64,000 nucleotides of DNA from Lachnoclostridium sp. An118. GTDB lineage: Bacteria > Bacillota > Clostridia > Lachnospirales > Lachnospiraceae. The stretch covers positions 1-64,000 of the forward strand of contig NZ_NFLQ01000017.1 of assembly GCF_002160985.1 (NCBI RefSeq). Reading direction: 5' to 3'. The notes beneath the pieces are model-generated. The model was not told the DNA's origin. It did not search any database and was given only the letters and a program-made list of their open reading frames with translations. How positions within the stretch are numbered: the first letter of the stretch is position 1; every line of letters begins with the position of its first letter. The position numbers and the translations under genes are program-made. Positions 1 to 64,000 of this stretch are shown one piece after another.

Positions 1-204
1 TGTTCAGTTGTGCAATGGTCGGGTCATGCCTGGAAATCAGGCTCCGAATAGAAAGATGCGCCGCATCCGCTGTGCGGTACACTTGATATATGCCAGGCGG
101 CAGGAGCGCCGCCTTGACACATTCAGAATAACATAATCCACTTTGGACTGCAATAGAAAATTGAAATTTAAATCTGGTTGCTACCCCTGGTAGAAGTCTG
201 GTCT

Positions 205-1155
205 TTACTCCGCGTTTTCTCCGATCCGCCCGTACACCTTCACCGCATCCTGCACGTGATAGGGCTCGCTCTGGTGGTCCCCCGGAGCCCCGGCCGTCAC
301 AAGGACATACTCTTTCCCGTTCACCACTGCCAGACTTGCCAGACAAAGGCCCGCCTCCTCCGTGTAGCCGGTCTTTCCTCCCAGGATCTCACCTCCCGGG
401 ACAGACGGGTCTGAAAGGCTGGCAAAGAGCGTACTTGTCACGGTAAATCCTCCAGGGTGAAAGGCAGTGGACGCCATGGTGTAGGACCTGCTGGTAAAGG
501 CCTGCCGGAAGACATCATTTTGCAGGGCATACACCACAAGCCGGGCCATGTCCTCCGCCGTAGAGTAGTGCCGTCTGTCGTGGAGCCCGGTACAGTTGGT
601 AAAATGAGTGCCCCGCATCCCCAGCTCCTGTGCCTTTTCATTCATCATCTCCGCAAAGGCGCTCTCGCCGCCTGCAATCTTCTCCGCAAAGGCCATGCAG
701 CACTCCGCTCCGGAGGGAAGGAGCGCACCGTAGAGGAGCTCCCGGCAGGATACCTCCTCTCCCGGCTCAAACCCGGCCATGGACGCGTTCTCCTCATAGA
801 GCTGTCCGTAGAAATCTCCCGGCATGGTGATGGTCTCATCCAGGCCGGAGATATGCTCCAGCGCCACCACGGCAGTCATGATCTTTGTCATGGAGGCCGG
901 ATAGATACGCCTGCTCCCGCCGGATGCCCCCAGCTTCTCCCCGGTCCCGGCATCCACCAGAGCCGCCGATGTACTGTGCAGGTCCTCCAGGCAGGCGGAC
1001 AGCCGTCCTCCGTCCCCGGAGCCAGGAAATCCCAGCCCCTCCATATTCATATAATTTCTCGCTCCAAGCCATATGAAGATCAGCATCAGAGCCAGCAGGA
1101 TAAAGGCGAGCCGGTTTCTCCCGCGTCCCCGCAGCTTTTTCTTTCTTCTGTCCAT
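205..1155 (-). CDS. D-alanyl-D-alanine carboxypeptidase, peptidase family S11
   Basis: This 316-residue protein should trim the terminal D-Ala from peptidoglycan stem peptides outside the membrane. A single hydrophobic segment at about residues 16-31 follows a strongly basic start and acts as a signal anchor. The catalytic SxxK is SMTK at residues 88-91 and the KTG box appears as GGKTGY near the C terminus. The middle motif reads SGAEC where classical enzymes have SGN, so the usual Asn is missing; this variant is common in clostridial S11 proteins. The start has a GGGAGAG ribosome site. It lies 132 bp downstream of a VanS-like kinase on the same strand, which suggests control by that system. 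Confidence 0.9.
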   Translation of the reverse strand: MDRRKKKLRGRGRNRLAFILLALMLIFIWLGARNYMNMEGLGFPGSGDGGRLSACLEDLHSTSAALVDAGTGEKLGASGGSRRIYPASMTKIMTAVVALEHISGLDETITMPGDFYGQLYEENASMAGFEPGEEVSCRELLYGALLPSGAECCMAFAEKIAGGESAFAEMMNEKAQELGMRGTHFTNCTGLHDRRHYSTAEDMARLVVYALQNDVFRQAFTSRSYTMASTAFHPGGFTVTSTLFASLSDPSVPGGEILGGKTGYTEEAGLCLASLAVVNGKEYVLVTAGAPGDHQSEPYHVQDAVKVYGRIGENAE

Positions 1156-1232
1156 AGCATTCTCTCCCTTCTTCTGGATCCTAATCTACCAGAGAAGGGA
1201 GAGCGGAACTTTAATATGGAATTGTTTGATCA

Positions 1233-1250
1233 CTAAGAAAAGATTAAGAC
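1233..1250 (-). promoter_or_regulatory. Candidate response-regulator site before the carboxypeptidase
   Basis: The minus strand reads GTCTTAATCTTTTCTTAG, two TCTTA half-sites 11 bp apart, the layout used by OmpR-class regulators. A closely similar string (CTTTAATCTTTTCCTT) lies upstream of the VanR-like gene at 3118-3133. That the regulator binds both is inference. Confidence 0.35.
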
Positions 1251-1287
1251 TTTGTGAGCATCTGAAAGGATTTTTCCGCAGCCGCGC

Positions 1288-2391
1288 CTAACACCAGGCG
1301 GGCAGACGCACCTCAAACCTGGTGGTCCTCTCCTGGCTATGGGCGGCGATGCTGCCGCCGTGCTGGCTGACGATCTCCTTTGCAATGGCAAGCCCCAGCC
1401 CGGACCCACCCGACTCTCCTCCGCGGGCCTCGTCCAGACGGAAGAATTTATCAAAGATCATCTCCAGCTTTTCCCCGGGTATGGTGACCCCCGTATTTTC
1501 AAAAATAATGGCAATCTCCTCCCCTTTTCTCCGGGTCCATATCTTAATGGGGGTATCCCGGTCGCTGTAGGCCGCCCCATTCTTCAGCAGATTGTTAAAG
1601 ACCCGGGCCATCTTCTCCGGGTCGGCGTAAATGTACTCCTCCTCATCCACCTCATTTTCCACTCTGTTTCCATGCTTTTCAAGTATGGGATAGAGCTCCT
1701 CCGTCACCTGCACAAGGAGGCTGCACAGGTTGACCCGCCGCTTCTCCAGGGGCATTTTCTGGAGGTTATACCGGGTGATGTCAAAAAATTCGTTGATCAG
1801 CCCCTCCAGCCTCTCCGCCTTGGAGAGGGCCGTGTGCAGGTATTTTCCCCGCTGCTCTCCCGGCATATCCGGCGCCTCATCAAGGAGACTCAGGTATCCG
1901 ATGACCGAGGTGAGAGGCGTCTTCAGGTCGTGGGCAAGATAGGCGATCAGGTCATCCTTCCTCCTCATCTCGTCCTCAATGACCTGGGCCTGCCTCTTCT
2001 GCTCTTCCTTCATGCTGTCCATGCTCTCCTGGGCCTCCCGCCGGATCTTCACTGTATTTCTCTCTGTAAAAACAAAGACAAGGATAATGACGGCCGCAGC
2101 CACCACGGCCATACCCCAGAAGATGAAATTTTTCAGGGAAGGCCAGAAGATCTCCTCCCGCATGACTGTCGTCCCTGTCTGGGGATCATACCAGGACGGC
2201 ACAGAGGTGACAAAATTTCTTGTAAACCACTCCACAAACACGCCATTGCAGACATAGTCCACAAAATCAAACAGAAAATAGAGCACAAGCAGGGACACAA
2301 GAACCCCTGCCGCCGCTTTCCAGTACTTTTTACTGCTCTTCAATTTTATAACCGCACCCCCAGACTGTCTTGATATACCTTGGATGGTCAA
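1288..2391 (-). CDS. VanS-like sensor histidine kinase
   Basis: This 367-residue membrane kinase has two transmembrane segments, at about residues 26-45 and 88-106, flanking a short extracellular loop. The HisKA box reads AHDLKTPLTSVIGYLSLL, almost the same as in VanS of vancomycin-resistance operons. The N box is NNLLKNGAAYSD and the G box GSGLGLAIAKEI. It should autophosphorylate on the His and pass phosphate to the adjacent VanR-like regulator. The start used is a TTG preceded by GGGGGA, inside the regulator gene, so the two overlap by 62 bp and are probably translationally coupled; a later TTG near residue 17 is possible. The ligand is unknown, and no vanHAX resistance genes are present. 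Confidence 0.88.
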   Translation of the reverse strand: MTIQGISRQSGGAVIKLKSSKKYWKAAAGVLVSLLVLYFLFDFVDYVCNGVFVEWFTRNFVTSVPSWYDPQTGTTVMREEIFWPSLKNFIFWGMAVVAAAVIILVFVFTERNTVKIRREAQESMDSMKEEQKRQAQVIEDEMRRKDDLIAYLAHDLKTPLTSVIGYLSLLDEAPDMPGEQRGKYLHTALSKAERLEGLINEFFDITRYNLQKMPLEKRRVNLCSLLVQVTEELYPILEKHGNRVENEVDEEEYIYADPEKMARVFNNLLKNGAAYSDRDTPIKIWTRRKGEEIAIIFENTGVTIPGEKLEMIFDKFFRLDEARGGESGGSGLGLAIAKEIVSQHGGSIAAHSQERTTRFEVRLPAWC

Positions 2392-3025
2392 TAGAGTCCC
2401 CCATCTTCTCCCGCAGATGCCGGATGTGTACAGTGATGGTATTGTTCTTCCTGCTGTAATACTCGTCCTTCCAGATGGCGTGGAACAGCTCCTCAGAGCT
2501 GACCACGCTGCCCTTCTTCCGGCACAGGATCTCCAGCACGGAGAATTCAGTTGGCGTCAGCTTCAGGTCCTTTCCGCCAAGGGTACACTGGTGGGTCCGC
2601 ACATTCAGGGTGAGGCCTCCCCGGACCAGCAGGTCCTCCTCCTGCCCGGTACAATTGTACTTCTTACTGCGGCGCAGCTGGGCCTTTACCCGGGCCACCA
2701 TCTCCAGGGGCCGGAAGGGCTTTGTGATGTAGTCGTCCGCCCCCAGTGCCAGGCCATTGATCTTGTCGATCTCCTCCCCCTTTGCGGTGAGGAAAATAAC
2801 CGGGTACGTATCTTTTTTCCGTATCTCCCGGCAGACAGTGAGCCCGCTCACTCCCGGCATCATGATGTCCAGAATGGCAAGGTCCGGCTTTTCCCGGCGG
2901 ACCTCCTCCAGCGCCTCCTGCCCGGAATAGCACACTCTTGTCTCATAGTTCTCATTCTGCAGATAAAGGCAGACGAGATCCGCGATTTCCGGTTCATCGT
3001 CTGCCACTAAGATCCTCTCATTCAT
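2330..3025 (-). CDS. VanR-like OmpR-family response regulator
   Basis: This 231-residue protein has an N-terminal receiver domain (acidic pocket VADDEPEIADL, phospho-acceptor in LAILDIMMPG, signalling Lys in ITKPFRP) and a C-terminal winged-helix domain ending in TVWGCGYKIEEQ. The receiver is most like VanR. The start is ATG at 3025 behind GGAGAG; an upstream in-frame extension to 3079 lacks a better ribosome site. It is followed by and overlaps the kinase gene. Together with the downstream carboxypeptidase it forms a VanR-VanS-D,D-peptidase cluster seen in many vancomycin-sensitive clostridia, where it probably manages wall stress. Confidence 0.9.
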   Translation of the reverse strand: MNERILVADDEPEIADLVCLYLQNENYETRVCYSGQEALEEVRREKPDLAILDIMMPGVSGLTVCREIRKKDTYPVIFLTAKGEEIDKINGLALGADDYITKPFRPLEMVARVKAQLRRSKKYNCTGQEEDLLVRGGLTLNVRTHQCTLGGKDLKLTPTEFSVLEILCRKKGSVVSSEELFHAIWKDEYYSRKNNTITVHIRHLREKMGDSIDHPRYIKTVWGCGYKIEEQ

Positions 3026-3069
3026 AAGACTTCTCTCCTTCCTGCTCTCCCATAAATAAAACAATAGGA

Positions 3070-3101
3070 AAGGTACCACCTCCTGTGGGAAATGGTACCT
3101 T
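3070..3101. repeat. Inverted repeat upstream of the VanR-like gene
   Basis: AAGGTACCA (3070-3078) and TGGTACCTT (3093-3101) are perfect inverted arms with a 14-base loop, 45 bp before the regulator start. It could be a leader hairpin or an operator. A second palindrome, AAAATCTTAAGATTTT, lies at 3136-3151 over the end of the next gene. Confidence 0.45.
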
Positions 3102-3149
3102 CATGATAGCAGGAAGACTTTAATCTTTTCCTTGCAAAATCTTAAGATT

Positions 3150-3341
3150 TTATAAATCCTTCTTCCCCTTCCTGTGCTTCACGCACTCTGTCAGGAGATA
3201 CTCGATCTGCCCGTTCATGGAGCGGAAGTCGTCCTCCGCCCACTGGGCGATCTCATCGTACAGCTTTTTTGACAGCCGGAGGGGCACCTGCTTTTTTACC
3301 TTGGACTTATCAGCTGCTTTATTTTCTTTTTCCAAAAGCAT
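3150..3341 (-). CDS. Arc-type ribbon-helix-helix DNA-binding protein
   Basis: This 63-residue basic protein contains the Arc fold pattern: a beta strand KQVPLRLSKKLYDEI followed by two helices ending LLTECVKHRKGKK. Such proteins bind DNA as dimers or tetramers at short repeated half-sites. It starts 28 bp after the end of the SPFH gene, so the two form an operon. AGGAGG sits only 3 bases before the ATG; a TTG two codons later has better spacing. It is a natural candidate for the protein that binds the TGATATCA repeats at 4400-4418, but this is inference. Confidence 0.75.
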   Translation of the reverse strand: MLLEKENKAADKSKVKKQVPLRLSKKLYDEIAQWAEDDFRSMNGQIEYLLTECVKHRKGKKDL

Positions 3342-3369
3342 CCCCCTCCTTTCTTACCGTTCTGTCATT

Positions 3370-4362
3370 TTAATACAGGCTTCCGCTGTTCACAATGGGC
3401 TGCGCGTCCTTGTTTCCGCACAGGACTACAAGGAGATTGCTCACCATGGCTGCCTTTCTCTCCTCGTCCAGCTCCACGATGTCCTTCTCATTCAGCCTGG
3501 AGAGGGCCATCTCCACCATGCCTACTGCTCCCTCCACGATCTTCTGCCTGGCATCGATGATGGCCGCCGCCTGCTGTCTCTGGAGCATAGCTGACGCGAT
3601 CTCCGGCGCATAGGCAAGGTGGGTGATACGCACATCCAGTATCTTGATGCCTGCATCCTCCGTCCTCTCCTGCAGCTCTCTGCTCATGATGTCCGCAATC
3701 TCCTGGCTGCTGCCACGCAGGGACTTCTCATCTGCCCCCTCACTCATATCATAGGGGTACTGCCTGGCTGTGTTCCGGATGATGGAGTCGCACTGGATGG
3801 ACAGATAATTTTTGTAGTTCTCCACATTGATGACTGCCTTTGTGGGATTGACCACCTTCCAGATGACTACCGCTCCGATCTCCACGGGATTTCCAAGCAG
3901 GTCATTGACTTTCTGCTTTTTATTATCCAGCGTCATTGTCCGCATGGAAACTTTCTTTTCCTTGTCTCCCACAGACACGGAGACGGACCGCCCATTGCCT
4001 GACGCCGCCACGACAGGGGCCGACTTTACTGTCGGATTGATGGCGGAGCAGAAGGGATTGACCCAGTAGAACCCTTCTTTTTTCAGCGTCCCATAGTAAT
4101 TGCCGAACACAGTGAACACATAGGCCTCGTTTGGATTGAGGACCTTCAGCCCGCACAGTAAGATGATAGCCGCAACGAGGATGAGGAGTCCCAGTATCAC
4201 ACCTCCAACGGCAAGCGCGCCGTTCCCGCTCCTGCTGCCGGCCATAAATCCGATGACCATGACGGCAATGCCCGCGACCATTCCCAGGATTCCAACAAGC
4301 AGCATCAGATACCCGCTGACCGGGTTCAGTATTCTCTCCTGCCTGATCTTCTCTTTGCTCAT
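3370..4362 (-). CDS. SPFH-domain (stomatin/prohibitin-like) membrane protein
   Basis: This 330-residue protein begins with a cytoplasmic stretch and two hydrophobic segments (about residues 16-40 and 49-70) and then an SPFH domain, recognisable from [35 protein letters not shown] and [23 protein letters not shown] proteins oligomerise into rings or scaffolds in membranes and often organise microdomains or proteases. No NfeD partner is adjacent; the neighbour is an Arc-type regulator instead. The ATG is preceded by AAGAAGGGGGAAAAG. A strong promoter with an overlapping palindrome lies 60-90 bp upstream, so expression is probably tightly repressed and induced, perhaps by envelope stress. Confidence 0.88.
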
Positions 4363-4398
4363 ACTCTTTTCCCCCTTCTTTGATGAAAGCGTTTTGTT

Positions 4399-4419
4399 AT
4401 GATATCATTTTGATATCAT
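4399..4419 (-). promoter_or_regulatory. Operator: two TGATATCA sites, 11 bp apart
   Basis: ATGATATCA-TTT-TGATATCAT is a perfect 21-bp palindrome that also reads as two direct TGATATCA boxes one helical turn apart. It lies just downstream of the -10 box of the SPFH promoter, where a bound protein would block initiation. Spacing of 11 bp between half-sites is what Arc-type tetramers use. Confidence 0.7.
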
Positions 4420-4420
4420 C

Positions 4421-4449
4421 ATAGTATCACCCATCACAGAAGCTGTCAA
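4421..4449 (-). promoter_or_regulatory. Sigma-A-type promoter for the SPFH operon
   Basis: On the minus strand TTGACA (4449-4444) and TACTAT (4426-4421) are separated by exactly 17 bp. The predicted start falls inside the adjacent TGATATCA operator. Confidence 0.75.
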
Positions 4450-4584
4450 TAGATTGCCTTCACTGTCCTTATCCTGTATCCGGGAAACTGCATCATCCGG
4501 GGAACTGCATCCTGAAAAGCAGAAACGGGCAGGAGATTGCATGTCTCCCACCCGCGGCCATAGGCCTTCTATCCGCCTTTTTGT

Positions 4585-4895
4585 CTACACTCCCCTGTCA
4601 TAGGGAAGCTTCTTAAAATAGTACTTTTTGTCCTCCTCCGTGATTCGGCGGATCACCTTTGCCGGATTTCCTCCCACGATCACGCCGTCCGGCACATCCT
4701 TTGTGACCACGCTGCCAGACGCGATGACACAGTCATTCCCAATAGTCACTCCGGGATTGATCACACTCCTGCCGCCGATCCATACCCGGTCCCCAATCTT
4801 CACCTCCATGGCGTACTCCCACTCTGTGCACCGGGTCTCGGGATGCACCGGATGCCCGGCAGCATCCTCTCTCTCTGTGTCATTTGCTCCGCCAT
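4585..4895 (-). pseudogene. maa: Remnant of a maltose/galactoside O-acetyltransferase (maa-like)
   Basis: A good ribosome site (AAGGAGGAGG) precedes ATG at 4895 and the first codons read [12 protein letters not shown], the typical start of Maa-type sugar O-acetyltransferases. The frame then breaks. Another frame resumes at HPVHPETR and gives the last 90 or so residues of the same family: [27 protein letters not shown] and [10 protein letters not shown], the hexapeptide left-handed helix. About 80-90 internal residues are missing and the two pieces are out of frame. A 264-bp open frame from a GTG at 4848 remains but lacks the substrate-binding half, so the gene is most likely dead. Confidence 0.75.
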
Positions 4896-4964
4896 TGTAA
4901 GCCTCCTCCTTATCTTCTCTGTATATCAGTCACAGCATTACACTCTCCACGGATAAAAGGCCAT

Positions 4965-5138
4965 CTAATCGTGATACAGCTCGTAAAAGCACCTGGCGCA
5001 GAGCTGTCCCGCCCCTTCCACATAATACCTTCTGCCTGTAATATGACTGTCCCTGCGCACCGGAACTGTGCGCCCGCACAGCACACATTTTTCCAGCAGC
5101 ACTTCATCCTTTGCGGCCTGGCGGTATGTCTCCTCCAT
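4965..5138 (-). CDS. Small four-cysteine zinc-ribbon-like protein
   Basis: This 57-residue protein (starting MEETYRQAAK) has two CxxC knuckles, CVLCGR and CARCFYEL, about 30 residues apart, a spacing that fits a single structural zinc site. The ATG at 5138 has AAAGGGG about 9 bases upstream; an in-frame ATG at 5147 would sit directly on that site. It is read with the same polarity as ProX but 85 bp downstream of it. No specific function can be assigned. Confidence 0.55.
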   Translation of the reverse strand: MEETYRQAAKDEVLLEKCVLCGRTVPVRRDSHITGRRYYVEGAGQLCARCFYELYHD

Positions 5139-5222
5139 CCTGCACATCCCCTTTCCGGCAAGTCCTGTTTTTTACAGTCTATACCGGAATAGGGCGGTGT
5201 ATACCTGCTGTCCCTGATAAAC

Positions 5223-5762
5223 CTATCTGCTCAGCTTTACCGTTATGTAGTCGTGGTGCACTGCCTCCAGAAATTTCCCCAGCACATCCCCTGTCTTCAG
5301 ACGGATACTGGACGTGTTGACGCAGGGATGGCAGGCGAAATACTCCTCCCCCAGCACATCCTCGTCTATCAGGAGCTGGACCCTGTTTTCCGGGTCAAAG
5401 ATCAGTCCCATGATGGTGGCAGACCCGGGCGTCACGTTCAGGTATTTCTCCATATCCTCCCCGGACGCAAAGGACAGCCTGGATGAGGGAATCTGAGGCG
5501 AGAGCTCCTTTGTCTGCAGATTTTTCCCGCCCGGCATGACGAGAAGATAGTAGTTCGTCTTCTGACGGTTGCACAGGAACAGGTTCTTGCATATCTCTAT
5601 CTGCAGCGCCTCATCCACCTCCCTGCAGGCCTCGATAGTCATCACAGCCTCGTGGTCGGCCCGGACATAGGAAATCCCCAGTCCATCCAGAAGCTCGTAG
5701 ACCCTCAGTTCTTTTTCCTGTCTGCCCGCCGTCCGGGCCGGGCGTCCCTCATATATCTGCAT
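5223..5762 (-). CDS. proX: Prolyl-tRNA editing protein ProX (YbaK/INS-domain)
   Basis: The protein hydrolyses Ala-tRNA(Pro), correcting errors of prolyl-tRNA synthetase. The 179-residue length fits free-standing ProX. Family features visible are VYELLDGLGISYVRADHEAV near the start, CKNLFLCNRQKTNYYLLVMP with the conserved Lys, and TPGSATIMGLIFD and CHPCVNTSSIRL toward the end. The ATG at 5762 has AAGGAG eight bases before it; the open frame continues to 5921 but that part overlaps the upstream small gene and looks non-coding. Its start overlaps the previous gene by 14 bp, so the two are probably co-translated. Confidence 0.9.
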   Translation of the reverse strand: MQIYEGRPARTAGRQEKELRVYELLDGLGISYVRADHEAVMTIEACREVDEALQIEICKNLFLCNRQKTNYYLLVMPGGKNLQTKELSPQIPSSRLSFASGEDMEKYLNVTPGSATIMGLIFDPENRVQLLIDEDVLGEEYFACHPCVNTSSIRLKTGDVLGKFLEAVHHDYITVKLSR

Positions 5763-5988
5763 TGCTCTCACTCCTTCGTCCTGTATCCTGGTATGGCTCC
5801 TTTTGATGGCTCCGGAACGGGACTTTTCCATCCGCATTCCTTTTCTTATTATATCCACTTTTTTCTTCCATGACAACGCCTGTCTCGCTCTCAGTGCCCA
5901 TCGAAGTGCCCAGTACAGCATGCCTGCAGTTCACGCACACATGGGTCCCCTCCGGGACGATCCTTCCGCAGATCACACAGTAATCCAT
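5749..5988 (-). CDS. Small protein with N-terminal zinc ribbon
   Basis: This 79-residue protein begins MDYCVICGRIVPEGTHVC and continues VNCR, a CxxC...CxxC zinc ribbon typical of short clostridial proteins of unknown role. The rest is charged and low in hydrophobic residues, so probably disordered. AAGGAAG precedes the ATG. It starts 5 bp after the stop of the large adhesin gene and overlaps ProX, making a tight three-gene run. The fold is recognised, the function is not. Confidence 0.6.
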   Translation of the reverse strand: MDYCVICGRIVPEGTHVCVNCRHAVLGTSMGTESETGVVMEEKSGYNKKRNADGKVPFRSHQKEPYQDTGRRSESNADI

Positions 5989-5992
5989 CCTG

Positions 5993-8900
5993 TCACTTCC
6001 TTTTCCTTCTACGCAGCGCCCACAGCATCATGGCAAGGGAGCCGGCCAGCGCCGTTCCAAGCCACGGAATATAAGAGATATCTCCTGTCCTTGGCGCCTT
6101 CACCAGCGGCTGATCCACCATCTCCACCCTCTGCTCTTCTCCCGTCTCCTGTAGAGAGAAGCTCACAGGCTCCGCCTTCTCATAGCCCTCCGGCGCCTTT
6201 TCTTCTGTCAGCACGTACTCTCCCGGCTGCAGTCTGTCAAATTTCTTTTCCTCTTCACCGGAAATCCAGCTCTCCACCATCTCCTTTTCTCCGCTCTCCA
6301 GAATTCTCTCCAGCTTCAACTCTGCCCCGGGCAGACACTGGCGGTTTCCCCCGTCCAGCTTGGAGATGCGCAGCTTCGTGTAATCGTTTTCCAATTTCAT
6401 CACGCAGACGGCCTCGCCTTCTATCCGTCCATTGGCATCCACATAGACCTCACGGACTGTCCCGTCGGGAATGTAGCCAGACAGGGCTTCCACCTCCTGT
6501 ATACAGTAGGTGCTGTCCGGCAGAAGATAAGGGATCTCGACCCTTCCCTCTTCATCTGTCACATAAATCTCCTCCTGCGTGTATCCGGGGTCTACAAGCC
6601 CCTCTTCCACAGCCTCGTCCTGTTTCAGCCACACCTTAAACCTGACGCCTGCCAGGGCTGTCTTCTCCTCCGCCCCCTTTTCATATTTCAGGAGCACAAG
6701 GGAAGTCGGCTCGTTATAGACAGTGAGCTGCTCCTCCACCACGGGAGTCGTCTGGTCCTTATACGCCAGCTCCACCTGGAAGGTCTCCTCCGGGAGGGCA
6801 AATCCAGGAACCTGCTTTGTCTCCCGGACCGTATATTTCCCGAGGAACAGCTCATCAGACAGTACCCTCTCACTTCCTGTGGTCAGAGTCCCTGCCAGCT
6901 CCCCCTTCTTCAGGCGGACGGTCCCGTCAGGCGTCACGATATCCTCCGCCGCCCGTATCTCAAACTCTGCGCCTGCCAGAGATTCCTCTTTTCCCTTCTC
7001 AAGCTTGTCAATGCTGATCCTGCCCATAGCGTTCTCATCGGCAAACCGCACAGTCAGGGGAGCTTCCCAGTCCTTGTCCTCCTCCACGGCAAAGGACAGC
7101 TCCTCCCCGTTCAGGAGGTAGCCCTCCGGCGCCTTCACTTCCCGCAGATAGTAGGTCCCGTACTTCAGCTTTTCCGGGAATGTAAAACGCCCCTCCCCGT
7201 CTGTGACAAAGGTCTCATACACCTGGTATTCCGGGTAGCGGGCTGTCATGGTCACCACATTCCTGTCCGCATCCAGCAGCTGAAACTCTGTCCCTGCGGC
7301 AGGGATCACCTTTCCTGTGGAGGCGTCCACCTTCAGCACCTGGATGGGGCTGGTGATGAGCGTGTCCTGCCGGTATATGCCGCTGACTGTCACGTTCTCT
7401 TCCGAGATCTCCACCTCAAAGGGTTCTATGGGATTGTACCCTTCCGGCGTTTTCGTCTCCGTCACAACGTAGGTGTCGTACACCAGCCTTCCCCTTGGAT
7501 AGTCCCCGCTCCTGGTGGTGGCCTTCCCCTCACGGTCTGTCACGATCCTCAGGATTTCCTGCCCTGTCGTCCTGGAGGTAATGGCAAACTCCACTCCCTC
7601 GATGCCCGCCAGCACATCCTCCTTCTCCTCCTCATTCTGGTATACCTTGATGAGCTCCAGGTCTCCCCGTATCACAGCCTCCTCAAAGGACGGGATCTGG
7701 TATGTCTGTATCTGCTCACCCGTCCCCTCCGGCGTGATGCGCACCAGCCGCGTCTCACTGTTCAGATTGTAACCCCGGGGCGCCTTTGTCTCCTGGATCG
7801 TCACTGTGCCGAGAGGAAGGAAAAATGTACTGTTTCCATCCCGCCACACCGGGTCACCCTCCACAAAATGCTCCTCCCTCGTGGACACAAATCCCCTGTC
7901 ATCGCTTCGGAACACCCAGGTCCTTGCGGGGCTCACTCCCTCCAGCTTCTCCAGGCTGTCATAGTCTCCCGGGTAAAACCGGAAGGTAAATTCCGCTCCC
8001 GCCAGGGAGGCCGCCCCCTGAGGCGTATTCCCCTCCTCCTGGAAATCCAGCTCCCCGTCATATTTTTTCAGCAGCACCTCCACCGGATTTTTCTGGGGAA
8101 TGTCGCTTACGCTCACCTGGGCTGTCTGCCCTGCCTGGACATCCACCCTGTACACGGTCCCGTCCAGGGCATATCCTCTGGGAGATGTCTTTTCTTTTAC
8201 ATAGTAAGTCCCCGCATTGACGGACAACATCCCGCTCTTCCCGGATACATCTGTCACCAGCTCCCCTGCCTGAGCCGTGCATCCAGCGTCTGTGTACACG
8301 CCGTACACAGCCCCCTCCAGGCTGTAGCAGGAGTTTCCCTCCGTTATGTCGGTCTGTGCGGACACCTTCTGCAGCTGCACATCTCCCTTTGGCTGCTCCT
8401 CCAGCCAGACAATATCCTGCTGGTCATTGTAGGCAATGTACACCTGATACCGGTCCAGATTTTCGTGGACCTCCGGGGCCCAGGAGCCCTGCACGGCGGC
8501 AGTGGCATAGTGGACCATATTTTTCACGCCGGCCTGCATGCTGGCGCTCAGGCCGGTGAGGCTTCCTTCATAGGCATAGCTGAGGGCCGCATGGGCGTAG
8601 GCGTAGGCATTGTTGTCCCCCGCAAACAGGATAATGCCGTAGGGGTCATAATAGGCATACCCCGGCGCCATCATCAGGAGGGCCTTGACCACGTCGTTGT
8701 CCAGCCTGGACACCTGATAGGTTCCCGACGGGGCCGGGCTCATGGGCTGCACACAGTATCCCGTGTAATTTCCTGTCTCAGCTTCCACATAGAACTCCCT
8801 TGTGAACCAGCTCCCGTAGCTGTGACTGGCACCGTGAGAGATGGTGCACAGAGAACCCACAGCGGACCGGGGCATAACGCCTCCCTCTGCCACTCCATAC

Positions 8901-9073
8901 CGGTCTGTCTCCTTCCTTTCACTGTCACGCCCCAGCATCCAGCTGATCTGGCCGCCTTCTTCCGGTCCTCCATCGGGACTGTCCTCCTCTGCCCGGGACT
9001 GGAATGCGGCACTGCACAAAAGGGCTGCAAACAAAAACAAAACACAACACGTAACACTCAAAACCCTCTTCAA
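5993..9073 (-). CDS. Surface adhesin: thioester domain, SpaA repeats, sortase signal
   Basis: This 1026-residue wall protein should stick out from the cell and bind host or partner surfaces. It has a signal peptide (residues 1-29), then a domain with TGYCVQPMSP followed by a region rich in small and aromatic residues, which matches Cys-Gln thioester adhesin heads that bond covalently to targets. Seven SpaA/Cna-B modules follow, each closing with an E-x-K/E-A/T-P-x-G-Y type strand (KEKTSPRGY, QETKAPRGY, TETKTPEGY, REVKAPEGY, RETKQVPGF, QEVEALSGY, TEEKAPEGY), which normally form Lys-Asn isopeptide bonds. The tail is APRTGD, a sortase LPxTG variant, a membrane span and RRRKRK. Start is TTG behind CGGAGG. 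No sortase is in the window. Confidence 0.9.
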   Translation of the reverse strand: MKRVLSVTCCVLFLFAALLCSAAFQSRAEEDSPDGGPEEGGQISWMLGRDSERKETDRYGVAEGGVMPRSAVGSLCTISHGASHSYGSWFTREFYVEAETGNYTGYCVQPMSPAPSGTYQVSRLDNDVVKALLMMAPGYAYYDPYGIILFAGDNNAYAYAHAALSYAYEGSLTGLSASMQAGVKNMVHYATAAVQGSWAPEVHENLDRYQVYIAYNDQQDIVWLEEQPKGDVQLQKVSAQTDITEGNSCYSLEGAVYGVYTDAGCTAQAGELVTDVSGKSGMLSVNAGTYYVKEKTSPRGYALDGTVYRVDVQAGQTAQVSVSDIPQKNPVEVLLKKYDGELDFQEEGNTPQGAASLAGAEFTFRFYPGDYDSLEKLEGVSPARTWVFRSDDRGFVSTREEHFVEGDPVWRDGNSTFFLPLGTVTIQETKAPRGYNLNSETRLVRITPEGTGEQIQTYQIPSFEEAVIRGDLELIKVYQNEEEKEDVLAGIEGVEFAITSRTTGQEILRIVTDREGKATTRSGDYPRGRLVYDTYVVTETKTPEGYNPIEPFEVEISEENVTVSGIYRQDTLITSPIQVLKVDASTGKVIPAAGTEFQLLDADRNVVTMTARYPEYQVYETFVTDGEGRFTFPEKLKYGTYYLREVKAPEGYLLNGEELSFAVEEDKDWEAPLTVRFADENAMGRISIDKLEKGKEESLAGAEFEIRAAEDIVTPDGTVRLKKGELAGTLTTGSERVLSDELFLGKYTVRETKQVPGFALPEETFQVELAYKDQTTPVVEEQLTVYNEPTSLVLLKYEKGAEEKTALAGVRFKVWLKQDEAVEEGLVDPGYTQEEIYVTDEEGRVEIPYLLPDSTYCIQEVEALSGYIPDGTVREVYVDANGRIEGEAVCVMKLENDYTKLRISKLDGGNRQCLPGAELKLERILESGEKEMVESWISGEEEKKFDRLQPGEYVLTEEKAPEGYEKAEPVSFSLQETGEEQRVEMVDQPLVKAPRTGDISYIPWLGTALAGSLAMMLWALRRRKRK

Positions 9074-9410
9074 TTATGTTTACCTCCGTTTTTCTATAAA
9101 ATACCTGTTGTCAGAAAAAAATGTTTATTGCAGACCACCTCCCATCACAGCTGGATCTGTAAATTTACTGGTAATCGTCCGGCGAAACGCCTGATCAAGT
9201 AGATAGAATAAATAAATGATAAATAAGAACTGCAGAACTGCTTTCCTATACGTACAAAGTTAACATAGCCTTCTCGAAAATGCAAGAGAAAAACAGATTT
9301 ATAAATATTTTTTATATCCTGAATAGAAGTCCTCTTCACAGCGGAAAGCTAAGAGCGTCAGACATTCCCCGCAAATATAAATACATAAAAGCGGAAAGGA
9401 GACTGAATAA
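9074..9410. other. AT-rich leader region between divergent units
   Basis: No gene is supported here. It is the upstream region of the adhesin on the minus strand and of the LDH relic on the plus strand. A short GGCG-TTT-CGCC hairpin occurs near 9180, but I see no recognised riboswitch and no convincing promoter pair. Confidence 0.4.
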
Positions 9411-9497
9411 ATGAAAGCAGAAAAAAGAAAAGTTGTCATTGTGGGCGCCGGCATGGCCGCCATCATCGTCCGGACAGGCATCCAGGGAGTCCTCTGA
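9411..9497 (+). pseudogene. ldh: N-terminal relic of an L-lactate dehydrogenase
   Basis: AAAGGAG and a 7-base spacer precede ATG, and the first codons read MKAEKRKVVIVGAGM, the beta-strand and glycine loop that open NAD-dependent L-lactate/malate dehydrogenases. After GAGM the similarity stops and the frame ends at codon 29. A full enzyme is about 315 residues, so this is a 5' stub left by a large deletion; the ribosome site survives. Identification rests on 15 residues only. Confidence 0.5.
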
Positions 9498-9560
9498 CAT
9501 TTTCCCGAATTTATGCTATGATAAGGGCAGCATGACCGATAACAGTAAAGGGGGATTTCC

Positions 9561-10463
9561 ATGGATACAAAATTTGCGATCGTCAGCGACGGTTCCTGCG
9601 ACCTGCCCGCGGAGGAGGCCGCAAGAAAACATATTCACATTGTCCATTTTCTGGTCTCCTTCGATGGGCAGACCTATCAAAAAGAGGGCGTGGAGATCGG
9701 ACTGGAAGACTTCTATCAGAAAATGGTGGACGAGCCCGGGCATTTCCCCAGGACTGCCGCCCCCTCTCCCGAAGACTTTTATCAGGCCTTCGCGTCCTGC
9801 GCCAGGGAGGGGAAGCCTATCCTGTGCATCTGCATTTCCACAAAGCTGAGCTCCTCCATGCAGTCTGCCCAGATTGCAAAGAGGATGCTGGAAAACGAGT
9901 ACCCGAACATCCCGGTCATCGTTCAAGACTCTCTTTGCGCCACCCTGATGCAGAGCGCCTACGTGCTGGAGGCCTGCCATCTGCGGGACGCAGGGTACAC
10001 ACTGGAAAAGGCAGCCTCCGTCCTGTCGGAGCTGCGCAGCACCGCCCGCATCCTCTTCACTGTAGGCAGCCTGGACTACATACAGCACGGCGGACGCATC
10101 GGCAAAATGACAGGCATAGCGGGGACTCTTCTCCAGATCAAGCCGCTCATCACGCTGCAGGACGGGGAAATCCACTCCTCCGGCATCCGCCGGGGCAGAC
10201 GCAGGTCCATAGAGGGCGTGGTGGACCTCCTCGTCTCCTACCTGAGAGATAACGACCTGACTCCATCAGACTGCCACATCCTGGCAGGCTACGGCTATGA
10301 CCGGGAGGAGGCGGAGCGCTTCCGGTCTCTGACAAAATCCCGGCTCCTTTCGGAATTTGACCAGGCCCCCGACCTTCCCCTCTTTCAAATCGGCGCCACC
10401 ATCGGTGTCCACGCAGGCCCCTACTCCATTGGCTTCGGCGTGATCCAAAAGAGCCGGCTCTAA
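9561..10463 (+). CDS. DegV family fatty-acid-binding protein
   Basis: This 300-residue protein belongs to the DegV/FakB family, cytosolic carriers that hold a fatty acid while it is phosphorylated by FakA. Signs are the opening FAIVSDGSCDLPAE, the central KLSSSMQSAQIAKRML lipid-contact segment, and GSLDYIQHGGRIGK with IKPLITLQDGEI in the second half. Length is usual for the family. AAAGGGGGA precedes the ATG. It stands alone, converging with the next gene by a 4-bp overlap. Whether it feeds fatty acids to phospholipid synthesis here is inferred from the family. Confidence 0.92.
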   Translation: MDTKFAIVSDGSCDLPAEEAARKHIHIVHFLVSFDGQTYQKEGVEIGLEDFYQKMVDEPGHFPRTAAPSPEDFYQAFASCAREGKPILCICISTKLSSSMQSAQIAKRMLENEYPNIPVIVQDSLCATLMQSAYVLEACHLRDAGYTLEKAASVLSELRSTARILFTVGSLDYIQHGGRIGKMTGIAGTLLQIKPLITLQDGEIHSSGIRRGRRRSIEGVVDLLVSYLRDNDLTPSDCHILAGYGYDREEAERFRSLTKSRLLSEFDQAPDLPLFQIGATIGVHAGPYSIGFGVIQKSRL

Positions 10464-10825
10464 ATACCCATCTCACGGAAAAGGGTGCGGAATCCTTCCG
10501 CATCCTCCAGGGTATGTCTCCACCCGAACCGCTTCATGTCCACCTGCCAGCCGTCCCTGGTCCGGAAAACCTCCACCCCTTCTCCCTCCAGAAGATTTTT
10601 CTGCATGTCAAATGTATCAAAGGACGCCGCTCCGGTGAGCCGGCCCCTTCCATTGACCACCCTGTGAGCTGGCACATCCTCTCCCAGCTTCCCTCTGTTC
10701 AGCGCATACCCTACCTGCCGGGCGTTTTTCGGCTTTCCGCACAGAAGAGCTATCTGTCCGTAGGAGGCCACTTTTCCCCTGGGAATGCTTCTGCACACAA
10801 TGCCGGCCCTCTGATAAAAATCCAC
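10460..10825 (-). CDS. Alkyltransferase-like DNA-binding protein (MGMT fold, no Cys)
   Basis: This 121-residue protein has the O6-alkylguanine transferase DNA-binding fold: IPRGKVASYGQIALLCG, NARQVGYAL and PAHRVVNGRGRLTG. In true repair enzymes the last motif is PCHRV with the Cys accepting the alkyl group; here it is Ala, as in alkyltransferase-like (ATL) proteins that bind O6-alkylguanine and hand it to nucleotide excision repair. Its start lies 5 bp downstream of the yaaA stop, so it belongs to the HAD-yaaA-ATL operon. It therefore probably flags lesions and does not reverse them. Confidence 0.88.
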   Translation of the reverse strand: MDFYQRAGIVCRSIPRGKVASYGQIALLCGKPKNARQVGYALNRGKLGEDVPAHRVVNGRGRLTGAASFDTFDMQKNLLEGEGVEVFRTRDGWQVDMKRFGWRHTLEDAEGFRTLFREMGI

Positions 10826-10830
10826 TTTTC

Positions 10831-11574
10831 CTACTCCTTTATGAATACATATTCCGCCGGTCCGGAAAGGTCTGCCCTGAACCGGTATCCCAGATGGTCA
10901 AATCCCCGGGCGTCCTCAGGCTCCCTGGCTCCTGTCTGCGCCAGATACCGCACCATCTCACCCCGGGCCATCTTGGCCAGGGTTCCCTTCTGGCGTACCT
11001 TCCCGTCACTGAGTTCACCGAACACGCAGGTCACAAACCGGTCCTCCGGCCTCAGATACTTTTCTACACATTTCGAATACTCTTTGGAGGCCAGGTTGAG
11101 GACAGTCCCCTCCCCTGCCGTCACCGCCCGGCAGATTGCATCTCCCCAGAACTCATAGAGATCCCTTGTGCCGGCAACTGCTGCCTTTGCCTGCATTTCC
11201 AGCCGGTAGGGCGTGACCCCGTCCAGAGGCCGCAGAGCGCCGTAAAATCCCGAGAGTATACACAGGTGCTCCTGGATATAGGCAATCTCCTTCCCTTCAA
11301 ATACAGACGGAGCCATATACTGGTACTGGATCCCCTCGTAGGAGAGGATAGCCGGCGTCAGGTTCTTCTCCAGCTCCATACTCTGAAAGCGCTGATAATT
11401 TTCCCGGGCAATAGCGTCATTGCATTTCCACAGCTCCTTCGCCTCCTGGAAGGTCAGCTTTTTCATCCACTTTGCCAGCTCACGGGTCTTGTCTAAAAAG
11501 ACCGGCAGCCCGCTGCAGGGGTACAGGTCCGGCTCGCTTTTCATCTTCTTTGCTGGTGAGATAATGATCTTCAT
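10831..11574 (-). CDS. yaaA: Peroxide stress protein YaaA
   Basis: The 247-residue protein starts MKIIISPAKKM, the signature of YaaA, a DNA-binding protein that limits iron-driven oxidative damage. Further family segments are LSYEGIQYQYM, LSGFYGALRPLDGVTPYRLEM, LNLASKEYSK and KMARGEMVRYL. The start at 11574 overlaps the previous stop codon as ATGA, showing translational coupling to the HAD gene. Placement next to an alkylation-damage sensor fits a stress-survival operon. Confidence 0.93.
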   Translation of the reverse strand: MKIIISPAKKMKSEPDLYPCSGLPVFLDKTRELAKWMKKLTFQEAKELWKCNDAIARENYQRFQSMELEKNLTPAILSYEGIQYQYMAPSVFEGKEIAYIQEHLCILSGFYGALRPLDGVTPYRLEMQAKAAVAGTRDLYEFWGDAICRAVTAGEGTVLNLASKEYSKCVEKYLRPEDRFVTCVFGELSDGKVRQKGTLAKMARGEMVRYLAQTGAREPEDARGFDHLGYRFRADLSGPAEYVFIKE

Positions 11575-12422
11575 GGCTGTTCCTCCTTCTGCATGGCCAG
11601 GAGCCACTCAATCCCCTCCGCCACGCCGTCCTCATCGTTGGAGCCGGCGATGTGGTCCGCCGCCTGCAGGCAGCCCTGTGACCCGTTGGCGACCGCAATG
11701 CCGATCCCCGCAAATGCCAGCATCCCCCTGTCGTTGTCCCCGTCTCCGAAAGCCGCCGACTCCGCCTGCTCCAGCCCCAGATACTGCAGCAGGAACCTGA
11801 GCGCCGACTCCTTGCCTGCATCTCTGTAGGAAATCTCCAGAAGCTGGGGCACAGAGGAGGTCACATAGATATCCGGCACATCCCGCTCCAGGAGACGCCA
11901 CAGGCTGTGCTTCTTCTCCTCCCCTTTTACCACCACATCCAGGCAGTCCAGCTTCCCGGCTCTCCCATGTGCCCGGATAAATGCCTCCATATCCTCCACC
12001 GGTTCCCGGGTCCTCTGGATATAGCCGATGGCTGCCGGCATGGCTCCGAACCGCACCGGGTCTTCCACATATTCCTTCTGGGCATAGGGCTTTCCGTCTA
12101 TAAAGGCCTCAAAGGCCACATCCCTGCCGCTCATGAGGTCCAGGATCTTCTCCGCTGACTCCTCTGTCAGCGAAAATTTCCGCAGGTACCCTCCCGTGCG
12201 CACATCCACCACAGCAGTCCCGTTGGATGTGATGGCATAGCGTATCCCGGGGATATGCAGGATTTCCTCGGGCAGGGAGTCAAAGGAGCGTCCGCTGGCC
12301 GGGATGACGCAGATGTCTCTCCCCAGCGCCTTCTCGATAGCCTGCCTCGTTCTTTCGCTCAGAACGCCCCGGCTGTTCAGCGTGGTCCCGTCCAGGTCCA
12401 GGGCAATGCTTGTGATCTTCAT
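11571..12422 (-). CDS. Cof-type HAD-superfamily phosphatase
   Basis: This 283-residue cytosolic hydrolase opens with IALDLDGTTLNSRG, whose first Asp is the nucleophile, and ends with AAFGDGDNDRGMLAFAG, the HAD motif with the metal-binding Asp pair. A C2-type cap lies between. Such enzymes act on sugar phosphates, FMN or pyridoxal phosphate; the substrate here is not predictable. ATG at 12422 is behind AAAGGAGAGC. The reading frame continues upstream to 12599, but that part is a relic of another gene. Confidence 0.88.
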   Translation of the reverse strand: MKITSIALDLDGTTLNSRGVLSERTRQAIEKALGRDICVIPASGRSFDSLPEEILHIPGIRYAITSNGTAVVDVRTGGYLRKFSLTEESAEKILDLMSGRDVAFEAFIDGKPYAQKEYVEDPVRFGAMPAAIGYIQRTREPVEDMEAFIRAHGRAGKLDCLDVVVKGEEKKHSLWRLLERDVPDIYVTSSVPQLLEISYRDAGKESALRFLLQYLGLEQAESAAFGDGDNDRGMLAFAGIGIAVANGSQGCLQAADHIAGSNDEDGVAEGIEWLLAMQKEEQP

Positions 12423-12590
12423 AGTCTGCTCTCCTTTGTTCTGTCTGTATTCCTCTCCCCAAAGAGGTCCATGATCTTCTTGCTCCGGTATCCGGCCTTC
12501 TTGTTGAAGAATTTTCCGTATGCCACCTTCCCGCTCCGGGCTGTCCCAGTCTGCACCGTGGGGGACCCACTCTCCATTTTCAACTGCCAT
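12419..12590 (-). pseudogene. Collapsed relic of an AlkZ-related protein gene
   Basis: Three pieces of one protein family occur in two frames within 172 bp. ATG at 12590 reads MAVENGEWVPHGADWDSPER; then in another frame GKVAYGKFFNKKAGY is followed directly by RSKKIMDLFGE and ends at a TGA overlapping the HAD start. From memory, intact Lachnospiraceae AlkZ-related proteins have these segments in this order, separated by about 60 and 25 residues. Two deletions have therefore reduced a roughly 200-residue gene to fragments. The family name is from recall and needs a search. Confidence 0.6.
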
Positions 12591-12632
12591 GGTCATCATC
12601 TCCTCTATCTATAAACTGCACCAAGCGTCTTT

Positions 12633-14786
12633 TTATCCTGCCTCTTCCACTTCCCCCAGGGCCTTCAGGAACTGCTTTCTCCCGTAGTTCTCAAACTCCA
12701 CCTCGACCATCATCTCGTCCTCCCCCACAATGATCCCTTCTCCATACTTCCGGTGGCGGGCTCTCCGGACTTTTTCCTCCGCCGGATGCGGCTCCTCCAC
12801 ACAGGGCTCCGCCGGGCCGGAGCCAGGGTCAAGGTCTGGCTTCCGCTCCACTGGCTTTTGCTCCACACGGTTTTTCCGCATCTGCGCCGCCACCTCTCTC
12901 CGGAGCTCCTGCAGATCGGCCCGTCTTTCCTTCTGGCCCTGAAGCTCTCCCCAGTCCAGGAGATGCTCCGGGATCATCCGCAGATAGGAGCTGTATCCCT
13001 CCAGCACGCCCGGCTCTCCGGGATTGGTGTAATAGGACAGCTCCAGATGGTTCCTGGCTCTTGTAATGCCCACAAAGAAGAGCCGCCTCTCCTCTTCCTC
13101 CTGTTCATAGCTCTGGCACCGCAGGGGGATCAGCCCCGGGTTCACACCAATCAGAAACACTGTGTCAAACTCCAGTCCCTTGGAGGCGTGAATCGTCATC
13201 AGCCGGACGCCGTCTTTCTCCTGCTCGCTCTCCTTCAGGAATTCCAGTCCATAGAGCATGGAGCTGTCCAGAAAACGGCGCAGGTTTTCCAGGAAGGAGC
13301 CGTCTTTCTCCCGGCAGGACCGGCACAGATGCTCCAGCAGCTTCCCCGCTTCCCTGGCATCCTTCTCATAGTCAGCTGAGGTAGGGTGCAGCTGGGTATG
13401 AAGGTCAAAGTAATCGAACAGCCACCGGGCTGAAATCTCTTCCTTTCCCTTATCTTTTTCCACTTCCATCATCGCCTCCCGAAACCCGGTCATCCTGTCA
13501 AGGAGAGGCAGGACGCCTCCTTCCCCCTTTTCCAGGATGGAAGCCGCTCTCTTCGGAGTGACCTTCTCTCCATATTTCCGGTCCGTCAGCACCTGCAGTC
13601 CCGTCTGGCGGTCAGCGGGGTTGACGGAGAATTTAAGGACCTTCACCAGGTAGTCCAGCACCGGCACATCTCCCAGCGTCTTTTTCAGTGACAGGCTGCA
13701 GGGGATACCCGCCCTCTGAAAGACCTTCTCCAGAACCTCCGACTGCCGCTGCAGGCGGTAAAAGACCGCTATCTCCCTGTAGGCCAGCCCGCCCCTGTGA
13801 AGGCTCTCTATCCGCCCGGCCAGATACTCCGCCTCCTGGAATGGGTCGTAGTGGTTACGGACCGTAATTTTTTCGCCGCCCTCCCGGCTCCCCTCGATCT
13901 TCCCTCCGAACTGGAGAAATCGGTTCGCCGCCTCCAGGATTGAGGCGTTGGACCGGTAATTCACAGGGAGGGAGAGCTCCTTGGCCTGGAACCTGTGCTT
14001 GAGGAGGAAAAACATATTTTCCGTCGTTCCCCGCCAGCTGTAGATCACCTGATCAGGGTCTCCCACGGCAAAGAGCCGGGACCGGCGCTGCCCGGCGCTG
14101 TCTGTCCCCAGCGCCTCCAGAAAATCCAGTTGGAGGGCATCGCTGTCCTGCACCTCGTCCACAATGATCCACTCCGGACACCTGTCTTCGTTATTCAGAA
14201 GGGCTGTGCTCACCCGGAGCAGGTCGGAAAAGGTCATCTTGTTCTGTCTTTTCTTTTCCTCCTCCAGCAGAGGGAACAGCAGAAAAAGCTCGTCCTTATA
14301 TCTGGAGGTTTTCCCCTTCAGCCAGGAAGTGTACTCCTGCTCCATACGCTTTTTCAATCTGTTCTTGTACTTGATCTTCAAATCCCGCTCCGCCGCGATG
14401 GCCAGGGCAAGCTCCGCCTCCTCATCCGGGTCCATCACCGAGAACTCCCTGGTCCACCCCGCCTCCTCTGTGGGGAGGCAGTTTTTCAGCAGATAAAGCG
14501 CCACGCTGTGAAATGTCCCAAAGCAGGCCGTCTCATCTTCTTTGACAGAGGGCTTCCTCCGGGCAAGCCGCTGCAGGATCTCATCCGCGGCCTTGTTGGT
14601 AAAGGTCAGCACCACCATGTCCCTCAGGGACACCTGTCTTTCAAAGTGCAGGTGCAGGATCTTCTCAATGAGCACTGTAGTCTTGCCGCTCCCCACATTG
14701 GCATTGACCACACAGGCGGGGCTCTCATCCAGCACCGCCTCCATCTGATATGTGTTCAGTCGATATGGGTTATGAAAGTCTGTCAT
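12633..14786 (-). CDS. UvrD/PcrA-like superfamily 1 DNA helicase
   Basis: This 717-residue ATP-dependent 3'-5' helicase carries all SF1A motifs: Walker A NANVGSGKTTVL, motif Ia VLTFTNKAADEI, motif II VDEVQDSDA, motif III GDPDQVIYSWRG, motif IV LPVNYRSN, motif V MTIHASKGLEFD and motif VI FVGITRARNHL. The C-terminal 120 residues are charged and end in a small domain (RHRKYGEGIIVGEDE) like the Tudor-type tail of UvrD/PcrA that contacts RNA polymerase. Its start overlaps the end of the DUF1998 helicase by 17 bp, so both are made from one message. The role is probably repair or removal of stalled complexes. Confidence 0.93.
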   Translation of the reverse strand: MTDFHNPYRLNTYQMEAVLDESPACVVNANVGSGKTTVLIEKILHLHFERQVSLRDMVVLTFTNKAADEILQRLARRKPSVKEDETACFGTFHSVALYLLKNCLPTEEAGWTREFSVMDPDEEAELALAIAAERDLKIKYKNRLKKRMEQEYTSWLKGKTSRYKDELFLLFPLLEEEKKRQNKMTFSDLLRVSTALLNNEDRCPEWIIVDEVQDSDALQLDFLEALGTDSAGQRRSRLFAVGDPDQVIYSWRGTTENMFFLLKHRFQAKELSLPVNYRSNASILEAANRFLQFGGKIEGSREGGEKITVRNHYDPFQEAEYLAGRIESLHRGGLAYREIAVFYRLQRQSEVLEKVFQRAGIPCSLSLKKTLGDVPVLDYLVKVLKFSVNPADRQTGLQVLTDRKYGEKVTPKRAASILEKGEGGVLPLLDRMTGFREAMMEVEKDKGKEEISARWLFDYFDLHTQLHPTSADYEKDAREAGKLLEHLCRSCREKDGSFLENLRRFLDSSMLYGLEFLKESEQEKDGVRLMTIHASKGLEFDTVFLIGVNPGLIPLRCQSYEQEEEERRLFFVGITRARNHLELSYYTNPGEPGVLEGYSSYLRMIPEHLLDWGELQGQKERRADLQELRREVAAQMRKNRVEQKPVERKPDLDPGSGPAEPCVEEPHPAEEKVRRARHRKYGEGIIVGEDEMMVEVEFENYGRKQFLKALGEVEEAG

Positions 14787-17454
14787 CGTATCTGCGCCTC
14801 AGCTTTCCCTTTGTCTTTTCCACCCGCTCCGCGTCCTCCTCCACACGGAACCGCACCTGCATATCTGCCGGGCAGACTGCATAGTAGCGCAGGGTATTTT
14901 CCAGACCCCGCCGGTTGTCCGGCTCCTCCAGCCAGGCCTCATAAAAGCGGCTTCCAAGAGTCAGAGTCAGGCAGTGTCCCTCTACCTCCACTTTCCGTAT
15001 CACTCCCAGAAAGGCGCCTCCGCTCTCCCCGCTTCTCACTACCCGGTCGCAGAAGGCAGGCCACTGATCCGCCAGCTTAAAAAAGGAAAATTCCTTCTCT
15101 ATAACGGGCACCTCCGCCTCCAGCCGCTTGCCGTGAAAGGCCGGAGGAGCCGTCTGTTCTCTCAGATTTTCCAGCCCCCACAGGACCATCCTTTTGTCCA
15201 GGCTGTAATCCCCCACGCAGGCAGGGCAGCCGTCCTCGCAGGCACATCCTCCCACCATCCGGATAGCCGCGTCCACGATCTGGGGTATCAGGTCATAGAT
15301 CTTCTCGGAGTAGCCCAGCCCTCCCTCGTATTTGTCGTAAATAAATAGAGAGACCTCCTCTTCCCTGCTGCCGTTTGGGATCAGAGCATTGTTTGAGACA
15401 ATAACGTCTATGTCGTCCCGCTCTGTCATGGTCACCATCATAGCCGCATTCTTAATGGCATAAGCCATGCCCTCAAAGTGGTTGTTCAGCGCCAGCTCTC
15501 CCGTCCTGGTGGGCGCCAGGAGTCCCCGGTAGGTCTGCACTACATTTTCCGGGATCCTGATCCAGGTACTCTCTGTGTCATAGTCCTCCTGCAGGGGAAC
15601 TGTCAGGGACACATAGCCCAGATTCTGATGGTTGTGGAACTGAAGCTTTTTGTACATAGAGATCACTTCGTTCACATTAATGTCCCCGAAGCTGATATGG
15701 CTCCGCTCAAAATCCTCCTGCTGGAACACCTGAAGGATCCTGGTCTCCTGGTTTCCCGCGGGCACAGTGTAGTAGTTGCCGTCAAAGGGCACCGCCTCCG
15801 CCGTCCGGCTTACAAGGTCCAGCTTCAGCACCTCGTAGAGCTCCCCGTCATGCATGTAGACCGCCCCCGGATGGAGCTCGTGGTAGGCCTGGGACTCATC
15901 CATCTCCGTGATCTCCCGCATGTCTCCATCTCCCCCTGACCGGAGGAGCAGCTTGTATCTTGTCTTGTCCATGTTCCTCAGGCTGTAATCGCCCGCCGGA
16001 AAGGCAGGGCCTGCCCAGGCAAATCGCCCCGCCAGCGTCTTCACTTCCTCTGCCCGAAGGAGCACCGGGATCACCTCCCCCAGGTCCGGGAAAAGAGCCG
16101 CGTCGTCCAGCGACAGGGGGAGCTCCGCCGCTGCCGCCCGTATGTGGGAGAGCTGGATCAGCAGGTTGTCCGGGTCCACAATGGCGTTTTCGCTGCCGCC
16201 GGCAAAGAGCCAGTCCGGGGCAATGGCAATGTACTGGTCAAAAGGCTGATTTTCCAGTATCAGATAGTTGACGCACTTCTCCCCGCTTCTCCCGGCCCGC
16301 CCGGTCTGCTGCCAGAAGGAGGCTCTCGTCCCCGGGTAGCCCACGATCACTGTAGAGTCCAGCTTCCCGATGTCGATCCCCAGCTCCAGGGCGTTGGTGG
16401 ACACCAGGCCCAGCAGCTCGCCCGTGGCCATCTTCCCCTCGATCTGCCGTCTCTCCTCCGGGGTGTAGCCCCCTCTGTACCCGGCGATCCGGGAGCCGTC
16501 CGCCCCGGACAGAAATCCGGCTCCGTCCAGCCTGTCCCTGGCCTCCTTTAAAATAACCTCCACATTTCTCCGGCTCTTCCCAAAGGCGATAAAATGGTGC
16601 TCCTCCTTGGCAAGCCGCGGGATCAGCTCCGCCGCCACGGAAGAGGCAGAGCGCCTGCCGTACACCTTGTCATTGCTGCCCTTGATCCGGGGCGGCTGCA
16701 AGATCCGGTACTCCTTCTCCGGAGCCGGAGAACCGTCCCTGTCAATCAGCGCAAAGGGCACTCCGCATATCTTTTCCGCCAGCTCCACCGGATTGGCGAT
16801 CGTGGCCGAGCTGCAGAGAAACTGAGGCCCGGACCGGTAATACCCGCAGACTCTCTTCATCCTCCGGAAAATATTGGCAAGGTGGGCCCCAAAGGCGCCC
16901 CGGTAGCTGTGGAGCTCGTCGATCACCACGTATTTCAGATTGGCAAAGATAAAGTCAAATCCATATTTACTGTGATTGGGAAGAAAGGCCGCGTTCAGCA
17001 TCTCCGGGTTTGTAAGGATAATGTTGGCATTCTTCCGGATCCTGCTCCTCTCAGCGGGCAGAGTATCCCCATCGTACACCCCCGCCGAGATACGGCCCTC
17101 CCCGAAATATTCCAACACCGGCTGCAGCGCCCGGTACTGGTCGCTGGCCAGGGCCTTTGTGGGGTAGACAAAAACAGCTCTCGTCAGAGGGTCTGTAAGG
17201 GCAGCCTGCAGCACAGGCAGCAGAAAGCTCAGCGTCTTGCCGCTGGCCGTGGATGTGGTGATGACCACGTTTTTCCCTGCGGCTGCCTTCTCGAACATCT
17301 CCGCCTGGTGGGTGTAGAGCCTGGAAATCCCCTGCCCTTCCAGATAGGCCCTTATTTCCGGCAGGAGAGCGCTGGGAAAGTCCGCATACTCTCCTGTCCG
17401 CGCCGGAACGGTCTTTGTGTAGATTGTCAGGTCTTCGCTCGTCTGCTCTCGCAC
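14770..17454 (-). CDS. DEAD/DEAH helicase with DUF1998 zinc domain (MrfA-like)
   Basis: This 894-residue superfamily 2 helicase has Walker A TTSTASGKTLSFLLP, DExH box VVIDELHSYRG, motif III SSATIANP and motif VI QTGRAGRSGEK. The C-terminal DUF1998 part has a Cys cluster, CACEDGCPACVG, expected to bind zinc. The architecture matches MrfA, which excises mitomycin and related adducts independently of UvrABC. I choose the GTG at 17454 (MREQTSEDLT), behind AAGGAAG; the open frame extends to 17523 but crosses the LexA-box region. The usual MrfB nuclease partner is absent and a UvrD-like helicase follows in its place. Confidence 0.88.
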   Translation of the reverse strand: MREQTSEDLTIYTKTVPARTGEYADFPSALLPEIRAYLEGQGISRLYTHQAEMFEKAAAGKNVVITTSTASGKTLSFLLPVLQAALTDPLTRAVFVYPTKALASDQYRALQPVLEYFGEGRISAGVYDGDTLPAERSRIRKNANIILTNPEMLNAAFLPNHSKYGFDFIFANLKYVVIDELHSYRGAFGAHLANIFRRMKRVCGYYRSGPQFLCSSATIANPVELAEKICGVPFALIDRDGSPAPEKEYRILQPPRIKGSNDKVYGRRSASSVAAELIPRLAKEEHHFIAFGKSRRNVEVILKEARDRLDGAGFLSGADGSRIAGYRGGYTPEERRQIEGKMATGELLGLVSTNALELGIDIGKLDSTVIVGYPGTRASFWQQTGRAGRSGEKCVNYLILENQPFDQYIAIAPDWLFAGGSENAIVDPDNLLIQLSHIRAAAAELPLSLDDAALFPDLGEVIPVLLRAEEVKTLAGRFAWAGPAFPAGDYSLRNMDKTRYKLLLRSGGDGDMREITEMDESQAYHELHPGAVYMHDGELYEVLKLDLVSRTAEAVPFDGNYYTVPAGNQETRILQVFQQEDFERSHISFGDINVNEVISMYKKLQFHNHQNLGYVSLTVPLQEDYDTESTWIRIPENVVQTYRGLLAPTRTGELALNNHFEGMAYAIKNAAMMVTMTERDDIDVIVSNNALIPNGSREEEVSLFIYDKYEGGLGYSEKIYDLIPQIVDAAIRMVGGCACEDGCPACVGDYSLDKRMVLWGLENLREQTAPPAFHGKRLEAEVPVIEKEFSFFKLADQWPAFCDRVVRSGESGGAFLGVIRKVEVEGHCLTLTLGSRFYEAWLEEPDNRRGLENTLRYYAVCPADMQVRFRVEEDAERVEKTKGKLRRRYDDRLS

Positions 17455-17473
17455 TGCAGCCACTTCCTTTTTT

Positions 17474-17487
17474 CGAACATGTGTTTG
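17474..17487. promoter_or_regulatory. Candidate LexA (SOS) box before the helicase operon
   Basis: CGAACATGTGTTTG matches the Gram-positive LexA site CGAAC-N4-GTTCG with one mismatch. It lies 20 bp before the GTG start and just downstream of a TATGAT -10 box on the minus strand, so bound LexA would block initiation. Confidence 0.55.
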
Positions 17488-17536
17488 TCTATGTATCATA
17501 ACATATTGTGGTGCCGGATACAATCCTCAATATGTC

Positions 17537-17752
17537 TTAATATATCTTTTTTATCTCGCCGCTGATCCCGTACTGTTCCCGAAACTCCTTCAGATCCGCT
17601 TCATTCCGTATGAGACAGATATCTGTGAATTTTCCGGTGGCAGTTTCCTGAAAGCCGGCTACCTGCTCCCCGGTACAGATACTGCACCGTATGACCGGAA
17701 TGTGGGTAGCCGGGTCGTAAGCTGACGTACTTTTCTTTTTTCTGTGAAACAT
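17537..17752 (-). CDS. Small conserved protein of unknown function
   Basis: This 71-residue protein reads MFHRKKKSTSAYDPATHIPV, then RCSICTGEQVAGFQ and ICLIRNEADLKEFREQYGI. The pattern resembles a short Lachnospiraceae family often mislabelled aspartate dehydrogenase; it is far too short for that enzyme. There is one CxxC pair and no membrane segment. It starts 9 bp after the SWIM gene stop, in the same direction, so it is the last gene of that operon. Confidence 0.6.
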   Translation of the reverse strand: MFHRKKKSTSAYDPATHIPVIRCSICTGEQVAGFQETATGKFTDICLIRNEADLKEFREQYGISGEIKKIY

Positions 17753-17761
17753 ATTTTCCTC

Positions 17762-19462
17762 CTAAAACCCAGCCCGTCCAAGCTCATCCATCATGGCGGA
17801 TCTTCGCCGGTACTTTTGTTTCCATTCGTCTGCAATCTTCCGGGCCATCTTTTCTCCGTCAGGATATCTCTTTATCTTCTTTAAATATACCACAAGCTCC
17901 TTATACATTTTCCTGTAGGATGTCCTTTCCGCCTGACTCTGCACATAGCGGATATACATATCCCTTACTCGCTCCGGGAAATGCTCCTTCAGCACTTTTT
18001 CATACTGGTCAAGCCGGCTGATCCATCCTTCCCTCTCTATTTCCGCCAGAAGCCGCCCGTACAATTTCTCATGCTCCAGCAGCATAAACTTCACAGGCTC
18101 TCTTCCCGACTGCTCCAGATATTTCTCCCGGTATCCGTTCCACTCCTGCTCTGTACATACACTTTTTAATTTCAGAAGGCACTCCAGACCGCTCTGTCCG
18201 CAGTGAAACACATTCCAGAGAAGTTCCTTCCTGTAAGAAACCTGATCTCCCGTCCTTTCATAAATGTCGATCAGCTTCTGACTGTAATCCGACACCAGGC
18301 CGCACTTGTCCTTATCCAGCTCTTTGCTCTCTCTCAGCACCTCCGCAGCCTTATCATAGTCTCTATCCTGCTGGTACTCTCTGACTTCCTGCATGCGTAT
18401 CCCGGAGAATTGTCGGTACTGGTCTCTGTACGTCCGTATGTCCTGCCTGGAATATCCCAGACGCTCCATAATGCTGATCCGGCGCAGGACTGCCTCCTCA
18501 CACTGATATCCGGCATACCAGTCCTTGTCCATGCTCTGCTCCAGCTCCCTGATCTGTCCATCCAGATCCCACAGCTGTTCGTGGAGCAGCTCCTCATTGC
18601 CAAACTCACTTATCATGAACTCTTCCATGACATCCTGCAGATAGTCCAAGACATACCATTTCCGATGCTCCTGAAACCACCGGATCATTTCTTCCTCTTC
18701 CCTCTCATCTGACGCATCCAGTATCCGGCGCCACATCTCATAGCACGCGCCTGCCACCTCCATCGTCCCACCATCAGAATCGTCCATATCCCTGGTCCCA
18801 ATTTCGTGGAAGACATGGTTGGTCAGTTCAAATGCCTCCTTCAGGCAATTTCTCCCGATCAGCTCAGGCACGTGCTCGTATAGGACATCCTGTAATTCAC
18901 ATGCATAATCATAGGCTTCCTCATAGTCCACAAAGCCGCTCTGGTCAGAGTGTCGCCATCCGATCTCATCCACCTCTTTTTCCAGACGCACAAGCATCAT
19001 CGGATCCCTGGGTCCGTATTTTGTCAGGAGAGTATTACAAAAAGATGCATCCTGACGCGCCAGGGACATGATAATGCCCCGCAGCTCCTCCTCAGGAATA
19101 GACGCTACGATCTCCTGTATCTGATCCTCTTTTTTATTTTTGCTTTTCTTTGCTTTATCAGCCTGGGCACTCTTGCCGCAGTTTCCAGAGGCGAAGACTT
19201 CTACATCTTCCTCCTCCACCGCGTAGAGCACTGCCGCCATATGCTTGCAGTAATTGCCGTCGTCCGCATAGGGGCAGTCACAGTACATTTCTGCAATCTC
19301 ATCCCCATTCAGCTCAATCTCCACCTCATAGTCCTCTGTTCCCGACACAGTGGCCCTATAGCCTGTAGGCGTTGTGGTGAGAGACTGTACAGCACCGTCC
19401 TTATAATAGTTCCAGCCCCGCTCCAGGATACGGGGAAGAAAATATTCCTGCCAGTTTTTCAT
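17762..19462 (-). CDS. SWIM zinc-finger protein
   Basis: This 566-residue protein has a SWIM domain at residues 55-90, with CxCxnCxH ligands in MYCDCPYADDGNYCKHMAAV. The rest is a long run of alpha-helical, charged repeats with no catalytic motif. SWIM proteins bind DNA or protein, and in bacteria often sit next to SNF2 helicases, which are missing here. Its ATG overlaps the stop of the upstream gene as ATGA. Function beyond zinc-dependent binding cannot be stated. Confidence 0.85.
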   Translation of the reverse strand: MKNWQEYFLPRILERGWNYYKDGAVQSLTTTPTGYRATVSGTEDYEVEIELNGDEIAEMYCDCPYADDGNYCKHMAAVLYAVEEEDVEVFASGNCGKSAQADKAKKSKNKKEDQIQEIVASIPEEELRGIIMSLARQDASFCNTLLTKYGPRDPMMLVRLEKEVDEIGWRHSDQSGFVDYEEAYDYACELQDVLYEHVPELIGRNCLKEAFELTNHVFHEIGTRDMDDSDGGTMEVAGACYEMWRRILDASDEREEEEMIRWFQEHRKWYVLDYLQDVMEEFMISEFGNEELLHEQLWDLDGQIRELEQSMDKDWYAGYQCEEAVLRRISIMERLGYSRQDIRTYRDQYRQFSGIRMQEVREYQQDRDYDKAAEVLRESKELDKDKCGLVSDYSQKLIDIYERTGDQVSYRKELLWNVFHCGQSGLECLLKLKSVCTEQEWNGYREKYLEQSGREPVKFMLLEHEKLYGRLLAEIEREGWISRLDQYEKVLKEHFPERVRDMYIRYVQSQAERTSYRKMYKELVVYLKKIKRYPDGEKMARKIADEWKQKYRRRSAMMDELGRAGF

Positions 19463-19785
19463 TGGTGTTCTCCATTTAATATTTGCCCTTCATCTTTAAC
19501 ATATATATCAACTTTTTTTAGCGCTGTTGCCAGTACTGTCAGTAAATTCTCTATAGCTTCATAATAGAATTCCAAATCCGAAATTTTCATATCATACAAA
19601 TGGCCTTCCCCATTTTCATTCCCCCATATCACATCTCTACTTTTCAGATAATCGATTTGTACACTCTTATCCGATGCAAATTCCAAAAAATTTTTAAATT
19701 GATAAAATCCGAAAAATTGTGTTGACCACAAATTTGTAAAATCATATGTTACCTTGCTTTTTTCATTTTGTGCCTTTTCAAACAT
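19459..19785 (-). CDS. Unrecognised 108-residue protein
   Basis: I do not recognise this protein. It is acidic, rich in aromatic residues (DFTNLWSTQFFGFYQFKNF), has no Cys pair or membrane span, and ends with a helix AIENLLTVLATALKKVDIYV. Base composition is much more AT-rich than its neighbours, which suggests separate acquisition. Its stop overlaps the start of the SWIM gene, so the pair is translationally coupled and may work together. Small immunity-type proteins have similar size and composition, but no motif supports that. Confidence 0.6.
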   Translation of the reverse strand: MFEKAQNEKSKVTYDFTNLWSTQFFGFYQFKNFLEFASDKSVQIDYLKSRDVIWGNENGEGHLYDMKISDLEFYYEAIENLLTVLATALKKVDIYVKDEGQILNGEHQ

Positions 19786-19891
19786 TTACTCTCCTTATCT
19801 CTTTATCCAGAATATAGTGCTTAATCACTGTTAAACACGCAAACAAAATTAGTATGATCATTGTACCATTATTAAATTTAATTAACAAGAA

Positions 19892-19934
19892 ACTCACTTC
19901 CTGTTATCCACCCATATCATAACAGAAAGTGAGT
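19892..19934. terminator. Long hairpin, probable terminator
   Basis: ACTCACTTCCTGTTAT (19892-19907) pairs with ATAACAGAAAGTGAGT (19919-19934), 15 of 16 positions, with an 11-base loop. It lies downstream of the MerR gene stop. On the minus strand it is followed by TTCTTGTT, a weak T-tract. Confidence 0.5.
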
Positions 19935-20009
19935 CCCATAAACCGGACTTAATTGTCCCTCCAGCCTTCTTTGATTGTAAGTCTTAACGCTATGATTATT
20001 TCTCTCCCT

Positions 20010-20813
20010 TTATTTCCTCCTCACCGGAAAATACACCTCCGTCTCCCAGTCCTCCGGGGAAAGGGTGTCAAACTGGGTCCTGAGATAGAGCTCAAAGGGC
20101 TCCCCCGCCATCTCATAGCTGTTATCCAGGATCCAGGAGACCACCGCCCCGTAGGCCTCCGAGAGGGTGGAGTAGCTACCCCTGTGGAGCGTCATGGCGC
20201 ACAGGCGGGGCTCCATCACCTCATCCGCCTTGTCCTTCTCTTTTATTCCGATAAAGAGCTCAATATCCGAGGACTCCCGGTCAAACTCCTTGTCGTAGTA
20301 CCTGGACCCGTTTATTCCGGTGGGGGTCACCCGCTCCTTTGGCACCCGCTCAAAGAGGGGGCTGTAGTACTTCCCGAATTCATCCACGCTCATCATGGCC
20401 CGGTTTGTCAGCACGTTCATGGCCGGCGAGTCTTTCACTTCAATCCTGTAGCCTTTCTGGTATGTCATCATGTCACCTGTCCTTTCAAATACAGAAATAT
20501 GTGTCTGGAGCTCGTTCAGGATGAGGGCCCTCTCCTGCTGCTCCCACTTGATCTTTTCTTTCTGCTGCCGCAGCATGGTCAAAATCTCTCTGTCCTCTGA
20601 AAGGGTGAGCAGCTTCTGTATCTCCTCCAGCGAAAATCCGTAGCGCTTCAGGCGCTGGATGTAATTCATGACGTCGATCTGCTCCGGCTCGTAGTAGCGG
20701 TACCCTGTCAGGACGTCCACCTTTGCCGGCGCCAGGAGCCCGATCCTGTCATAGTGGTGCAGCGTCTTTACGCTCACCTGGCATATTCTTGAAAATTCAC
20801 CAATCTGAAGCAT
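20010..20813 (-). CDS. MerR-family regulator with GyrI-like effector domain
   Basis: This 267-residue protein starts MLQIGEFSRICQVSVKTLHH and continues YDRIGLLAP and TGYRYYEPEQI, the MerR winged helix, then a dimerisation helix (to about residue 115) and a 150-residue GyrI/BmrR-type ligand pocket ending in TEVYFPVRRK. Such regulators sense hydrophobic cations or drugs and activate transporters by twisting a long-spacer promoter. GGGGAAGAGGAAC precedes the ATG. The FtsX-type ABC system immediately upstream is the obvious candidate target. Confidence 0.9.
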   Translation of the reverse strand: MLQIGEFSRICQVSVKTLHHYDRIGLLAPAKVDVLTGYRYYEPEQIDVMNYIQRLKRYGFSLEEIQKLLTLSEDREILTMLRQQKEKIKWEQQERALILNELQTHISVFERTGDMMTYQKGYRIEVKDSPAMNVLTNRAMMSVDEFGKYYSPLFERVPKERVTPTGINGSRYYDKEFDRESSDIELFIGIKEKDKADEVMEPRLCAMTLHRGSYSTLSEAYGAVVSWILDNSYEMAGEPFELYLRTQFDTLSPEDWETEVYFPVRRK

Positions 20814-20923
20814 GTTCCTCTTCCCCTTTCTGCAGTCTGTGATCCGGATCTGATAACAGTGTAGGCCCTGCCCCAGGAGGAGGGTCAACCCCTTTTTGGG
20901 AATTTTCTTTTATTTTTAACAGA

Positions 20924-21526
20924 TCACATCACGGCTCCCCGAAGCCGCCTCTCAAAGGCAGCCACCAGCTCCCCCTCGTTCTCGTATCCGCTCACCAGCA
21001 GGTAGCTCCTCTTCCCCTGCTTTTTATTGGGGTATTCCACCAGGCATCTCACACGCAGGCCGTCTTCCGCAGGCCGCATCCTCTCCACAGATAAGATCTG
21101 GGTCTCCACGCCTGTAAGGCTGGGTCTCTGGCGCAGATACCGCTCCAGGATGTGATCTTTCTTCATCTTGGTCTTTGCCTTCTGCATCTGAAAGAGCATC
21201 TGGATAAACCCGGGCAGGCCTCTCTGATATCCCACAAATTTCCGGATATCCACCGCAAAGAGCCTTCCCTCATCGTCCTGGCAGAAGACCGTGCAGTACT
21301 GATGGACCTTCCTCCCGATCTGCCTTGCGAAAAACAGCGCCAGCGCCACTCCGATCAGGCAGGCTGCCATTGACACCTCCGCCACCGGCCAGTCCAATAT
21401 CAGGGCCAGTACGACAATCCCGCAGGGCAGGGCGATGACGGCAGCCACCAGCCCCGCAAAAGCCAGCGTGATCTTTGCCGCAAAATGGTCCCTCTCCCCC
21501 GCCTGTTCTTCCATCCAAATCCTCAT
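20924..21526 (-). CDS. Membrane protein of unknown function
   Basis: This 200-residue protein has two hydrophobic helices at about residues 22-46 and 49-68, followed by a soluble domain with KVHQYCTVFCQDDEGRLF and KKQGKRSYLLVSGYENEGEL. No family is recognised. It follows the ABC permease by 84 bp on the same strand and is probably in the same operon; an accessory role in that transporter is plausible. Confidence 0.65.
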   Translation of the reverse strand: MRIWMEEQAGERDHFAAKITLAFAGLVAAVIALPCGIVVLALILDWPVAEVSMAACLIGVALALFFARQIGRKVHQYCTVFCQDDEGRLFAVDIRKFVGYQRGLPGFIQMLFQMQKAKTKMKKDHILERYLRQRPSLTGVETQILSVERMRPAEDGLRVRCLVEYPNKKQGKRSYLLVSGYENEGELVAAFERRLRGAVM

Positions 21527-21610
21527 ATTCCGTACTCCTTTCTCTCCTGCCCGGCCTTCTCTCCACGCCCCGGCCCGAGGCCCACAGCCTGCTCGACTCC
21601 ACGCCCCTAT

Positions 21611-24175
21611 TTACTCCACAGCCCGGATCCGCTCCACGATGCTTCCGCCCCGCATCAGGGCCCGGCCGCAGGCCAGGGGCACCAGCACACAGATAAAGAC
21701 CGCAAAGACGGCCATGCCGGCCACGGGCCAGAGGGGCACATAGAATTCTGCTCCCATATAATTCATGGACTGATAGATCACGTAGGTGACTCCAAGCCCC
21801 AGGGTTCCCACGAGAAGGAGGGAGCCTGCCGCCACCAGAAGCCCTTCCATGACCAGCATCCGCCTCATCTGCCGGTCCGTCATGCCGATGCTTTCCAGGG
21901 CCGCCAGCTCTCTCTTCCGGCTCTGGATATTGCCGATCACCGTGTTGATATAGTTGAGGATGCCTATAAAGGCCAGGACGGCCGCCACGCCGATGCCCAC
22001 CTCCATCATGTTCCCCTGGGCGCTCTTGACGGTTTCCGCCTCGCGGATCCTGGACGTATAGGAAAAGTCCTTTGCGTCCGGGCTCGCATCCATAAGGGAG
22101 AGGACCGCGCTCTCCGTCTCTTCGTCGTAGCTCTCTTTGTACTGCACCGCCGCCTTGGACACGTAGTACCTGTCTGTAAACTCCCGCACCGCCTGCTCGC
22201 TCACAATGACCACGGGCGGGCAGCCCAGCATGGGGCCGGTAAAATAGCTCTCATCCGTCAGGCCTGCGATCTCAAAGCTGCAGGTGTTTCCAAGGGCCTC
22301 CTCGTTCAGGACAGCGTCCGCCTCCCCGGCAAGGCCCTCCACCGGGTATTCCCCGCATGTCACCGTCTTTCCCATCACGTCCGCATCGGTGAGTTCCAGG
22401 CTGTTCCGGTACAGGACGCAGGTCTTGCCCGCCAGGAAATCCTCTCTGTCAATCTCCGCGTCCACAAAGTCCGTCAGATAGTCAAAATCCGACTCCGTGA
22501 TGCCCACCAGGAAGGACCCAAAGTTTTCCGGGTGTTCCTTATACTCCTGCAGGTCATCCTCATAGGGGATATACATCCACATGTCATAGAACTCCCGCAT
22601 CCACATGTCCGCGAAATCCGGCTCCCATGGCACGGTGATCTGGGCCGCCAGCACCGGACTTACCCGGGACACCCCCTCCGTGTCCGACAGCCGCTCCAGG
22701 AAGTCCCCTCCCAGGATGTCCTTCCACTGCCGGTTGTCCGCCCTGGCCATGGTCTCATTGTCAATCTCCATGTCCTGATCCATGAAGTTGGAGACGTAGG
22801 TCCGGGGGCCCTGACTCTGTATCATGGTGACCAGGCACAGGAACACGGAAAAGCCGGCCGCCAGAGATAAAATGATGACCGCTGACTTTCGTTTGTCCTT
22901 TGTGAGCTGCTGCAGCGCCAGCCGCCACAGAAGGCGGCCCTTCCCGGTTTTTCGCACGCTCTTTCCGCCGTACACCGGCCGGTAGCCCGCCGCCTCGATG
23001 GGGGAGACACAGACCGCCAGCTTCACCGGCTTGCGGCTGCCAATCCAGACCGTGGCTCCGGTCAGGAGGATGGTCAGAAGGAAGACCGCCGGGTGGAAGC
23101 TGATCTCTATGGCACCCGCCTCCTTCGCCCTCACTCCGAGGAACCGGATGATGGAGGGGATGAGGAAGAAGGACACCCCTGTCCCCAAAAGCAGCCCCGC
23201 CGCTATGCCGGCACCGCCCACAAGGACGCTCTGGCGTCCCATCAGAGCGCGTATCTGCCGCCCTGTCATGCCGATGGTCTGGAGGAGTCCGTAGTACCGG
23301 ACATTCCCCGCCACGGACAGGTACAGGATGTTGTAGATCAGAAGGCAGGCGCACAGGCAGGTGACAAGGGCAATGCCCCCAAGCCCCAGGACAATGGGGA
23401 TGGAGTACCCGGCCTCCACAGAGAAGAAAATATTCTGCTGCTTCTCCAGATCCATACTGTCGATGAAGGCCGTCTGCTCCTCCTGGGTCCAGAAATTCCT
23501 GTGAAAGGTCATGAAATAGCGGCCGGAAGCCACCTCCGAGAGCTGGTAGCCGCACTGGTCATAGAAGGCCTTGGACACATAGAACTCATTCTGCGACCCG
23601 TAGCCCTCCCAGATGCCGGAAATCCGAAACTCCCTCTCCATCTGGTTGCCCTGTCCGTCCTGCCAGAGGGCCCGGAAGGTGTCGCCTATGCCCAGCCCCA
23701 TGTCCTCAAAGCCGCAGGTCTCAAGCGCCCCTTGCGTCAGCATGACCTCGTTTTCCTCCCGGGGGTATGAGCCCTTCACCTGGGTCCTGGCAGGCGCCAT
23801 GATATCGTTCCAGTACACATCGTCCGCCCAGATGCAGCCCACATTGACAGTATTGTCGTAATCCGTGGAGAGGACGGAGCCGGCCACGGCGGCGATACCA
23901 ATCCTGTCGATGTCCGGATTTTCCTCACATTTCTCCCTCTGCTCCTCTGTCATGCCGTACATGACCGCGTCAAAGTCCCCGCCTGCCAGGCGGATATTCT
24001 GGAGATGGTACATGTGGAACCAGGTGATCCCCACAGTGAACACAGAAAAGAGCATAAAGGCCGACAGGGCCACGGCCAGGCCCATGATGACGGTCCTGCG
24101 CCGGCTGCTTGCAAGAGACCGTCTCGCCATCCGGCGGATGACTCCCTGATTGTTGTTAGCCAGCATAGGTATCAC
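21611..24175 (-). CDS. FtsX-family ABC transporter permease
   Basis: This 854-residue membrane protein has a duplicated FtsX layout: an N-terminal span (about residues 30-50), a large outer domain, three spans ending near residue 385, a second leading span near 430 (SAVIILSLAAGFSVFLCLV), another outer domain and three final spans. FtsX permeases act as mechanotransmission pumps for lipids, peptides or antibiotics. Its start overlaps the ATPase gene by 20 bp. The two outer domains distinguish it from ten-span BceB-type bacitracin exporters. Confidence 0.9.
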   Translation of the reverse strand: MIPMLANNNQGVIRRMARRSLASSRRRTVIMGLAVALSAFMLFSVFTVGITWFHMYHLQNIRLAGGDFDAVMYGMTEEQREKCEENPDIDRIGIAAVAGSVLSTDYDNTVNVGCIWADDVYWNDIMAPARTQVKGSYPREENEVMLTQGALETCGFEDMGLGIGDTFRALWQDGQGNQMEREFRISGIWEGYGSQNEFYVSKAFYDQCGYQLSEVASGRYFMTFHRNFWTQEEQTAFIDSMDLEKQQNIFFSVEAGYSIPIVLGLGGIALVTCLCACLLIYNILYLSVAGNVRYYGLLQTIGMTGRQIRALMGRQSVLVGGAGIAAGLLLGTGVSFFLIPSIIRFLGVRAKEAGAIEISFHPAVFLLTILLTGATVWIGSRKPVKLAVCVSPIEAAGYRPVYGGKSVRKTGKGRLLWRLALQQLTKDKRKSAVIILSLAAGFSVFLCLVTMIQSQGPRTYVSNFMDQDMEIDNETMARADNRQWKDILGGDFLERLSDTEGVSRVSPVLAAQITVPWEPDFADMWMREFYDMWMYIPYEDDLQEYKEHPENFGSFLVGITESDFDYLTDFVDAEIDREDFLAGKTCVLYRNSLELTDADVMGKTVTCGEYPVEGLAGEADAVLNEEALGNTCSFEIAGLTDESYFTGPMLGCPPVVIVSEQAVREFTDRYYVSKAAVQYKESYDEETESAVLSLMDASPDAKDFSYTSRIREAETVKSAQGNMMEVGIGVAAVLAFIGILNYINTVIGNIQSRKRELAALESIGMTDRQMRRMLVMEGLLVAAGSLLLVGTLGLGVTYVIYQSMNYMGAEFYVPLWPVAGMAVFAVFICVLVPLACGRALMRGGSIVERIRAVE

Positions 24176-24848
24176 CTGCCTTCACGATCCGTCCGTCCTC
24201 GATGTGCACGATGCGGTCCGCCATCTGGGCGATGTCGCTGTCGTGGGTGATGAGGATGATAGTCTGCTGAAACTGTTTCGCCGCCACCTTCAAAAGCCCC
24301 ATCACGTCGTGGCTGGTGGCCGTGTCCAGGTTGCCTGTTGGCTCGTCTGCCAAAATGATGGCGGGCTTGCTGGCGATGGCCCGGGCAATGGCCACCCGCT
24401 GCTGCTGTCCCCCGGACAGGGTGCCGGGCAGGGCCTCCCGCTTTTCTTCCAGTGCCAGAAGGGACAGGATCTCATCCACAAACGCCCGGTCGATCCTGCG
24501 CCCGTCCAGCTCGATGGGCAGGACAATGTTCTCATACACGTTCAGGTCCGGCACCAGGTTGTAGCTCTGGAAGACAAAACCCACCTTCCTGCGCCGGAAG
24601 ACGGCAAGCTGCTCCCGGCTCATGCCCGCAAGCCTCCGGCCGTCCACGTACACCTCCCCGGAGGTGGGCTCATCCAGCCCTCCGATCATGTGCAGAAGAG
24701 TGCTCTTGCCGCTTCCGGATTTCCCGATGATGGCCACAAACTCCCGCTCCGCCGCGGCAAAATCCACTCCGTCCAGCGCCTTCACCGTGTTCTTGCCAAG
24801 CTGATAGTATTTCTTTAAATTTTTCGTCTTTACGATCCAGTTATCCAC
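24156..24848 (-). CDS. ABC transporter ATP-binding protein (MacB/LolD class)
   Basis: This 230-residue ATPase has Walker [20 protein letters not shown]-loop [12 protein letters not shown], signature [15 protein letters not shown], Walker [15 protein letters not shown] and the switch His in [15 protein letters not shown]. The best start is GTG at 24848 ([11 protein letters not shown]) behind AAGGAGG; upstream codons to 24920 are in frame but lack a ribosome site. It pairs with the FtsX permease next door. The preceding two-component genes suggest induction by the transported or sensed compound. Confidence 0.93.
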
Positions 24849-24962
24849 TTTTACGCCTCCTTTTCTCGTCCGGCCATAGGTTCCTCTGGCCATGGCTTTA
24901 TTGTAAAGCGCAAAAGTCACAAACCAGTCTCAGTTCCGAATCATCACAAAACTGTGACCGCG

Positions 24963-25892
24963 TCACTCCCTCTCCTGCAGGGGAAGGCAGATGGCAAAGT
25001 CGGCCCCCTCCCCTTCCCGGGAGCGGACCTCCACATATCCGCCCTGGAGCTCTGCGATCCGCCTTGTCAGGTACAGGCCGATCCCAATCCCCTCCACGTC
25101 GTGGACCTCCGGCTCCCGGTAGAACCGGGTAAAGATTTCCGCCTGCCTCTCCAGAGGGATTCCCTTTCCCGTGTCCTTCACGTGGATTTCCGCAAAGATT
25201 TCCCCCTTCCTGACAGACAGTCCTATCCGGCCTCCCCGCCCGGTGTACTTCACCGCGTTGTCCAGAAGGTTGAACACCGCTTCTTCTGTCCACCTGGAAT
25301 CGTGGGATAAAAGGAAAGGCCCCTCCGCCTCCGCCCGGATCTCGATATCCTTTGCGGCAGCGGCGGCCACCACGGCGGAGATGGCCCGCTTCAGCGTCTC
25401 CGCCAGATCGCAGTCCCTCTTTTTTATCTGGATGATCCCCGTCTCCAGCCGGGACATTTTCACCAGGCTGCGAAAGAGAAAGTCCAGCTTGTCCGTCTGG
25501 TGCTCCAGCCTGTCTAGAAAAACTCCGGTCTCCTCCGGGAGCTCCTCCCTCCTGAGGATTTCCAGGCAGAGCTTCTGATTGGCGATGGGCGTCCTTATCT
25601 GATGGGAAATGTCTGAGATGAGCTCCTTCATCTGCTCCTTGGCCTCCAGGCTCTCCTGCTCTCTTCTCTCCTGGATATGCTGGATGCGGGCCAGTTTCTC
25701 ATTCACCTTCCCGGACAGGGTATCCCTGGTCTCCTGGTCATTTTTCAGGGGTTCCCCCGCAAGGAGGGCATCCAGGTTCTCCTCCAGCTCCTCTGTAAAT
25801 GTATATATATCCTTTTTCTGCCGCCCCATCCTCCAGATGGAAATCCCTGCCAGGACAAGGGCCGCGGCTGTGATCGCCATCATCTGATCCAC
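24963..25892 (-). CDS. Sensor histidine kinase
   Basis: This 309-residue kinase has one N-terminal membrane helix (residues 4-21), a helical linker, the His box SDISHQIRTPIANQKLCLEI, an N box NLLDNAVKYTGRGG and a G box GIGIGLYLTRRIAEL. The lack of an outer sensing loop resembles kinases that take their signal from an adjacent ABC transporter. It overlaps the regulator gene by 13 bp. It is probably the partner of the regulator at 25880-26578 and controls the ABC genes downstream. Confidence 0.9.
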   Translation of the reverse strand: MDQMMAITAAALVLAGISIWRMGRQKKDIYTFTEELEENLDALLAGEPLKNDQETRDTLSGKVNEKLARIQHIQERREQESLEAKEQMKELISDISHQIRTPIANQKLCLEILRREELPEETGVFLDRLEHQTDKLDFLFRSLVKMSRLETGIIQIKKRDCDLAETLKRAISAVVAAAAAKDIEIRAEAEGPFLLSHDSRWTEEAVFNLLDNAVKYTGRGGRIGLSVRKGEIFAEIHVKDTGKGIPLERQAEIFTRFYREPEVHDVEGIGIGLYLTRRIAELQGGYVEVRSREGEGADFAICLPLQERE

Positions 25893-26578
25893 TGATATCC
25901 CATCCCGTACACATTTGAAATATATTTGTGGTCCTCGTCCTCTATCTTACCCCGGAGGCGGCCGATATTGACCGTCAGGGCGTGCCGGTCCACGATCTGA
26001 CTGCCGCCCTCCCAGAGCCGGTCCAGCAGCAGGTCGTAGGTGAGGAGCTGCCCTTTATGGGAGAGGAATTCCTTAAGGAGCCGGAATTCCGTGGGCGTCA
26101 CCGGACAGGGCCGGCCCTCCACCTCCGCCTTTGCCCCCAGAAGGTCCAGGCGCAGATGCCCGTCGTCAAAAATCTGCCCCGCGTCCTTCTTCTCCCTCCT
26201 GAGTATCACATCGATCTTCTTCAAGAGCACCTTCATGGAAAAGGGCTTGGTCACATAGTCCTGGGCTCCCAGCTCATAGCCCTTCAGCATGTCCTCCTCC
26301 AGGTCCCGGGCCGTGAGGAAGAGGACCGGGGTCCTGCTCCGGCCTCCCCCGCTCTCCGCCAGATACCGGCAAAAGTCAAAGCCCTCCCCGTCCGGCAGGT
26401 TCACATCCAAAAGGACCAGGTCTGCCCCCGCTTCCCGGTGCAGCCTTCTGGCCTCCGAAAGCGAGCGGGCCACAAGAGGGATAAAGCCCTCCTTCTCCAG
26501 CATCCAGGCAATCCCCTCCGCCAGCTCCCGGTCGTCCTCCACAACCAGGATACTCCTGTCCGGCATCTTATCTCTCAT
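25880..26578 (-). CDS. OmpR-family response regulator
   Basis: This 232-residue protein has a receiver domain (VVEDDRELAEG, phospho-Asp in VLLDVNLPDGEG, YVTKPFSM) and a C-terminal winged helix (VTPTEFRLLKEFL, ALTVNIGRLRGKI, YISNVYGMGYQW). The ATG at 26578 follows GGGAGTGGAAAG and overlaps the upstream gene by 11 bp. It should receive phosphate from the overlapping kinase and activate the ABC transporter that follows. Confidence 0.92.
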   Translation of the reverse strand: MRDKMPDRSILVVEDDRELAEGIAWMLEKEGFIPLVARSLSEARRLHREAGADLVLLDVNLPDGEGFDFCRYLAESGGGRSRTPVLFLTARDLEEDMLKGYELGAQDYVTKPFSMKVLLKKIDVILRREKKDAGQIFDDGHLRLDLLGAKAEVEGRPCPVTPTEFRLLKEFLSHKGQLLTYDLLLDRLWEGGSQIVDRHALTVNIGRLRGKIEDEDHKYISNVYGMGYQWIR

Positions 26579-26864
26579 CTTTCCACTCCCTCTTTAAAAA
26601 TTCCGCAATGTCCACCGCCTTGGGCGGGCAGCCTGCCAGTGATCTCCGGAAGCAGCGGGTGCAGTTTCCCACACCCAGCTCTCCCTCCTTCCCCCGGAAC
26701 CCCTGGCCGATGGCAATACTCTCTCTTACCTTTCCCTTAAGGTACCCCGTCTCGTCCACCCGGTCCAGGGCGTAGATGAGGGAGCCGTAGCAGGCCTCCA
26801 AAAGCTCCCTGGTCATCTCACAGTAATCCTTTCCCTGGGTGATATAAATATCCGTCTTCTCCAT
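26568..26864 (-). CDS. Small Cys-containing protein of unknown function
   Basis: This 98-residue protein has a C-terminal cluster NCTRCFRRSLAGCPP that could hold a metal, and an N-terminal helical part (TRELLEACYGSLIYALDRV). No family is recognised. It overlaps the response regulator and begins 29 bp after the dehydrogenase stop, so it could be the first gene of the regulator operon. A redox- or metal-sensing accessory role is only a guess. Confidence 0.55.
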   Translation of the reverse strand: MEKTDIYITQGKDYCEMTRELLEACYGSLIYALDRVDETGYLKGKVRESIAIGQGFRGKEGELGVGNCTRCFRRSLAGCPPKAVDIAEFLKREWKDER

Positions 26865-26893
26865 ATTCCGTCACTCCCATCCATCGCTTCCTA

Positions 26894-28012
26894 TCAGTAC
26901 AGCTTCCGGTAGATTTCCTCCATCTCGTCCGCCGTGAATTTCACATAGCTCTGGTTTAAAAGCCGCTGCTGAGTCGCCTCCACACTCTCGGCAAAGGCCC
27001 TGACCTCCTCCTCCTTCATGCCATATTCGCGGAGGGGCTTCCTCTGGATCAGGCTGCCCAGAAGCTCCTCTATCTCCCGGTAGACATGCCCGGGCCCGCA
27101 TCCCAGGATACCTGCCAGGAACTCATTGAGCCCGCCTATGCCGCCATTTGGAGCCTTCTCCTGGTAGGCCTGGAACACGGCCGTGAGGAACTGGTAGTTG
27201 GCCTCCCCGTGGGTCACATGGTACACCCCGCTCAAAGGATAGGACATGGCGTGGACAGCGCCGGTCCCCGCATTGGCAAAGGAGATGCCCGCCATGTTGC
27301 TGGCCACAAGGAACTCCTCATACAGGCTCTCTCTGCAGCCCTGCCCCTCCCCTGCCAGCTTCCGAAAGCCTCCAAGCAGCATTTCCATGGCCTGCTTTGC
27401 AAACATCCTTGTGTAGAGATTGCTCTTGGGCGACACATAGGACTCAATGGCGTGGATCAGGGCATCGATGGCGCTGGTGACAAAGAAATGCCAGGGCAGC
27501 TCCTTTAAAAGCTCCGGGATCAGCACCGCGTGGTCCGGGTAAATCTCATCACAGGCCAGGCCCAGCTTTGTGTGCAGCCCGGTCACCTCCGCGATGGACA
27601 CGCTGGACACCTCCGAGCCGGCGCCGCAGGTAGTGGGCACAGCCACCAGGGAGCGCACCTTTTTAAGCTCTGTCCTTCTCTGGTAAATATCCGCTGCCGG
27701 GGCATCTCCGTCCAGCACCAGTATCTTGGCCATATCGATGACCGCACCGCCGCCGATGGCAATGATCCTTCCACAGCCTGTCTTTCGGAAGTCCGCAAGA
27801 AGCGCGTCCACCATCAGGTCTGTAGGCTCTCCCTGGCCATACCGGCTCTTGCAGCGTATCACTGCACCGGTCTTCTCCAGCCCCGCAAAATGGGCCTCAA
27901 GCACGGATTTCCCCGCCAGGACAAAATCCCCCTCCCCGATCTGGAAATCCTCCACAAACTCCTGCGCGCCGCCGTACTGATGCACCTCCGGCTTCTCCTG
28001 AAATAGTTTCAT
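26894..28012 (-). CDS. Iron-containing alcohol dehydrogenase, 4-hydroxybutyrate dehydrogenase-like
   Basis: This 372-residue group III dehydrogenase has the NAD loop AIGGGAVIDMAKI, PTTCGAGSEVSSVS, and metal ligands within SAIDALIHAIESYVSPKS and AVHAMSYPLSGVYHVTHGEA. The PTTCGAGSE and SAIDALIHAIE segments are closest to 4-hydroxybutyrate dehydrogenases, which interconvert 4-hydroxybutyrate and succinate semialdehyde. No partner of that pathway is adjacent, so another alcohol is possible. It is 80 bp downstream of the threonine aldolase on the same strand. Confidence 0.88.
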   Translation of the reverse strand: MKLFQEKPEVHQYGGAQEFVEDFQIGEGDFVLAGKSVLEAHFAGLEKTGAVIRCKSRYGQGEPTDLMVDALLADFRKTGCGRIIAIGGGAVIDMAKILVLDGDAPAADIYQRRTELKKVRSLVAVPTTCGAGSEVSSVSIAEVTGLHTKLGLACDEIYPDHAVLIPELLKELPWHFFVTSAIDALIHAIESYVSPKSNLYTRMFAKQAMEMLLGGFRKLAGEGQGCRESLYEEFLVASNMAGISFANAGTGAVHAMSYPLSGVYHVTHGEANYQFLTAVFQAYQEKAPNGGIGGLNEFLAGILGCGPGHVYREIEELLGSLIQRKPLREYGMKEEEVRAFAESVEATQQRLLNQSYVKFTADEMEEIYRKLY

Positions 28013-28091
28013 ATCCTCTGTCCTCCCGTCAAAATCAGCTTTTGTATCATTGTATCATATCTGTCCGCTTTTTCGGCAAAATCCTCTCCGG

Positions 28092-29126
28092 CTAGAGCGC
28101 CCTGATATCCCTCAGGAGGGCCTGCACATCCGCCTCCTTTGTGCTCCAGCTCGTGCAGAAGCGGACGCAGAAACGGCCGTCCCTGGTCTGGAACTGATTT
28201 TCAAAGATATGGTTTTTGGCCAGCTTTTCCTTCTGCTCCTCTGTCAGAAGGAGGAACTGCTGGTTTGTGGGGCTGTCGATGTAGGACTCTACGCCCTTTT
28301 CGGCAAAGGCCCGGCGTATGTCCATGGCGTACCTGTCCGCCCGCTCTGTGATGTCGAAGTAGGTGCCGTCCCTGAACAGGGTGTAGAACTGGAGACCCAG
28401 CACCCAACCCTTGGCCAGCAGTCCCCCGTTCTGCTTCATATAGCTGCGGAAATGGTCCTTCAGCTCCTCATTCACGATGACCACAGCCTCCCCCATCATG
28501 GCCCCGCACTTGGTGCCGCCGATGTAGAAAATATCCGCCGCGGCCGCAATGTCCGCCAGGGTCACGTCATTTCCCTCAGCGCCCAGCCCGTAGCCCATCC
28601 TGGCTCCGTCCACCATCAGGTACAGGCCGTACTTGCGGCAGACCCGGCTGATGTCCGAGAGCTCCTCCTTTGTGTAGATAGTCCCGTACTCGGAGGGGAA
28701 GGACAGGAATACCATCTTCGGCTGGGTCACGTGCTCCGGGATGTCGCTTGAGCGGTAGCCCTCCGCCTCCCTCTCCACAGCTCGGGCCGTGATCTTCCCC
28801 TTCACCCCCGGGACTACGTGTATCTTGTGCCCGGTGTGCTCCACCGCCCCGGTCTCATGGACCTGGATGTGCCCTGAGTCCGCGCAGATGATCCCCTGGT
28901 AGGGGCGCAGCGCCGCGGCGATCATGGTGTAGTTCACCTGAGTGCCTCCCAGCATGAAGTGGATATCCGCATCCGCCCCTCCCAGGTGCTTCTTTATCTC
29001 AACGGCCGCCCGCTCGCACCACTCGTCCATACCGTAGCCTCCGTAGCTCTCGCCGTTCGTATCCATAAACGCCTGTAAAATAGCGGGATGAGCCCCGCAG
29101 TTGTAGTCATTGTTCCATCTGATCAT
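28092..29126 (-). CDS. Low-specificity threonine aldolase (PLP enzyme)
   Basis: This 344-residue fold-type I PLP enzyme cleaves threonine or allo-threonine to glycine and acetaldehyde. The cofactor Lys is in FYIGGTKCGAMMGEAVV, the cofactor-binding Asp in LMVDGARMGYGL, and the substrate region in HIQVHETGAVEHTGHKI. Length fits the family. A GAGAGGGAAA site lies before ATG. With an alcohol dehydrogenase downstream, acetaldehyde produced here could be reduced to ethanol, though the two may be unrelated. Confidence 0.9.
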   Translation of the reverse strand: MIRWNNDYNCGAHPAILQAFMDTNGESYGGYGMDEWCERAAVEIKKHLGGADADIHFMLGGTQVNYTMIAAALRPYQGIICADSGHIQVHETGAVEHTGHKIHVVPGVKGKITARAVEREAEGYRSSDIPEHVTQPKMVFLSFPSEYGTIYTKEELSDISRVCRKYGLYLMVDGARMGYGLGAEGNDVTLADIAAAADIFYIGGTKCGAMMGEAVVIVNEELKDHFRSYMKQNGGLLAKGWVLGLQFYTLFRDGTYFDITERADRYAMDIRRAFAEKGVESYIDSPTNQQFLLLTEEQKEKLAKNHIFENQFQTRDGRFCVRFCTSWSTKEADVQALLRDIRAL

Positions 29127-29338
29127 TTTCCCTCTCCTTTTTTACCTCTTTGTATCAATTTGTATCAATCTGCAGGCATCATAGCCCCGGGCTTTTGGCC
29201 TTAACATCATTTTATACAATATCATTTGCCGCCGCAATCCGAAAATTTTCATCTGTCATTTCCCCTCTCTTTATGCTATGGTAAAAGAAAAGGCAGCGCC
29301 GGCAGATTCCGGCGTTTTAGAAAGGAATGGTACATTAT

Positions 29339-31636
29339 ATGGAACGCGATATCAGAACCATTGTCAGTCAGATGACTCTGGAGGAAAAGGCCGGCATGTG
29401 CTCCGGCAGGGATTTCTGGCACCTGAAGGGCGTGGAGCGCCTGGGCGTCCCGGAGGTCATGGTGAGCGACGGCCCTCACGGCCTGCGCAAACAGAACGAG
29501 AAGGCGGACCACCTGGGAGCAAACGAGAGCATCAAGGCTGTCTGCTTCCCCACCGCCTGCGCCACAGCCTGCTCCTTTGACCGGGAGCTCCTAAGAGAGC
29601 TGGGGGAGGCGCTGGGAGACGAGTGCCAGGCGGAGGACGTGTCCGTCATCCTGGGCCCCGCGGTGAACATCAAGCGCTCACCCTTATGCGGGCGCAATTT
29701 CGAATATTTTTCCGAGGACCCCTATCTGGCCTCCCAGATGGCAGCCGCCCACATCCAGGGCGTGCAGTCCAAAAATGTGGGCACCTCCATCAAGCACTTC
29801 GCAGCCAACAACCAGGAGTACCGCCGTCTGTCCTGCTCCTCAGAGATCGACGAGCGGACTCTCAGGGAAATCTACCTGGCTGCCTTTGAGACGGCCGTCA
29901 GGGAGGGAAAACCGGACACCGTCATGTGCTCCTACAACAAGATCAACGGCACCTTTGCCTCCGAAAACCACTGGCTCCTGACAGAGGTCCTGCGGGACGA
30001 GTGGGGCTTTGAGGGCTATGTCATGTCCGACTGGGGCGCTGTCAACGACAGAGTCAAGGGGCTGGAGGCCGGGCTGGACCTGGAGATGCCCGCCAGCGGC
30101 GGACACACGGACGCAGAAATCGTAGCCGCTGTCAAAGACGGGACCCTGGACGAGGCTGTCCTTAACAGAGCCGTGGAGCGCATCCTGCGCATCATCTTTA
30201 AATTCGCGGACCACCGCAGGCCCGGCGACTTTGACAAGGAGAAGCATGACAGGCTTGCGGAAAAGATCGCGGAGGAATCCATGGTCCTCCTAAAGAATGA
30301 TGGTCTTCTCCCCCTGCCGAAAGCGGGAAAGAAGATCGCCTTTATCGGAAAATTTGCCCAGAAGCCCAGATTCCAGGGCGGCGGCAGCTCCCACATCAAC
30401 TCCTGCAAGATCACGGGAGCCCTGGAGGCGGCAGGGCAGCTGCCGGAGATCACCTCTGATATCACCTACGCCCAGGGCTACGATACAGCGGAGGACAGGA
30501 CCGACCCGGCCCTCCTCGCCGAGGCGGTAAAGGCCGCAGAGGAGGCGGACGTTGCCGTCATCTTCGCCGGCCTCCCGGACGCCTTTGAGTCCGAGGGCTA
30601 CGACCGGTCTCACATGCAGATGCCAGAGTGCCAGAATGAGCTTATCCGGGAAATCCTCCGAGTACAGAAAAACACCGTCGTTGTCCTCCACAACGGCTCC
30701 CCGGTGGAGATGCCCTGGGCCGGCGATGTGAATGCCATCCTGGAATCCTACCTCTGCGGCCAGGCAGTGGGCGCCGCCCAGGTGCGTCTCCTCTTCGGCC
30801 TTGCCAATCCCTGCGGGAAGCTGGCTGAGACGATCCCCCTGAAGCTGCAGGACAATCCCTCCTATCTGAATTTTCCGGGAGACGGGCAGACGGTAGAGTA
30901 CAAAGAAGGGGTGTTCGTGGGCTACCGGTACTATGACACGAAGGAGATGGACGTACGCTTCCCCTTTGGCCACGGGCTCTCCTACACCACCTTCCAGTAC
31001 AGCGACATGCAGCTCTCCAGAGGACAGCTCTCGGACCGTGACACCCTGACCGTATCCCTCAAGGTGAAAAACACCGGAACCGTGGCCGGAAAGGAGATCG
31101 TTCAACTCTACGTGGCGGACAGGACAGGCGCCGCGGACCGGCCGGTGAAGGAATTGAAAAACTTCACCAAGGTCTTCCTGGAGCCGGGGCAGGAGAAGAC
31201 TGTGGAGATGACGCTGGACAAGCGCAGCTTCGCCTGGTACAACACGCAGATACACGACTGGTACGCGGCCACCGGCGACTACGAGATCCTGGCCGGGGCC
31301 TCCTCAAGGGACATCCGACTGACCAGGACCGTCCGCTTTGTCACAGAGACACAGCTTCCCTTCCACATCCACAGGAACACCACCGTGGCAGAGCTGCTGG
31401 CAGATGAAAGGACCGCCCCTGTCATCCGCTCCATGATGACCAGTCTCGCCTCAGACATGACCGGAGGCGGGGACAACTCCTCAGAGGCCGCTTCCGAGGC
31501 GATCACCCCGGAAATGACTCTGAAAATGCTGGAGAACTCTCCGCTCCGCTCCTTCAAGAGCTTCTCCGGACTGTCGGAGGAGGAGCTGACTTCCCTCATC
31601 CAGACACTCCAGGAGGCTGCCGACACCGTCAGGTAG
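29339..31636 (+). CDS. Glycoside hydrolase family 3 (beta-glucosidase-like)
   Basis: This 765-residue intracellular enzyme lacks a signal peptide. The GH3 N domain shows MTLEEKAGMCSG, VSDGPHGLRKQ, NIKRSPLCGRNFEYFSEDP, SIKHFAANNQE and the nucleophile Asp in GYVMSDWGAVNDR. The second domain has ESMVLLKNDGLLPLPK and the C-terminal fibronectin-III-like part has FPFGHGLSYTTF and KNTGTVAGKEIVQLYV. It should release glucose or related sugars from beta-linked or glycosylated plant compounds. The ATG at 29339 suits the AGGA site better than an in-frame ATG at 29327 that touches it. A final 80-residue helical tail is extra. Confidence 0.92.
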   Translation: MERDIRTIVSQMTLEEKAGMCSGRDFWHLKGVERLGVPEVMVSDGPHGLRKQNEKADHLGANESIKAVCFPTACATACSFDRELLRELGEALGDECQAEDVSVILGPAVNIKRSPLCGRNFEYFSEDPYLASQMAAAHIQGVQSKNVGTSIKHFAANNQEYRRLSCSSEIDERTLREIYLAAFETAVREGKPDTVMCSYNKINGTFASENHWLLTEVLRDEWGFEGYVMSDWGAVNDRVKGLEAGLDLEMPASGGHTDAEIVAAVKDGTLDEAVLNRAVERILRIIFKFADHRRPGDFDKEKHDRLAEKIAEESMVLLKNDGLLPLPKAGKKIAFIGKFAQKPRFQGGGSSHINSCKITGALEAAGQLPEITSDITYAQGYDTAEDRTDPALLAEAVKAAEEADVAVIFAGLPDAFESEGYDRSHMQMPECQNELIREILRVQKNTVVVLHNGSPVEMPWAGDVNAILESYLCGQAVGAAQVRLLFGLANPCGKLAETIPLKLQDNPSYLNFPGDGQTVEYKEGVFVGYRYYDTKEMDVRFPFGHGLSYTTFQYSDMQLSRGQLSDRDTLTVSLKVKNTGTVAGKEIVQLYVADRTGAADRPVKELKNFTKVFLEPGQEKTVEMTLDKRSFAWYNTQIHDWYAATGDYEILAGASSRDIRLTRTVRFVTETQLPFHIHRNTTVAELLADERTAPVIRSMMTSLASDMTGGGDNSSEAASEAITPEMTLKMLENSPLRSFKSFSGLSEEELTSLIQTLQEAADTVR

Positions 31637-31650
31637 CCCCTGAGATCCAC

Positions 31651-31684
31651 ACAGGAGCAGACCTTAAAGGTCCGCTCCTGTTTT
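31651..31684 (+). terminator. Rho-independent terminator of the GH3 gene
   Basis: ACAGGAGC-A-GACC and GGTC-C-GCTCCTGT form a stem with one mismatch and a TTAAA loop, followed by TTTT, 15 bp after the stop codon. Confidence 0.85.
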
Positions 31685-31791
31685 ATCTGAAAATTTTGAT
31701 TTTTATATGCAAATTAAAAATTTTATTTTGTTTATAATTCTTTTTAATCTGTTATTTTTGTTATTTATTTTATTTTTTCTGTTTTTTTATA

Positions 31792-31820
31792 TTGACATTT
31801 CCAGTTTTGTGAGGTATTAT
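31792..31820 (+). promoter_or_regulatory. Strong sigma-A-type promoter of an orphan transcript
   Basis: TTGACA (31792-31797), 17-bp spacer, TATTAT (31815-31820). It lies in very AT-rich DNA after the GH3 terminator and points away from it into a region with no recognised gene. Confidence 0.7.
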
Positions 31821-31826
31821 AATGAC

Positions 31827-32062
31827 AACAAAAGAAAAGGAGGACGGACCACCGAAAACTTAATCTTAAATCCAAATTATCAACAAAACTAATGAAAGAG
31901 GTAAAGACCAATGGGAAAGTAATTTAAATCCAAAAAATTCACTATTTGAGATAATAGTTTCAAATAGATATCAAGTAAATAAGGAGGTAAATTCCAATGG
32001 ATGGAATAAGCTGAAAATCCACTGTACCTTTAAAGATCAAAAGATACAGTGGATTTTCTTTG
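31827..32062 (+). ncRNA. Candidate short transcript with repeated Shine-Dalgarno-like blocks
   Basis: The stretch between the promoter and the terminator is about 235 nt and holds no long reading frame. It contains three purine-rich blocks (AAAGGAGGA near 31837, AAAGAGGTAAAG near 31895, AAGGAGGTAAA near 31981). The first two begin imperfect repeats, GGACCA...TTAAATCCAAA and AGACCA...TTAAATCCAAA. The third precedes a five-codon frame MDGIS. It may be a regulatory RNA or a tiny-peptide message; no known RNA family is recognised. Confidence 0.45.
32013..32062 (+). terminator. Perfect 14-bp hairpin terminator
   Basis: GAAAATCCACTGTA (32013-32026) pairs perfectly with TACAGTGGATTTTC (32045-32058), followed by TTT. 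It closes the orphan transcript and may also stop the convergent GH3 gene on the other strand. Confidence 0.8.
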
Positions 32063-32106
32063 CGCTCTTATTTACTTTTCAGGAGCATGTCCAACACGCG
32101 GAGGGG

Positions 32107-33399
32107 TCACATGGAGAGCTTGATCCTCAGTATCCTCTCCACAGACTGGTCTATCCGCTCTTCTGTCAGCCGTCCGTCGCTGACCGCCTGGAGCACTCCC
32201 TGGAAGGCACTCTCAAAATCCTCCGGCATGAGCAGCATGTCCACTCCCGCCTGCAGTGCCTTCACCGCCGCGTCGGCGGAGGAGTACTGCGAGGTGATGG
32301 CTCCCATATTGAGGGCGTCTGTCATGACCATCCCGTCAAATCCCATCTGACCGCGCAGCACATCCGTGATCATCACGGAGGACAGCGTGGCGGGCGTATT
32401 GTCTCCTGTCACGTTGGGGCAGGCAATATGGCTCACCATGATGACCTGCACCCCCTTGTCGATGCCGTCCTGAAAGGGCACCAGCGCCTGGCTCATGAGC
32501 TGCTCCAGATTTTCCTCCACATAGGCATACCCCTGGTGGGAGTCCGCCGTGGTCCCTCCGTGGCCCGGAAAATGCTTGTACATGCCGATGATGCCCTGGT
32601 CCCGAAGCCCCTGCAGCTCCGTCTCCGCCATAGAGGCCACAAGCTGGGGGTCCGATCCGAAGGAGCGGTATTTCACCACCTCGTTGGCAGGGTTGGTCAG
32701 CACATCCGCATCCGGCGCCGCATCCATATTAAAGCCCAGGTCCCGCAGGTAGGCCCCGATCTGACTCCCGATGTCATAGGCCTCCTGTGTATTTCCCCTC
32801 TGCCCCACCTGGCTCATGTACTCAAAGGACGGAACCTGGAAGGCAGGATTTGAGGCAATCCTCGACACCTGGCCTCCCTCCTCGTCTACGGAGAGGAATA
32901 TAGGAAAGCCCGCGGCCTCCTCCCCATACTGGCTTGTATTAGCCAGCATCTGCCGGGTCTGGTCCGGGCTCTGCAGATTCTGGGCAAAATAGATCACACC
33001 CCCTACCGGGTGCTGCTCAAGGGCCGCCCTGGTAGCCTCCCCCGCCTGCACAGCCGTGCCCACTCCCGTCAGCTGCTCCGGCGTCACCATGAAGAGCTGG
33101 TTCACTTTTTCTTCCAGTGTCATCCCATCCAGCGTCTCCTGCACTCTCGCCGCCAGCTGCTCCTCCGGGGTCTGATCCTCGGTCTCTTCCCCGGCTGCAT
33201 CGTCCTCCTCTGCCGGCCGTCCCTCTTCCTCTGCCTGCCGGCCGTCCTGGTCTGTCCCGGCTGTGTCTGTTTTCCCCTGTCCGCCGCCTCTCAGGAGTAT
33301 CCAGGCCGTCCCGCACAGCGCCGCCGCCAGCAGGATGCCAAGGACCGCCAGCGCCGCCTTTTTCTTTGCGGAGGAGCTTCTTCCCTGTCTTCTCATCAT
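32107..33399 (-). CDS. GH3 beta-N-acetylhexosaminidase, NagZ-like, membrane-anchored
   Basis: This 430-residue protein has a basic N terminus and one hydrophobic anchor (about residues 14-34), then a Glu/Asp/Gly-rich linker to residue 80 and a GH3 catalytic domain. The NagZ signature is KHFPGHGGTTADSHQGY with the His-Asp dyad; the nucleophile Asp is in GMVMTDALNMGAI. Gram-positive NagZ enzymes act outside the cell on GlcNAc-MurNAc fragments during wall recycling. It stands alone, converging on the terminator at 32013-32062. Confidence 0.9.
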   Translation of the reverse strand: MMRRQGRSSSAKKKAALAVLGILLAAALCGTAWILLRGGGQGKTDTAGTDQDGRQAEEEGRPAEEDDAAGEETEDQTPEEQLAARVQETLDGMTLEEKVNQLFMVTPEQLTGVGTAVQAGEATRAALEQHPVGGVIYFAQNLQSPDQTRQMLANTSQYGEEAAGFPIFLSVDEEGGQVSRIASNPAFQVPSFEYMSQVGQRGNTQEAYDIGSQIGAYLRDLGFNMDAAPDADVLTNPANEVVKYRSFGSDPQLVASMAETELQGLRDQGIIGMYKHFPGHGGTTADSHQGYAYVEENLEQLMSQALVPFQDGIDKGVQVIMVSHIACPNVTGDNTPATLSSVMITDVLRGQMGFDGMVMTDALNMGAITSQYSSADAAVKALQAGVDMLLMPEDFESAFQGVLQAVSDGRLTEERIDQSVERILRIKLSM

Positions 33400-33413
33400 C
33401 TTACCCTATTCCC

Positions 33414-33608
33414 TTACATTTGTTTTCGTACGATCCTGTAATCATCCCCGCTGCGGTAGTAGGGACAGGCATAGCGGCTGTCCGATATGAGCCGGACATA
33501 CTCGTCCTCGTCCATGTTCACATCGCAGACATAGCCGCCGTACTCCTCGTCGTAGCTGTAGTAGGTACAATCTGCACAGCTCCGGACCGTTTTCTTCTTA
33601 TCTGCCAT
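33414..33608 (-). CDS. Small Cys-rich conserved protein
   Basis: This 64-residue protein begins MADKKKTVRSCADCTYYSYD and has Cys residues at CADC, YVCDV and ACPYY, consistent with one zinc site. It resembles a small family of unknown function widespread in Lachnospiraceae. The ATG at 33608 has GGAG 6 bases upstream; an upstream start at 33626 has none. It is 14 bp before the NagZ start and may share its message. Confidence 0.6.
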   Translation of the reverse strand: MADKKKTVRSCADCTYYSYDEEYGGYVCDVNMDEDEYVRLISDSRYACPYYRSGDDYRIVRKQM

Positions 33609-33694
33609 ACTTGCTCCTGTTTTCATTTGATTTCCGTCGGGAAATGTAGTTTCGGACCTCTCTCCCGGCTTCAGATACGTGTTGCCCTGCCTAC

Positions 33695-34051
33695 TCAGGC
33701 CAGCATCTCCTCTTTCTTCTCCAGGATGGCCTCCACAGCCGCGCAGGCCGGACAGTCACAATATTTTTTCCCGGCAGCCTTGAGCTCTCTTCCGTGGTCT
33801 GCCACACCCCTGGCATTGTCCCCGAACACCTTTGCTCCCATATCAGACTCGGCAAAGGCGATCAGGCCATCCAGTGGCATGATGTCTGCTTCCAGCTCAG
33901 CGATATATTTCCTTGTCTCCTCAGCCTCCCCTTCTGTCCCCACGGCGTCAAGCCATGCCTGGGCGGCCTCCTTTGCCTCTCTGCTGCAGGAGTGTGCCTC
34001 CATCAGCTCATGGGTTTTCTCTGTAACATAATCTTTTACTTCTCTGTTCAT
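33695..34051 (-). CDS. Conserved helical protein with CDCPAC motif
   Basis: This 118-residue cytosolic protein reads MNREVKDYVTEKTHELMEA at its start and YCDCPACAAVEAILEKKEEM at its end. It is mostly helical and acidic. The family is common in Lachnospiraceae and is sometimes labelled molecular chaperone Hsp90 without good grounds; none of the Hsp90 motifs are present. CDCPAC could bind a metal. GGAAGG sits eight bases before the ATG at 34051. Its function is unknown. Confidence 0.65.
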   Translation of the reverse strand: MNREVKDYVTEKTHELMEAHSCSREAKEAAQAWLDAVGTEGEAEETRKYIAELEADIMPLDGLIAFAESDMGAKVFGDNARGVADHGRELKAAGKKYCDCPACAAVEAILEKKEEMLA

Positions 34052-34217
34052 ATCAGACACCTTCCTTTCTTTTTTCCTGTCTCTATCATATCACAACAGC
34101 ACTGATTTACAAGAGGGCGATAGGACCGCCGGCGCGATACTGGCATGATTATAAGCACTTATTATAAAAGCTAATAAAAGAATATGTAAAAATTAGAGCA
34201 AATAATATTTTTTGTGT

Positions 34218-34223
34218 TATAAT
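34218..34223 (+). promoter_or_regulatory. -10 box for purC
   Basis: TATAAT preceded by TGT, 52 bp before the purC start. No clear -35 box is seen. I looked for a purine riboswitch or PurR box between 34061 and 34274 and found neither. Confidence 0.5.
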
Positions 34224-34274
34224 CTCTTTAGCATCAACAGAGCATAGAAATATCATAGAAATGAGGTATTGAAT

Positions 34275-35135
34275 ATGAAGCCAATCAAAGAAGGAAAAGT
34301 ACGCGAGATCTACGACAACGGCGACAGCCTGATCATGGTCGCGACAGACCGCATCAGCTGTTTTGATGTGATCCTAAAAAATGAAGTGACCAAGAAGGGC
34401 ACCGTGCTGACACAGATGTCCAAATTCTGGTTCAATATGACCCAGGACATCCTGCCCAACCACATGATATCCACAGACGTAAAGGACATGCCGGAGTTCT
34501 TCCAGCAGCCCAGATTTGACGGCAACAGCATGATGTGCCGCAAGCTGGAGATGCTCCCCATCGAGTGCATCGTCCGGGGCTACATCACAGGAAGCGGCTG
34601 GGCCAGCTACCAGAAGGACGGCACTGTGTGCGGCATCAAGCTGCCTGAGGGCCTGAAGGAGTCCGACAAGCTGCCTGAGCCCATCTACACACCGTCCACA
34701 AAGGCGGAGATCGGCGACCACGACGAGAACATTTCCTACGAGCAGAGCGTTGCCCACCTGGAGAAATATTTCCCGGGAAAAGGCGAGGAGTACGCAGCCC
34801 GTCTCCGTGACTGCACCATCGCCCTCTACAAGAAATGCGCTGACTACGCACTGTCAAAGGGCATCATCATCGCGGACACCAAGTTCGAATTCGGCCTGGA
34901 CGAGGAAGGCAACATCGTCCTGGGCGACGAGATGCTGACACCGGACAGCTCCCGCTTCTGGCCCGCAGAGGGGTATGAGCCGGGACACGGACAGCCCTCT
35001 TTTGACAAGCAGTTTGCCCGCGACTGGCTGAAGGCCAACCCGGACAACGACTGGACTCTGCCGGACGACATCGTGCAGAAGACCATTGACAAATATCTGC
35101 AGGCATACGAGATGCTGACAGGGGAGAAGCTGTAG
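34275..35135 (+). CDS. purC: SAICAR synthetase (phosphoribosylaminoimidazole-succinocarboxamide synthase)
   Basis: The enzyme joins aspartate to CAIR using ATP in de novo purine synthesis. The 286-residue length and motifs are typical of the longer PurC type: KEGKVREIYDNGDSLIMVAT, DRISCFDVILKNEV, ECIVRGYITGSGW, IADTKFEFGLDEEGNI and DEMLTPDSSRFWP. The ATG at 34275 follows GAGG with 8 bases; a TTG two codons earlier is less likely. It is monocistronic here, with its own terminator, not within a pur cluster. Confidence 0.95.
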   Translation: MKPIKEGKVREIYDNGDSLIMVATDRISCFDVILKNEVTKKGTVLTQMSKFWFNMTQDILPNHMISTDVKDMPEFFQQPRFDGNSMMCRKLEMLPIECIVRGYITGSGWASYQKDGTVCGIKLPEGLKESDKLPEPIYTPSTKAEIGDHDENISYEQSVAHLEKYFPGKGEEYAARLRDCTIALYKKCADYALSKGIIIADTKFEFGLDEEGNIVLGDEMLTPDSSRFWPAEGYEPGHGQPSFDKQFARDWLKANPDNDWTLPDDIVQKTIDKYLQAYEMLTGEKL

Positions 35136-35164
35136 ACGGGTTTTTCCATTAAACAGACCATAGA

Positions 35165-35210
35165 AAAAGGGAACTCACAGGTCATTCCCAACCTGGGGGC
35201 TCCCTTTTTT
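35165..35210 (+). terminator. Terminator of purC
   Basis: AAAGGGA...CAGGT and ACCTG...TCCCTTT form an interrupted stem followed by TTT, 30 bp after the stop. Confidence 0.8.
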
Positions 35211-35245
35211 ATCTCCTTATATCCGCACTGTTCGCCTATATCGTT

Positions 35246-35818
35246 CTACTCTTCTATATCGTAAATCTTACAGTCCTTTCCGAACAGCGTGTCGCTGAGA
35301 CTGATCTTCCGGATAAGGGTAATGCGCCTGGCCATGACCTCCGGAGGCTCCGGGTCGCTGCTCATGATCCACTCAACAGCCGTCTGTATGGAGGCGATAG
35401 AATGGTACTTTGTAGCAAAAAGCTGCTCCCTCGACAGGGGCTTCCCGCCATTGTGGTATGTATGCCACCGAATGTCATAGTCCACTACAAACCACAGCAT
35501 AAAGTCCATCAGACAGTTCTGCTCCCGGATGGCGCATGCCTGTTTGAGGAAATTCCGGTAGGCATCTATGTTTCTGTAAAAACTCAGCGTGTTCTCATAG
35601 TATGTAAAATCGGGGTCATTGTTCAGGAAATTCCCCAGCACCTTGTGTTCATAGATCCACTGGATCAGGTCGTTTTTGTCTTTAAATCGATTGTAGAAGG
35701 TCTGCCTGCTGACACCTGTCTTTTTCAGCAGATCCTTGACTGTAATGGAGGCAAGGGGCTTTTCCGTGCACAGCTCCAGCATGGCCTCCGCCAGCATATT
35801 GTGAATATCGATCGCCAT
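35246..35818 (-). CDS. TetR-family regulator, divergent to the flavoenzyme operon
   Basis: This 190-residue repressor has the helix-turn-helix TVKDLLKKTGVSRQTFYNRF near residues 25-45 and a helical ligand domain resembling the DhaS-type TetR C-terminal family (NNDPDFTYYENTLSFYRNI). GGAAG precedes the ATG. It is transcribed away from the OYE-MFS-ADH operon with 266 bp between, where two perfect palindromes lie. The natural reading is that it represses that operon and is released by the operon's substrate. Confidence 0.88.
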   Translation of the reverse strand: MAIDIHNMLAEAMLELCTEKPLASITVKDLLKKTGVSRQTFYNRFKDKNDLIQWIYEHKVLGNFLNNDPDFTYYENTLSFYRNIDAYRNFLKQACAIREQNCLMDFMLWFVVDYDIRWHTYHNGGKPLSREQLFATKYHSIASIQTAVEWIMSSDPEPPEVMARRITLIRKISLSDTLFGKDCKIYDIEE

Positions 35819-35911
35819 ATTACATCACTTCCCGGTTCTCTGCTTCCTTTTTCTTTTGTGACTATTCTATCACATCGCACCGCATATTTCCCCGAAAAAA
35901 GCAGTTATTTT

Positions 35912-35946
35912 TTGACATTTTCAGGTAAATTGTCTACATATAGACA
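35912..35946 (+). promoter_or_regulatory. Promoter with overlapping palindromic operator
   Basis: TTGACA (35912-35917) and TACATA (35935-35940) are 17 bp apart. The palindrome TGTCTA-CATA-TAGACA (35931-35946) covers the -10 box, a classic TetR repression layout. Confidence 0.65.
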
Positions 35947-35989
35947 TCTACTCCCCGTCTGCCTGTCCACAGATAAAACAGTGCCGTGT

Positions 35990-36003
35990 ATCTGTATACA
36001 GAT
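35990..36003 (+). promoter_or_regulatory. Second palindrome in the TetR-OYE intergenic region
   Basis: ATCTGTATACAGAT is a perfect 14-bp palindrome, 82 bp before the flavoenzyme start. Its TCTRTA core is similar to the first site, so both may bind the TetR protein. Confidence 0.5.
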
Positions 36004-36084
36004 GACAGCTCCCTGTTTATCAATTGTAAAACCCCTCCTTATTTGCCATAATTTTAACAAACAAATCCGAAGGAGGAAATTTAA

Positions 36085-38025
36085 ATGCAAGAGAGGAAAT
36101 TATTTACACCTGTAAAAATCGGTCCTATGGAAATAAAGAACCGGTTTGTCATGCCTGCCATGGGAACCAACCTGGCCCTTCACAGCGGCGAGGCGGGCGA
36201 TGAACTGATCTCCTACTACACCGAGAGGGCCAGGGGCGGCTTCGGGCTTTTGATACTGGAATGCTGTGCGGTCCGCTACGACGGAAGATCCCTGGTCAAT
36301 GAATGCGGACTCTGGGATGACTCGCTGATCCCCAGCTACGAAAGGCTGACCGGCTCCGTTCACAGAGAAGGGGCAAAGATCGCGGTCCAGCTGCGGCACT
36401 GCGGACGGGAGACAGAAGAAAAATACACCGGCGGCGTTCCTGTCCTGGCTCCCTCGAAGGTTCCCTGTCCCTCCTGCCAGTCCATGCCCCGGGAGATGAC
36501 AACAGAAGAGGTATACGAGATGGTGCAGGCCTTCGGAGACGCTGCGGCGAGAGGCAAAAAGGCCGGCTTTGACGCAGTGGAGCTCCACGCCTCCCACGGC
36601 TATCTCATCGCTCAGTTCCTGTCCGGGCACGCCAACAAAAGGACGGATGAATTCGGAGGCTCCCTCCACAACCGGATGCGCTTTCTCCGCCTTGTGCTGC
36701 GGGATATCCGAAAAAAAGCGGGAGACGATTTCCCTGTCATTGTCAGGATCAGCGGCTCTGAGATGATCACAGGCGGACGGGAAGTAGAGGAGACAAAAGC
36801 TGTCTGTCAGATGTGCGAGGAGGAAGGCGCGGCAGCCATCCATGTCAGCATCTCCACTTACGGAAGCCTGGCTTACTGTATCGGCTCCACCTATCTGGCT
36901 CCCGGCTATGAGACAGAGGCCGCAGCCAGGGTCAAGAGCTCCGTGCGCATCCCGGTCATCACGGTTGGAAGGTATACGGATCCGGAGATCGCGGAGGCTG
37001 CCATTAGAGACGGAAGCGCCGACATGGTGGCCTTTGGGCGCCAGTCCATAGCTGACCCCCATTTCCCGGAGAAGGTAGAAGCCGGGGACTACGACTCTGT
37101 CATTCCCTGCATCAGCTGCGGGCAGGGCTGCATCATGCATCTTTTTTCCGACGAGCCCATAAGCTGCGTAGTCAATCCCTTCAACAGCACGGAAGAGTCC
37201 TACATCTCCAATAAGACCGAGCATGCCAGGCACGTCCTTGTCGCAGGTGGCGGACCGGGAGGCCTGATGGCTGCCTGGATCCTGGCAGCCAGAGGCCACA
37301 GGGTAGACCTGGCCGAGCGTGAGGATTACCTTGGAGGCGCTTTTCTGCCGGCCGCCTATCCACCCTCCAAGAGCCCTATAGCCAAGATGATCGGCTACAA
37401 TATCCGGCAGTGCAGGAAATATGGAGTCAACATCATGACCGGCAACGAGCTGACCACTGAAAAGATAAAAGAAATCCATCCCGATGTATTGGTCATTGCG
37501 ACCGGGAGCACAAACCTGACCCCGCCCATCAAGGGACTGGACAGCGCCGGCGTGCTGAACCCCTGCGATGTCCTTCTCGGCAAGGCCGTCACCGGGCACA
37601 GAGTCCTGGTGGCAGGAGGAGGCCTGATCGGAGCGGAGACAGCTGATTTTCTGGCAGAGCAGGGCCGGGAGGTAACGGTCATCGAGATGAAACCGGAGAT
37701 TGCAGCAGACCTGGATCCCTACGCAAAGCCCATGCTTCTCAGAGAGCTGAAGGACCACGATGTGACCCTTCTGACAAATGCAGCTATTCAGGAATTCCTG
37801 ACCGACGGCGTCACATACAGCAATCTGGAAGAGGAAAGCGGGACCGTTCGCACGCTGAATGGCTTTGACAGCGTTGTCCTGGCTCTGGGCACAAGAAACT
37901 ACAATCCCTTCGGCCAGGAGTTCCAGGAACTGGCCGACGAGGTATACGTCATCGGGGATGCAAAAAAGGCCGGAAAAGTGTACGCAGCCACTCACGAAGC
38001 AGTAGATGTGGCCATGCGCATCTGA
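36085..38025 (+). CDS. NADH:flavin oxidoreductase, FadH/BaiCD-like, with 4Fe-4S
   Basis: This 646-residue cytosolic enzyme has an N-terminal old-yellow-enzyme barrel (FTPVKIGPMEIKNRFVMPAM, HASHGYLIAQFLSGHANKR), an iron-sulphur site in CISCGQGC and a later ISCVVNPF, and a C-terminal FAD/NAD module (VAGGGPGGLMAAWILAARG, VAGGGLIGAETADFLAEQG). The architecture is that of 2,4-dienoyl-CoA reductase FadH and of BaiCD/BaiH, which reduce conjugated enones including bile-acid intermediates. AAGGAGG precedes the ATG. It is the first gene of a three-gene operon with a transporter and an alcohol dehydrogenase. The substrate is unknown; an enone carried in by the MFS protein is likely. Confidence 0.9.
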   Translation: MQERKLFTPVKIGPMEIKNRFVMPAMGTNLALHSGEAGDELISYYTERARGGFGLLILECCAVRYDGRSLVNECGLWDDSLIPSYERLTGSVHREGAKIAVQLRHCGRETEEKYTGGVPVLAPSKVPCPSCQSMPREMTTEEVYEMVQAFGDAAARGKKAGFDAVELHASHGYLIAQFLSGHANKRTDEFGGSLHNRMRFLRLVLRDIRKKAGDDFPVIVRISGSEMITGGREVEETKAVCQMCEEEGAAAIHVSISTYGSLAYCIGSTYLAPGYETEAAARVKSSVRIPVITVGRYTDPEIAEAAIRDGSADMVAFGRQSIADPHFPEKVEAGDYDSVIPCISCGQGCIMHLFSDEPISCVVNPFNSTEESYISNKTEHARHVLVAGGGPGGLMAAWILAARGHRVDLAEREDYLGGAFLPAAYPPSKSPIAKMIGYNIRQCRKYGVNIMTGNELTTEKIKEIHPDVLVIATGSTNLTPPIKGLDSAGVLNPCDVLLGKAVTGHRVLVAGGGLIGAETADFLAEQGREVTVIEMKPEIAADLDPYAKPMLLRELKDHDVTLLTNAAIQEFLTDGVTYSNLEEESGTVRTLNGFDSVVLALGTRNYNPFGQEFQELADEVYVIGDAKKAGKVYAATHEAVDVAMRI

Positions 38026-38065
38026 CAGCCCGCCTGTCAGTCTGAGCGGAGGAGGAATTTTTATT

Positions 38066-39286
38066 ATGAACAATACCAACCAAAAAAGAAGAAACTTTAT
38101 CAGCGTTCTGGCAGTGTATTTTGCCGCAAATGTCATTTTCATCATGAGCCCTGCCATGAATTCCATTGCCACGGAACTTTACCCGGACATAGCCTACGGC
38201 ACTGTGCTTCTGCTGTCCACTATCTCATCCCTTTTCATGATCCCGGGATCCCTGGCAGCCGGCGCTGTCCTCGGGAAGCAGGTAGGATTTAAACAGATGG
38301 CCGTAGTCTCTCTCGGTGGGACCATCATCGCCGGCGTCCTGCCGTATTTTATCACAAATTTTACCGCAGTCCTTATACTGCGCATCATCGTAGGTTTCTG
38401 CATCGGTCTGGGATTTCCGCTGCAGAGCACTCTTGCCCTGAAGCTTTTTGATGACAGCGAGCGCCCCGGCGTCCTGGGAAAAGCCACCGTGGCCATGTCC
38501 GCCGGCTCTATCATCTATATGCTTGTATCCGGAGCCGTCTGCGACATCAGCGCATCCTATGTCTGGCTCGTCCACGGCATCCTGATCATACCGCTGATCC
38601 TGGTCCTCATCTTTTTGAAGGAACCGGAAAAAAATGAAACCGAACAGAGTATACAAGGCAGTGCAGCGGACAGCTCACAGAACAGCCCCGGCGAAAAGCT
38701 TCCCCTTATGGCAGCCTTCGCCTCTGCCATGTTTATGATCGTGTTTTTCGCCTTCTACCCAATACTTTTGAACATGTCCGCCATTGTGGACCAGGAGGGG
38801 CTCGGCACAGCTGCCGTGACAGGGATCATCTCCTCCCTGTTTACCATCGGTAACGCCATCGCCGGAGTAATCTTCGCAGGCGTATACAAAGCCGCAGGGC
38901 GCTTCACGATCCCCGTCGGGCTTGTGCTCTGGGCCGCGGGAACAGCCATTTTCAGCTTCGGCCACAATCTGCCCATGATCGTCATCGGTGTGGTCGTGTG
39001 CGGGATTGCCGTGCAGATCGTCTGGCCTGGGACGATCAACAGCTTTGCCGGCTATGTCCCGCCGTCAAAACAGAGCATGGCCTCCGCCCTCTTTGTCAGC
39101 GGCATGAATTTAGGCTGCTTTCTCACCAGCTTTTACATCACAGGAGTTGCTGACCTGACGGGAAATGCAGACCCAAGGCTCCCCTGTCAGATCGGACTTG
39201 TCATTGTCATTATATTTGCAGTCATCTGGTCCATAGCAGAGCTGGACCACAACAAAAAGACAGCGTCCACAAAAGACGCCAGATAA
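38066..39286 (+). CDS. MFS transporter
   Basis: This 406-residue protein has about 12 hydrophobic segments with a charged central loop (EPEKNETEQSIQGSAADSSQ). The loop after helix 2 is GAVLGKQVGFKQM, the degenerate MFS signature. The ATG at 38066 follows GGAGGAGG, and an upstream in-frame extension overlaps the flavoenzyme gene without a ribosome site. Between a BaiCD-like reductase and a dehydrogenase it should import the substrate or export the product of that pathway. Confidence 0.9.
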   Translation: MNNTNQKRRNFISVLAVYFAANVIFIMSPAMNSIATELYPDIAYGTVLLLSTISSLFMIPGSLAAGAVLGKQVGFKQMAVVSLGGTIIAGVLPYFITNFTAVLILRIIVGFCIGLGFPLQSTLALKLFDDSERPGVLGKATVAMSAGSIIYMLVSGAVCDISASYVWLVHGILIIPLILVLIFLKEPEKNETEQSIQGSAADSSQNSPGEKLPLMAAFASAMFMIVFFAFYPILLNMSAIVDQEGLGTAAVTGIISSLFTIGNAIAGVIFAGVYKAAGRFTIPVGLVLWAAGTAIFSFGHNLPMIVIGVVVCGIAVQIVWPGTINSFAGYVPPSKQSMASALFVSGMNLGCFLTSFYITGVADLTGNADPRLPCQIGLVIVIIFAVIWSIAELDHNKKTASTKDAR

Positions 39287-39307
39287 AACAAACAGGAGGA
39301 TTTCACT

Positions 39308-40489
39308 ATGAAGATCAATAACTTTGTCTACTGCAACCCTACAAAAATCTATTTCGGAGACCAGCAGCTCTCCCACCTTGCAGAGGAGGTCAAAAAGCAC
39401 GGGGACAAGGCTCTCCTCGTCTACGGAGGCGGCTCCATCAAGAAAAACGGTCTCTATGACAGGATCATGTCCATCCTCTCCGGAGCAGGCATCGAGACAG
39501 CAGAGTGCAGCGGTATCGAGCCCAATCCGCAGTACACCTCGGTCAACCGGGCTGCAAAAATATGCAGGGATGCCGGGTGTCAGGTGGTGATCGCCGTGGG
39601 AGGCGGCTCTGTCATCGACGCTTCCAAGGTGGTCGCCCAGGCAGCCTTTTACGAGGGAGACTGCTGGGATCTGGTGACCAAAAAAGTGGACGAGCCCCGG
39701 GCTCTCCCCCTCATCGCAGTCCCCACCATGGCATCTGCCGGCTCAGAGAACGACGCCTGGGCTGTCATCTCCAATGCGGACACAAACGAGAAGCTGGATC
39801 CCTGGCACGCCGGCTACCAGCCCACCGCTGCCTTCATCGACCCCTCCATCACCTACACGGTGAGCCCCTACCAGACAGCAGTCGGAGCGGCGGATATTTT
39901 CTCCCACATCGTGGAAATCCGCTATTTCCTGAAGGACCCCAAGATTGAATTTGTGAGCGAAATGATGGAGGTGATGGCTGCCAACACAGTAAAATATGGA
40001 GCCATTGCCGTGAAAGACCCGAACAACACGGAGGCCCGCCAGAACCTGTCCTGGCTGTCGGCCATGATCACCGGCGGCATCATGGATATGGGCGGTATCC
40101 AGGACATGGCGCTCCACATGACAGAGTACGGCATTGCCGCCTTCTATGAAATCCCCCACGGCCACGGCATCGCCATCCTCTTCCCCAGATGGATGCAGTA
40201 TGTCTTAAGCGAAGAGACGGCTCCTGTCTTTTACCATTTCGGTCAGAAATGCTTTGGCATCCCTTCCGGACTTGGGGATACGGAGGGTGCGCAAAAGACC
40301 ATCGATGCCCTGAGCCACTGGCTGTATGAGGAGCTGGGGCTTGAGAGCAGGCTTTCCGCCTTCGGCGTCACAGAGGACCGTCTCCACGATATGGCGGTGA
40401 AAGCTACCGGGAACCACGGCGGCATCCTCCACAGCATAACAGACCTGACAACAGATGATGTAGAGCACATTTTCAAGATGTGTCTGTAA
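39308..40489 (+). CDS. Iron-containing alcohol dehydrogenase, butanol-dehydrogenase-like
   Basis: This 393-residue enzyme resembles the YqhD/BdhA group, which reduces aldehydes with NAD(P)H. The cofactor loop is AVGGGSVIDASKVVA. Metal ligands are retained: Asp and His in GAADIFSHIVEIRYF, and the His pair 14 residues apart in ALHMTEYGIAAFYEIPHGHG. It begins 21 bp after the MFS stop behind AGGAGG, so it is the third gene of the operon. With the enone reductase upstream it could act on a carbonyl or alcohol of the same compound. Confidence 0.9.
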   Translation: MKINNFVYCNPTKIYFGDQQLSHLAEEVKKHGDKALLVYGGGSIKKNGLYDRIMSILSGAGIETAECSGIEPNPQYTSVNRAAKICRDAGCQVVIAVGGGSVIDASKVVAQAAFYEGDCWDLVTKKVDEPRALPLIAVPTMASAGSENDAWAVISNADTNEKLDPWHAGYQPTAAFIDPSITYTVSPYQTAVGAADIFSHIVEIRYFLKDPKIEFVSEMMEVMAANTVKYGAIAVKDPNNTEARQNLSWLSAMITGGIMDMGGIQDMALHMTEYGIAAFYEIPHGHGIAILFPRWMQYVLSEETAPVFYHFGQKCFGIPSGLGDTEGAQKTIDALSHWLYEELGLESRLSAFGVTEDRLHDMAVKATGNHGGILHSITDLTTDDVEHIFKMCL

Positions 40490-40599
40490 TACCTCCGCTT
40501 TCCTTCTGGAAATGTAAGGAAGTGTAACTTTGTCACAGAAATCCTTTTGCCTTTTCTGTACAATACAGTTACAACATTTACAGAAGGGATGGAGATATC

Positions 40600-40896
40600 A
40601 TGAAAGTGAAGCTGGATAAACGTCTGACCGACCACATGAAGGAGAAGGGACACCGCCACATCCTGCTCAGCCCCCATGTGTGCTCCACATGAGGCGGCCC
40701 GATGCTGAACATATCAGCAAGGTTTGCTGATCCGGATGAAGCGGCCGCCCTGAAAGCAAATGGTTTCCAGAGCTTCGCCCACGATTTTGGCGAGGTCCTG
40801 ATCTACCGGGAGCCGCTGCGCACGGCTGACACCGTGACCCTCGGTCTCTCCCGCTTTTTTAAGAAGATCACTGTAGACGGGATTTATTCCACATAA
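40600..40896 (+). CDS. Probable selenoprotein, CC/Se-motif type, Sec at codon 31
   Basis: ATG at 40600 has GGAG five bases upstream. The frame runs MKVKLDKRLTDHMKEKG... to HVCST, then TGA at 40690-40692, then GGPMLNISARFADPDEAA and on to TAA at 40896, 98 residues in all. CST-U-GGP matches the Cys-x-x-Sec redox motif of the small CC/Se family, in which other members have Cys at this place. A hairpin with a GGT loop begins 20 nt after the TGA, as a bacterial SECIS should. Codon use and charge are similar on both sides of the TGA, so a nonsense pseudogene is less likely. Role: probably thiol redox or metal handling. SelA, SelB and tRNA-Sec are not in the window. Confidence 0.75.
40690..40731 (+). 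promoter_or_regulatory. UGA codon with SECIS-like hairpin
   Basis: ATCAGCAA (40713-40720) pairs perfectly with TTGCTGAT (40724-40731) around a GGT loop. The loop starts 28 nt after the UGA, inside the 16-37 nt window for bacterial SECIS elements, and has the expected G residues at its start. Confidence 0.7.
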
Positions 40897-40900
40897 CACA

Positions 40901-40965
40901 AAAGGAGCAGAGCCCCTTAAGAACCTTGTCCTCACAGGTTCCCGGAGAGCGCTGCTCCTTTTTCT
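40901..40965. terminator. Bidirectional terminator
   Basis: AAAGGAGCAG (40901-40910) pairs with CTGCTCCTTT (40952-40961), with an inner GAACCT/AGGTTC stem. It separates the selenoprotein gene from the convergent kinase fusion. Confidence 0.8.
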
Positions 40966-40970
40966 TTCTA

Positions 40971-42593
40971 CTATCTTGTATACTTTTCCACGAGCTCCTG
41001 CATGCGGTCGAACTGCTGCTCCATCTCGTCCACCAGGCGGAACTGCGTCCTGGCCCGCACCAGATTGTGCTCCGGATAATCCGTCTTGAAGTAGGTATCC
41101 CCCTGGAGATAATCTGTCAGGAAGCGGATGCCGCACTCCAGCGTCATGAGCCGGGCGCCCCAGGGAAGGCTCTTTATCTCCGCCTCAGTCAGGACGTCCT
41201 TCGTCTCCTCCAGATACCCCTTCACATACAGCTCATAGAGGGAAATGTCAAAATGCATGAGGTCCAGGTTGGGCTCGTCCTCCTCTGCCGTGGCGGCTCC
41301 AAAGCGGATGGAGTCACCAAAGTCATTGGCCGCAAGCCCCGGCATGATCGTGTCCAGGTCGATGATGCACAGCCCCTTCCCCGTCTTCTCATCAAAGAGG
41401 ATGTTGTTCAGCTTTGTGTCATTGTGGGTCACCCGCAGGGGCAGGATACCCGCGTCCTGCTGCTCCACCAGCACACCGCAGTCCTTCTCCCTGGCCAGCG
41501 CGAAATCAATCTCCGGCCGGCAGGAGGCGGCACGGTTTTTCAGGTCCCTCTTCAGGGCGACCTGGAAGGCGCCGAACCGCTTTACCGTGTTGTGGAAATC
41601 CGGGATCGTCTCATTTAATTTTGAAGCCGGATAGTCGCAAAGCTGCTTCAGGAAATGGCCGAAGCTGCTGCCGGACTGGTAGAACTGCTCCGGCTCCTCC
41701 ACAAGCTGGTAGCAGACAGAGTCCGGGATGAAGTTGTAGCATCTCCAGGGCTCTCCCTCGCTGTCCTCAAAGTAGTTGCATCCGCTCTTTGTCTTGATAT
41801 AGGAGAGAGTCTCCCTGTCCGGGTCTCCGCCCTCCCTGCGGATCACGTTTCTCAGATACTCTGTCACGCCGAAGATGTTGTCCATGACCCCGGCCGGATC
41901 CTTGAACACATTGCTGTTTACCCTCTGCAGGACGTAGGACAGCTCGTCCCCCTCCCGCCCCGGCATATACACGGCGTAGGTCTCATTGATATGGCCGGCT
42001 CCAAAGGGCTTCACATAGCTGCACCGGTTCCCAAAGCCAAAGGCGTAGATGGCATCCTCCAGATTCCTGTCCTCCACGCCGTCAATCTTCCTTCTGGTGG
42101 AGAAGATCACTTCTCCGGCCTCCACCTTCACCTTTGACGCAATGCGGCAGTTCGCCTTCACCACGCTCCCCAGGCCGATGTGGGCGCCCCTCTCCACGTA
42201 GGAGTCGTGGTCCACCACAGCGCCGCTGTTGATGAGGACTCCGTGCTCCACCACGGTGTGGGTGTTGACAATAGCCCTCTGCATAATAAAGCTCCCTTTG
42301 CCGACAGATGCGCTGGGGCTTACCACCGCCGACGGATGGATGATGGCCGGCACATCGTACCCTGCCTCCATCAGCTTCTCCGTCCAGTGGAGGCGCATAT
42401 TGTTGTCCCCCAGGGCTGCCACGGCCGTGTCGTACTGCCCAAGAAAGCTCTCATAGTCACAGCACTTTCCCACTACATCCGGGTCTCTCACCGCGTCGTC
42501 AAGAAACACTGCCTTCTCGTATCCCAGAAGCTTTGCGGTCTCCTGGATCATATGGCCAAATCCGCCGGCCCCAAGTATCAGTAAATCTTTCAT
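40971..42593 (-). CDS. Fusion: PglD/NeuD-like acyltransferase plus NahK-like sugar kinase
   Basis: This 540-residue protein joins two enzymes. Residues 1-195 are a PglD/NeuD-type sugar acyltransferase: a Rossmann start MKDLLILGAGGFGHMIQETA and hexapeptide coils with VVSPSASVGKGSFIM and INSGAVVDHDSYVERGAHIG. The rest is an aminoglycoside-phosphotransferase-fold kinase closest to N-acetylhexosamine 1-kinase: FGAGHINETYAVYMPG, catalytic RVTHNDTKLNNILFD and metal-binding CIIDLDTIMPG. It may acylate and phosphorylate amino-sugars for nucleotide-sugar synthesis or host glycan salvage. ATG at 42593 is preceded by GGAAAAGAG. The gene has no operon partner. Confidence 0.85.
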   Translation of the reverse strand: MKDLLILGAGGFGHMIQETAKLLGYEKAVFLDDAVRDPDVVGKCCDYESFLGQYDTAVAALGDNNMRLHWTEKLMEAGYDVPAIIHPSAVVSPSASVGKGSFIMQRAIVNTHTVVEHGVLINSGAVVDHDSYVERGAHIGLGSVVKANCRIASKVKVEAGEVIFSTRRKIDGVEDRNLEDAIYAFGFGNRCSYVKPFGAGHINETYAVYMPGREGDELSYVLQRVNSNVFKDPAGVMDNIFGVTEYLRNVIRREGGDPDRETLSYIKTKSGCNYFEDSEGEPWRCYNFIPDSVCYQLVEEPEQFYQSGSSFGHFLKQLCDYPASKLNETIPDFHNTVKRFGAFQVALKRDLKNRAASCRPEIDFALAREKDCGVLVEQQDAGILPLRVTHNDTKLNNILFDEKTGKGLCIIDLDTIMPGLAANDFGDSIRFGAATAEEDEPNLDLMHFDISLYELYVKGYLEETKDVLTEAEIKSLPWGARLMTLECGIRFLTDYLQGDTYFKTDYPEHNLVRARTQFRLVDEMEQQFDRMQELVEKYTR

Positions 42594-42659
42594 GCTCTTT
42601 TCCGCAGGAGAACACACCGTTTCTCCTGTCCCCTTTCTTTCGTTGTCAGATAGACAGTA

Positions 42660-43721
42660 TTATAACACATTTCCGTGACAAAAGGGAACAAATGTGACAG
42701 CTTCCCTTGGCAGTAATGCTGACTGCTCATTCTTCTCAATGGCCGTCATGAGGGCATCCTTTATCTGCCCTCCAAGATTCGGGTCCAGCTCCTTCGTGGC
42801 AATGTGGGCAAAAAGGAAAGATTTTTCCATATCCCGTGGTTTGGACAGGGAGTCCAGCATCTCCCGCAGCAGCTCCACGCAGCGGTCCCCGTCCCTCTCC
42901 TCCACGGCCACCGTAAATTCCAGAGTCAGGCCGCTGTAATCCCACTGCCAGGCCTCCATCACCTTCCGCCCGTAGCCGGCGATCTCCCGGGCCCGCTCCC
43001 GGTCACCCTCCCGCGCGGCCACAGTGGCCAGATTGTCGAGAAGCAGATAGACCTCTATGATGGAGCCGTTCAGCTTCTGCTCGATCAGCTTGGCGGCCTC
43101 CTCATTTTTCTCCTGCTTCATATACATGGAAATCTGCAGCTGCCTCTTGTCCAGCGAGTTGTACTCGGGAAGGCGCTGCAGGTATTCCCCCGCCTTCTCA
43201 TAGTCCTCCTCCTGGATACAGAGGGAGGCCAGCGCATATCTGGCGCGGTCCGCGAACACAGGGTCATCGCATTTTACCGCCCTCTCATACAGCCGGACCG
43301 CATATTCCTGGCACTCCTGCCGCTGCTCGTCTCCCGCCGTCCTAAGGATCACAAGTCCCCGCAACATGGTAGCCAGCTGGTACAGGAGCTCCCCGCAGGA
43401 GGGATATTCCTCCGCCAGGTCCCTGACCCGGTCGACGGCTGCCTCTACCCCCTCCTCCTGGGAAATCCGGGCCACCTCATTCATCTCTTTTGCCATCTCC
43501 TCCCGGGTCAGGCTCTCCCGAAAGCACATCAGCGTATTGGGGTCTGACTTCAGAAGCCGGGCCAGGGCGGGAACAAGGGAAATGTCCGGGTAGGTGGCGC
43601 CGTTCTCCCACTTGTTCACAGCGGGCGCCGACACGCCCAGATACTCCGCCACCTGCTCCTGGGTGAGACCAAGCTCCCTGCGCTTTCTTCGTATCACATC
43701 GTTCATCTGCATAACATGCAT
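42660..43721 (-). CDS. XRE-family regulator with helical repeat domain
   Basis: This 353-residue protein has an N-terminal helix-turn-helix, RRELGLTQEQVAEYLGVSAP and AVNKWENGATYPD, followed by about 270 residues of TPR-like helical hairpins (EYAVRLYERAVKCDDPVFAD, YALASLCIQEEDYEKAGEYL). This matches Firmicutes regulators in which the repeats bind a peptide or partner. GAGGAA lies nine bases before the ATG at 43721. It has its own promoter region; targets are not evident. Confidence 0.85.
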   Translation of the reverse strand: MHVMQMNDVIRRKRRELGLTQEQVAEYLGVSAPAVNKWENGATYPDISLVPALARLLKSDPNTLMCFRESLTREEMAKEMNEVARISQEEGVEAAVDRVRDLAEEYPSCGELLYQLATMLRGLVILRTAGDEQRQECQEYAVRLYERAVKCDDPVFADRARYALASLCIQEEDYEKAGEYLQRLPEYNSLDKRQLQISMYMKQEKNEEAAKLIEQKLNGSIIEVYLLLDNLATVAAREGDRERAREIAGYGRKVMEAWQWDYSGLTLEFTVAVEERDGDRCVELLREMLDSLSKPRDMEKSFLFAHIATKELDPNLGGQIKDALMTAIEKNEQSALLPREAVTFVPFCHGNVL

Positions 43722-43850
43722 AACAGTCTGTTCCTCCTCGTTTTTATTGCGAAGGCCTTCACTACTGTTATTGTAGCAGACGGATATCAGGATGTATATT
43801 GAACGGTTCTTAATTTTCAGGAAGTTTTTTTAACTGCAAGTTATGTTTTG

Positions 43851-44423
43851 TCACAGGATATATGTCATCTCATGCCAGCTCTCGCCGCCCCAGCAGGACT
43901 GGGACATACCCCCGTCCTCAAATCCCATCTTCAGGTACATGCCCACCTTTTCCTCCAGACAGGTCAGGACAAGCATCCTGCGGCCACGCTCCCGCTCCTG
44001 CCTGACATAGCAGGCCATCAGCTCAGAGGCCAGCCCCTGACGGCGGTACTGCGGCAAAACTCCCAGGCTGAGCACCATGACATTGGCTCCCCTTGGGTCA
44101 TGGAGGTCTGTCTGCTTAAAAAATCCATCCCGCAGGGTGGACTCATCTGTCACAAGGCCGTTCAGATAGCCCGCCAGCCTTCCCGTCTCCCTGTCCACAG
44201 CCACCAGGAACTGCTCCCCCGCCAGGGTGGCCCTGGCCTTTACAACCTCCTTGGTCCCCGCCTCATTAGGCGGGAAGCACAGCCGCTCCGCCTCCGCTGC
44301 CTCCCTGACCTCCGACCGCCGGATCAGGCGGATCTCGAACCGCTCTTCCGTGCGGCCGCTTCCCTTTTCAGTCGCTTTTTCAATCATTTTCCCAGTCGTT
44401 TCTTCAGCTGTTTTCCCAGTCAT
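43851..44423 (-). CDS. GNAT N-acetyltransferase
   Basis: This 190-residue enzyme has the acetyl-CoA pocket LSLGVLPQYRRQGLASELM and a C-terminal MYLKMGFEDGGMS. The N terminus before about residue 29 is low-complexity and charged (repeats of EKATEKGSGRTEE type), so a later start is possible. The domain resembles serotonin/aralkylamine-type acetyltransferases. Substrate unknown; neighbours on either side are regulators. Confidence 0.82.
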   Translation of the reverse strand: MTGKTAEETTGKMIEKATEKGSGRTEERFEIRLIRRSEVREAAEAERLCFPPNEAGTKEVVKARATLAGEQFLVAVDRETGRLAGYLNGLVTDESTLRDGFFKQTDLHDPRGANVMVLSLGVLPQYRRQGLASELMACYVRQERERGRRMLVLTCLEEKVGMYLKMGFEDGGMSQSCWGGESWHEMTYIL

Positions 44424-44613
44424 ACTCTGCTCTTCCTCTGCCTTTTTGTTCCAAAGAGAAAACGGGCAGTGTCACCTGCCCTCTTTTATTTTATTCTCTT
44501 TCCTTCCTCAAGCTGCCGCTCAAGGCAGCTTACAGTACTTTTGTCATTTTTTATTTTACTCCTTTTTACAAAAGATGCAATGACTGATTATGGCATTTGA
44601 TTCCGGATTGGTG

Positions 44614-44619
44614 TATAAT
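44614..44619 (+). promoter_or_regulatory. -10 box for the GGDEF gene
   Basis: TATAAT with a preceding TG, 27 bp before the start; the -35 region is weak. No c-di-GMP riboswitch consensus is visible between 44424 and 44646. Confidence 0.45.
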
Positions 44620-44646
44620 ATTAAAAAATTTAGAATGGAGGTAGCC

Positions 44647-45804
44647 ATGATCTCTCTGAAGCAATACGTTAAAATTGATAACAGAAAAAAGAAGCAGTAT
44701 TTTCGGACTGCCTCTCTGGAAATTGCGCAGCAGAATCTTCGGCTTCTTCAGCTCTCCAGCCTGTCCACAGTAGCCTTTCTGCTCTTATTTTTCCTGCTGA
44801 CACCGCTGATCATTCCGGAATGGGAGATGACTCCTCAGCACTTCTGGTTCCTCCCTGCCTCGCTGAGTTTATTTCTCATCTCCTTTTTATATCAAAAGCT
44901 AAACCGGGGCAGCTTCCGCTTTGTAACTTTCCTTTGCATTCTTTTTGAAGTGGTCGTAGCCTTCTTTATCATATTAATCGATGTATATACCTCAAGAGAG
45001 GCTCCCGGGTCCTTTTTTGCTCCCCTCTGTCTCGCTCTGCCTGCCATGTTCATCCTTCCTCTGCACCTGAGCTATCTGCTTATTTTCTGTTTCGAGGCGC
45101 TCTATATCGCACTCACACTTTCCTACAAGACATCATTTATCGCACAGTATGATATTTTCACCTCTATCGTAGGCATTTCCTTTTCCTTTGTCATTGCACA
45201 CACGATCCTGCACCTTCGCGCGGGGGATTTTGACCTGAGACTGAAATACCAGCAGCTGAGCCGGCGCGATGCACTCTCCGACATCCTGAACAAAAAGGCT
45301 TTTGAGGATTCTGCAAAGGCCTACCTGCAAAGAGATATTTCCGGCTGCCCCCGCCCCTGTACACTTCTGATCTTTGACATTGATAATTTTAAAGTAGTCA
45401 ATGATAATCTGGGGCACTATGCTGGCGACCAGCTTCTGAGCCTCATCGGAAACAGGCTTCCCGAGCTCTTCCGCTCCACTGACATCGTTGGCCGCTTCGG
45501 AGGAGACGAGTTCGTGATCCTTCTCATAGGACCACTCACGCGCGACACCCTTGAGGAAAAATGCCGCTCTATCCATCGGCAGATTTCTGAGATCAAACTG
45601 CCGGGACTAGACACCCATATCACCTGCAGCATCGGATGCGGGATTTCTGATGGCTCTGTAGAATCCTATGATGAACTGTTCCGCTTGGCTGACAGAGCTC
45701 TTTATACAGCAAAAGAAACAGGCAAAAACCGCCACTGCATGCTGGATACAGACTCAGCCCAACGCTACAAAGTCCGAATATCCTCCCCCAGGGGCAGCTC
45801 ATAG
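44647..45804 (+). CDS. Membrane diguanylate cyclase (GGDEF domain)
   Basis: This 385-residue protein has about six membrane helices in residues 40-195 and a C-terminal GGDEF domain with the active loop GRFGGDEFVILL, so it should make cyclic di-GMP from GTP. The substrate pocket segment LLIFDIDNFKVVNDNLGHYA is intact. An inhibitory RxxD site before the loop is not apparent. ATG at 44647 has GGAGG five bases upstream; an upstream frame to 44590 overlaps the promoter. The 3' end overlaps the convergent bile salt hydrolase gene by 40 bp. Confidence 0.92.
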   Translation: MISLKQYVKIDNRKKKQYFRTASLEIAQQNLRLLQLSSLSTVAFLLLFFLLTPLIIPEWEMTPQHFWFLPASLSLFLISFLYQKLNRGSFRFVTFLCILFEVVVAFFIILIDVYTSREAPGSFFAPLCLALPAMFILPLHLSYLLIFCFEALYIALTLSYKTSFIAQYDIFTSIVGISFSFVIAHTILHLRAGDFDLRLKYQQLSRRDALSDILNKKAFEDSAKAYLQRDISGCPRPCTLLIFDIDNFKVVNDNLGHYAGDQLLSLIGNRLPELFRSTDIVGRFGGDEFVILLIGPLTRDTLEEKCRSIHRQISEIKLPGLDTHITCSIGCGISDGSVESYDELFRLADRALYTAKETGKNRHCMLDTDSAQRYKVRISSPRGSS

Positions 45805-46736
45805 GATATCAGCTCCCTTCCATCCAGGTCCTCTCTTCTCATATCCACTGCCTGGATCCTGTGGTTGTCATAGGTCTTGAAATAGTAAACTCCGGTACAG
45901 GCGTTGACACAGCAGGAGTAGGTGGTGACATCTTCCCGCCCCTCCTCTGTCAGTACCATACCCCGCACCATGGACACGCTGTCAAGGATGTGGAAAAGCT
46001 GGGACACATTTGCCCTCTCCTCCCTTGGTGCCCTGGAATTCCATCTGAGGAAGGCGGCCCGCACAAACCTGGATGCCGGCGACGCGTCTCCCGGAAGTCC
46101 GATAGCTCCCATGCCCTGCCCAAAGGGCTCCATGTCCAGGCCCTCGCCAAACCGGTTCTCCGGAGCTCGGGCTGTCAGATTCAGATACTGCCGCAGGTTC
46201 ATAAGGTGAAAGGGAAATGGTGGATTATTTGTAAGCACCCCAAAGGGATTTTCATAGAGCTTCAGTCCCTCCTCCACCGGCTCGGCCACCCATGCCTCTT
46301 TCCTGTCTGCAATCATGAAATGCAGCGGGGCCAGGGGGACCTCCGGCGCAAAGGGAACGCCCACTAAATCCGTCTCCTTCAGATATCCCACTGCCTCACT
46401 CACGCAGGAGCACTGCCCCAGCAGCCAGGGAATCACCTCGTAGGGTGTGACCTGGTATTTCTTTTTCCCCGCCACAGGATAAAAGGCATTTCCCGGGAAA
46501 TTCAGCCCTGCCATGCAAAGCCCTTTCTCGTTGACCGCCTCAGCGTACATGGGATACTCCTCCATCACCGCCGCCATGCCGATCATGCCGTAATGGCGGC
46601 CCATGGACTCCATCCTTTTGAATGTGAGGGGATACTTTCTCGGTGTGATGACCACCCGCTCCCCAAAGGAATACTCCAGGTCCAGATTTCTCCCAAAATA
46701 AAAATCTCCATTTTCGTACGTGATACAGGTACACAT
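45765..46736 (-). CDS. bsh: Bile salt hydrolase / linear amide C-N hydrolase
   Basis: This 323-residue Ntn hydrolase cuts amide bonds of conjugated bile salts or related substrates. The nucleophile Cys must follow the removed Met, which fixes the start at 46736 (MCTCITYENG), eight bases after GGAGG. Other active-site residues are present: Arg16 and Asp19 in FGRNLDLEYSFGE, Asn in AGLNFPGN, Asn in VLTNNPPFPFH and Arg in ASRFVRAAF. These match bile salt hydrolases better than penicillin V acylases, but the two subfamilies can be confused. It is 103 bp downstream of the YhgE gene on the same strand. Confidence 0.9.
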   Translation of the reverse strand: MCTCITYENGDFYFGRNLDLEYSFGERVVITPRKYPLTFKRMESMGRHYGMIGMAAVMEEYPMYAEAVNEKGLCMAGLNFPGNAFYPVAGKKKYQVTPYEVIPWLLGQCSCVSEAVGYLKETDLVGVPFAPEVPLAPLHFMIADRKEAWVAEPVEEGLKLYENPFGVLTNNPPFPFHLMNLRQYLNLTARAPENRFGEGLDMEPFGQGMGAIGLPGDASPASRFVRAAFLRWNSRAPREERANVSQLFHILDSVSMVRGMVLTEEGREDVTTYSCCVNACTGVYYFKTYDNHRIQAVDMRREDLDGRELISYELPLGEDIRTL

Positions 46737-46839
46737 AGTCATCTCCTCCTATTGTCAGTATCCTCATCCTGCCCGTCCTTTATACCAGGAGGCTATCCCG
46801 CCTGTCTTCCCCCCCTGTATCCCGGTCGGTCGCGCACTC

Positions 46840-49800
46840 CTACGCCAGCCCTTTTTCCTCCAGCCAGTCTATCAGGAGCCTCTGCCCTTTATTCCGGCGG
46901 CGGGCCATACGCCGGAACTGCAGGATCGTAAGGCCGGTAAAGGCAGCGGTCAGGACCGCCATCAGGACAACGGAGGAGAGGATGCTCTCCCCGCCGCATA
47001 TCGTACTCCTGAATGCATCTACCGTGTAGGTGAAAGGCAGCCAGTCATGTATCCTGGCTACAAACGGCGGGGAGAGTTCAACCGGGTACGTGCCGGCAGA
47101 CCCGGAGAGCTGCACGACCATAAATATCAGCATGAGGAAACTCCCCACTTTTCCAAGTGTAATGTTAAAATAGTACATGATCGAGGTAAAGGCTGCCGCT
47201 GTCAGGCAGGCAAAGAGCACAGTCTTTGTCATCTCTGCCGGAGCAAATCCATCCACCGCATGCAGAAGGAGGATGAGCAGGAGCCCCTGCAGGGCTGCCA
47301 CAGGGTAGAGCACGACAGCCTTGCTGGCCCACCAGGAAAAACCACCCTTCAGCCTGCCCGTATATTTTGTAAGAGGATACATGAGGCAGAATGCCAGACA
47401 TCCTACCCACAGTCCCACAGACATCATGTACGGCGCCATGGCATGCCCGTTATTTTCTACAACAGTCAGCTCCGTCTCCTTCGCATCCAGTGGAGAGGCA
47501 AACATGCCCACTGTCTGATCTCCGGCCTTGACTCTGCCGGCCTGTCCGGCCCCGTCCTGCAGCCCCGCTGCCAGCTCTTCCGATCCGGACTGCAGCTCCT
47601 TCATCCCCAGGTCCAGCGCCTCCGCGCCCTCATACAGCCTGGCCGCTCCACTGTGGATCTGCCTTGCACCGCCGGAGAGGCTGTCCGCCCCCTTTGTCAG
47701 CGTCCCGCTGTTTTCTGTCAGCTGCGCTGTCCCGTCAAACAGGCTGGCTGTGCCTGACGCAAACCTGTCCATCCCCACGGTCATGGCGTCCACTCCATCT
47801 GCAAGCTGTCCTGTCCCTTCTGTCAGGACGGTGCTGCCTGCCGCCAGACTGGACACCCCGTCCGCATAGGTCCTGATCCCACGGTCCAGCTCTGCCATGC
47901 CGCCAGCCACCGCCCGGCCGCCGGACCGGACCGCACTGACTGCACTGAGCATTTCTCCTCCTGCTGCCTTCAAGCTGTCCGCACCGCCTGCCAGCGCAGT
48001 ATTCTCTGCCGCAAGGGCCTCGAGCCCGGTGCGGAGGCCGCCGACTCCTTTTGCCGCCTCCGGAAAATATTCTGACGCCTTCTCAAGCTGTCCCAGGGTC
48101 CGCGCTGTCTCCCCCACCTCTTCGGACATCTGCTCCGCCTCGCCGCAGAGTCCTCCAACCTCATCTGCCAGCCTGCTAAGCTCATCCGTCTGTACAGGCA
48201 GGATCTTTTCCTGCGCAGTCCCCAGCCTTCCGGCTCTCTCATCCAGCACGCTGCTCTCCTTGTCCAGCGCATCCGCACTCCCGGCCAGAAGCTCCTGCAC
48301 CTCCGCCAGGCTGCCCGCCGTCTGCTCCATCTGCTCTGCGGTTGCAGCCATAGCTCGGTCCCAGCTGTCCAGCGATCCTGACGCGCGCTCTGAAATCTGA
48401 CGCGCGCTCTCCATATATGCCTCTTTGTCCAGGCCTTCCGGCCCCTGCTGGCTTCCCGCGGAAGCATACAGGGACTGGATCACTGTGTTCAGGCCCTCCA
48501 GCGTCTCTCCCGGTACAGAGCCCTCCGCCAGGAGCTGGCTGTATATTCCCTCCAGCTCCCGGGCCGCCTCTGTCATAGCCTCTCTGGTGCCTTGCGCCTG
48601 CCGGCCTGCTGCACTGATCCTTTCATTTGCGTCATCCACACAGCTCTCCACCAGCGCCCCGGCATTTCCAGCCGCCTCTGAGACGGTTGTTCTGGCACTC
48701 TCGGTCTGCTCCTCCGCATCAGAAATGCTGCCGCCTGCGCTTCTGACTGTGTCTGACGCCTGGCTGATGCCCTCTGCAGCTTCCCTCATATCTCCCGCCA
48801 GCCTGTCCACATCAGACTGTGCCTCCTCCAGCTCTGTCCCGGCAGAACCAAGTGCGTCTGCCACCTCCCGGATCTGCCTGTCTGATGTACTGTCCGAAAG
48901 CGCCCGCATCTGTCTGTGCACCTCTTCAAGCCCGGATCCAAGCCGCTCTGCCCCTGCCGCAAGCGAGGTGTCGCCGCCCGAGACCGCACGGTTTACCTCT
49001 GATATTCCCTCTGACACCTCCCCCAGATCTTCCAGAGACGCCAGCTGTCTCGAGCTCTCCTCCAGCTCTCCTGCCCCCTGTGCATAGGCAGCGGCCTGTC
49101 CCACAAAGGTGTTGACAGCACTGACATACTGGTCCGCACCTCCAGCCAGGGCTTCCAGCCCCTCCGCAAGGCCGGAAGCTCCTTCTCCCAGCTCCTCTGA
49201 GGCGGACAGAAGCTGCCCTGACCGTGAATGCAGCAGCTCCACCCCGCCGGCGTACACCTTCACTCCTTCATCCAGAGAATGTGTGCCCGCTGTGAGCCGC
49301 GGGAGCTCTTCTTGTGCCGCGTCCGCCCCCAGCTTGAGCTGTGCTGCTCCGTCGTTGACCCGCCCTACACCCTCCGTGTATTCCTTCAGTCCTTTATCCA
49401 GCGTGTCTGCTCCGTCCGCAAAGGTGAGCGTACTGTCCTCCAGCCTCTTCATATTTTCCGTAAGCTCTCCGCTTCCGTCAGAGGCAGCGGCCACCCCGCC
49501 CGCAAGTACCCCGGCTCCGTCTGAAGCCTCCTGCATCCCTTCTCCGGCCTGTGCGATCCGGTCAAACAAGACCTCTGTGTAGGTCTCCGTGACCTGGGAT
49601 GCAACCTCATCTCTGATCCTGGCAAGCGCTGTCTCACTCATTTTTGAGGCGATATAATTTGTCCCGGGATTCGTCTCATACCGAAGCTCCATCTTCTGCG
49701 GCTCCTCATCCAGGAGCGTGGCTGCATTTCCCGAAAAGTCCTCCGGAATGGTGATCACCATGTACCATGTGCCATTTGCCAGCCCATCCCTGGCACTCTT

Positions 49801-50064
49801 TTCATCCGTAAAATGGAAGTCAAGGTCCCTGCTGTCCTTCAGAGCCTCCACCATATCATTTCCTATACTTAATGTCTGCCCCTCGTATTCCACAGGCTGG
49901 TCCTCGTTTACCACCGCGACCGGAAGCTGCTCCAGGCTGCCGTACGGGTCCCACATGGATTTCAAAAATAAGCCCGCATAAATAAAGGGGATTACCGTGA
50001 TCGCCGCCACCACCAAGAGCAGTATCTTGTTGTGTGTCAGGCTGCGTAGTTCTCTTTTTATCAT
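46840..50064 (-). CDS. YhgE/Pip-family membrane protein, very long
   Basis: This 1074-residue protein has one N-terminal span (residues 10-34), an outer Pip domain (LPVAVVNEDQPVEYEGQTL, YMVITIPEDFSGNAATLL), then about 600 residues of Gly/Ala-rich heptad-like repeats of the pattern GADxLxxGxxxL, and five C-terminal spans of the ABC-2 type. The family is the phage infection protein group and ESX/T7-associated permeases. The repeat region is much longer than in ordinary YhgE and should form a long extracellular coiled coil. ATG at 50064 follows GAGGGAAG. A TetR gene lies directly upstream on the same strand. Confidence 0.88.
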   Translation of the reverse strand: MIKRELRSLTHNKILLLVVAAITVIPFIYAGLFLKSMWDPYGSLEQLPVAVVNEDQPVEYEGQTLSIGNDMVEALKDSRDLDFHFTDEKSARDGLANGTWYMVITIPEDFSGNAATLLDEEPQKMELRYETNPGTNYIASKMSETALARIRDEVASQVTETYTEVLFDRIAQAGEGMQEASDGAGVLAGGVAAASDGSGELTENMKRLEDSTLTFADGADTLDKGLKEYTEGVGRVNDGAAQLKLGADAAQEELPRLTAGTHSLDEGVKVYAGGVELLHSRSGQLLSASEELGEGASGLAEGLEALAGGADQYVSAVNTFVGQAAAYAQGAGELEESSRQLASLEDLGEVSEGISEVNRAVSGGDTSLAAGAERLGSGLEEVHRQMRALSDSTSDRQIREVADALGSAGTELEEAQSDVDRLAGDMREAAEGISQASDTVRSAGGSISDAEEQTESARTTVSEAAGNAGALVESCVDDANERISAAGRQAQGTREAMTEAARELEGIYSQLLAEGSVPGETLEGLNTVIQSLYASAGSQQGPEGLDKEAYMESARQISERASGSLDSWDRAMAATAEQMEQTAGSLAEVQELLAGSADALDKESSVLDERAGRLGTAQEKILPVQTDELSRLADEVGGLCGEAEQMSEEVGETARTLGQLEKASEYFPEAAKGVGGLRTGLEALAAENTALAGGADSLKAAGGEMLSAVSAVRSGGRAVAGGMAELDRGIRTYADGVSSLAAGSTVLTEGTGQLADGVDAMTVGMDRFASGTASLFDGTAQLTENSGTLTKGADSLSGGARQIHSGAARLYEGAEALDLGMKELQSGSEELAAGLQDGAGQAGRVKAGDQTVGMFASPLDAKETELTVVENNGHAMAPYMMSVGLWVGCLAFCLMYPLTKYTGRLKGGFSWWASKAVVLYPVAALQGLLLILLLHAVDGFAPAEMTKTVLFACLTAAAFTSIMYYFNITLGKVGSFLMLIFMVVQLSGSAGTYPVELSPPFVARIHDWLPFTYTVDAFRSTICGGESILSSVVLMAVLTAAFTGLTILQFRRMARRRNKGQRLLIDWLEEKGLA

Positions 50065-50214
50065 ATGCTTCCCTCTTTCTGTCATTTTGCTGATAAGAAA
50101 TATACCACGGCACTCCTCCCTTTTATACAGACAAAACCCGCCCTGTGTCTGAAAATCAGTCACAGGGCGGGTTTTGCCCATACATTCATCCCCATACATC
50201 CATGCATCTCTTTT

Positions 50215-50772
50215 TTATACAGTCTCAAAGCGCCGGAGCATTTCTTCCACTGTCCCCTTTTTCAGGTCATAGATCCTGTCAAAGAAGAGGCGGATATCCT
50301 CTCCCAGCCCGGCCTGCAGCCACTCAGATATCACGCCAAAGCTCACAGCCTTCAAATACTGCACTATCATCAGGCGGTCCGTCTCTTTGATCTGCCGGCC
50401 ATCCAGCACAGCCTCAATATAAAGGGCAACAATCTGCTCACACATCTGCCAGAGATATGTCTCAAATATCTCCCTGTTTGAGGAATGATAAATATGTAGA
50501 AACAGCGTCTTCCGCTCCAGTATGTAGCTGATGGCAGTCTCAAAGAAATCCCTGACCGTATCCGCAGACGGGTACTGCCTGATAATGGCCTCAGCCTGCT
50601 CCATCACCATCTCCTCAACCAGGGAGGGGATGTCGTGAAAATAATAGTAGAAGGTATTGCGGTTGACACCGCAGTCAGAGACGATATCCCTGACCTTGAT
50701 CTGCGACAGCGGCCGCTCGTTCAGAAGCTTTAAAAAGGATTGTTTGATTGCGTCACGTGTAAATTTTGACAT
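50215..50772 (-). CDS. TetR/AcrR-family regulator
   Basis: This 185-residue protein starts MSKFTRDAIKQSFLKLL and has the helix-turn-helix IKVRDIVSDCGVNRNTFYYY; the C-terminal half is a helical ligand domain of the type seen in dihydroxyacetone-kinase-linked regulators. The ATG at 50772 follows GGGAGGAGGAGG. It is 150 bp upstream of the YhgE gene on the same strand and probably controls it. Confidence 0.88.
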   Translation of the reverse strand: MSKFTRDAIKQSFLKLLNERPLSQIKVRDIVSDCGVNRNTFYYYFHDIPSLVEEMVMEQAEAIIRQYPSADTVRDFFETAISYILERKTLFLHIYHSSNREIFETYLWQMCEQIVALYIEAVLDGRQIKETDRLMIVQYLKAVSFGVISEWLQAGLGEDIRLFFDRIYDLKKGTVEEMLRRFETV

Positions 50773-51054
50773 AGGCCTCCTCCTCCCAGGACAATGCATC
50801 GCCTTCTAAAAAAGCTCTTCCATTTGCAGCGCTCTATATCTGCCCTTCGATTCTACCACATTATCATCCGCACATCCACAGCAAACAGGAAGGCACATAT
50901 CCGGGAAGGCACTGTGCAGATAATTTCCTTCTGTTATGGTTGACAGAGCCTTTTCCTGCCATTAAACTGAAACTGCTTTGCAAATGGCAGCAACAGTCAG
51001 TTGCTTTATCAGTGGTATGTAGAGTGATACACTGTTTGCAAGGAGGCAATAAAT

Positions 51055-51498
51055 GTGGATACCAAAACCGTTATTTATGAATTAAGGACAAAACACGGAC
51101 TATCCCAGGATGAACTGGCCCAGAAAGTATTTGTTACCAGACAAGCTGTTTCCCGCTGGGAAAACGGGGAAACTGTCCCAAATACAGAAACCTTAAAATT
51201 GTTATCAAATGTGTTTGAGGTTTCGATCAATACTCTCTTAGGTTCCCCGAGGAAATTATTCTGTCAATGCTGTGGAATGCCGCTTGAGGATTCCATCATC
51301 AGCAAGGAGTCCAACGGAGAATTGAACGAGGAGTACTGCAAATGGTGCTATTCAGGTGGTCAATTTGCGTACCCGTCAAAGGAAGCATTACTGGATTATC
51401 TTGTTGAACATATGCCCAATCCTGATAATTCACAAAACGAGGAAAGACGCACTCAGTTTGATCTGTATCTTTCGCAGCTGAAGCATTGGAAAAAATGA
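51055..51498 (+). CDS. XRE-family regulator with C-terminal zinc ribbon
   Basis: This 147-residue protein has the helix-turn-helix LSQDELAQKVFVTRQAVSRW in its first 60 residues and then a zinc-ribbon domain with FCQCCGMPL and EEYCKWCYSGG. The combination is common in Firmicutes and may sense metal or redox. The start is GTG behind AAGGAGG. It lies at the border between the GC-rich chromosome and the AT-rich island. Confidence 0.85.
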   Translation: MDTKTVIYELRTKHGLSQDELAQKVFVTRQAVSRWENGETVPNTETLKLLSNVFEVSINTLLGSPRKLFCQCCGMPLEDSIISKESNGELNEEYCKWCYSGGQFAYPSKEALLDYLVEHMPNPDNSQNEERRTQFDLYLSQLKHWKK

Positions 51499-51699
51499 AG
51501 ACTTTACAATATTTCCGGGAACCGCATTTTAATACAAGAAATGGACATGATAACGTATAATTAATTTCGCAAAATCAAATTTAGTTCTATACAGTTTTTA
51601 TAGGAGATTTTGCACTATTTGATTTTATTTGTTTCCAACTGTCACATATCTATGGTCTATCACAGTTAGTGTTATCAATCCGTTATCATATTTGTGTTA

Positions 51700-51999
51700 T
51701 CACTCAAAAATCCTTGTAATATCTTGATATCGGTTGACCACCCGATAAATCTCTAAATACTCATTGCTTACCTTGTAGATGATCACGTAATCTTCCCATA
51801 TCGCATATTTATAGTCTGTCCGAAAGCTGACCCTCTTAGAAAGATCTGAACCCATTCCCGGGAACATCTGGAGATTTTCAAATTTGCCGCAAATTTCCTT
51901 TATGGTCTTTGCAGCATATTCAGCATTATCTTCTGCAATGTAATCTCGAATATTCTTTAGATCCTTTGCAACGATCGGATTGATCCGCAATTTTAACAT
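51700..51999 (-). CDS. ParE/RelE-family toxin
   Basis: This 99-residue protein has the ParE/RelE fold pattern: a long first helix (VAKDLKNIRDYIAEDNAEYA), the turn MFPGMGSDLSKRVSFR and the final strands DYVIIYKVSNEYLEIYRVVN. Members inhibit gyrase or cleave mRNA; the sequence does not say which. ATG at 51999 begins one base after the antitoxin stop, so the pair is translationally coupled. Confidence 0.88.
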   Translation of the reverse strand: MLKLRINPIVAKDLKNIRDYIAEDNAEYAAKTIKEICGKFENLQMFPGMGSDLSKRVSFRTDYKYAIWEDYVIIYKVSNEYLEIYRVVNRYQDITRIFE

Positions 52000-52000
52000 C

Positions 52001-52249
52001 TTATTCCCCCACAAGTGCTTTCAATTCATCCAGATTCAGCCAACCTTCGCCATCTTTCACTGCTTCTTCAGCTTCTTGCAGTTTTATCAGAAGTTTTTTC
52101 TCTGCACGATCACGCTCATAATCTTCAATATCCATAACCACAAAACGCCCTCTGCCATTCTTGGTCAAATACACTGGTTCCCCTTTGCGACAGTTCTTCA
52201 GGACTTCATTATAATTTCTCAAATCAGATACTGGTAAAATATTTGGCAT
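52001..52249 (-). CDS. Phd/YefM-family antitoxin
   Basis: This 82-residue protein has the N-terminal Phd DNA-binding part (MPNILPVSDLRNYNEVLKNC, PVYLTKNGRGRFVVMDIEDY) and an acidic C-terminal tail that would wrap the toxin. It precedes the ParE-type toxin in the same operon and should repress the promoter upstream of 52249. Confidence 0.9.
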   Translation of the reverse strand: MPNILPVSDLRNYNEVLKNCRKGEPVYLTKNGRGRFVVMDIEDYERDRAEKKLLIKLQEAEEAVKDGEGWLNLDELKALVGE

Positions 52250-52502
52250 ATTCTTTCAGCCCCTTCCTTGATCTCATATTATTTCTGCTACTTATATTAT
52301 ACGCAAAAAGCTGTAAAATTCAACGTAGATTTTTACAGCTTTCTGGAAGGAATTTTCATTATGGATATTTCTGTTATAGCAGTTTGGCGTAGATTAGCCA
52401 AATCCCTGAGTTACTCGAACCCGGCGTGCTCTCTGGGATAATTAACTGTATTTGTTTAGGTTGTGTATGAATTCACGCCGGTATTTACTTCAATTACATC
52501 AA

Positions 52503-52545
52503 TTATTTTGGTTTACTGATTTTCTGTTGCCAAAATGTTGCCACT
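52503..52545 (-). pseudogene. Relic tail of a tyrosine integrase (left copy)
   Basis: On the minus strand the bases encode VATFWQQKISKPK and a stop, the typical C-terminal tail of phage/ICE tyrosine recombinases. Nothing upstream of it remains of the enzyme. A tRNA T-arm-like string, CCGGGTTCGAGT, lies about 95 bp downstream on the same strand (52412-52423), as expected of an old attachment site. The rest of 52250-52576 shows no gene. Confidence 0.55.
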
Positions 52546-52576
52546 CATCTTATATGTTCCACTGCAGTAGTCTTCT

Positions 52577-52716
52577 CTATTTTGAATAAACTGCGTCATT
52601 CTTAGAAAGGAGGTACACACAGTACTGATTCATACTGATCCCTTCTCTTTTAGAATGCTCTGCCAGAGACCGGTGCAGACTCCGGGGAATTCTTAGTTTA
52701 AATTGTCCGGAATAAT
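52577..52716 (-). pseudogene. hicB: hicB antitoxin, 3' part, cut off by IS21
   Basis: The minus strand continues the HicB frame: FKLRIPRSLHRSLAEHSKRE followed by GISMNQYCVYLLSKNDAVYS and a stop at 52577. This is the ribbon-helix-helix C-terminal domain that lets HicB bind its operator. The 5' part lies 2.7 kb away at 55464-55695 on the other side of the insertion sequence. Confidence 0.9.
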
Positions 52717-52722
52717 TGTGCG

Positions 52723-52862
52723 TGGTAAGGTGATTTTACAGCCACAGGGTAAGGAGTTTTTTACATGACGTGGTAAGATCTTTTTTACATCATGCGGTAA
52801 CGACTTTTTTACATGAGATGGTAAGAAGTTCTTTACACTGTCCGGTAATCACTTTTTTACAT
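52723..52862 (+). repeat. IS21 left-end repeats
   Basis: About five tandem copies of a degenerate 25-28 bp unit with core GGTAAG...TTTTTTACAT. They would be the IstA binding array. Confidence 0.8.
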
Positions 52863-52948
52863 CCCCTGCGGCGAGTTTTATCACAGGAGGAGTCAGCGGT
52901 TCATCCGATTTTGTATACTGTAAGCAGTACACAAGAGAGGAGACCTTT

Positions 52949-54523
52949 ATGCTGACAAAAACAAAAATGCAGGAAATACAGGATTTAAAACTGCAAGGTT
53001 ACACAAAAGCTGACATTATCAGATACTATGAAGCGCAGGGGCGCAAGCCTCCCAGCCGTCCCACGATCAGCAAGTATTATGACATGGATGTGCTCCCGGA
53101 TGATCCCGGTGCTAAGCTCGCAAAACCAAAAACCTTTGACGCAGAGCCTTTCCGCAGCACGATTATCAGTATTCTTGAGACGAACAGCGGAAGAAGTTTC
53201 TGTATGTCATCTGTTTACGATGTCCTGGAAGAAAAATTCATCGAAAACGGAGACTATGAAAAACTTCCCGGGAACCAGCAGACGCTCCGCAACTATATCC
53301 ACTATCTTGAGGATTCCGGACAGATCAACAGGGAACCGGAGCATCGTCGTATCTATGATTATGTTTTTGACACCCCGCCCGGAGAACAGATGCTGATCGA
53401 CTTCGGTGAGGAGACTCTCTCAAAAACAACGCACATCCATTTCATCTGCCTTTTGCTACGTTACAGTCGTTTTTTATGCGTTTATGCACAGGATCACAAG
53501 TATAACTCGGAAGAAGCCTGTAAGGCGATCTATCATAGTTTCTGTAGGCTTGGAGGTCGTCCTAAAGAACTGGTCATCGACCAGGACGCCGTGTTTGTCT
53601 CCAGTGAAATCTATGGTGAAGTCATTAAGACCAGAACCTTTGAAGATTTCTGTACAGAACAGGATCTCCGACTCTGGGTATGCAATAAAGCAGATCCTGA
53701 AAGCAAGGGACCTATCGAAAACTCTGTTGGGTTCGTGAAGAAAAACTTCTTCAGCGCGCGGAAGGTCACCTGTATTGATGATGTGTGGCGTTCCCTTCCC
53801 GGATGGCTGGAACGCAAAAACCAGCGGATCCACCGTTCCACCTTACGGGTCCCAAAAGCAGTCTACGACAGCGTTGAAAAGTCAGCCATGCGGCCTCTTC
53901 TTCCATCCGTGTATGAAACATCTCCGAATACGTTCCGTACTTATGAAATCGCGGCATTGCCGTACGTCCTGTATAAATCATGCAGGTATTCGGTTCCCCG
54001 TGATTATGCGTTCAAAACAGTACGGTTCAAAGTTGTCAGTGGCAAGATCCACATTTATGATGACCAGCTGAACTATATCTGTTCCCATAATCTCAGCGAG
54101 AGGAAAGGAAGTGTCAATCAGCTCCCGGAACACCGGAAACAGGACTCCGGAGACTGGATAGAGATCATGGAACGTCTCCGCGGGAAATGGAACTGCTATG
54201 ACTTCCAGCACTTCATCAATGGTGTGAAAAAGGAAAATCCGCGGCATATCTCCAAACAGCTTCGGGCAATTGAACAGTTCCTTGATTCTGAGAATCCGGA
54301 TAAATCCCTGGTAGCGCAGGTGATGAAGGAATGCTGCCAGAAATACCGGTATCAATTCTCACAGTTTAAGGTCATTTACAGCCTTGCAAAAGCCGGCCGG
54401 GAACTGGCTACAGACGACTGCCGCGCACAGGTTCCATCCGGCAGTGTCAGCTATACGGATCTTTCCGTTTATGCAAAAGCTTTTCAGGAACGCACAGAGA
54501 GGAAGGGGGCTGCTGCTCGATGA
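52949..54523 (+). CDS. istA: IS21 transposase IstA
   Basis: This 524-residue DDE transposase cuts and joins the element ends. It has an N-terminal helix-turn-helix (GYTKADIIRYYEAQGRK), a catalytic core with Asp in MLIDFGEET, Asp in LVIDQDAVFV and Glu in SKGPIENSVGFVKKNFF, and a C-terminal beta domain. GAGAGGAGA precedes the ATG. All catalytic residues are intact, so it is probably active together with IstB. Confidence 0.95.
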   Translation: MLTKTKMQEIQDLKLQGYTKADIIRYYEAQGRKPPSRPTISKYYDMDVLPDDPGAKLAKPKTFDAEPFRSTIISILETNSGRSFCMSSVYDVLEEKFIENGDYEKLPGNQQTLRNYIHYLEDSGQINREPEHRRIYDYVFDTPPGEQMLIDFGEETLSKTTHIHFICLLLRYSRFLCVYAQDHKYNSEEACKAIYHSFCRLGGRPKELVIDQDAVFVSSEIYGEVIKTRTFEDFCTEQDLRLWVCNKADPESKGPIENSVGFVKKNFFSARKVTCIDDVWRSLPGWLERKNQRIHRSTLRVPKAVYDSVEKSAMRPLLPSVYETSPNTFRTYEIAALPYVLYKSCRYSVPRDYAFKTVRFKVVSGKIHIYDDQLNYICSHNLSERKGSVNQLPEHRKQDSGDWIEIMERLRGKWNCYDFQHFINGVKKENPRHISKQLRAIEQFLDSENPDKSLVAQVMKECCQKYRYQFSQFKVIYSLAKAGRELATDDCRAQVPSGSVSYTDLSVYAKAFQERTERKGAAAR

Positions 54524-55323
54524 ACCGTGAAATCTTAAAAAGTATGGATACCGGCCATATCCCTGTACAGCGGCTTACGGCCCTGCTTGAAACGTTTGCC
54601 TTAAAACATGCGGCGCGTATGCTTCCGGATCTTCTGGAAACCGCAGATCTTCAGGACTCCTCCTGCAGGGAATTCCTCCTGGCTGTTCTTGAGACCGAAG
54701 TGAAAGGGCGGAACGAACGGCGTCGGAAGCGCAACTATTCCGCGGCGCATTTCCCGCCAAATATCCGGCCGCTGGAAGAGTTCGACCCGGAAGAGCTGGA
54801 GTCAGGGATCACCCAGGCACAGCTCTCCGTTTTGAAAGAACTGTCCTGGCTGGACAACTGCGGCAACCTTGTCTTTGCGGGGCCTCCGGGCCTCGGTAAG
54901 ACCATGGTTGCCTGTGGCCTCGGCCTACAGGCTGTCAACAGCGGCTATACTGTATGTTTTGAGAAGATGACCAGCCTGATCAAGATCCTTGATACCGCAG
55001 AGACAGAGCGCGCAGCCGGATTCCGACTCAAAAATATCAAGAAAGCACAGCTTGTCATCATTGATGAGATCGGCTATACACCGATAAGCCGCGGACAGGC
55101 AAACCGCTTTTTCACATTTATCAGTGACACCTATGAAACCAGTTCCATCATCTTTACCACCAACAAAGAGATCGTTGACTGGGCTGAGATGATGGGGGAT
55201 CCAGTACTTACCACTGCAATGCTGGACCGGATCCTGCACCATGCCAAGTGTTACTCTTTCCGCGGGGAATCCTACCGGCTGAAGCACCCTGACCTGTACC
55301 TGCAGGGAGAAACTGGGATGTAA
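54520..55323 (+). CDS. istB: IS21 helper ATPase IstB
   Basis: This 267-residue AAA+ protein of the DnaC/IstB family selects the target and activates IstA. Walker A is FAGPPGLGKTMVACG and Walker B QLVIIDEIGYTP; sensor residues follow in SSIIFTTNKEIVDW. Its ATG overlaps the istA stop (ATGA), the usual coupling that sets the protein ratio. Confidence 0.95.
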   Translation: MNREILKSMDTGHIPVQRLTALLETFALKHAARMLPDLLETADLQDSSCREFLLAVLETEVKGRNERRRKRNYSAAHFPPNIRPLEEFDPEELESGITQAQLSVLKELSWLDNCGNLVFAGPPGLGKTMVACGLGLQAVNSGYTVCFEKMTSLIKILDTAETERAAGFRLKNIKKAQLVIIDEIGYTPISRGQANRFFTFISDTYETSSIIFTTNKEIVDWAEMMGDPVLTTAMLDRILHHAKCYSFRGESYRLKHPDLYLQGETGM

Positions 55324-55324
55324 A

Positions 55325-55460
55325 AATCTGCTTACCGGGTAAAGTAAAAAAGTACTTACCTTACGATGTAAAAATCTGCTTACCAAGGTATGTAACAAAC
55401 TCCTTACCATACGATGTAAAAAACATCTTACCTAACAATGTAAAAAAGTGCTTGACATTT
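55325..55460 (-). repeat. IS21 right-end repeats
   Basis: Five inverted copies of the same unit found at the left end (GATGTAAAAA...CTTACC), the outermost ending in AAGTGCTTGACATTTGCA. Confidence 0.8.
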
Positions 55461-55463
55461 GCA

Positions 55464-55695
55464 AATAATCTTCTAAATTATCCGGTTCGTGTATCTCAAT
55501 TCCTTCTTCCAGTGCAGCTTCAATCCATGCCTTCTTGGCGTCTACCGCATTTACAACCGCATCTTCAATCGTTTTCCCACAGGTAATACAGCCCGGCAGA
55601 TCAGGATAAGAAACCACATATCCGCCTTCATCTTTATCTTCTACGATTTCCATTCGATAAGACATCTTCATATAATCATTCAGCGTCTTCATCAT
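55464..55695 (-). pseudogene. hicB: hicB antitoxin, 5' part, cut off by IS21
   Basis: ATG at 55695 follows GAGGCGAG and the frame reads MMKTLNDYMKMSYRMEIVED, then GYVVSYPDLPGCITCG and EIHEPDNLEDY before entering the insertion sequence, where it runs on for a few codons to a stop at 55432. This is the HicB partial RNase H fold that neutralises HicA. Joined to the fragment at 52577-52716, with one copy of AATAAT removed, it gives a full-length HicB. Confidence 0.92.
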
Positions 55696-55717
55696 TTCTC
55701 GCCTCACTTTCTACAAC

Positions 55718-55933
55718 CTATCTCACAAGTTCCACATAAACCTTCTTAATTGGTTCATGCTTTGGTATCGTAATTGGCTGGCATCCAGATTTTCGAAATG
55801 TATAATGACTACTACCACTTCTCGGAGCATTCATCTTGTAACCATAACTTTCTAATACTTTCCGCAGCTCATCAAACCGGAGGTCTCTCGATAAAGTGCA
55901 GATACGCATTAATAGTTTATCCCATTTTGACAT
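55718..55933 (-). CDS. hicA: HicA-type mRNA interferase, with a possible premature stop
   Basis: This 71-residue protein is a HicA toxin with a double-stranded-RNA-binding-like fold: DLRFDELRKVLESYGYKMNA, the catalytic His in SGSSHYTFRKSG and ITIPKHEPIKKVYVELVR. It ends at TAG (55718-55720). In frame beyond the TAG the sequence continues VVESEARNDEDAE to TGA at 55676, overlapping the hicB start, as in intact hicAB operons. The TAG is therefore probably a nonsense change that appeared once the antitoxin was broken. The catalytic core would still be made. Confidence 0.85.
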   Translation of the reverse strand: MSKWDKLLMRICTLSRDLRFDELRKVLESYGYKMNAPRSGSSHYTFRKSGCQPITIPKHEPIKKVYVELVR

Positions 55934-56050
55934 TTGAATACCTCCTGTTTACATTATATGTGGTGTCATATTTGGTGTCAATAATATGTATCATAATTTA
56001 TCCGCACTGGCAACAAAAAATCTTTTTAAAACTATAACCATATGCAATAT

Positions 56051-56089
56051 ATCAAATGGCAGATACCCGTAGAATATCTGCCATTTGAT
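56051..56089. terminator. Perfect 15-bp hairpin
   Basis: ATCAAATGGCAGATA and TATCTGCCATTTGAT pair perfectly around CCCGTAGAA. It lies in the gene-free stretch 55934-56307 between the HicAB block and the Thoeris operon and lacks a long T-tract. Confidence 0.55.
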
Positions 56090-56203
56090 GTAATCTGAGT
56101 AAAAATGTAATTATTCGAACTCGGCTCTGTCGAGTCAAAACCTAACGGAATTAATTAAGGTTTCGCTTACAATATGCCTAATTTTTATTTCTATTACATA
56201 ATT

Positions 56204-56243
56204 TCCACTGGCTTTCTGATGAACTGTTGCCAGAATGTTGCCA
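56204..56243 (-). pseudogene. Relic tail of a tyrosine integrase (right copy)
   Basis: The minus strand encodes MATFWQQFIRKPVEIM and a stop, the same kind of integrase tail as at 52503-52545. A T-arm-like string, CCGAGTTCGAAT, lies about 90 bp further on at 56113-56124. The two copies and their spacing match, giving diverged direct repeats of about 130 bp around the HicAB-IS21 block. Confidence 0.55.
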
Positions 56244-56307
56244 TGGGCTTATTATAACAAAAAGTCTCTAGAATAAAAAGGTTTATTACTCTCAAACCGG
56301 CCTGCTT

Positions 56308-56919
56308 TTATCTAGTCTTAGTCAAGTCGTAACCAGCCGCATCATTTTCACTCTTATCATAAGCATTATTGATGTATTTAAATGGGTTTGCCAAAAAAGT
56401 TTCTTCATCAACATATGCAATATAAGATCCTGTTAATGAATTTACTGTTTTACATACATCACAACTGTATTTTTTTGGATTTTGATTAAAACGATTGTTA
56501 TTTATAATATCATATACTTTCGATTCTTCATATGTAGTCGATGAACAACCATCAGCATTCTTATGTGTTGTTTTAAACCAATCATATCCTCCATTGTATT
56601 TCATAATAACCCCTACAACACCATTATTATGAGAGGTTCTTCCCTTTCGTGTTTCATCTTTCAAACAATACTCTATTTCCCAATCTATCCATTTACTTTC
56701 TTTCATGTGTGGGGAAATAATAACAATTGTAACAGATGTATCATACATCATATCTCTCAAATTTTTCTTAATATTATCCGTTGTTGTATCAGTCAAATCA
56801 GGCGAGTCACTTGTTTCTCCCTTATAATAAGATGCATCCTCCCCAAGAGCATCAATGATATCATCTCTAAGCTGCTGAGCCTCGCTCCATTTGTATGAGA
56901 TAAAAGTTTTATGTGCCAT
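56308..56919 (-). CDS. thsB: ThsB-like TIR protein of Thoeris (copy 1)
   Basis: This 203-residue protein is a MTH538-type TIR domain. It opens MAHKTFISYKWSEAQQLRDD and has VTIVIISPHMKESKWIDWEI with the Glu expected to act in NAD cleavage, then TRKGRTSHNNGVVGVIM. ThsB senses phage and makes a cyclic ADP-ribose isomer. ATG at 56919 has AAGGAGG five bases upstream; the frame before it overlaps the thsA stop. It follows thsA by 19 bp in the same operon. Confidence 0.88.
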   Translation of the reverse strand: MAHKTFISYKWSEAQQLRDDIIDALGEDASYYKGETSDSPDLTDTTTDNIKKNLRDMMYDTSVTIVIISPHMKESKWIDWEIEYCLKDETRKGRTSHNNGVVGVIMKYNGGYDWFKTTHKNADGCSSTTYEESKVYDIINNNRFNQNPKKYSCDVCKTVNSLTGSYIAYVDEETFLANPFKYINNAYDKSENDAAGYDLTKTR

Positions 56920-56938
56920 AATACCTCCTTTTTCTATG

Positions 56939-58390
56939 TTACACTGGACTATGTTTTCCATTTTTAAACAATCCTATAAACGAAATAATGTTATTAACCA
57001 AATCATAGTTATTAGATTTATGGTTTAATTTTGCAAATGCTTCTATTAATGAGTCATCAACATTCGTATAGTAAGCTGACAAATCCTTATTGACTTCATT
57101 CCAAATTTCTTGTGCAATATACCCTGTACATCCTACCGGAACTATCAAATTGTGCTTATCAACAGCGATTTCATATTCAGACCTCATACCATTAGCCAAC
57201 ACTACTTTACTATCCACTAATTTATTTCCAAATAAAAAAATGGACACACCAGCACGCGAAATCATGTCTTCTCTATATTTTTTCCATAAAATTTGGCGAG
57301 TGCTATTATCCACAACTCCTTGCGGAAACGGTCGCAATAGAAGCCTGTCCTCATTTACACTCTTTTTATTCATATATATTTCTTGCAAAGCTCCGGTTAT
57401 CACGGCACTCCCCACACCCAAACCAAAGCCAGAAATAATATTAAAATCTTGTGCAATTAACTGTTGGCTCAACGTCCGAATTAATTCTAACGCATCCATT
57501 TCAGTATAATCTCCATACTCTTCTGCACTTCCAGAGATAAAAATATTATTCTGGTTCAATCTCTTACTAACTTCATTCAAGATATCTGTAATCTCGCTGT
57601 ATTCGTCTATTAGCAAAGCACGGATATTATAACGTTTAAGATCCTCAACAAAAAAATCATGCTTGCGCTTTGCGTATTCATATTCAGCCCGATCCGAATA
57701 ATCTTCTGCATTCACTTTGCGCATAATTGCATAATGTTGTCTGTTGTTTTGATTCCCATAATCAATTCTGACTCTACTTAATATATAATCGATGTTAGGA
57801 TCAGAAAAGCTAAAACCAACAAACAAAAATGTTTTTGAAATCAGATCTCCACTCAACGCAGTAATAAACTGAGCGTGATCTCTATAATATTTTTCATAAT
57901 CATCTTTTATCAGAATCGCTTCATCGGGATTATTCTTATCACCATGCATTTTATACACAATCGCATCTCTGTGTGGCTTAGTAAGCGACAGTTGTTTATT
58001 ATTATATTTTACGTCCACAATCCTTTTTGATTCAGTCAAAGCATCTTCAATCAATGAATCATAATTTGTTGTCCAATATGTCGAAATAGGAAGACGCGCA
58101 ATAATTCGATGATTTTCATCCACGTCTTTCTCTTTAGTGAATTCATCAAAAATTACATCATTTATAATGCTTCTGTTTCCGTTTTTGTTATAACAATACT
58201 GTGCTAAAGAAACTAAATCATATTCCTTATCAACATCAAGTTCTAAATCATCTGCCACACTTCTGAGCAAATTTTTCCAATCTACATATCCTGCACTTTT
58301 AGAGAATCCAGCTCCAATAAACATGGCCGCGCTGTTATCTTTAATTTCTTTTACATATTTATCAATAAATGACGAAATTTCTCTATTCAA
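56939..58390 (-). CDS. thsA: ThsA: SIR2-SLOG NADase effector of Thoeris
   Basis: This 483-residue protein matches Thoeris ThsA in length and order. The SIR2 domain has FIGAGFSKSAG (26-34), the catalytic Asn109 in WTTNYDSLIEDA and His149 in VYKMHGDKNN, corresponding to Asn112 and His152 of Bacillus cereus ThsA. The SLOG sensor starts near residue 283 (NIFISGSAEEYGDYTEMDA) with the loop SGFGLGVGSAVITGAL that binds the cyclic ADP-ribose signal. Activated ThsA destroys NAD and halts the infected cell. It sits between two ThsB-like genes. Confidence 0.93.
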   Translation of the reverse strand: MNREISSFIDKYVKEIKDNSAAMFIGAGFSKSAGYVDWKNLLRSVADDLELDVDKEYDLVSLAQYCYNKNGNRSIINDVIFDEFTKEKDVDENHRIIARLPISTYWTTNYDSLIEDALTESKRIVDVKYNNKQLSLTKPHRDAIVYKMHGDKNNPDEAILIKDDYEKYYRDHAQFITALSGDLISKTFLFVGFSFSDPNIDYILSRVRIDYGNQNNRQHYAIMRKVNAEDYSDRAEYEYAKRKHDFFVEDLKRYNIRALLIDEYSEITDILNEVSKRLNQNNIFISGSAEEYGDYTEMDALELIRTLSQQLIAQDFNIISGFGLGVGSAVITGALQEIYMNKKSVNEDRLLLRPFPQGVVDNSTRQILWKKYREDMISRAGVSIFLFGNKLVDSKVVLANGMRSEYEIAVDKHNLIVPVGCTGYIAQEIWNEVNKDLSAYYTNVDDSLIEAFAKLNHKSNNYDLVNNIISFIGLFKNGKHSPV

Positions 58391-58523
58391 ATTTTGACCT
58401 CCCTTTGTGTCTATTTCTGGGGAATACTTTTCTCCCCCAATGGCATATTCTCTTTACATTATAGTTGGTCATTTTTTAGTTATCATTCTGTTTTAATAAA
58501 TAAAACTCTGTATCATAATAATC

Positions 58524-59099
58524 TTAAACTGATTTAACAATTTTATAGGAAGGTGTATTATCTTTGTGGTTAAAAGCAATGCTTATATCGACCTGAGAAT
58601 AATTCAAAAAATCGTCCCACGTAACTACATAAGCATAACCATTTTCAATATTGCTCTTCAATATAGGGAAAAGATTATTTTTATTATAATAATCATACGA
58701 TCCTCTTTTATCAGGTAGAATAACAGCAAGCAATGCATTCCGATGACTTGTACGATTATTTCGTGTCGTCTCTCTAACTGAAAAACTGATTTCCCACGGA
58801 ATCCACTGCGAACGTTGCCACTTTCCAGTTTCTTTCATATTGGGAGATATCAAAACAATTGTAATTGTACTGTCATAAATTTTATTCTTTAAGTGATTCC
58901 AAATGGCATCCTCGCTCCACGAAGAAATATCTTCATCACTTTTTTCACCTTTATAAATATCGTCATCACACAAAACTTTATTTTTTATGTAATCAACATA
59001 ATCACATGGCCAAGTCGGTTGTGTAACGTTAGGCATCATCTGCACATCATTGTCTTTATATTTATAAGATACAAATACTTTTTTCCCCAATTCATTCAC
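58524..59099 (-). CDS. thsB: ThsB-like TIR protein of Thoeris (copy 2)
   Basis: This 191-residue TIR protein begins MNELGKKVFVSYKYKDNDVQ and shares ITIVLISPNMKETGKWQRSQ and WIPWEISFSVRETTRNNRTS with copy 1, but the two differ strongly outside the TIR core. The conserved Glu in PWEI is kept. It starts the operon, 133 bp before thsA. Several ThsB proteins per ThsA are known and are thought to widen phage recognition. Confidence 0.88.
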   Translation of the reverse strand: MNELGKKVFVSYKYKDNDVQMMPNVTQPTWPCDYVDYIKNKVLCDDDIYKGEKSDEDISSWSEDAIWNHLKNKIYDSTITIVLISPNMKETGKWQRSQWIPWEISFSVRETTRNNRTSHRNALLAVILPDKRGSYDYYNKNNLFPILKSNIENGYAYVVTWDDFLNYSQVDISIAFNHKDNTPSYKIVKSV

Positions 59100-59388
59100 C
59101 TATCTTTCCATATTCCGATCAACAAAAGTTTTTATGTAGTTTCCCGTAGAATCTTGACTTCGAACACAATAAATCGTTCTTATGTTAGCATTTTCTATAA
59201 TTTCAGAACTTGTTTTCGTGTAAAGCCACATGCTTCCCTCACTTGTGTATTCGTTATGTTACTTATTTGCTGAACATATTCCATTATACACTCTTTGGCT
59301 TATACATATTTTAACACTTTGACCTGCGTATATTCAATATCTGTCTTTACTGCCTCATACATTTTTGCTGTGTACATAAGTTTCCACA
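59100..59388. other. Gene-free AT-rich spacer
   Basis: Nothing recognisable: only short frames without ribosome sites. It separates the Thoeris operon from the TIR-membrane pair upstream. Confidence 0.4.
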
Positions 59389-59873
59389 TTACTTACAAGT
59401 ACATATTTTTGCTACAGCGCATAGAACTGTCCAGTATTTAACTATAAATACCATTACGACAATCCCTAATGGCACCAAATAAAACCAACGTAAAGTTTTT
59501 GACCACATAACTTTCCAGACAGATTCAACTTCTTCAATTTTCCCACTAAACTTACTAGGATTTAATTGATACATTAGTTCTCTATTATTTTGTGGTCTCA
59601 TTTCTAAGACCCAATCATATATTTTTCTGTATACTTTTTCTGTTCTAAGGAAAAAACCATCCAGATACCAAAAATCAAATTAACCGCCGTTAATGCTATA
59701 CACAATAAAAGCAAATTTATTTTTTCAGGCAGTAAAGCTAATATAACCGCATAAATTGATACAAACCATCCTTTAATCATAAATGAATTTTGTGCCATTC
59801 TAGTTATACATGATTGTATCAAGTCAATTTCTTTATGGATTTCTTCAATTGAAATCTCTTTTTTATCTCTCAT
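59389..59873 (-). pseudogene. Four-span membrane protein, -1 frameshifted, partner of TIR
   Basis: Two frames make one protein. The first part reads MRDKKEISIEEIHKEIDLIQ, MAQNSFMIKGWFVSIYAVIL and LLLLCIALTAVNLI. At a run of five A on the plus strand (59670-59674) the frame must shift by -1; then it continues FWYLDGFFLRTEKVYRKIYD, WVLEMRPQNNRELMYQLNPS and a C-terminal span FYLVPLGIVVMVFIVKYW. FWYLD-FFLR-E..YRK-YDW is the conserved core of a small bacterial membrane family I recall with TIR genes. Without the shift two short proteins of 89 and 70 residues result. It could be phase-variable slippage or a dead gene. It lies 21 bp after the TIR gene. Confidence 0.7.
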
Positions 59874-59894
59874 ATCTTTTCACCCTGGATCACA

Positions 59895-60743
59895 TTAATA
59901 TTTGAAATATCTTTTTGTTTCCTCCACCACGTCTTTAAAATAATCCATATATAATAAATCTAACGGGAATGGATATTCCATATCAAACTGCCTATTCCAT
60001 TGTTCCAAAACATCTTGATTTATCTTTATTAAGTGTTGAGTAGGTGCATTGTATGATATGGTTAAATTATTGCTTGTAGCCTCAAACCGACGACTTTCAT
60101 TAATTGAATGGTATAATTCCGTATTATATCTATAAAAGTACAACGGTTTCTTACGAACTATCTCACTACACACTAATTCCGAATAAATCCATGGAGAATA
60201 TGTTATGTCAATACTTTTTGAATCACTATTTATATGAATAGACTTTTCAGTATTGATTAAAAATACGCTTTCACATTTGTCAATCATTTTTTGAAGTGCA
60301 ATATTCAACATGGTATTAACATGTTCAGAAACCTTTAAACATTGTTTATGATTATACAAATAGCCACCATTATCATTTGATCTCTTGTTACTATAATTTG
60401 AGTTAAGCATTTCAGAAATATCTCCTGCATAACACCAAACGTTTGAATCCACAAAACATTTCAAATTAAAAGTATCGTTAAGCCATCCCGCAATTGCATT
60501 CACTAATTCCTTATCCCCACTTGAATGTGACAGGAAAATATCAGCATCCACTTCTGGAAACCAATCCTTCTGTATTTTTGAACCGTCAACAATATTATTA
60601 TTGATATACTCACTCAATGCATTTTCTATCCCGTCACATTGTGCTCCGAGATGTTCTTCCCCGATTTTTTGATATTCATGAAAAGATTTCTGTTGTGATT
60701 CAAAAAAATGTTTGTCAATTTCTAAATTAAAACCTGCAAACAT
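59895..60743 (-). CDS. TIR-domain protein, putative sensor of a TIR-membrane pair
   Basis: This 282-residue protein has a helical N-terminal 60 residues and then a TIR-like domain: DADIFLSHSSGDKELVNAIA, LKCFVDSNVWCYAGDI, and further on ESVFLINTEKS and YSPWIYSELVCSEIVRKKPL, where the Glu after SPWIYS occupies the catalytic place. It is not of the ThsB type. GGAGGG sits seven bases before the ATG. It is immediately followed by a small membrane protein gene, which suggests a two-gene defence unit: TIR makes or senses a signal, the membrane protein kills. Confidence 0.8.
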   Translation of the reverse strand: MFAGFNLEIDKHFFESQQKSFHEYQKIGEEHLGAQCDGIENALSEYINNNIVDGSKIQKDWFPEVDADIFLSHSSGDKELVNAIAGWLNDTFNLKCFVDSNVWCYAGDISEMLNSNYSNKRSNDNGGYLYNHKQCLKVSEHVNTMLNIALQKMIDKCESVFLINTEKSIHINSDSKSIDITYSPWIYSELVCSEIVRKKPLYFYRYNTELYHSINESRRFEATSNNLTISYNAPTQHLIKINQDVLEQWNRQFDMEYPFPLDLLYMDYFKDVVEETKRYFKY

Positions 60744-60843
60744 ATATTTACCCTCCGTATTCTCTAGTAATCAAATTATATCACTATTTATCCAAGATTC
60801 ATATTCTCGTCTATTGTTTTTCCTTATTCCTTATTCTCTTTGT

Positions 60844-60849
60844 TATAAT
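60844..60849 (+). promoter_or_regulatory. Extended -10 promoter of the small toxin gene
   Basis: TGTTATAAT fits an extended -10 box (TGnTATAAT), which needs no -35. The transcript would start close to GGTGCTACC at 60856. Confidence 0.6.
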
Positions 60850-60855
60850 TTCCAT

Positions 60856-60883
60856 GGTGCTACCATTCACGGTAGGCGGTTAG
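60856..60883 (+). repeat. 5' element repeated inverted downstream of the toxin
   Basis: GGTGCTACC...GGTTAGTCC at the expected 5' end of the toxin message is repeated in inverted orientation at 61118-61142 (GGGCTAACC...GGTAGCACC), matching 9 of 9 and 8 of 9 bases. The ends could pair in the RNA and hide the ribosome site. Confidence 0.6.
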
Positions 60884-60968
60884 TCCTTCTCCAGAGGGAC
60901 TGTGACCCTCTGTTTACATAGAAATCTCCAGACTATCTGCGGAAATCTTGCTAAAGGAGGGGATGCTA

Positions 60969-61064
60969 ATGTTGACTCTCGAAGGTCTGATTGCTGTTAT
61001 CAGCTTATGCTTAACAGCCTTTGGACTTGGTTACGCAATAGGAAGCAATCACGCAAAAAAATAA
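60969..61064 (+). CDS. Candidate type I toxin, 31-residue membrane peptide
   Basis: The peptide MLTLEGLIAVISLCLTAFGL followed by GYAIGSNHAKK is one hydrophobic helix with a polar basic end, like holin-type type I toxins. AAAGGAGG lies eight bases before the ATG at 60969; another ATG at 60963 is too close to it. The gene has its own promoter, long leader with a complementary element, and terminator, all normal for type I toxins kept in check by RNA. It is read opposite to the genes around it. Confidence 0.65.
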   Translation: MLTLEGLIAVISLCLTAFGLGYAIGSNHAKK

Positions 61065-61142
61065 CCGCCCCAGCCTCGCAAACTGAACGGTTATTTTTCT
61101 TAACTAATCATAATGTGGGCTAACCATCTATCGGTAGCACCT
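61053..61142 (-). ncRNA. Candidate antisense antitoxin RNA
   Basis: On the minus strand TTGACA (61179-61174) and TAATAT (61156-61151) are 17 bp apart. A transcript starting near 61142 would begin GGTGCTACC, overlap the 3' end of the toxin message and stop at the shared terminator, about 90 nt. Convergent RNAs ending at a common terminator are the layout of fst-like type I systems. Confidence 0.5.
61057..61098. terminator. Bidirectional terminator at the toxin 3' end
   Basis: AAAAATAACCG (61057-61067) pairs with CGGTTATTTTT (61088-61098). Both strands leave the stem with a T-run, so it can end the toxin message and the convergent RNA alike. Confidence 0.85.
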
Positions 61143-61216
61143 TTTCTATAATCATATTAGCATCATACACTAGATATGTCAAACAGATTTCTCCTCCAAA
61201 TTCAAGCTTCCCTACG

Positions 61217-61825
61217 TTAATCTTTATCTTCGAACGTATGATACGTAACAACAACTGCAGCTTCTTCTGGAAATATGTCTCCTTCTTCGAAATCAGAGCC
61301 ACCATTTATTGATACTTTTTCAACCGATCCATCTTTTGTGATGAACCCTGTTATTAGATCTTTATTCTTTTTAGTAGTGATTTCTATAAAACCCGCATTT
61401 TCCAAATCAATAATTACCTGCTCATAGTTTTCACCTTTTAAATCCTTTGAAGAAAATGGAACCTGCACTTCATTTGCATCCGGTTTTCCAGCCACCTCAT
61501 AAAATCTACTAATCCCGAAACATATTGCTGCAATCAAAAACAATATACCCATGCAAGCAAACACTACCCTATCGTTTCTCTTTTTTTCACGCTCTTCATA
61601 TTCGAGCTGTTTTAGCTGAATCTTTTCCTTTCGTTCGTGTTCCCTAATTTTTGCCTCATCGGTATATGTTTGATGGTAATTAATTTTTTTAGTAATCTCT
61701 ACTCGTTTTACTCCATCATCCATAAATATCTTGCTACCACAGTAAGAACAGAACATGGATTTTCTATCTTGTTCAATTTCTACAGTCGCACCACAAGCAG
61801 GGCAATTCAATTGATACATCTTCAT
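61217..61825 (-). CDS. Zinc-ribbon membrane protein with PASTA-like outer domain
   Basis: This 202-residue protein has an N-terminal zinc ribbon (NCPACGATVEIEQ, MFCSYCGSKIF), a charged helical stretch, one membrane span (VVFACMGILFLIAAICFGIS, about residues 87-106) and a C-terminal domain with VQVPFSSKDLKGENYEQVII and ENAGF, which resembles a PASTA repeat. The topology puts the ribbon inside and the PASTA-like part outside. GGAGG precedes the ATG. It is the last gene of a five-gene run on the minus strand. Confidence 0.7.
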   Translation of the reverse strand: MKMYQLNCPACGATVEIEQDRKSMFCSYCGSKIFMDDGVKRVEITKKINYHQTYTDEAKIREHERKEKIQLKQLEYEEREKKRNDRVVFACMGILFLIAAICFGISRFYEVAGKPDANEVQVPFSSKDLKGENYEQVIIDLENAGFIEITTKKNKDLITGFITKDGSVEKVSINGGSDFEEGDIFPEEAAVVVTYHTFEDKD

Positions 61826-61847
61826 AAGTATTCCTCCAGGCTAATAG

Positions 61848-62516
61848 TTAATCGACCTCCAACAAGTTCGCCGACTGCATCAAAATTGTTCCTACTGCTA
61901 TTCCTAACAGCATAGTCAGCATTACATCCTGTCGCTCATTACAACCGATTATATACTCTCCCCATTTCATTCCTAAATCAGAAGGCACTTTGTTGATCTG
62001 AATCAGAATGTGCTTTCCTTTTTTTCCATATACCTTTATTTCAGAGCCAGTGTCATTACACTCCATTCTATAATCGCTATTCACCAAGTTGAATTTTCTC
62101 TTATCGAACATTTCGCTGGATTTTAATTCATACTTAATATGTCCACACTCAATAATGCAACTTTTTTTCTTTGCTACCAAAAATGCCATTTCATTCGCAG
62201 CCATGTCTACGAATGTATATTTACACTTTCCAAATTTCTCTCCTTCACTATATGCTAAATATAAAGGCTCATTTTCCGGAGAATATATTCCAAAGAAATT
62301 CTTCTTCAAACCAAACTCTTTGGCGTAATCCATATCGTCCTGTACTTCTTTAACCTCTCTCACGATATATTTATTTGCATACGGATAATTTGCAATATAT
62401 TCTAAATTCTTCTGTTCACGTTTTACAAATACATCTTCTAATTTTTGTCCGATTGCTTCAAATCCTGCCCCAATAGCAGAAGCACCTGCCCCAACAATCT
62501 TTCCTAATATTCCCAT
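61848..62516 (-). CDS. Unrecognised 222-residue protein with amphipathic N terminus
   Basis: I do not recognise this protein. It begins with a small-residue-rich segment MGILGKIVGAGASAIGAGFE that could associate with membrane, followed by a mixed alpha/beta domain (YANKYIVREVKEVQDDMDYA, FFGIYSPENEPLYLAYSEGE) and a C-terminal hydrophobic stretch VMLTMLLGIAVGTILMQSA. It resembles lipid- or membrane-bound sensors only in general form. It is 22 bp before the zinc-ribbon gene and 31 bp after the next, so clearly in one operon. Confidence 0.65.
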   Translation of the reverse strand: MGILGKIVGAGASAIGAGFEAIGQKLEDVFVKREQKNLEYIANYPYANKYIVREVKEVQDDMDYAKEFGLKKNFFGIYSPENEPLYLAYSEGEKFGKCKYTFVDMAANEMAFLVAKKKSCIIECGHIKYELKSSEMFDKRKFNLVNSDYRMECNDTGSEIKVYGKKGKHILIQINKVPSDLGMKWGEYIIGCNERQDVMLTMLLGIAVGTILMQSANLLEVD

Positions 62517-62547
62517 CTTAATCCAATCCTCATTTTATGTTTTAAAG

Positions 62548-63054
62548 CTACTCAAGTTCTTCGTCATCATTCATTTCAATCTTTGTATTTCCACCAATAG
62601 CAGACGCAAGCACTCCAGCTACCGTCCCTATTGCAGCCGCACCAATAACAGCTAATGTAGCAATAAACTTTTTATTCTCTGAATCTTTTTCGCCTTTCAT
62701 CTTGTTTACTTCTATCATTTTATCAATAATATACCTCTTCTCATCGAAAGATAAGTTTTCTTTGTCCAGCTCTTTTTGCAATGAAGTGATAATAGCATCA
62801 CATGATGAGTAATATGATTTCACACTCTCGCTATTTTCATCAAGAGCCTTGTCCAAAGTCTGCTTATAATCCTGCAGAATATCCTTCATAGTATGTGCGA
62901 ACTCAGGAAACTGTTCAATTGCCTTCTTTGCAACTTCCGGGTCCATCCTATCAAGCATAGAAGCCATAGTAATGACTTTATCCTTTGTCAAATGTCGAAA
63001 ATCATCTATCCCTAATTTCTTCAATACTTTTTGTTCTGTTAATGATCTAGCCAT
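62548..63054 (-). CDS. Unrecognised tail-anchored helical protein
   Basis: This 168-residue protein is almost all helix (VLKKLGIDDFRHLTKDKVIT, DYKQTLDKALDENSESVKSY, DEKRYIIDKMIEVNKMKGEK) with a C-terminal Ala/Gly-rich membrane span (FIATLAVIGAAAIGTVAGVL) and a short acidic end. The cytosolic coiled-coil with a tail anchor is like membrane scaffold proteins. Family unknown. GGGGG precedes the ATG. Confidence 0.65.
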   Translation of the reverse strand: MARSLTEQKVLKKLGIDDFRHLTKDKVITMASMLDRMDPEVAKKAIEQFPEFAHTMKDILQDYKQTLDKALDENSESVKSYYSSCDAIITSLQKELDKENLSFDEKRYIIDKMIEVNKMKGEKDSENKKFIATLAVIGAAAIGTVAGVLASAIGGNTKIEMNDDEELE

Positions 63055-63113
63055 ATTTATACCCCCATTATCAATTTATTCATGTATAATATAATCCGTA
63101 AATTTCGCGACAG

Positions 63114-63377
63114 TTACCAATTTATACTTGAACCAATTGTACAAATAATAAGAAAAAACACAATGACTCCAGCCATCATCAGTATCCCTTGCACCATTTG
63201 TTTACGTTCTAATTCACGTTTAAGTTCCATATTTTTACGTTTTTCTTCTTGACGAATCTGATATCGTGTCTTACGTTTTGGACTTTTTTCTTTCCTTTCC
63301 AGACCTCTTTCTATCATTCCTTCTACATCAGCTTGAAGGCTTGCCTCTTTCTTTTTAAAATTAAATGCCAGTTTCAT
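63114..63377 (-). CDS. Small basic tail-anchored protein
   Basis: This 87-residue protein has a very basic helical part (RKEKSPKRKTRYQIRQEEKR) followed by one membrane span (MMAGVIVFFLIICTIGSSI). It is not recognised. It has the same direction and AT-rich composition as the genes on each side, 59 bp before the coiled-coil gene. Confidence 0.6.
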   Translation of the reverse strand: MKLAFNFKKKEASLQADVEGMIERGLERKEKSPKRKTRYQIRQEEKRKNMELKRELERKQMVQGILMMAGVIVFFLIICTIGSSINW

Positions 63378-63491
63378 CCCATTCCTCTTTCCTGTATATA
63401 AAAGATGATTTTAAATACATCACAATACTGCAATTTATTTTAGTATATCACATTAATAATTACTTGTAATTAACAAAGACCTATATCTCGT

Positions 63492-63920
63492 CTAATTAGT
63501 CACCTCTCCATCCACAAATAATTCAAATTCCTCCGGGTTATTACATATGTCATATTTCTCATTATACTCTCTCTGGATATAATCAATTTTCATCGCCACT
63601 TTTGCCTCTTCAATATCATTGTCGCATAAATATACTTGCATATGAATTCCAGTCGCATATCCTCTATCTGTAGAAAACTTAATTGTATGAAATGAATTTT
63701 CCGTACACATCTTCACCAGTAATTTTGCGAATTCTTCTTTATCTTCGATCCTATCCCGATTTGCAACTACTTTAAGATACTGATCCCGATTCATACTGAT
63801 ACTGCTCACTACATCCGGCTCCATTGATATTTCTTCCTCAGATTTCTTTTCAAAATGATATCCCGTCATGATAACAAATATCATTATTACGCACACTATA
63901 CATATACGTTTCTCATTCAT
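63492..63920 (-). CDS. Small exported or membrane-anchored protein
   Basis: This 142-residue protein starts MNEKRICIVCVIMIFVIMTG, a signal anchor, and the remainder is an outer domain with EDKEEFAKLLVKMCTENSFH and AKVAMKIDYIQREYNEKYDI. No lipobox with the right spacing is clear. ATG at 63920 has GAGGGA upstream; an extension to 63953 is less likely. It is the first gene of the run that is visible; 63921-64000 shows only an upstream region. Confidence 0.6.
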   Translation of the reverse strand: MNEKRICIVCVIMIFVIMTGYHFEKKSEEEISMEPDVVSSISMNRDQYLKVVANRDRIEDKEEFAKLLVKMCTENSFHTIKFSTDRGYATGIHMQVYLCDNDIEEAKVAMKIDYIQREYNEKYDICNNPEEFELFVDGEVTN

Positions 63921-64000
63921 ACTTCTTATCCCTCTTGTTTGCAATCTATGCATTGCAATTATAGAAAATTTTTAAAGTAAAATCAATATAAGCACAAGGA

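Follow-up and report, generated by a model that had tools for sequence, protein, structure and literature searches.

The window, by which we mean the whole stretch of 64,000 nucleotides analysed here (part of contig C9 in a genome of 3.47 Mb and 57 contigs), carries a gene that very probably encodes a complete 98-residue selenocysteine (Sec) protein, a divergent relative of a catalogued selenoprotein family, and by comparative standards it is a real selenoprotein gene whose recoding mechanism is ordinary. In the reading that we favour, at a probability of about nine in ten, UGA codon 31 of this selenoprotein gene would be read via a downstream hairpin, the protein would form part of a divergent CC/Se branch with an IscA-like predicted fold, Sec31 would be the working residue together with Cys28, and the gene would have its own promoter. 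New here are the model resembling IscA/SufA, a palindrome whose spacing to a -10-like hexamer is constant, and a stop-free branch, mostly with Ser, among Sec proteins. Ordinary annotation would cut short or overlook the window gene and its relatives, and the current family model falls short of them; the fold link, the promoter element and the Sec-to-Ser branch now make the function of this uncharacterised selenoprotein group testable, be it metal or cluster binding, the redox partner or the signal behind the promoter. The features are, in order of position:

40523-40539, + strand: palindromic element TGTAACTTTGTCACAGA, candidate operator centred at about -41 (conserved upstream of relatives)
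40559-40564, + strand: -10-like hexamer TACAAT, 19 nt past the palindrome (fixed spacing in relatives)
40591-40594, + strand: GGAG, possible ribosome-binding site (read from the sequence)
40600-40896, + strand: predicted selenoprotein gene, 98 codons plus TAA (translation with TGA as U, homologues, dN/dS)
40690-40692, + strand: in-frame TGA, predicted Sec31, in the motif C28-S-T-U31-G-G-P (translation, column conservation)
40713-40731, + strand: SECIS-like hairpin ATCAGCAA-GGT-TTGCTGAT, 8 bp, loop GGU at 40721-40723 (fold, compensatory changes, recoding controls)

A reading frame conserved across the TGA

A preliminary description of this DNA had proposed that the frame 40600-40896 stays open before and after a lone TGA and yields 98 residues with CST-U-GGP, and that plain gene finding would recover the 3' part at most. 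Translation with TGA as U reproduces the former (the protein is named P0001 here), and the stop-respecting ORF list agrees with the latter, since without recoding it holds only a 64-residue ORF at 40702-40896. P0001 has no Cys after residue 31, and its U31 stands at UGGP, an instance of the U-x-G-P motif in which several relatives have S for P.

Searched with P0001, a set of 149 other genomes of the family gave matches in 6, every row with one TGA, and within the genus matches occur in 5 of 10 other genomes, one of them split over contig ends. With a ten-row profile, 28 of the 397 genomes sampled from the family had matches; a TGA-bearing copy is present in 19 of these, and in the other 9 all copies are stop-free. 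Relatives that could be named, using one pattern and not exhaustively, are Eubacterium sp. ER2 (91%), Claveliimonas monacensis, C. bilis, a Sellimonas MAG, a Ruminococcus MAG and Faecalicatena contorta. Beyond the bacterial family, 7 other genomes held a match among 391 class genomes; the window type was absent from the four of these matches that were translated, and the remaining three were weak (E 2e-4 or worse). The counts exclude L031/L032, which are one gene divided between two contig ends in G153, and L038 and L039 are nearly identical at the window-type gene. L067 (G085:C1:3123186) entered the SECIS and promoter tables only: this window-type copy has a frameshift past its SECIS, and its genome has an intact P/CxSU form as well.

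It is at the recoded codon that these sequences agree most closely: the Sec/Cys column is the sole column conserved in at least 90% of 51 relatives, and C28-x-x-U31 is present in 16 of 18 aligned window-branch loci, with Pro for Cys28 and Sec kept in the other two (L046, L066). Among CC-type relatives the Sec site holds Cys, in an alignment that for some is uncertain by one residue. Comparison with a 92%-identical relative gave dN/dS of 0.020/0.234 after the TGA and 0.074/0.317 before it, and with an 80% relative 0.163/1.470 after and 0.081/0.711 before; judged by such substitutions, the frame after the TGA is under purifying selection.

The earlier expectation that homologues would hold Cys or Sec here, and would not drift past the TGA, stands for the window branch, where TGA occupies the codon 31 position in 18/18 loci of the SECIS analysis and no drift follows it. 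It had not foreseen the more distant stop-free branch, whose nine members (L050-L052, L054, L056, L060, L061, L063 and L065) show Ser in 7 cases and Thr and Cys in 1 each in the Sec column, with the downstream frame intact and tRNA-Sec not detected in their genomes. In a tree of 59 rows and few columns, window-type, P/CxSU and stop-free sequences fall together in one group (99/95), with SUCAPP (100/97) and NF041239 matches (98/94) outside it, and the stop-free branch is nested with the P/CxSU forms (98/95). The simplest reading would be that Sec was lost in this branch without replacement by Cys while the protein was kept; we infer the direction of the loss, because the root of the tree was placed by midpoint.

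These comparisons also bear on the two ways in which the TGA might mean termination. Were it a real stop, the locus would encode two products, a peptide of 30 residues and, starting at the ATG at 40702, a protein of 64 residues. The ORF for the latter does exist, but its Met is not conserved (relatives have Arg, Phe, Tyr or others), both halves are kept in one frame at fixed spacing, the relatives that lack the stop, from 9 family genomes, each run as one unbroken ORF and the TGA codon is the most conserved column, all of which makes this scarcely credible. A pseudogene with a nonsense mutation is equally improbable, for while the window gene does have one in-frame stop and one relative is really broken (the frameshifted copy in G085), the same TGA recurs in 11 further window-branch genomes of 397 sampled and dN/dS past it is low.

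The hairpin and the selenocysteine machinery

An 8-bp hairpin with a GGT loop had been placed 20 nt past the TGA, with its loop at 28 nt, and proposed as a bacterial SECIS element; these coordinates were reproduced and the assignment is upheld. Bacterial SECIS criteria comprise a loop of 3-9 nt, a stem of 4-16 bp, a G in the first two loop positions, a spacing of 16-37 nt and an MFE of at most -7.5 (PMC13188914), and the window hairpin falls within all of them with its GGU loop, 8 pairs, gaps of 20 nt from TGA to stem and 28 nt from TGA to loop, and -8.2 kcal/mol for the 25 nt around it (z -2.95; 3/200 shuffles as good). Taken alone the hairpin is only suggestive, because synonymous recodings of the window peptide pass the published criteria as well (59 of 2,000 anywhere in the next 60 nt), and 103 of 20,000 form 8 pairs around the same loop. 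The SECIS call is decided by homologues that keep the TGA at the same place and by compensatory changes in the stem.

Across 15 distinct window-type sequences the 8-bp stem is formed in 98.3% of cells, and pairing falls to 11.7-46.7% when the partner strand is slid; 4 stem pairs are changed on both sides (3/500 shuffles as high), in 12 cells (0/500 as high). With three one-codon-deletion forms added, pairing is 94.4%, with 5 both-sided pairs and 14 cells, and one compensatory case in this 18-sequence set is the joint change of Ala-GCA/Phe-TTT to GCG/TTC. The count of pair types was not above shuffles (404 and 172 of 500 as high). Codons of the stem peptide ARF are GCA in 17/18, AGR in 18/18 and TTT in 17/18, against 20/59, 22/76 and 35/62 elsewhere in the same genes, and the SECIS spot holds 5-9 pairs in 18 TGA members against 0-3 in the six stop-free members in which the site could be placed. 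Across the wider group the SECIS is uneven: L083 reaches only -0.4 kcal/mol and the hairpin scan found none in L088. A scan of the window at Rfam gathering cut-offs gave 0 matches. On this comparative evidence, SelB and tRNA-Sec would read UGA codon 31 as Sec, guided by the downstream hairpin.

The machinery that such recoding calls for, which the preliminary description had suggested looking for, is present over cut-offs in the window's own genome: selA (617 bits), selB (363 bits), selD (329 bits) and tRNA-Sec (65.5 bits against an Rfam cut-off of 47, with ARAGORN in agreement). There yedF, which also scores over its cut-off, selD, selA, selB and prdA/prdC adjoin the tRNA-Sec gene, and the prdB of the genome (402 bits) has one in-frame TGA. 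The selD frame (L026:4907-5971) can likewise be followed 5' of the start listed for it, across an in-frame TGA (GUAAK), which we take to resemble Sec-containing SelD; SelD of this genome is probably a selenoprotein itself, because its frame runs through that TGA near the N-terminus.

Among the 397 family genomes tRNA-Sec is over cut-off in 59, and these are distributed by class as 17/19 of those with a TGA-bearing copy, 0/9 of the stop-free-only genomes and 42/369 of those without a match; every genome with the window branch, counted here as CxTUGG and close P/CxSU[TA]G forms, has it (12/12). Fisher values, to be taken as guides among related genomes, are 8e-6 for 17/19 versus 0/9 and 2e-11 for 12/12 versus 42/369. 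The two exceptions, G361 and G124, have the SUCAPP type only, in assemblies of 200 and 320 contigs, and a repeat with laxer filters gave no tRNA-Sec over cut-off in either. Within the genus the window-type gene is dispensable, because 9 of 10 other genomes have tRNA-Sec and only 5 the gene.

Neighbourhood and upstream element

Upstream of the window gene lie genes for an FMN oxidoreductase, an MFS transporter and an Fe-ADH, so that its earlier placement directly after a reductive operon is true of the window; this setting is not conserved, and the flanks of 16 window-branch loci (L034 by upstream DNA only) have no common neighbour. In Claveliimonas monacensis (L035) purC is directly upstream, and in the window purC is at 34269-35135. 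Between purC and the selenoprotein gene, the window (34269-40489) holds a TetR-type regulator and a three-gene oxidoreductase cluster. By names given by eye from translations, C. bilis has ABC transporter genes in its flanks, two Sellimonas-like loci have CobW-like/alcohol dehydrogenase flanks and two loci an alanine dehydrogenase-like flank.

Three close relatives share a single conserved block of upstream DNA, and the palindrome TGTRAYNNNRTYACRGA stands at most 200 nt upstream of 15/16 window-type genes, followed exactly 19 nt past it by a hexamer with at most two mismatches to TATAAT in 15/15 and at most one in 14/15, the pattern having been derived from the same loci on which it was counted. 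It is absent upstream of 9 SUCAPP, 9 stop-free, 3 P/CxSU and 30 NF041239 loci, and its 30 matches in 464 kb of loci, some of them overlapping, are all upstream of window-type genes. A search of the window with up to two mismatches to the element gave 6 matches against 3.2 expected, only that at 40523 being exact; this site scores 21.9, within the 17.8-23.5 of 13 training sites, and no other site above 14.0 was found in 484 kb of the genome (the window and 21 stretches, about 14%). A sigma-70 consensus scan found no promoter, because the element has no -35 consensus. A palindrome centred near -41 would sit where class II activators bind; its half-site TGTGA is reminiscent of Crp/Fnr sites, and the 15-nt odd palindrome of Fur-type boxes. 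Palindrome and spaced hexamer together are a candidate dedicated operator, and the gene would be a single-gene unit with its own promoter containing the conserved palindrome.

Family, predicted fold and known systems

The link to the CC/Se family made in the preliminary description survives as homology and not as membership by score. P0001 has no match to NF041239 (CC/Se motif family (seleno)protein) up to E 10, the curated cut-off being 40 bits, and this model finds relatives of P0001 below it (28.2 and 25.2 of 40 bits, the former being the best window-type relative); a profile comparison of ten window-branch proteins with 23 NF041239 matches from other families (21/23 over cut-off) gave 98.1% (E 1.3e-13, 92 columns), where reversed controls reached 2-6%. 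The Sec/Cys column is aligned in this homology, with an uncertainty of one residue at the Sec site: U31 is matched with the first Cys in CC types and, in SUCAPP types, with the residue after Sec. By profile homology the window branch is a divergent, unmodelled part of the catalogued NF041239 CC/Se group. Curated Pfam and NCBIfam have no family for P0001, and no paper on the window branch was found in searches of an open-access library. Weak, sub-cut-off matches of P0001 to a rubrerythrin-like family (E 0.014) and DUF7129 (E 0.19) were set aside. Two in-frame TGA occur in NF041239-like matches from several Clostridia (for example G534:C188:10688, G536:C35:156529 and G620:C29:18924), possible double-Sec members, and the window's own genome holds a second TGA-bearing paralogue with the motif TSUCAPP (L033:1501-1800; C1:278152).

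A confident model of P0001 resembles IscA/SufA-type structures from end to end, with Sec31 placed in the turn between beta2 and beta3 and identity to IscA/SufA/ErpA of about 6-13% in the structural rows; a structure search with the model gave no thioredoxin-type match among the rows listed, and the PDB searched by sequence gave nothing convincing (best 8feh_D, E 0.0016, no passing stretch). In profile alignments Sec31 lines up with the Sec/Cys residue in HesB selenoproteins of the TIGR01911 type, of which 15 rows from 20 loci were used (L110 was dropped for stops). A2 against the HesB profiles alone gave 13%; A5 and A6 gave 70% and 79%, where HesB alignments, when reversed, still reached 49% and 35% across some 30 columns; column shuffles reached the HesB comparison score in 0/100. 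A match to NF033940 in 1 of 51 members (E 0.0037) is a weak hint of the HesB fold, and TIGR01911 has no match over its curated cut-off for P0001, nor any in its own genome.

Most likely, Sec31 would be the working residue and Cys28 its resolving partner (CxxU), in a step of redox or of metal/Fe-S handling. That the protein works by simple CxxU selenol/thiol redox chemistry and carries neither metal nor cluster is the best placed of the functional alternatives at somewhat under an even chance: the prevalence of C28-x-x-U31 in the window branch argues for it, as do the CxxU motif listed for NF041239 and the redox roles expected for such proteins in PMC13188914, whereas the structure search found no thioredoxin-type match and two loci have Pro for Cys28 with Sec kept. 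The CxxU motif is not new here, because PMC13188914 already gives it for NF041239. Handling of metal, an Fe-S cluster or Se/S by Sec31 in the manner of HesB/IscA, a less probable but serious candidate, is suggested by the predicted fold, by the alignment of Sec31 with the TIGR01911-type Sec/Cys and by the U-G-G-P common to both, against which stands the missing C-terminal Cys pair typical of A-type carriers. More speculative again, and in our estimate rather unlikely, is that CC/Se-type small selenoproteins are a second selenium-bearing HesB/IscA-fold lineage, seleno-scaffolds with Sec at the carrier turn cysteine, encoded here by a lone gene whose promoter has a palindromic element dedicated to it; their role might then be one that does not need the selenol, because the protein persists with Ser where Sec machinery is missing.

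Set beside known systems, P0001 is like NF041239 in length, layout, profile homology and Sec/Cys at the corresponding place, and differs in its sub-cut-off score, an extra helix after beta3, its own SECIS sequence and its own promoter element. The SUCAPP-type paralogue L033 belongs to the same superfamily and has an in-frame TGA and a SECIS-like hairpin, but with a Sec-Cys motif in place of CxxU, the hairpin one codon further and no upstream palindrome. With TIGR01911, P0001 has in common the U-x-G-P motif, the Sec position in profile alignments and probably the fold, and it is without the Cys-rich tail of several HesB-like selenoproteins. A-type carriers have two conserved Cys in the C-terminal tail (PMC7144353); P0001 is like the carriers IscA/SufA/ErpA in its predicted fold and unlike them in having no such pair.
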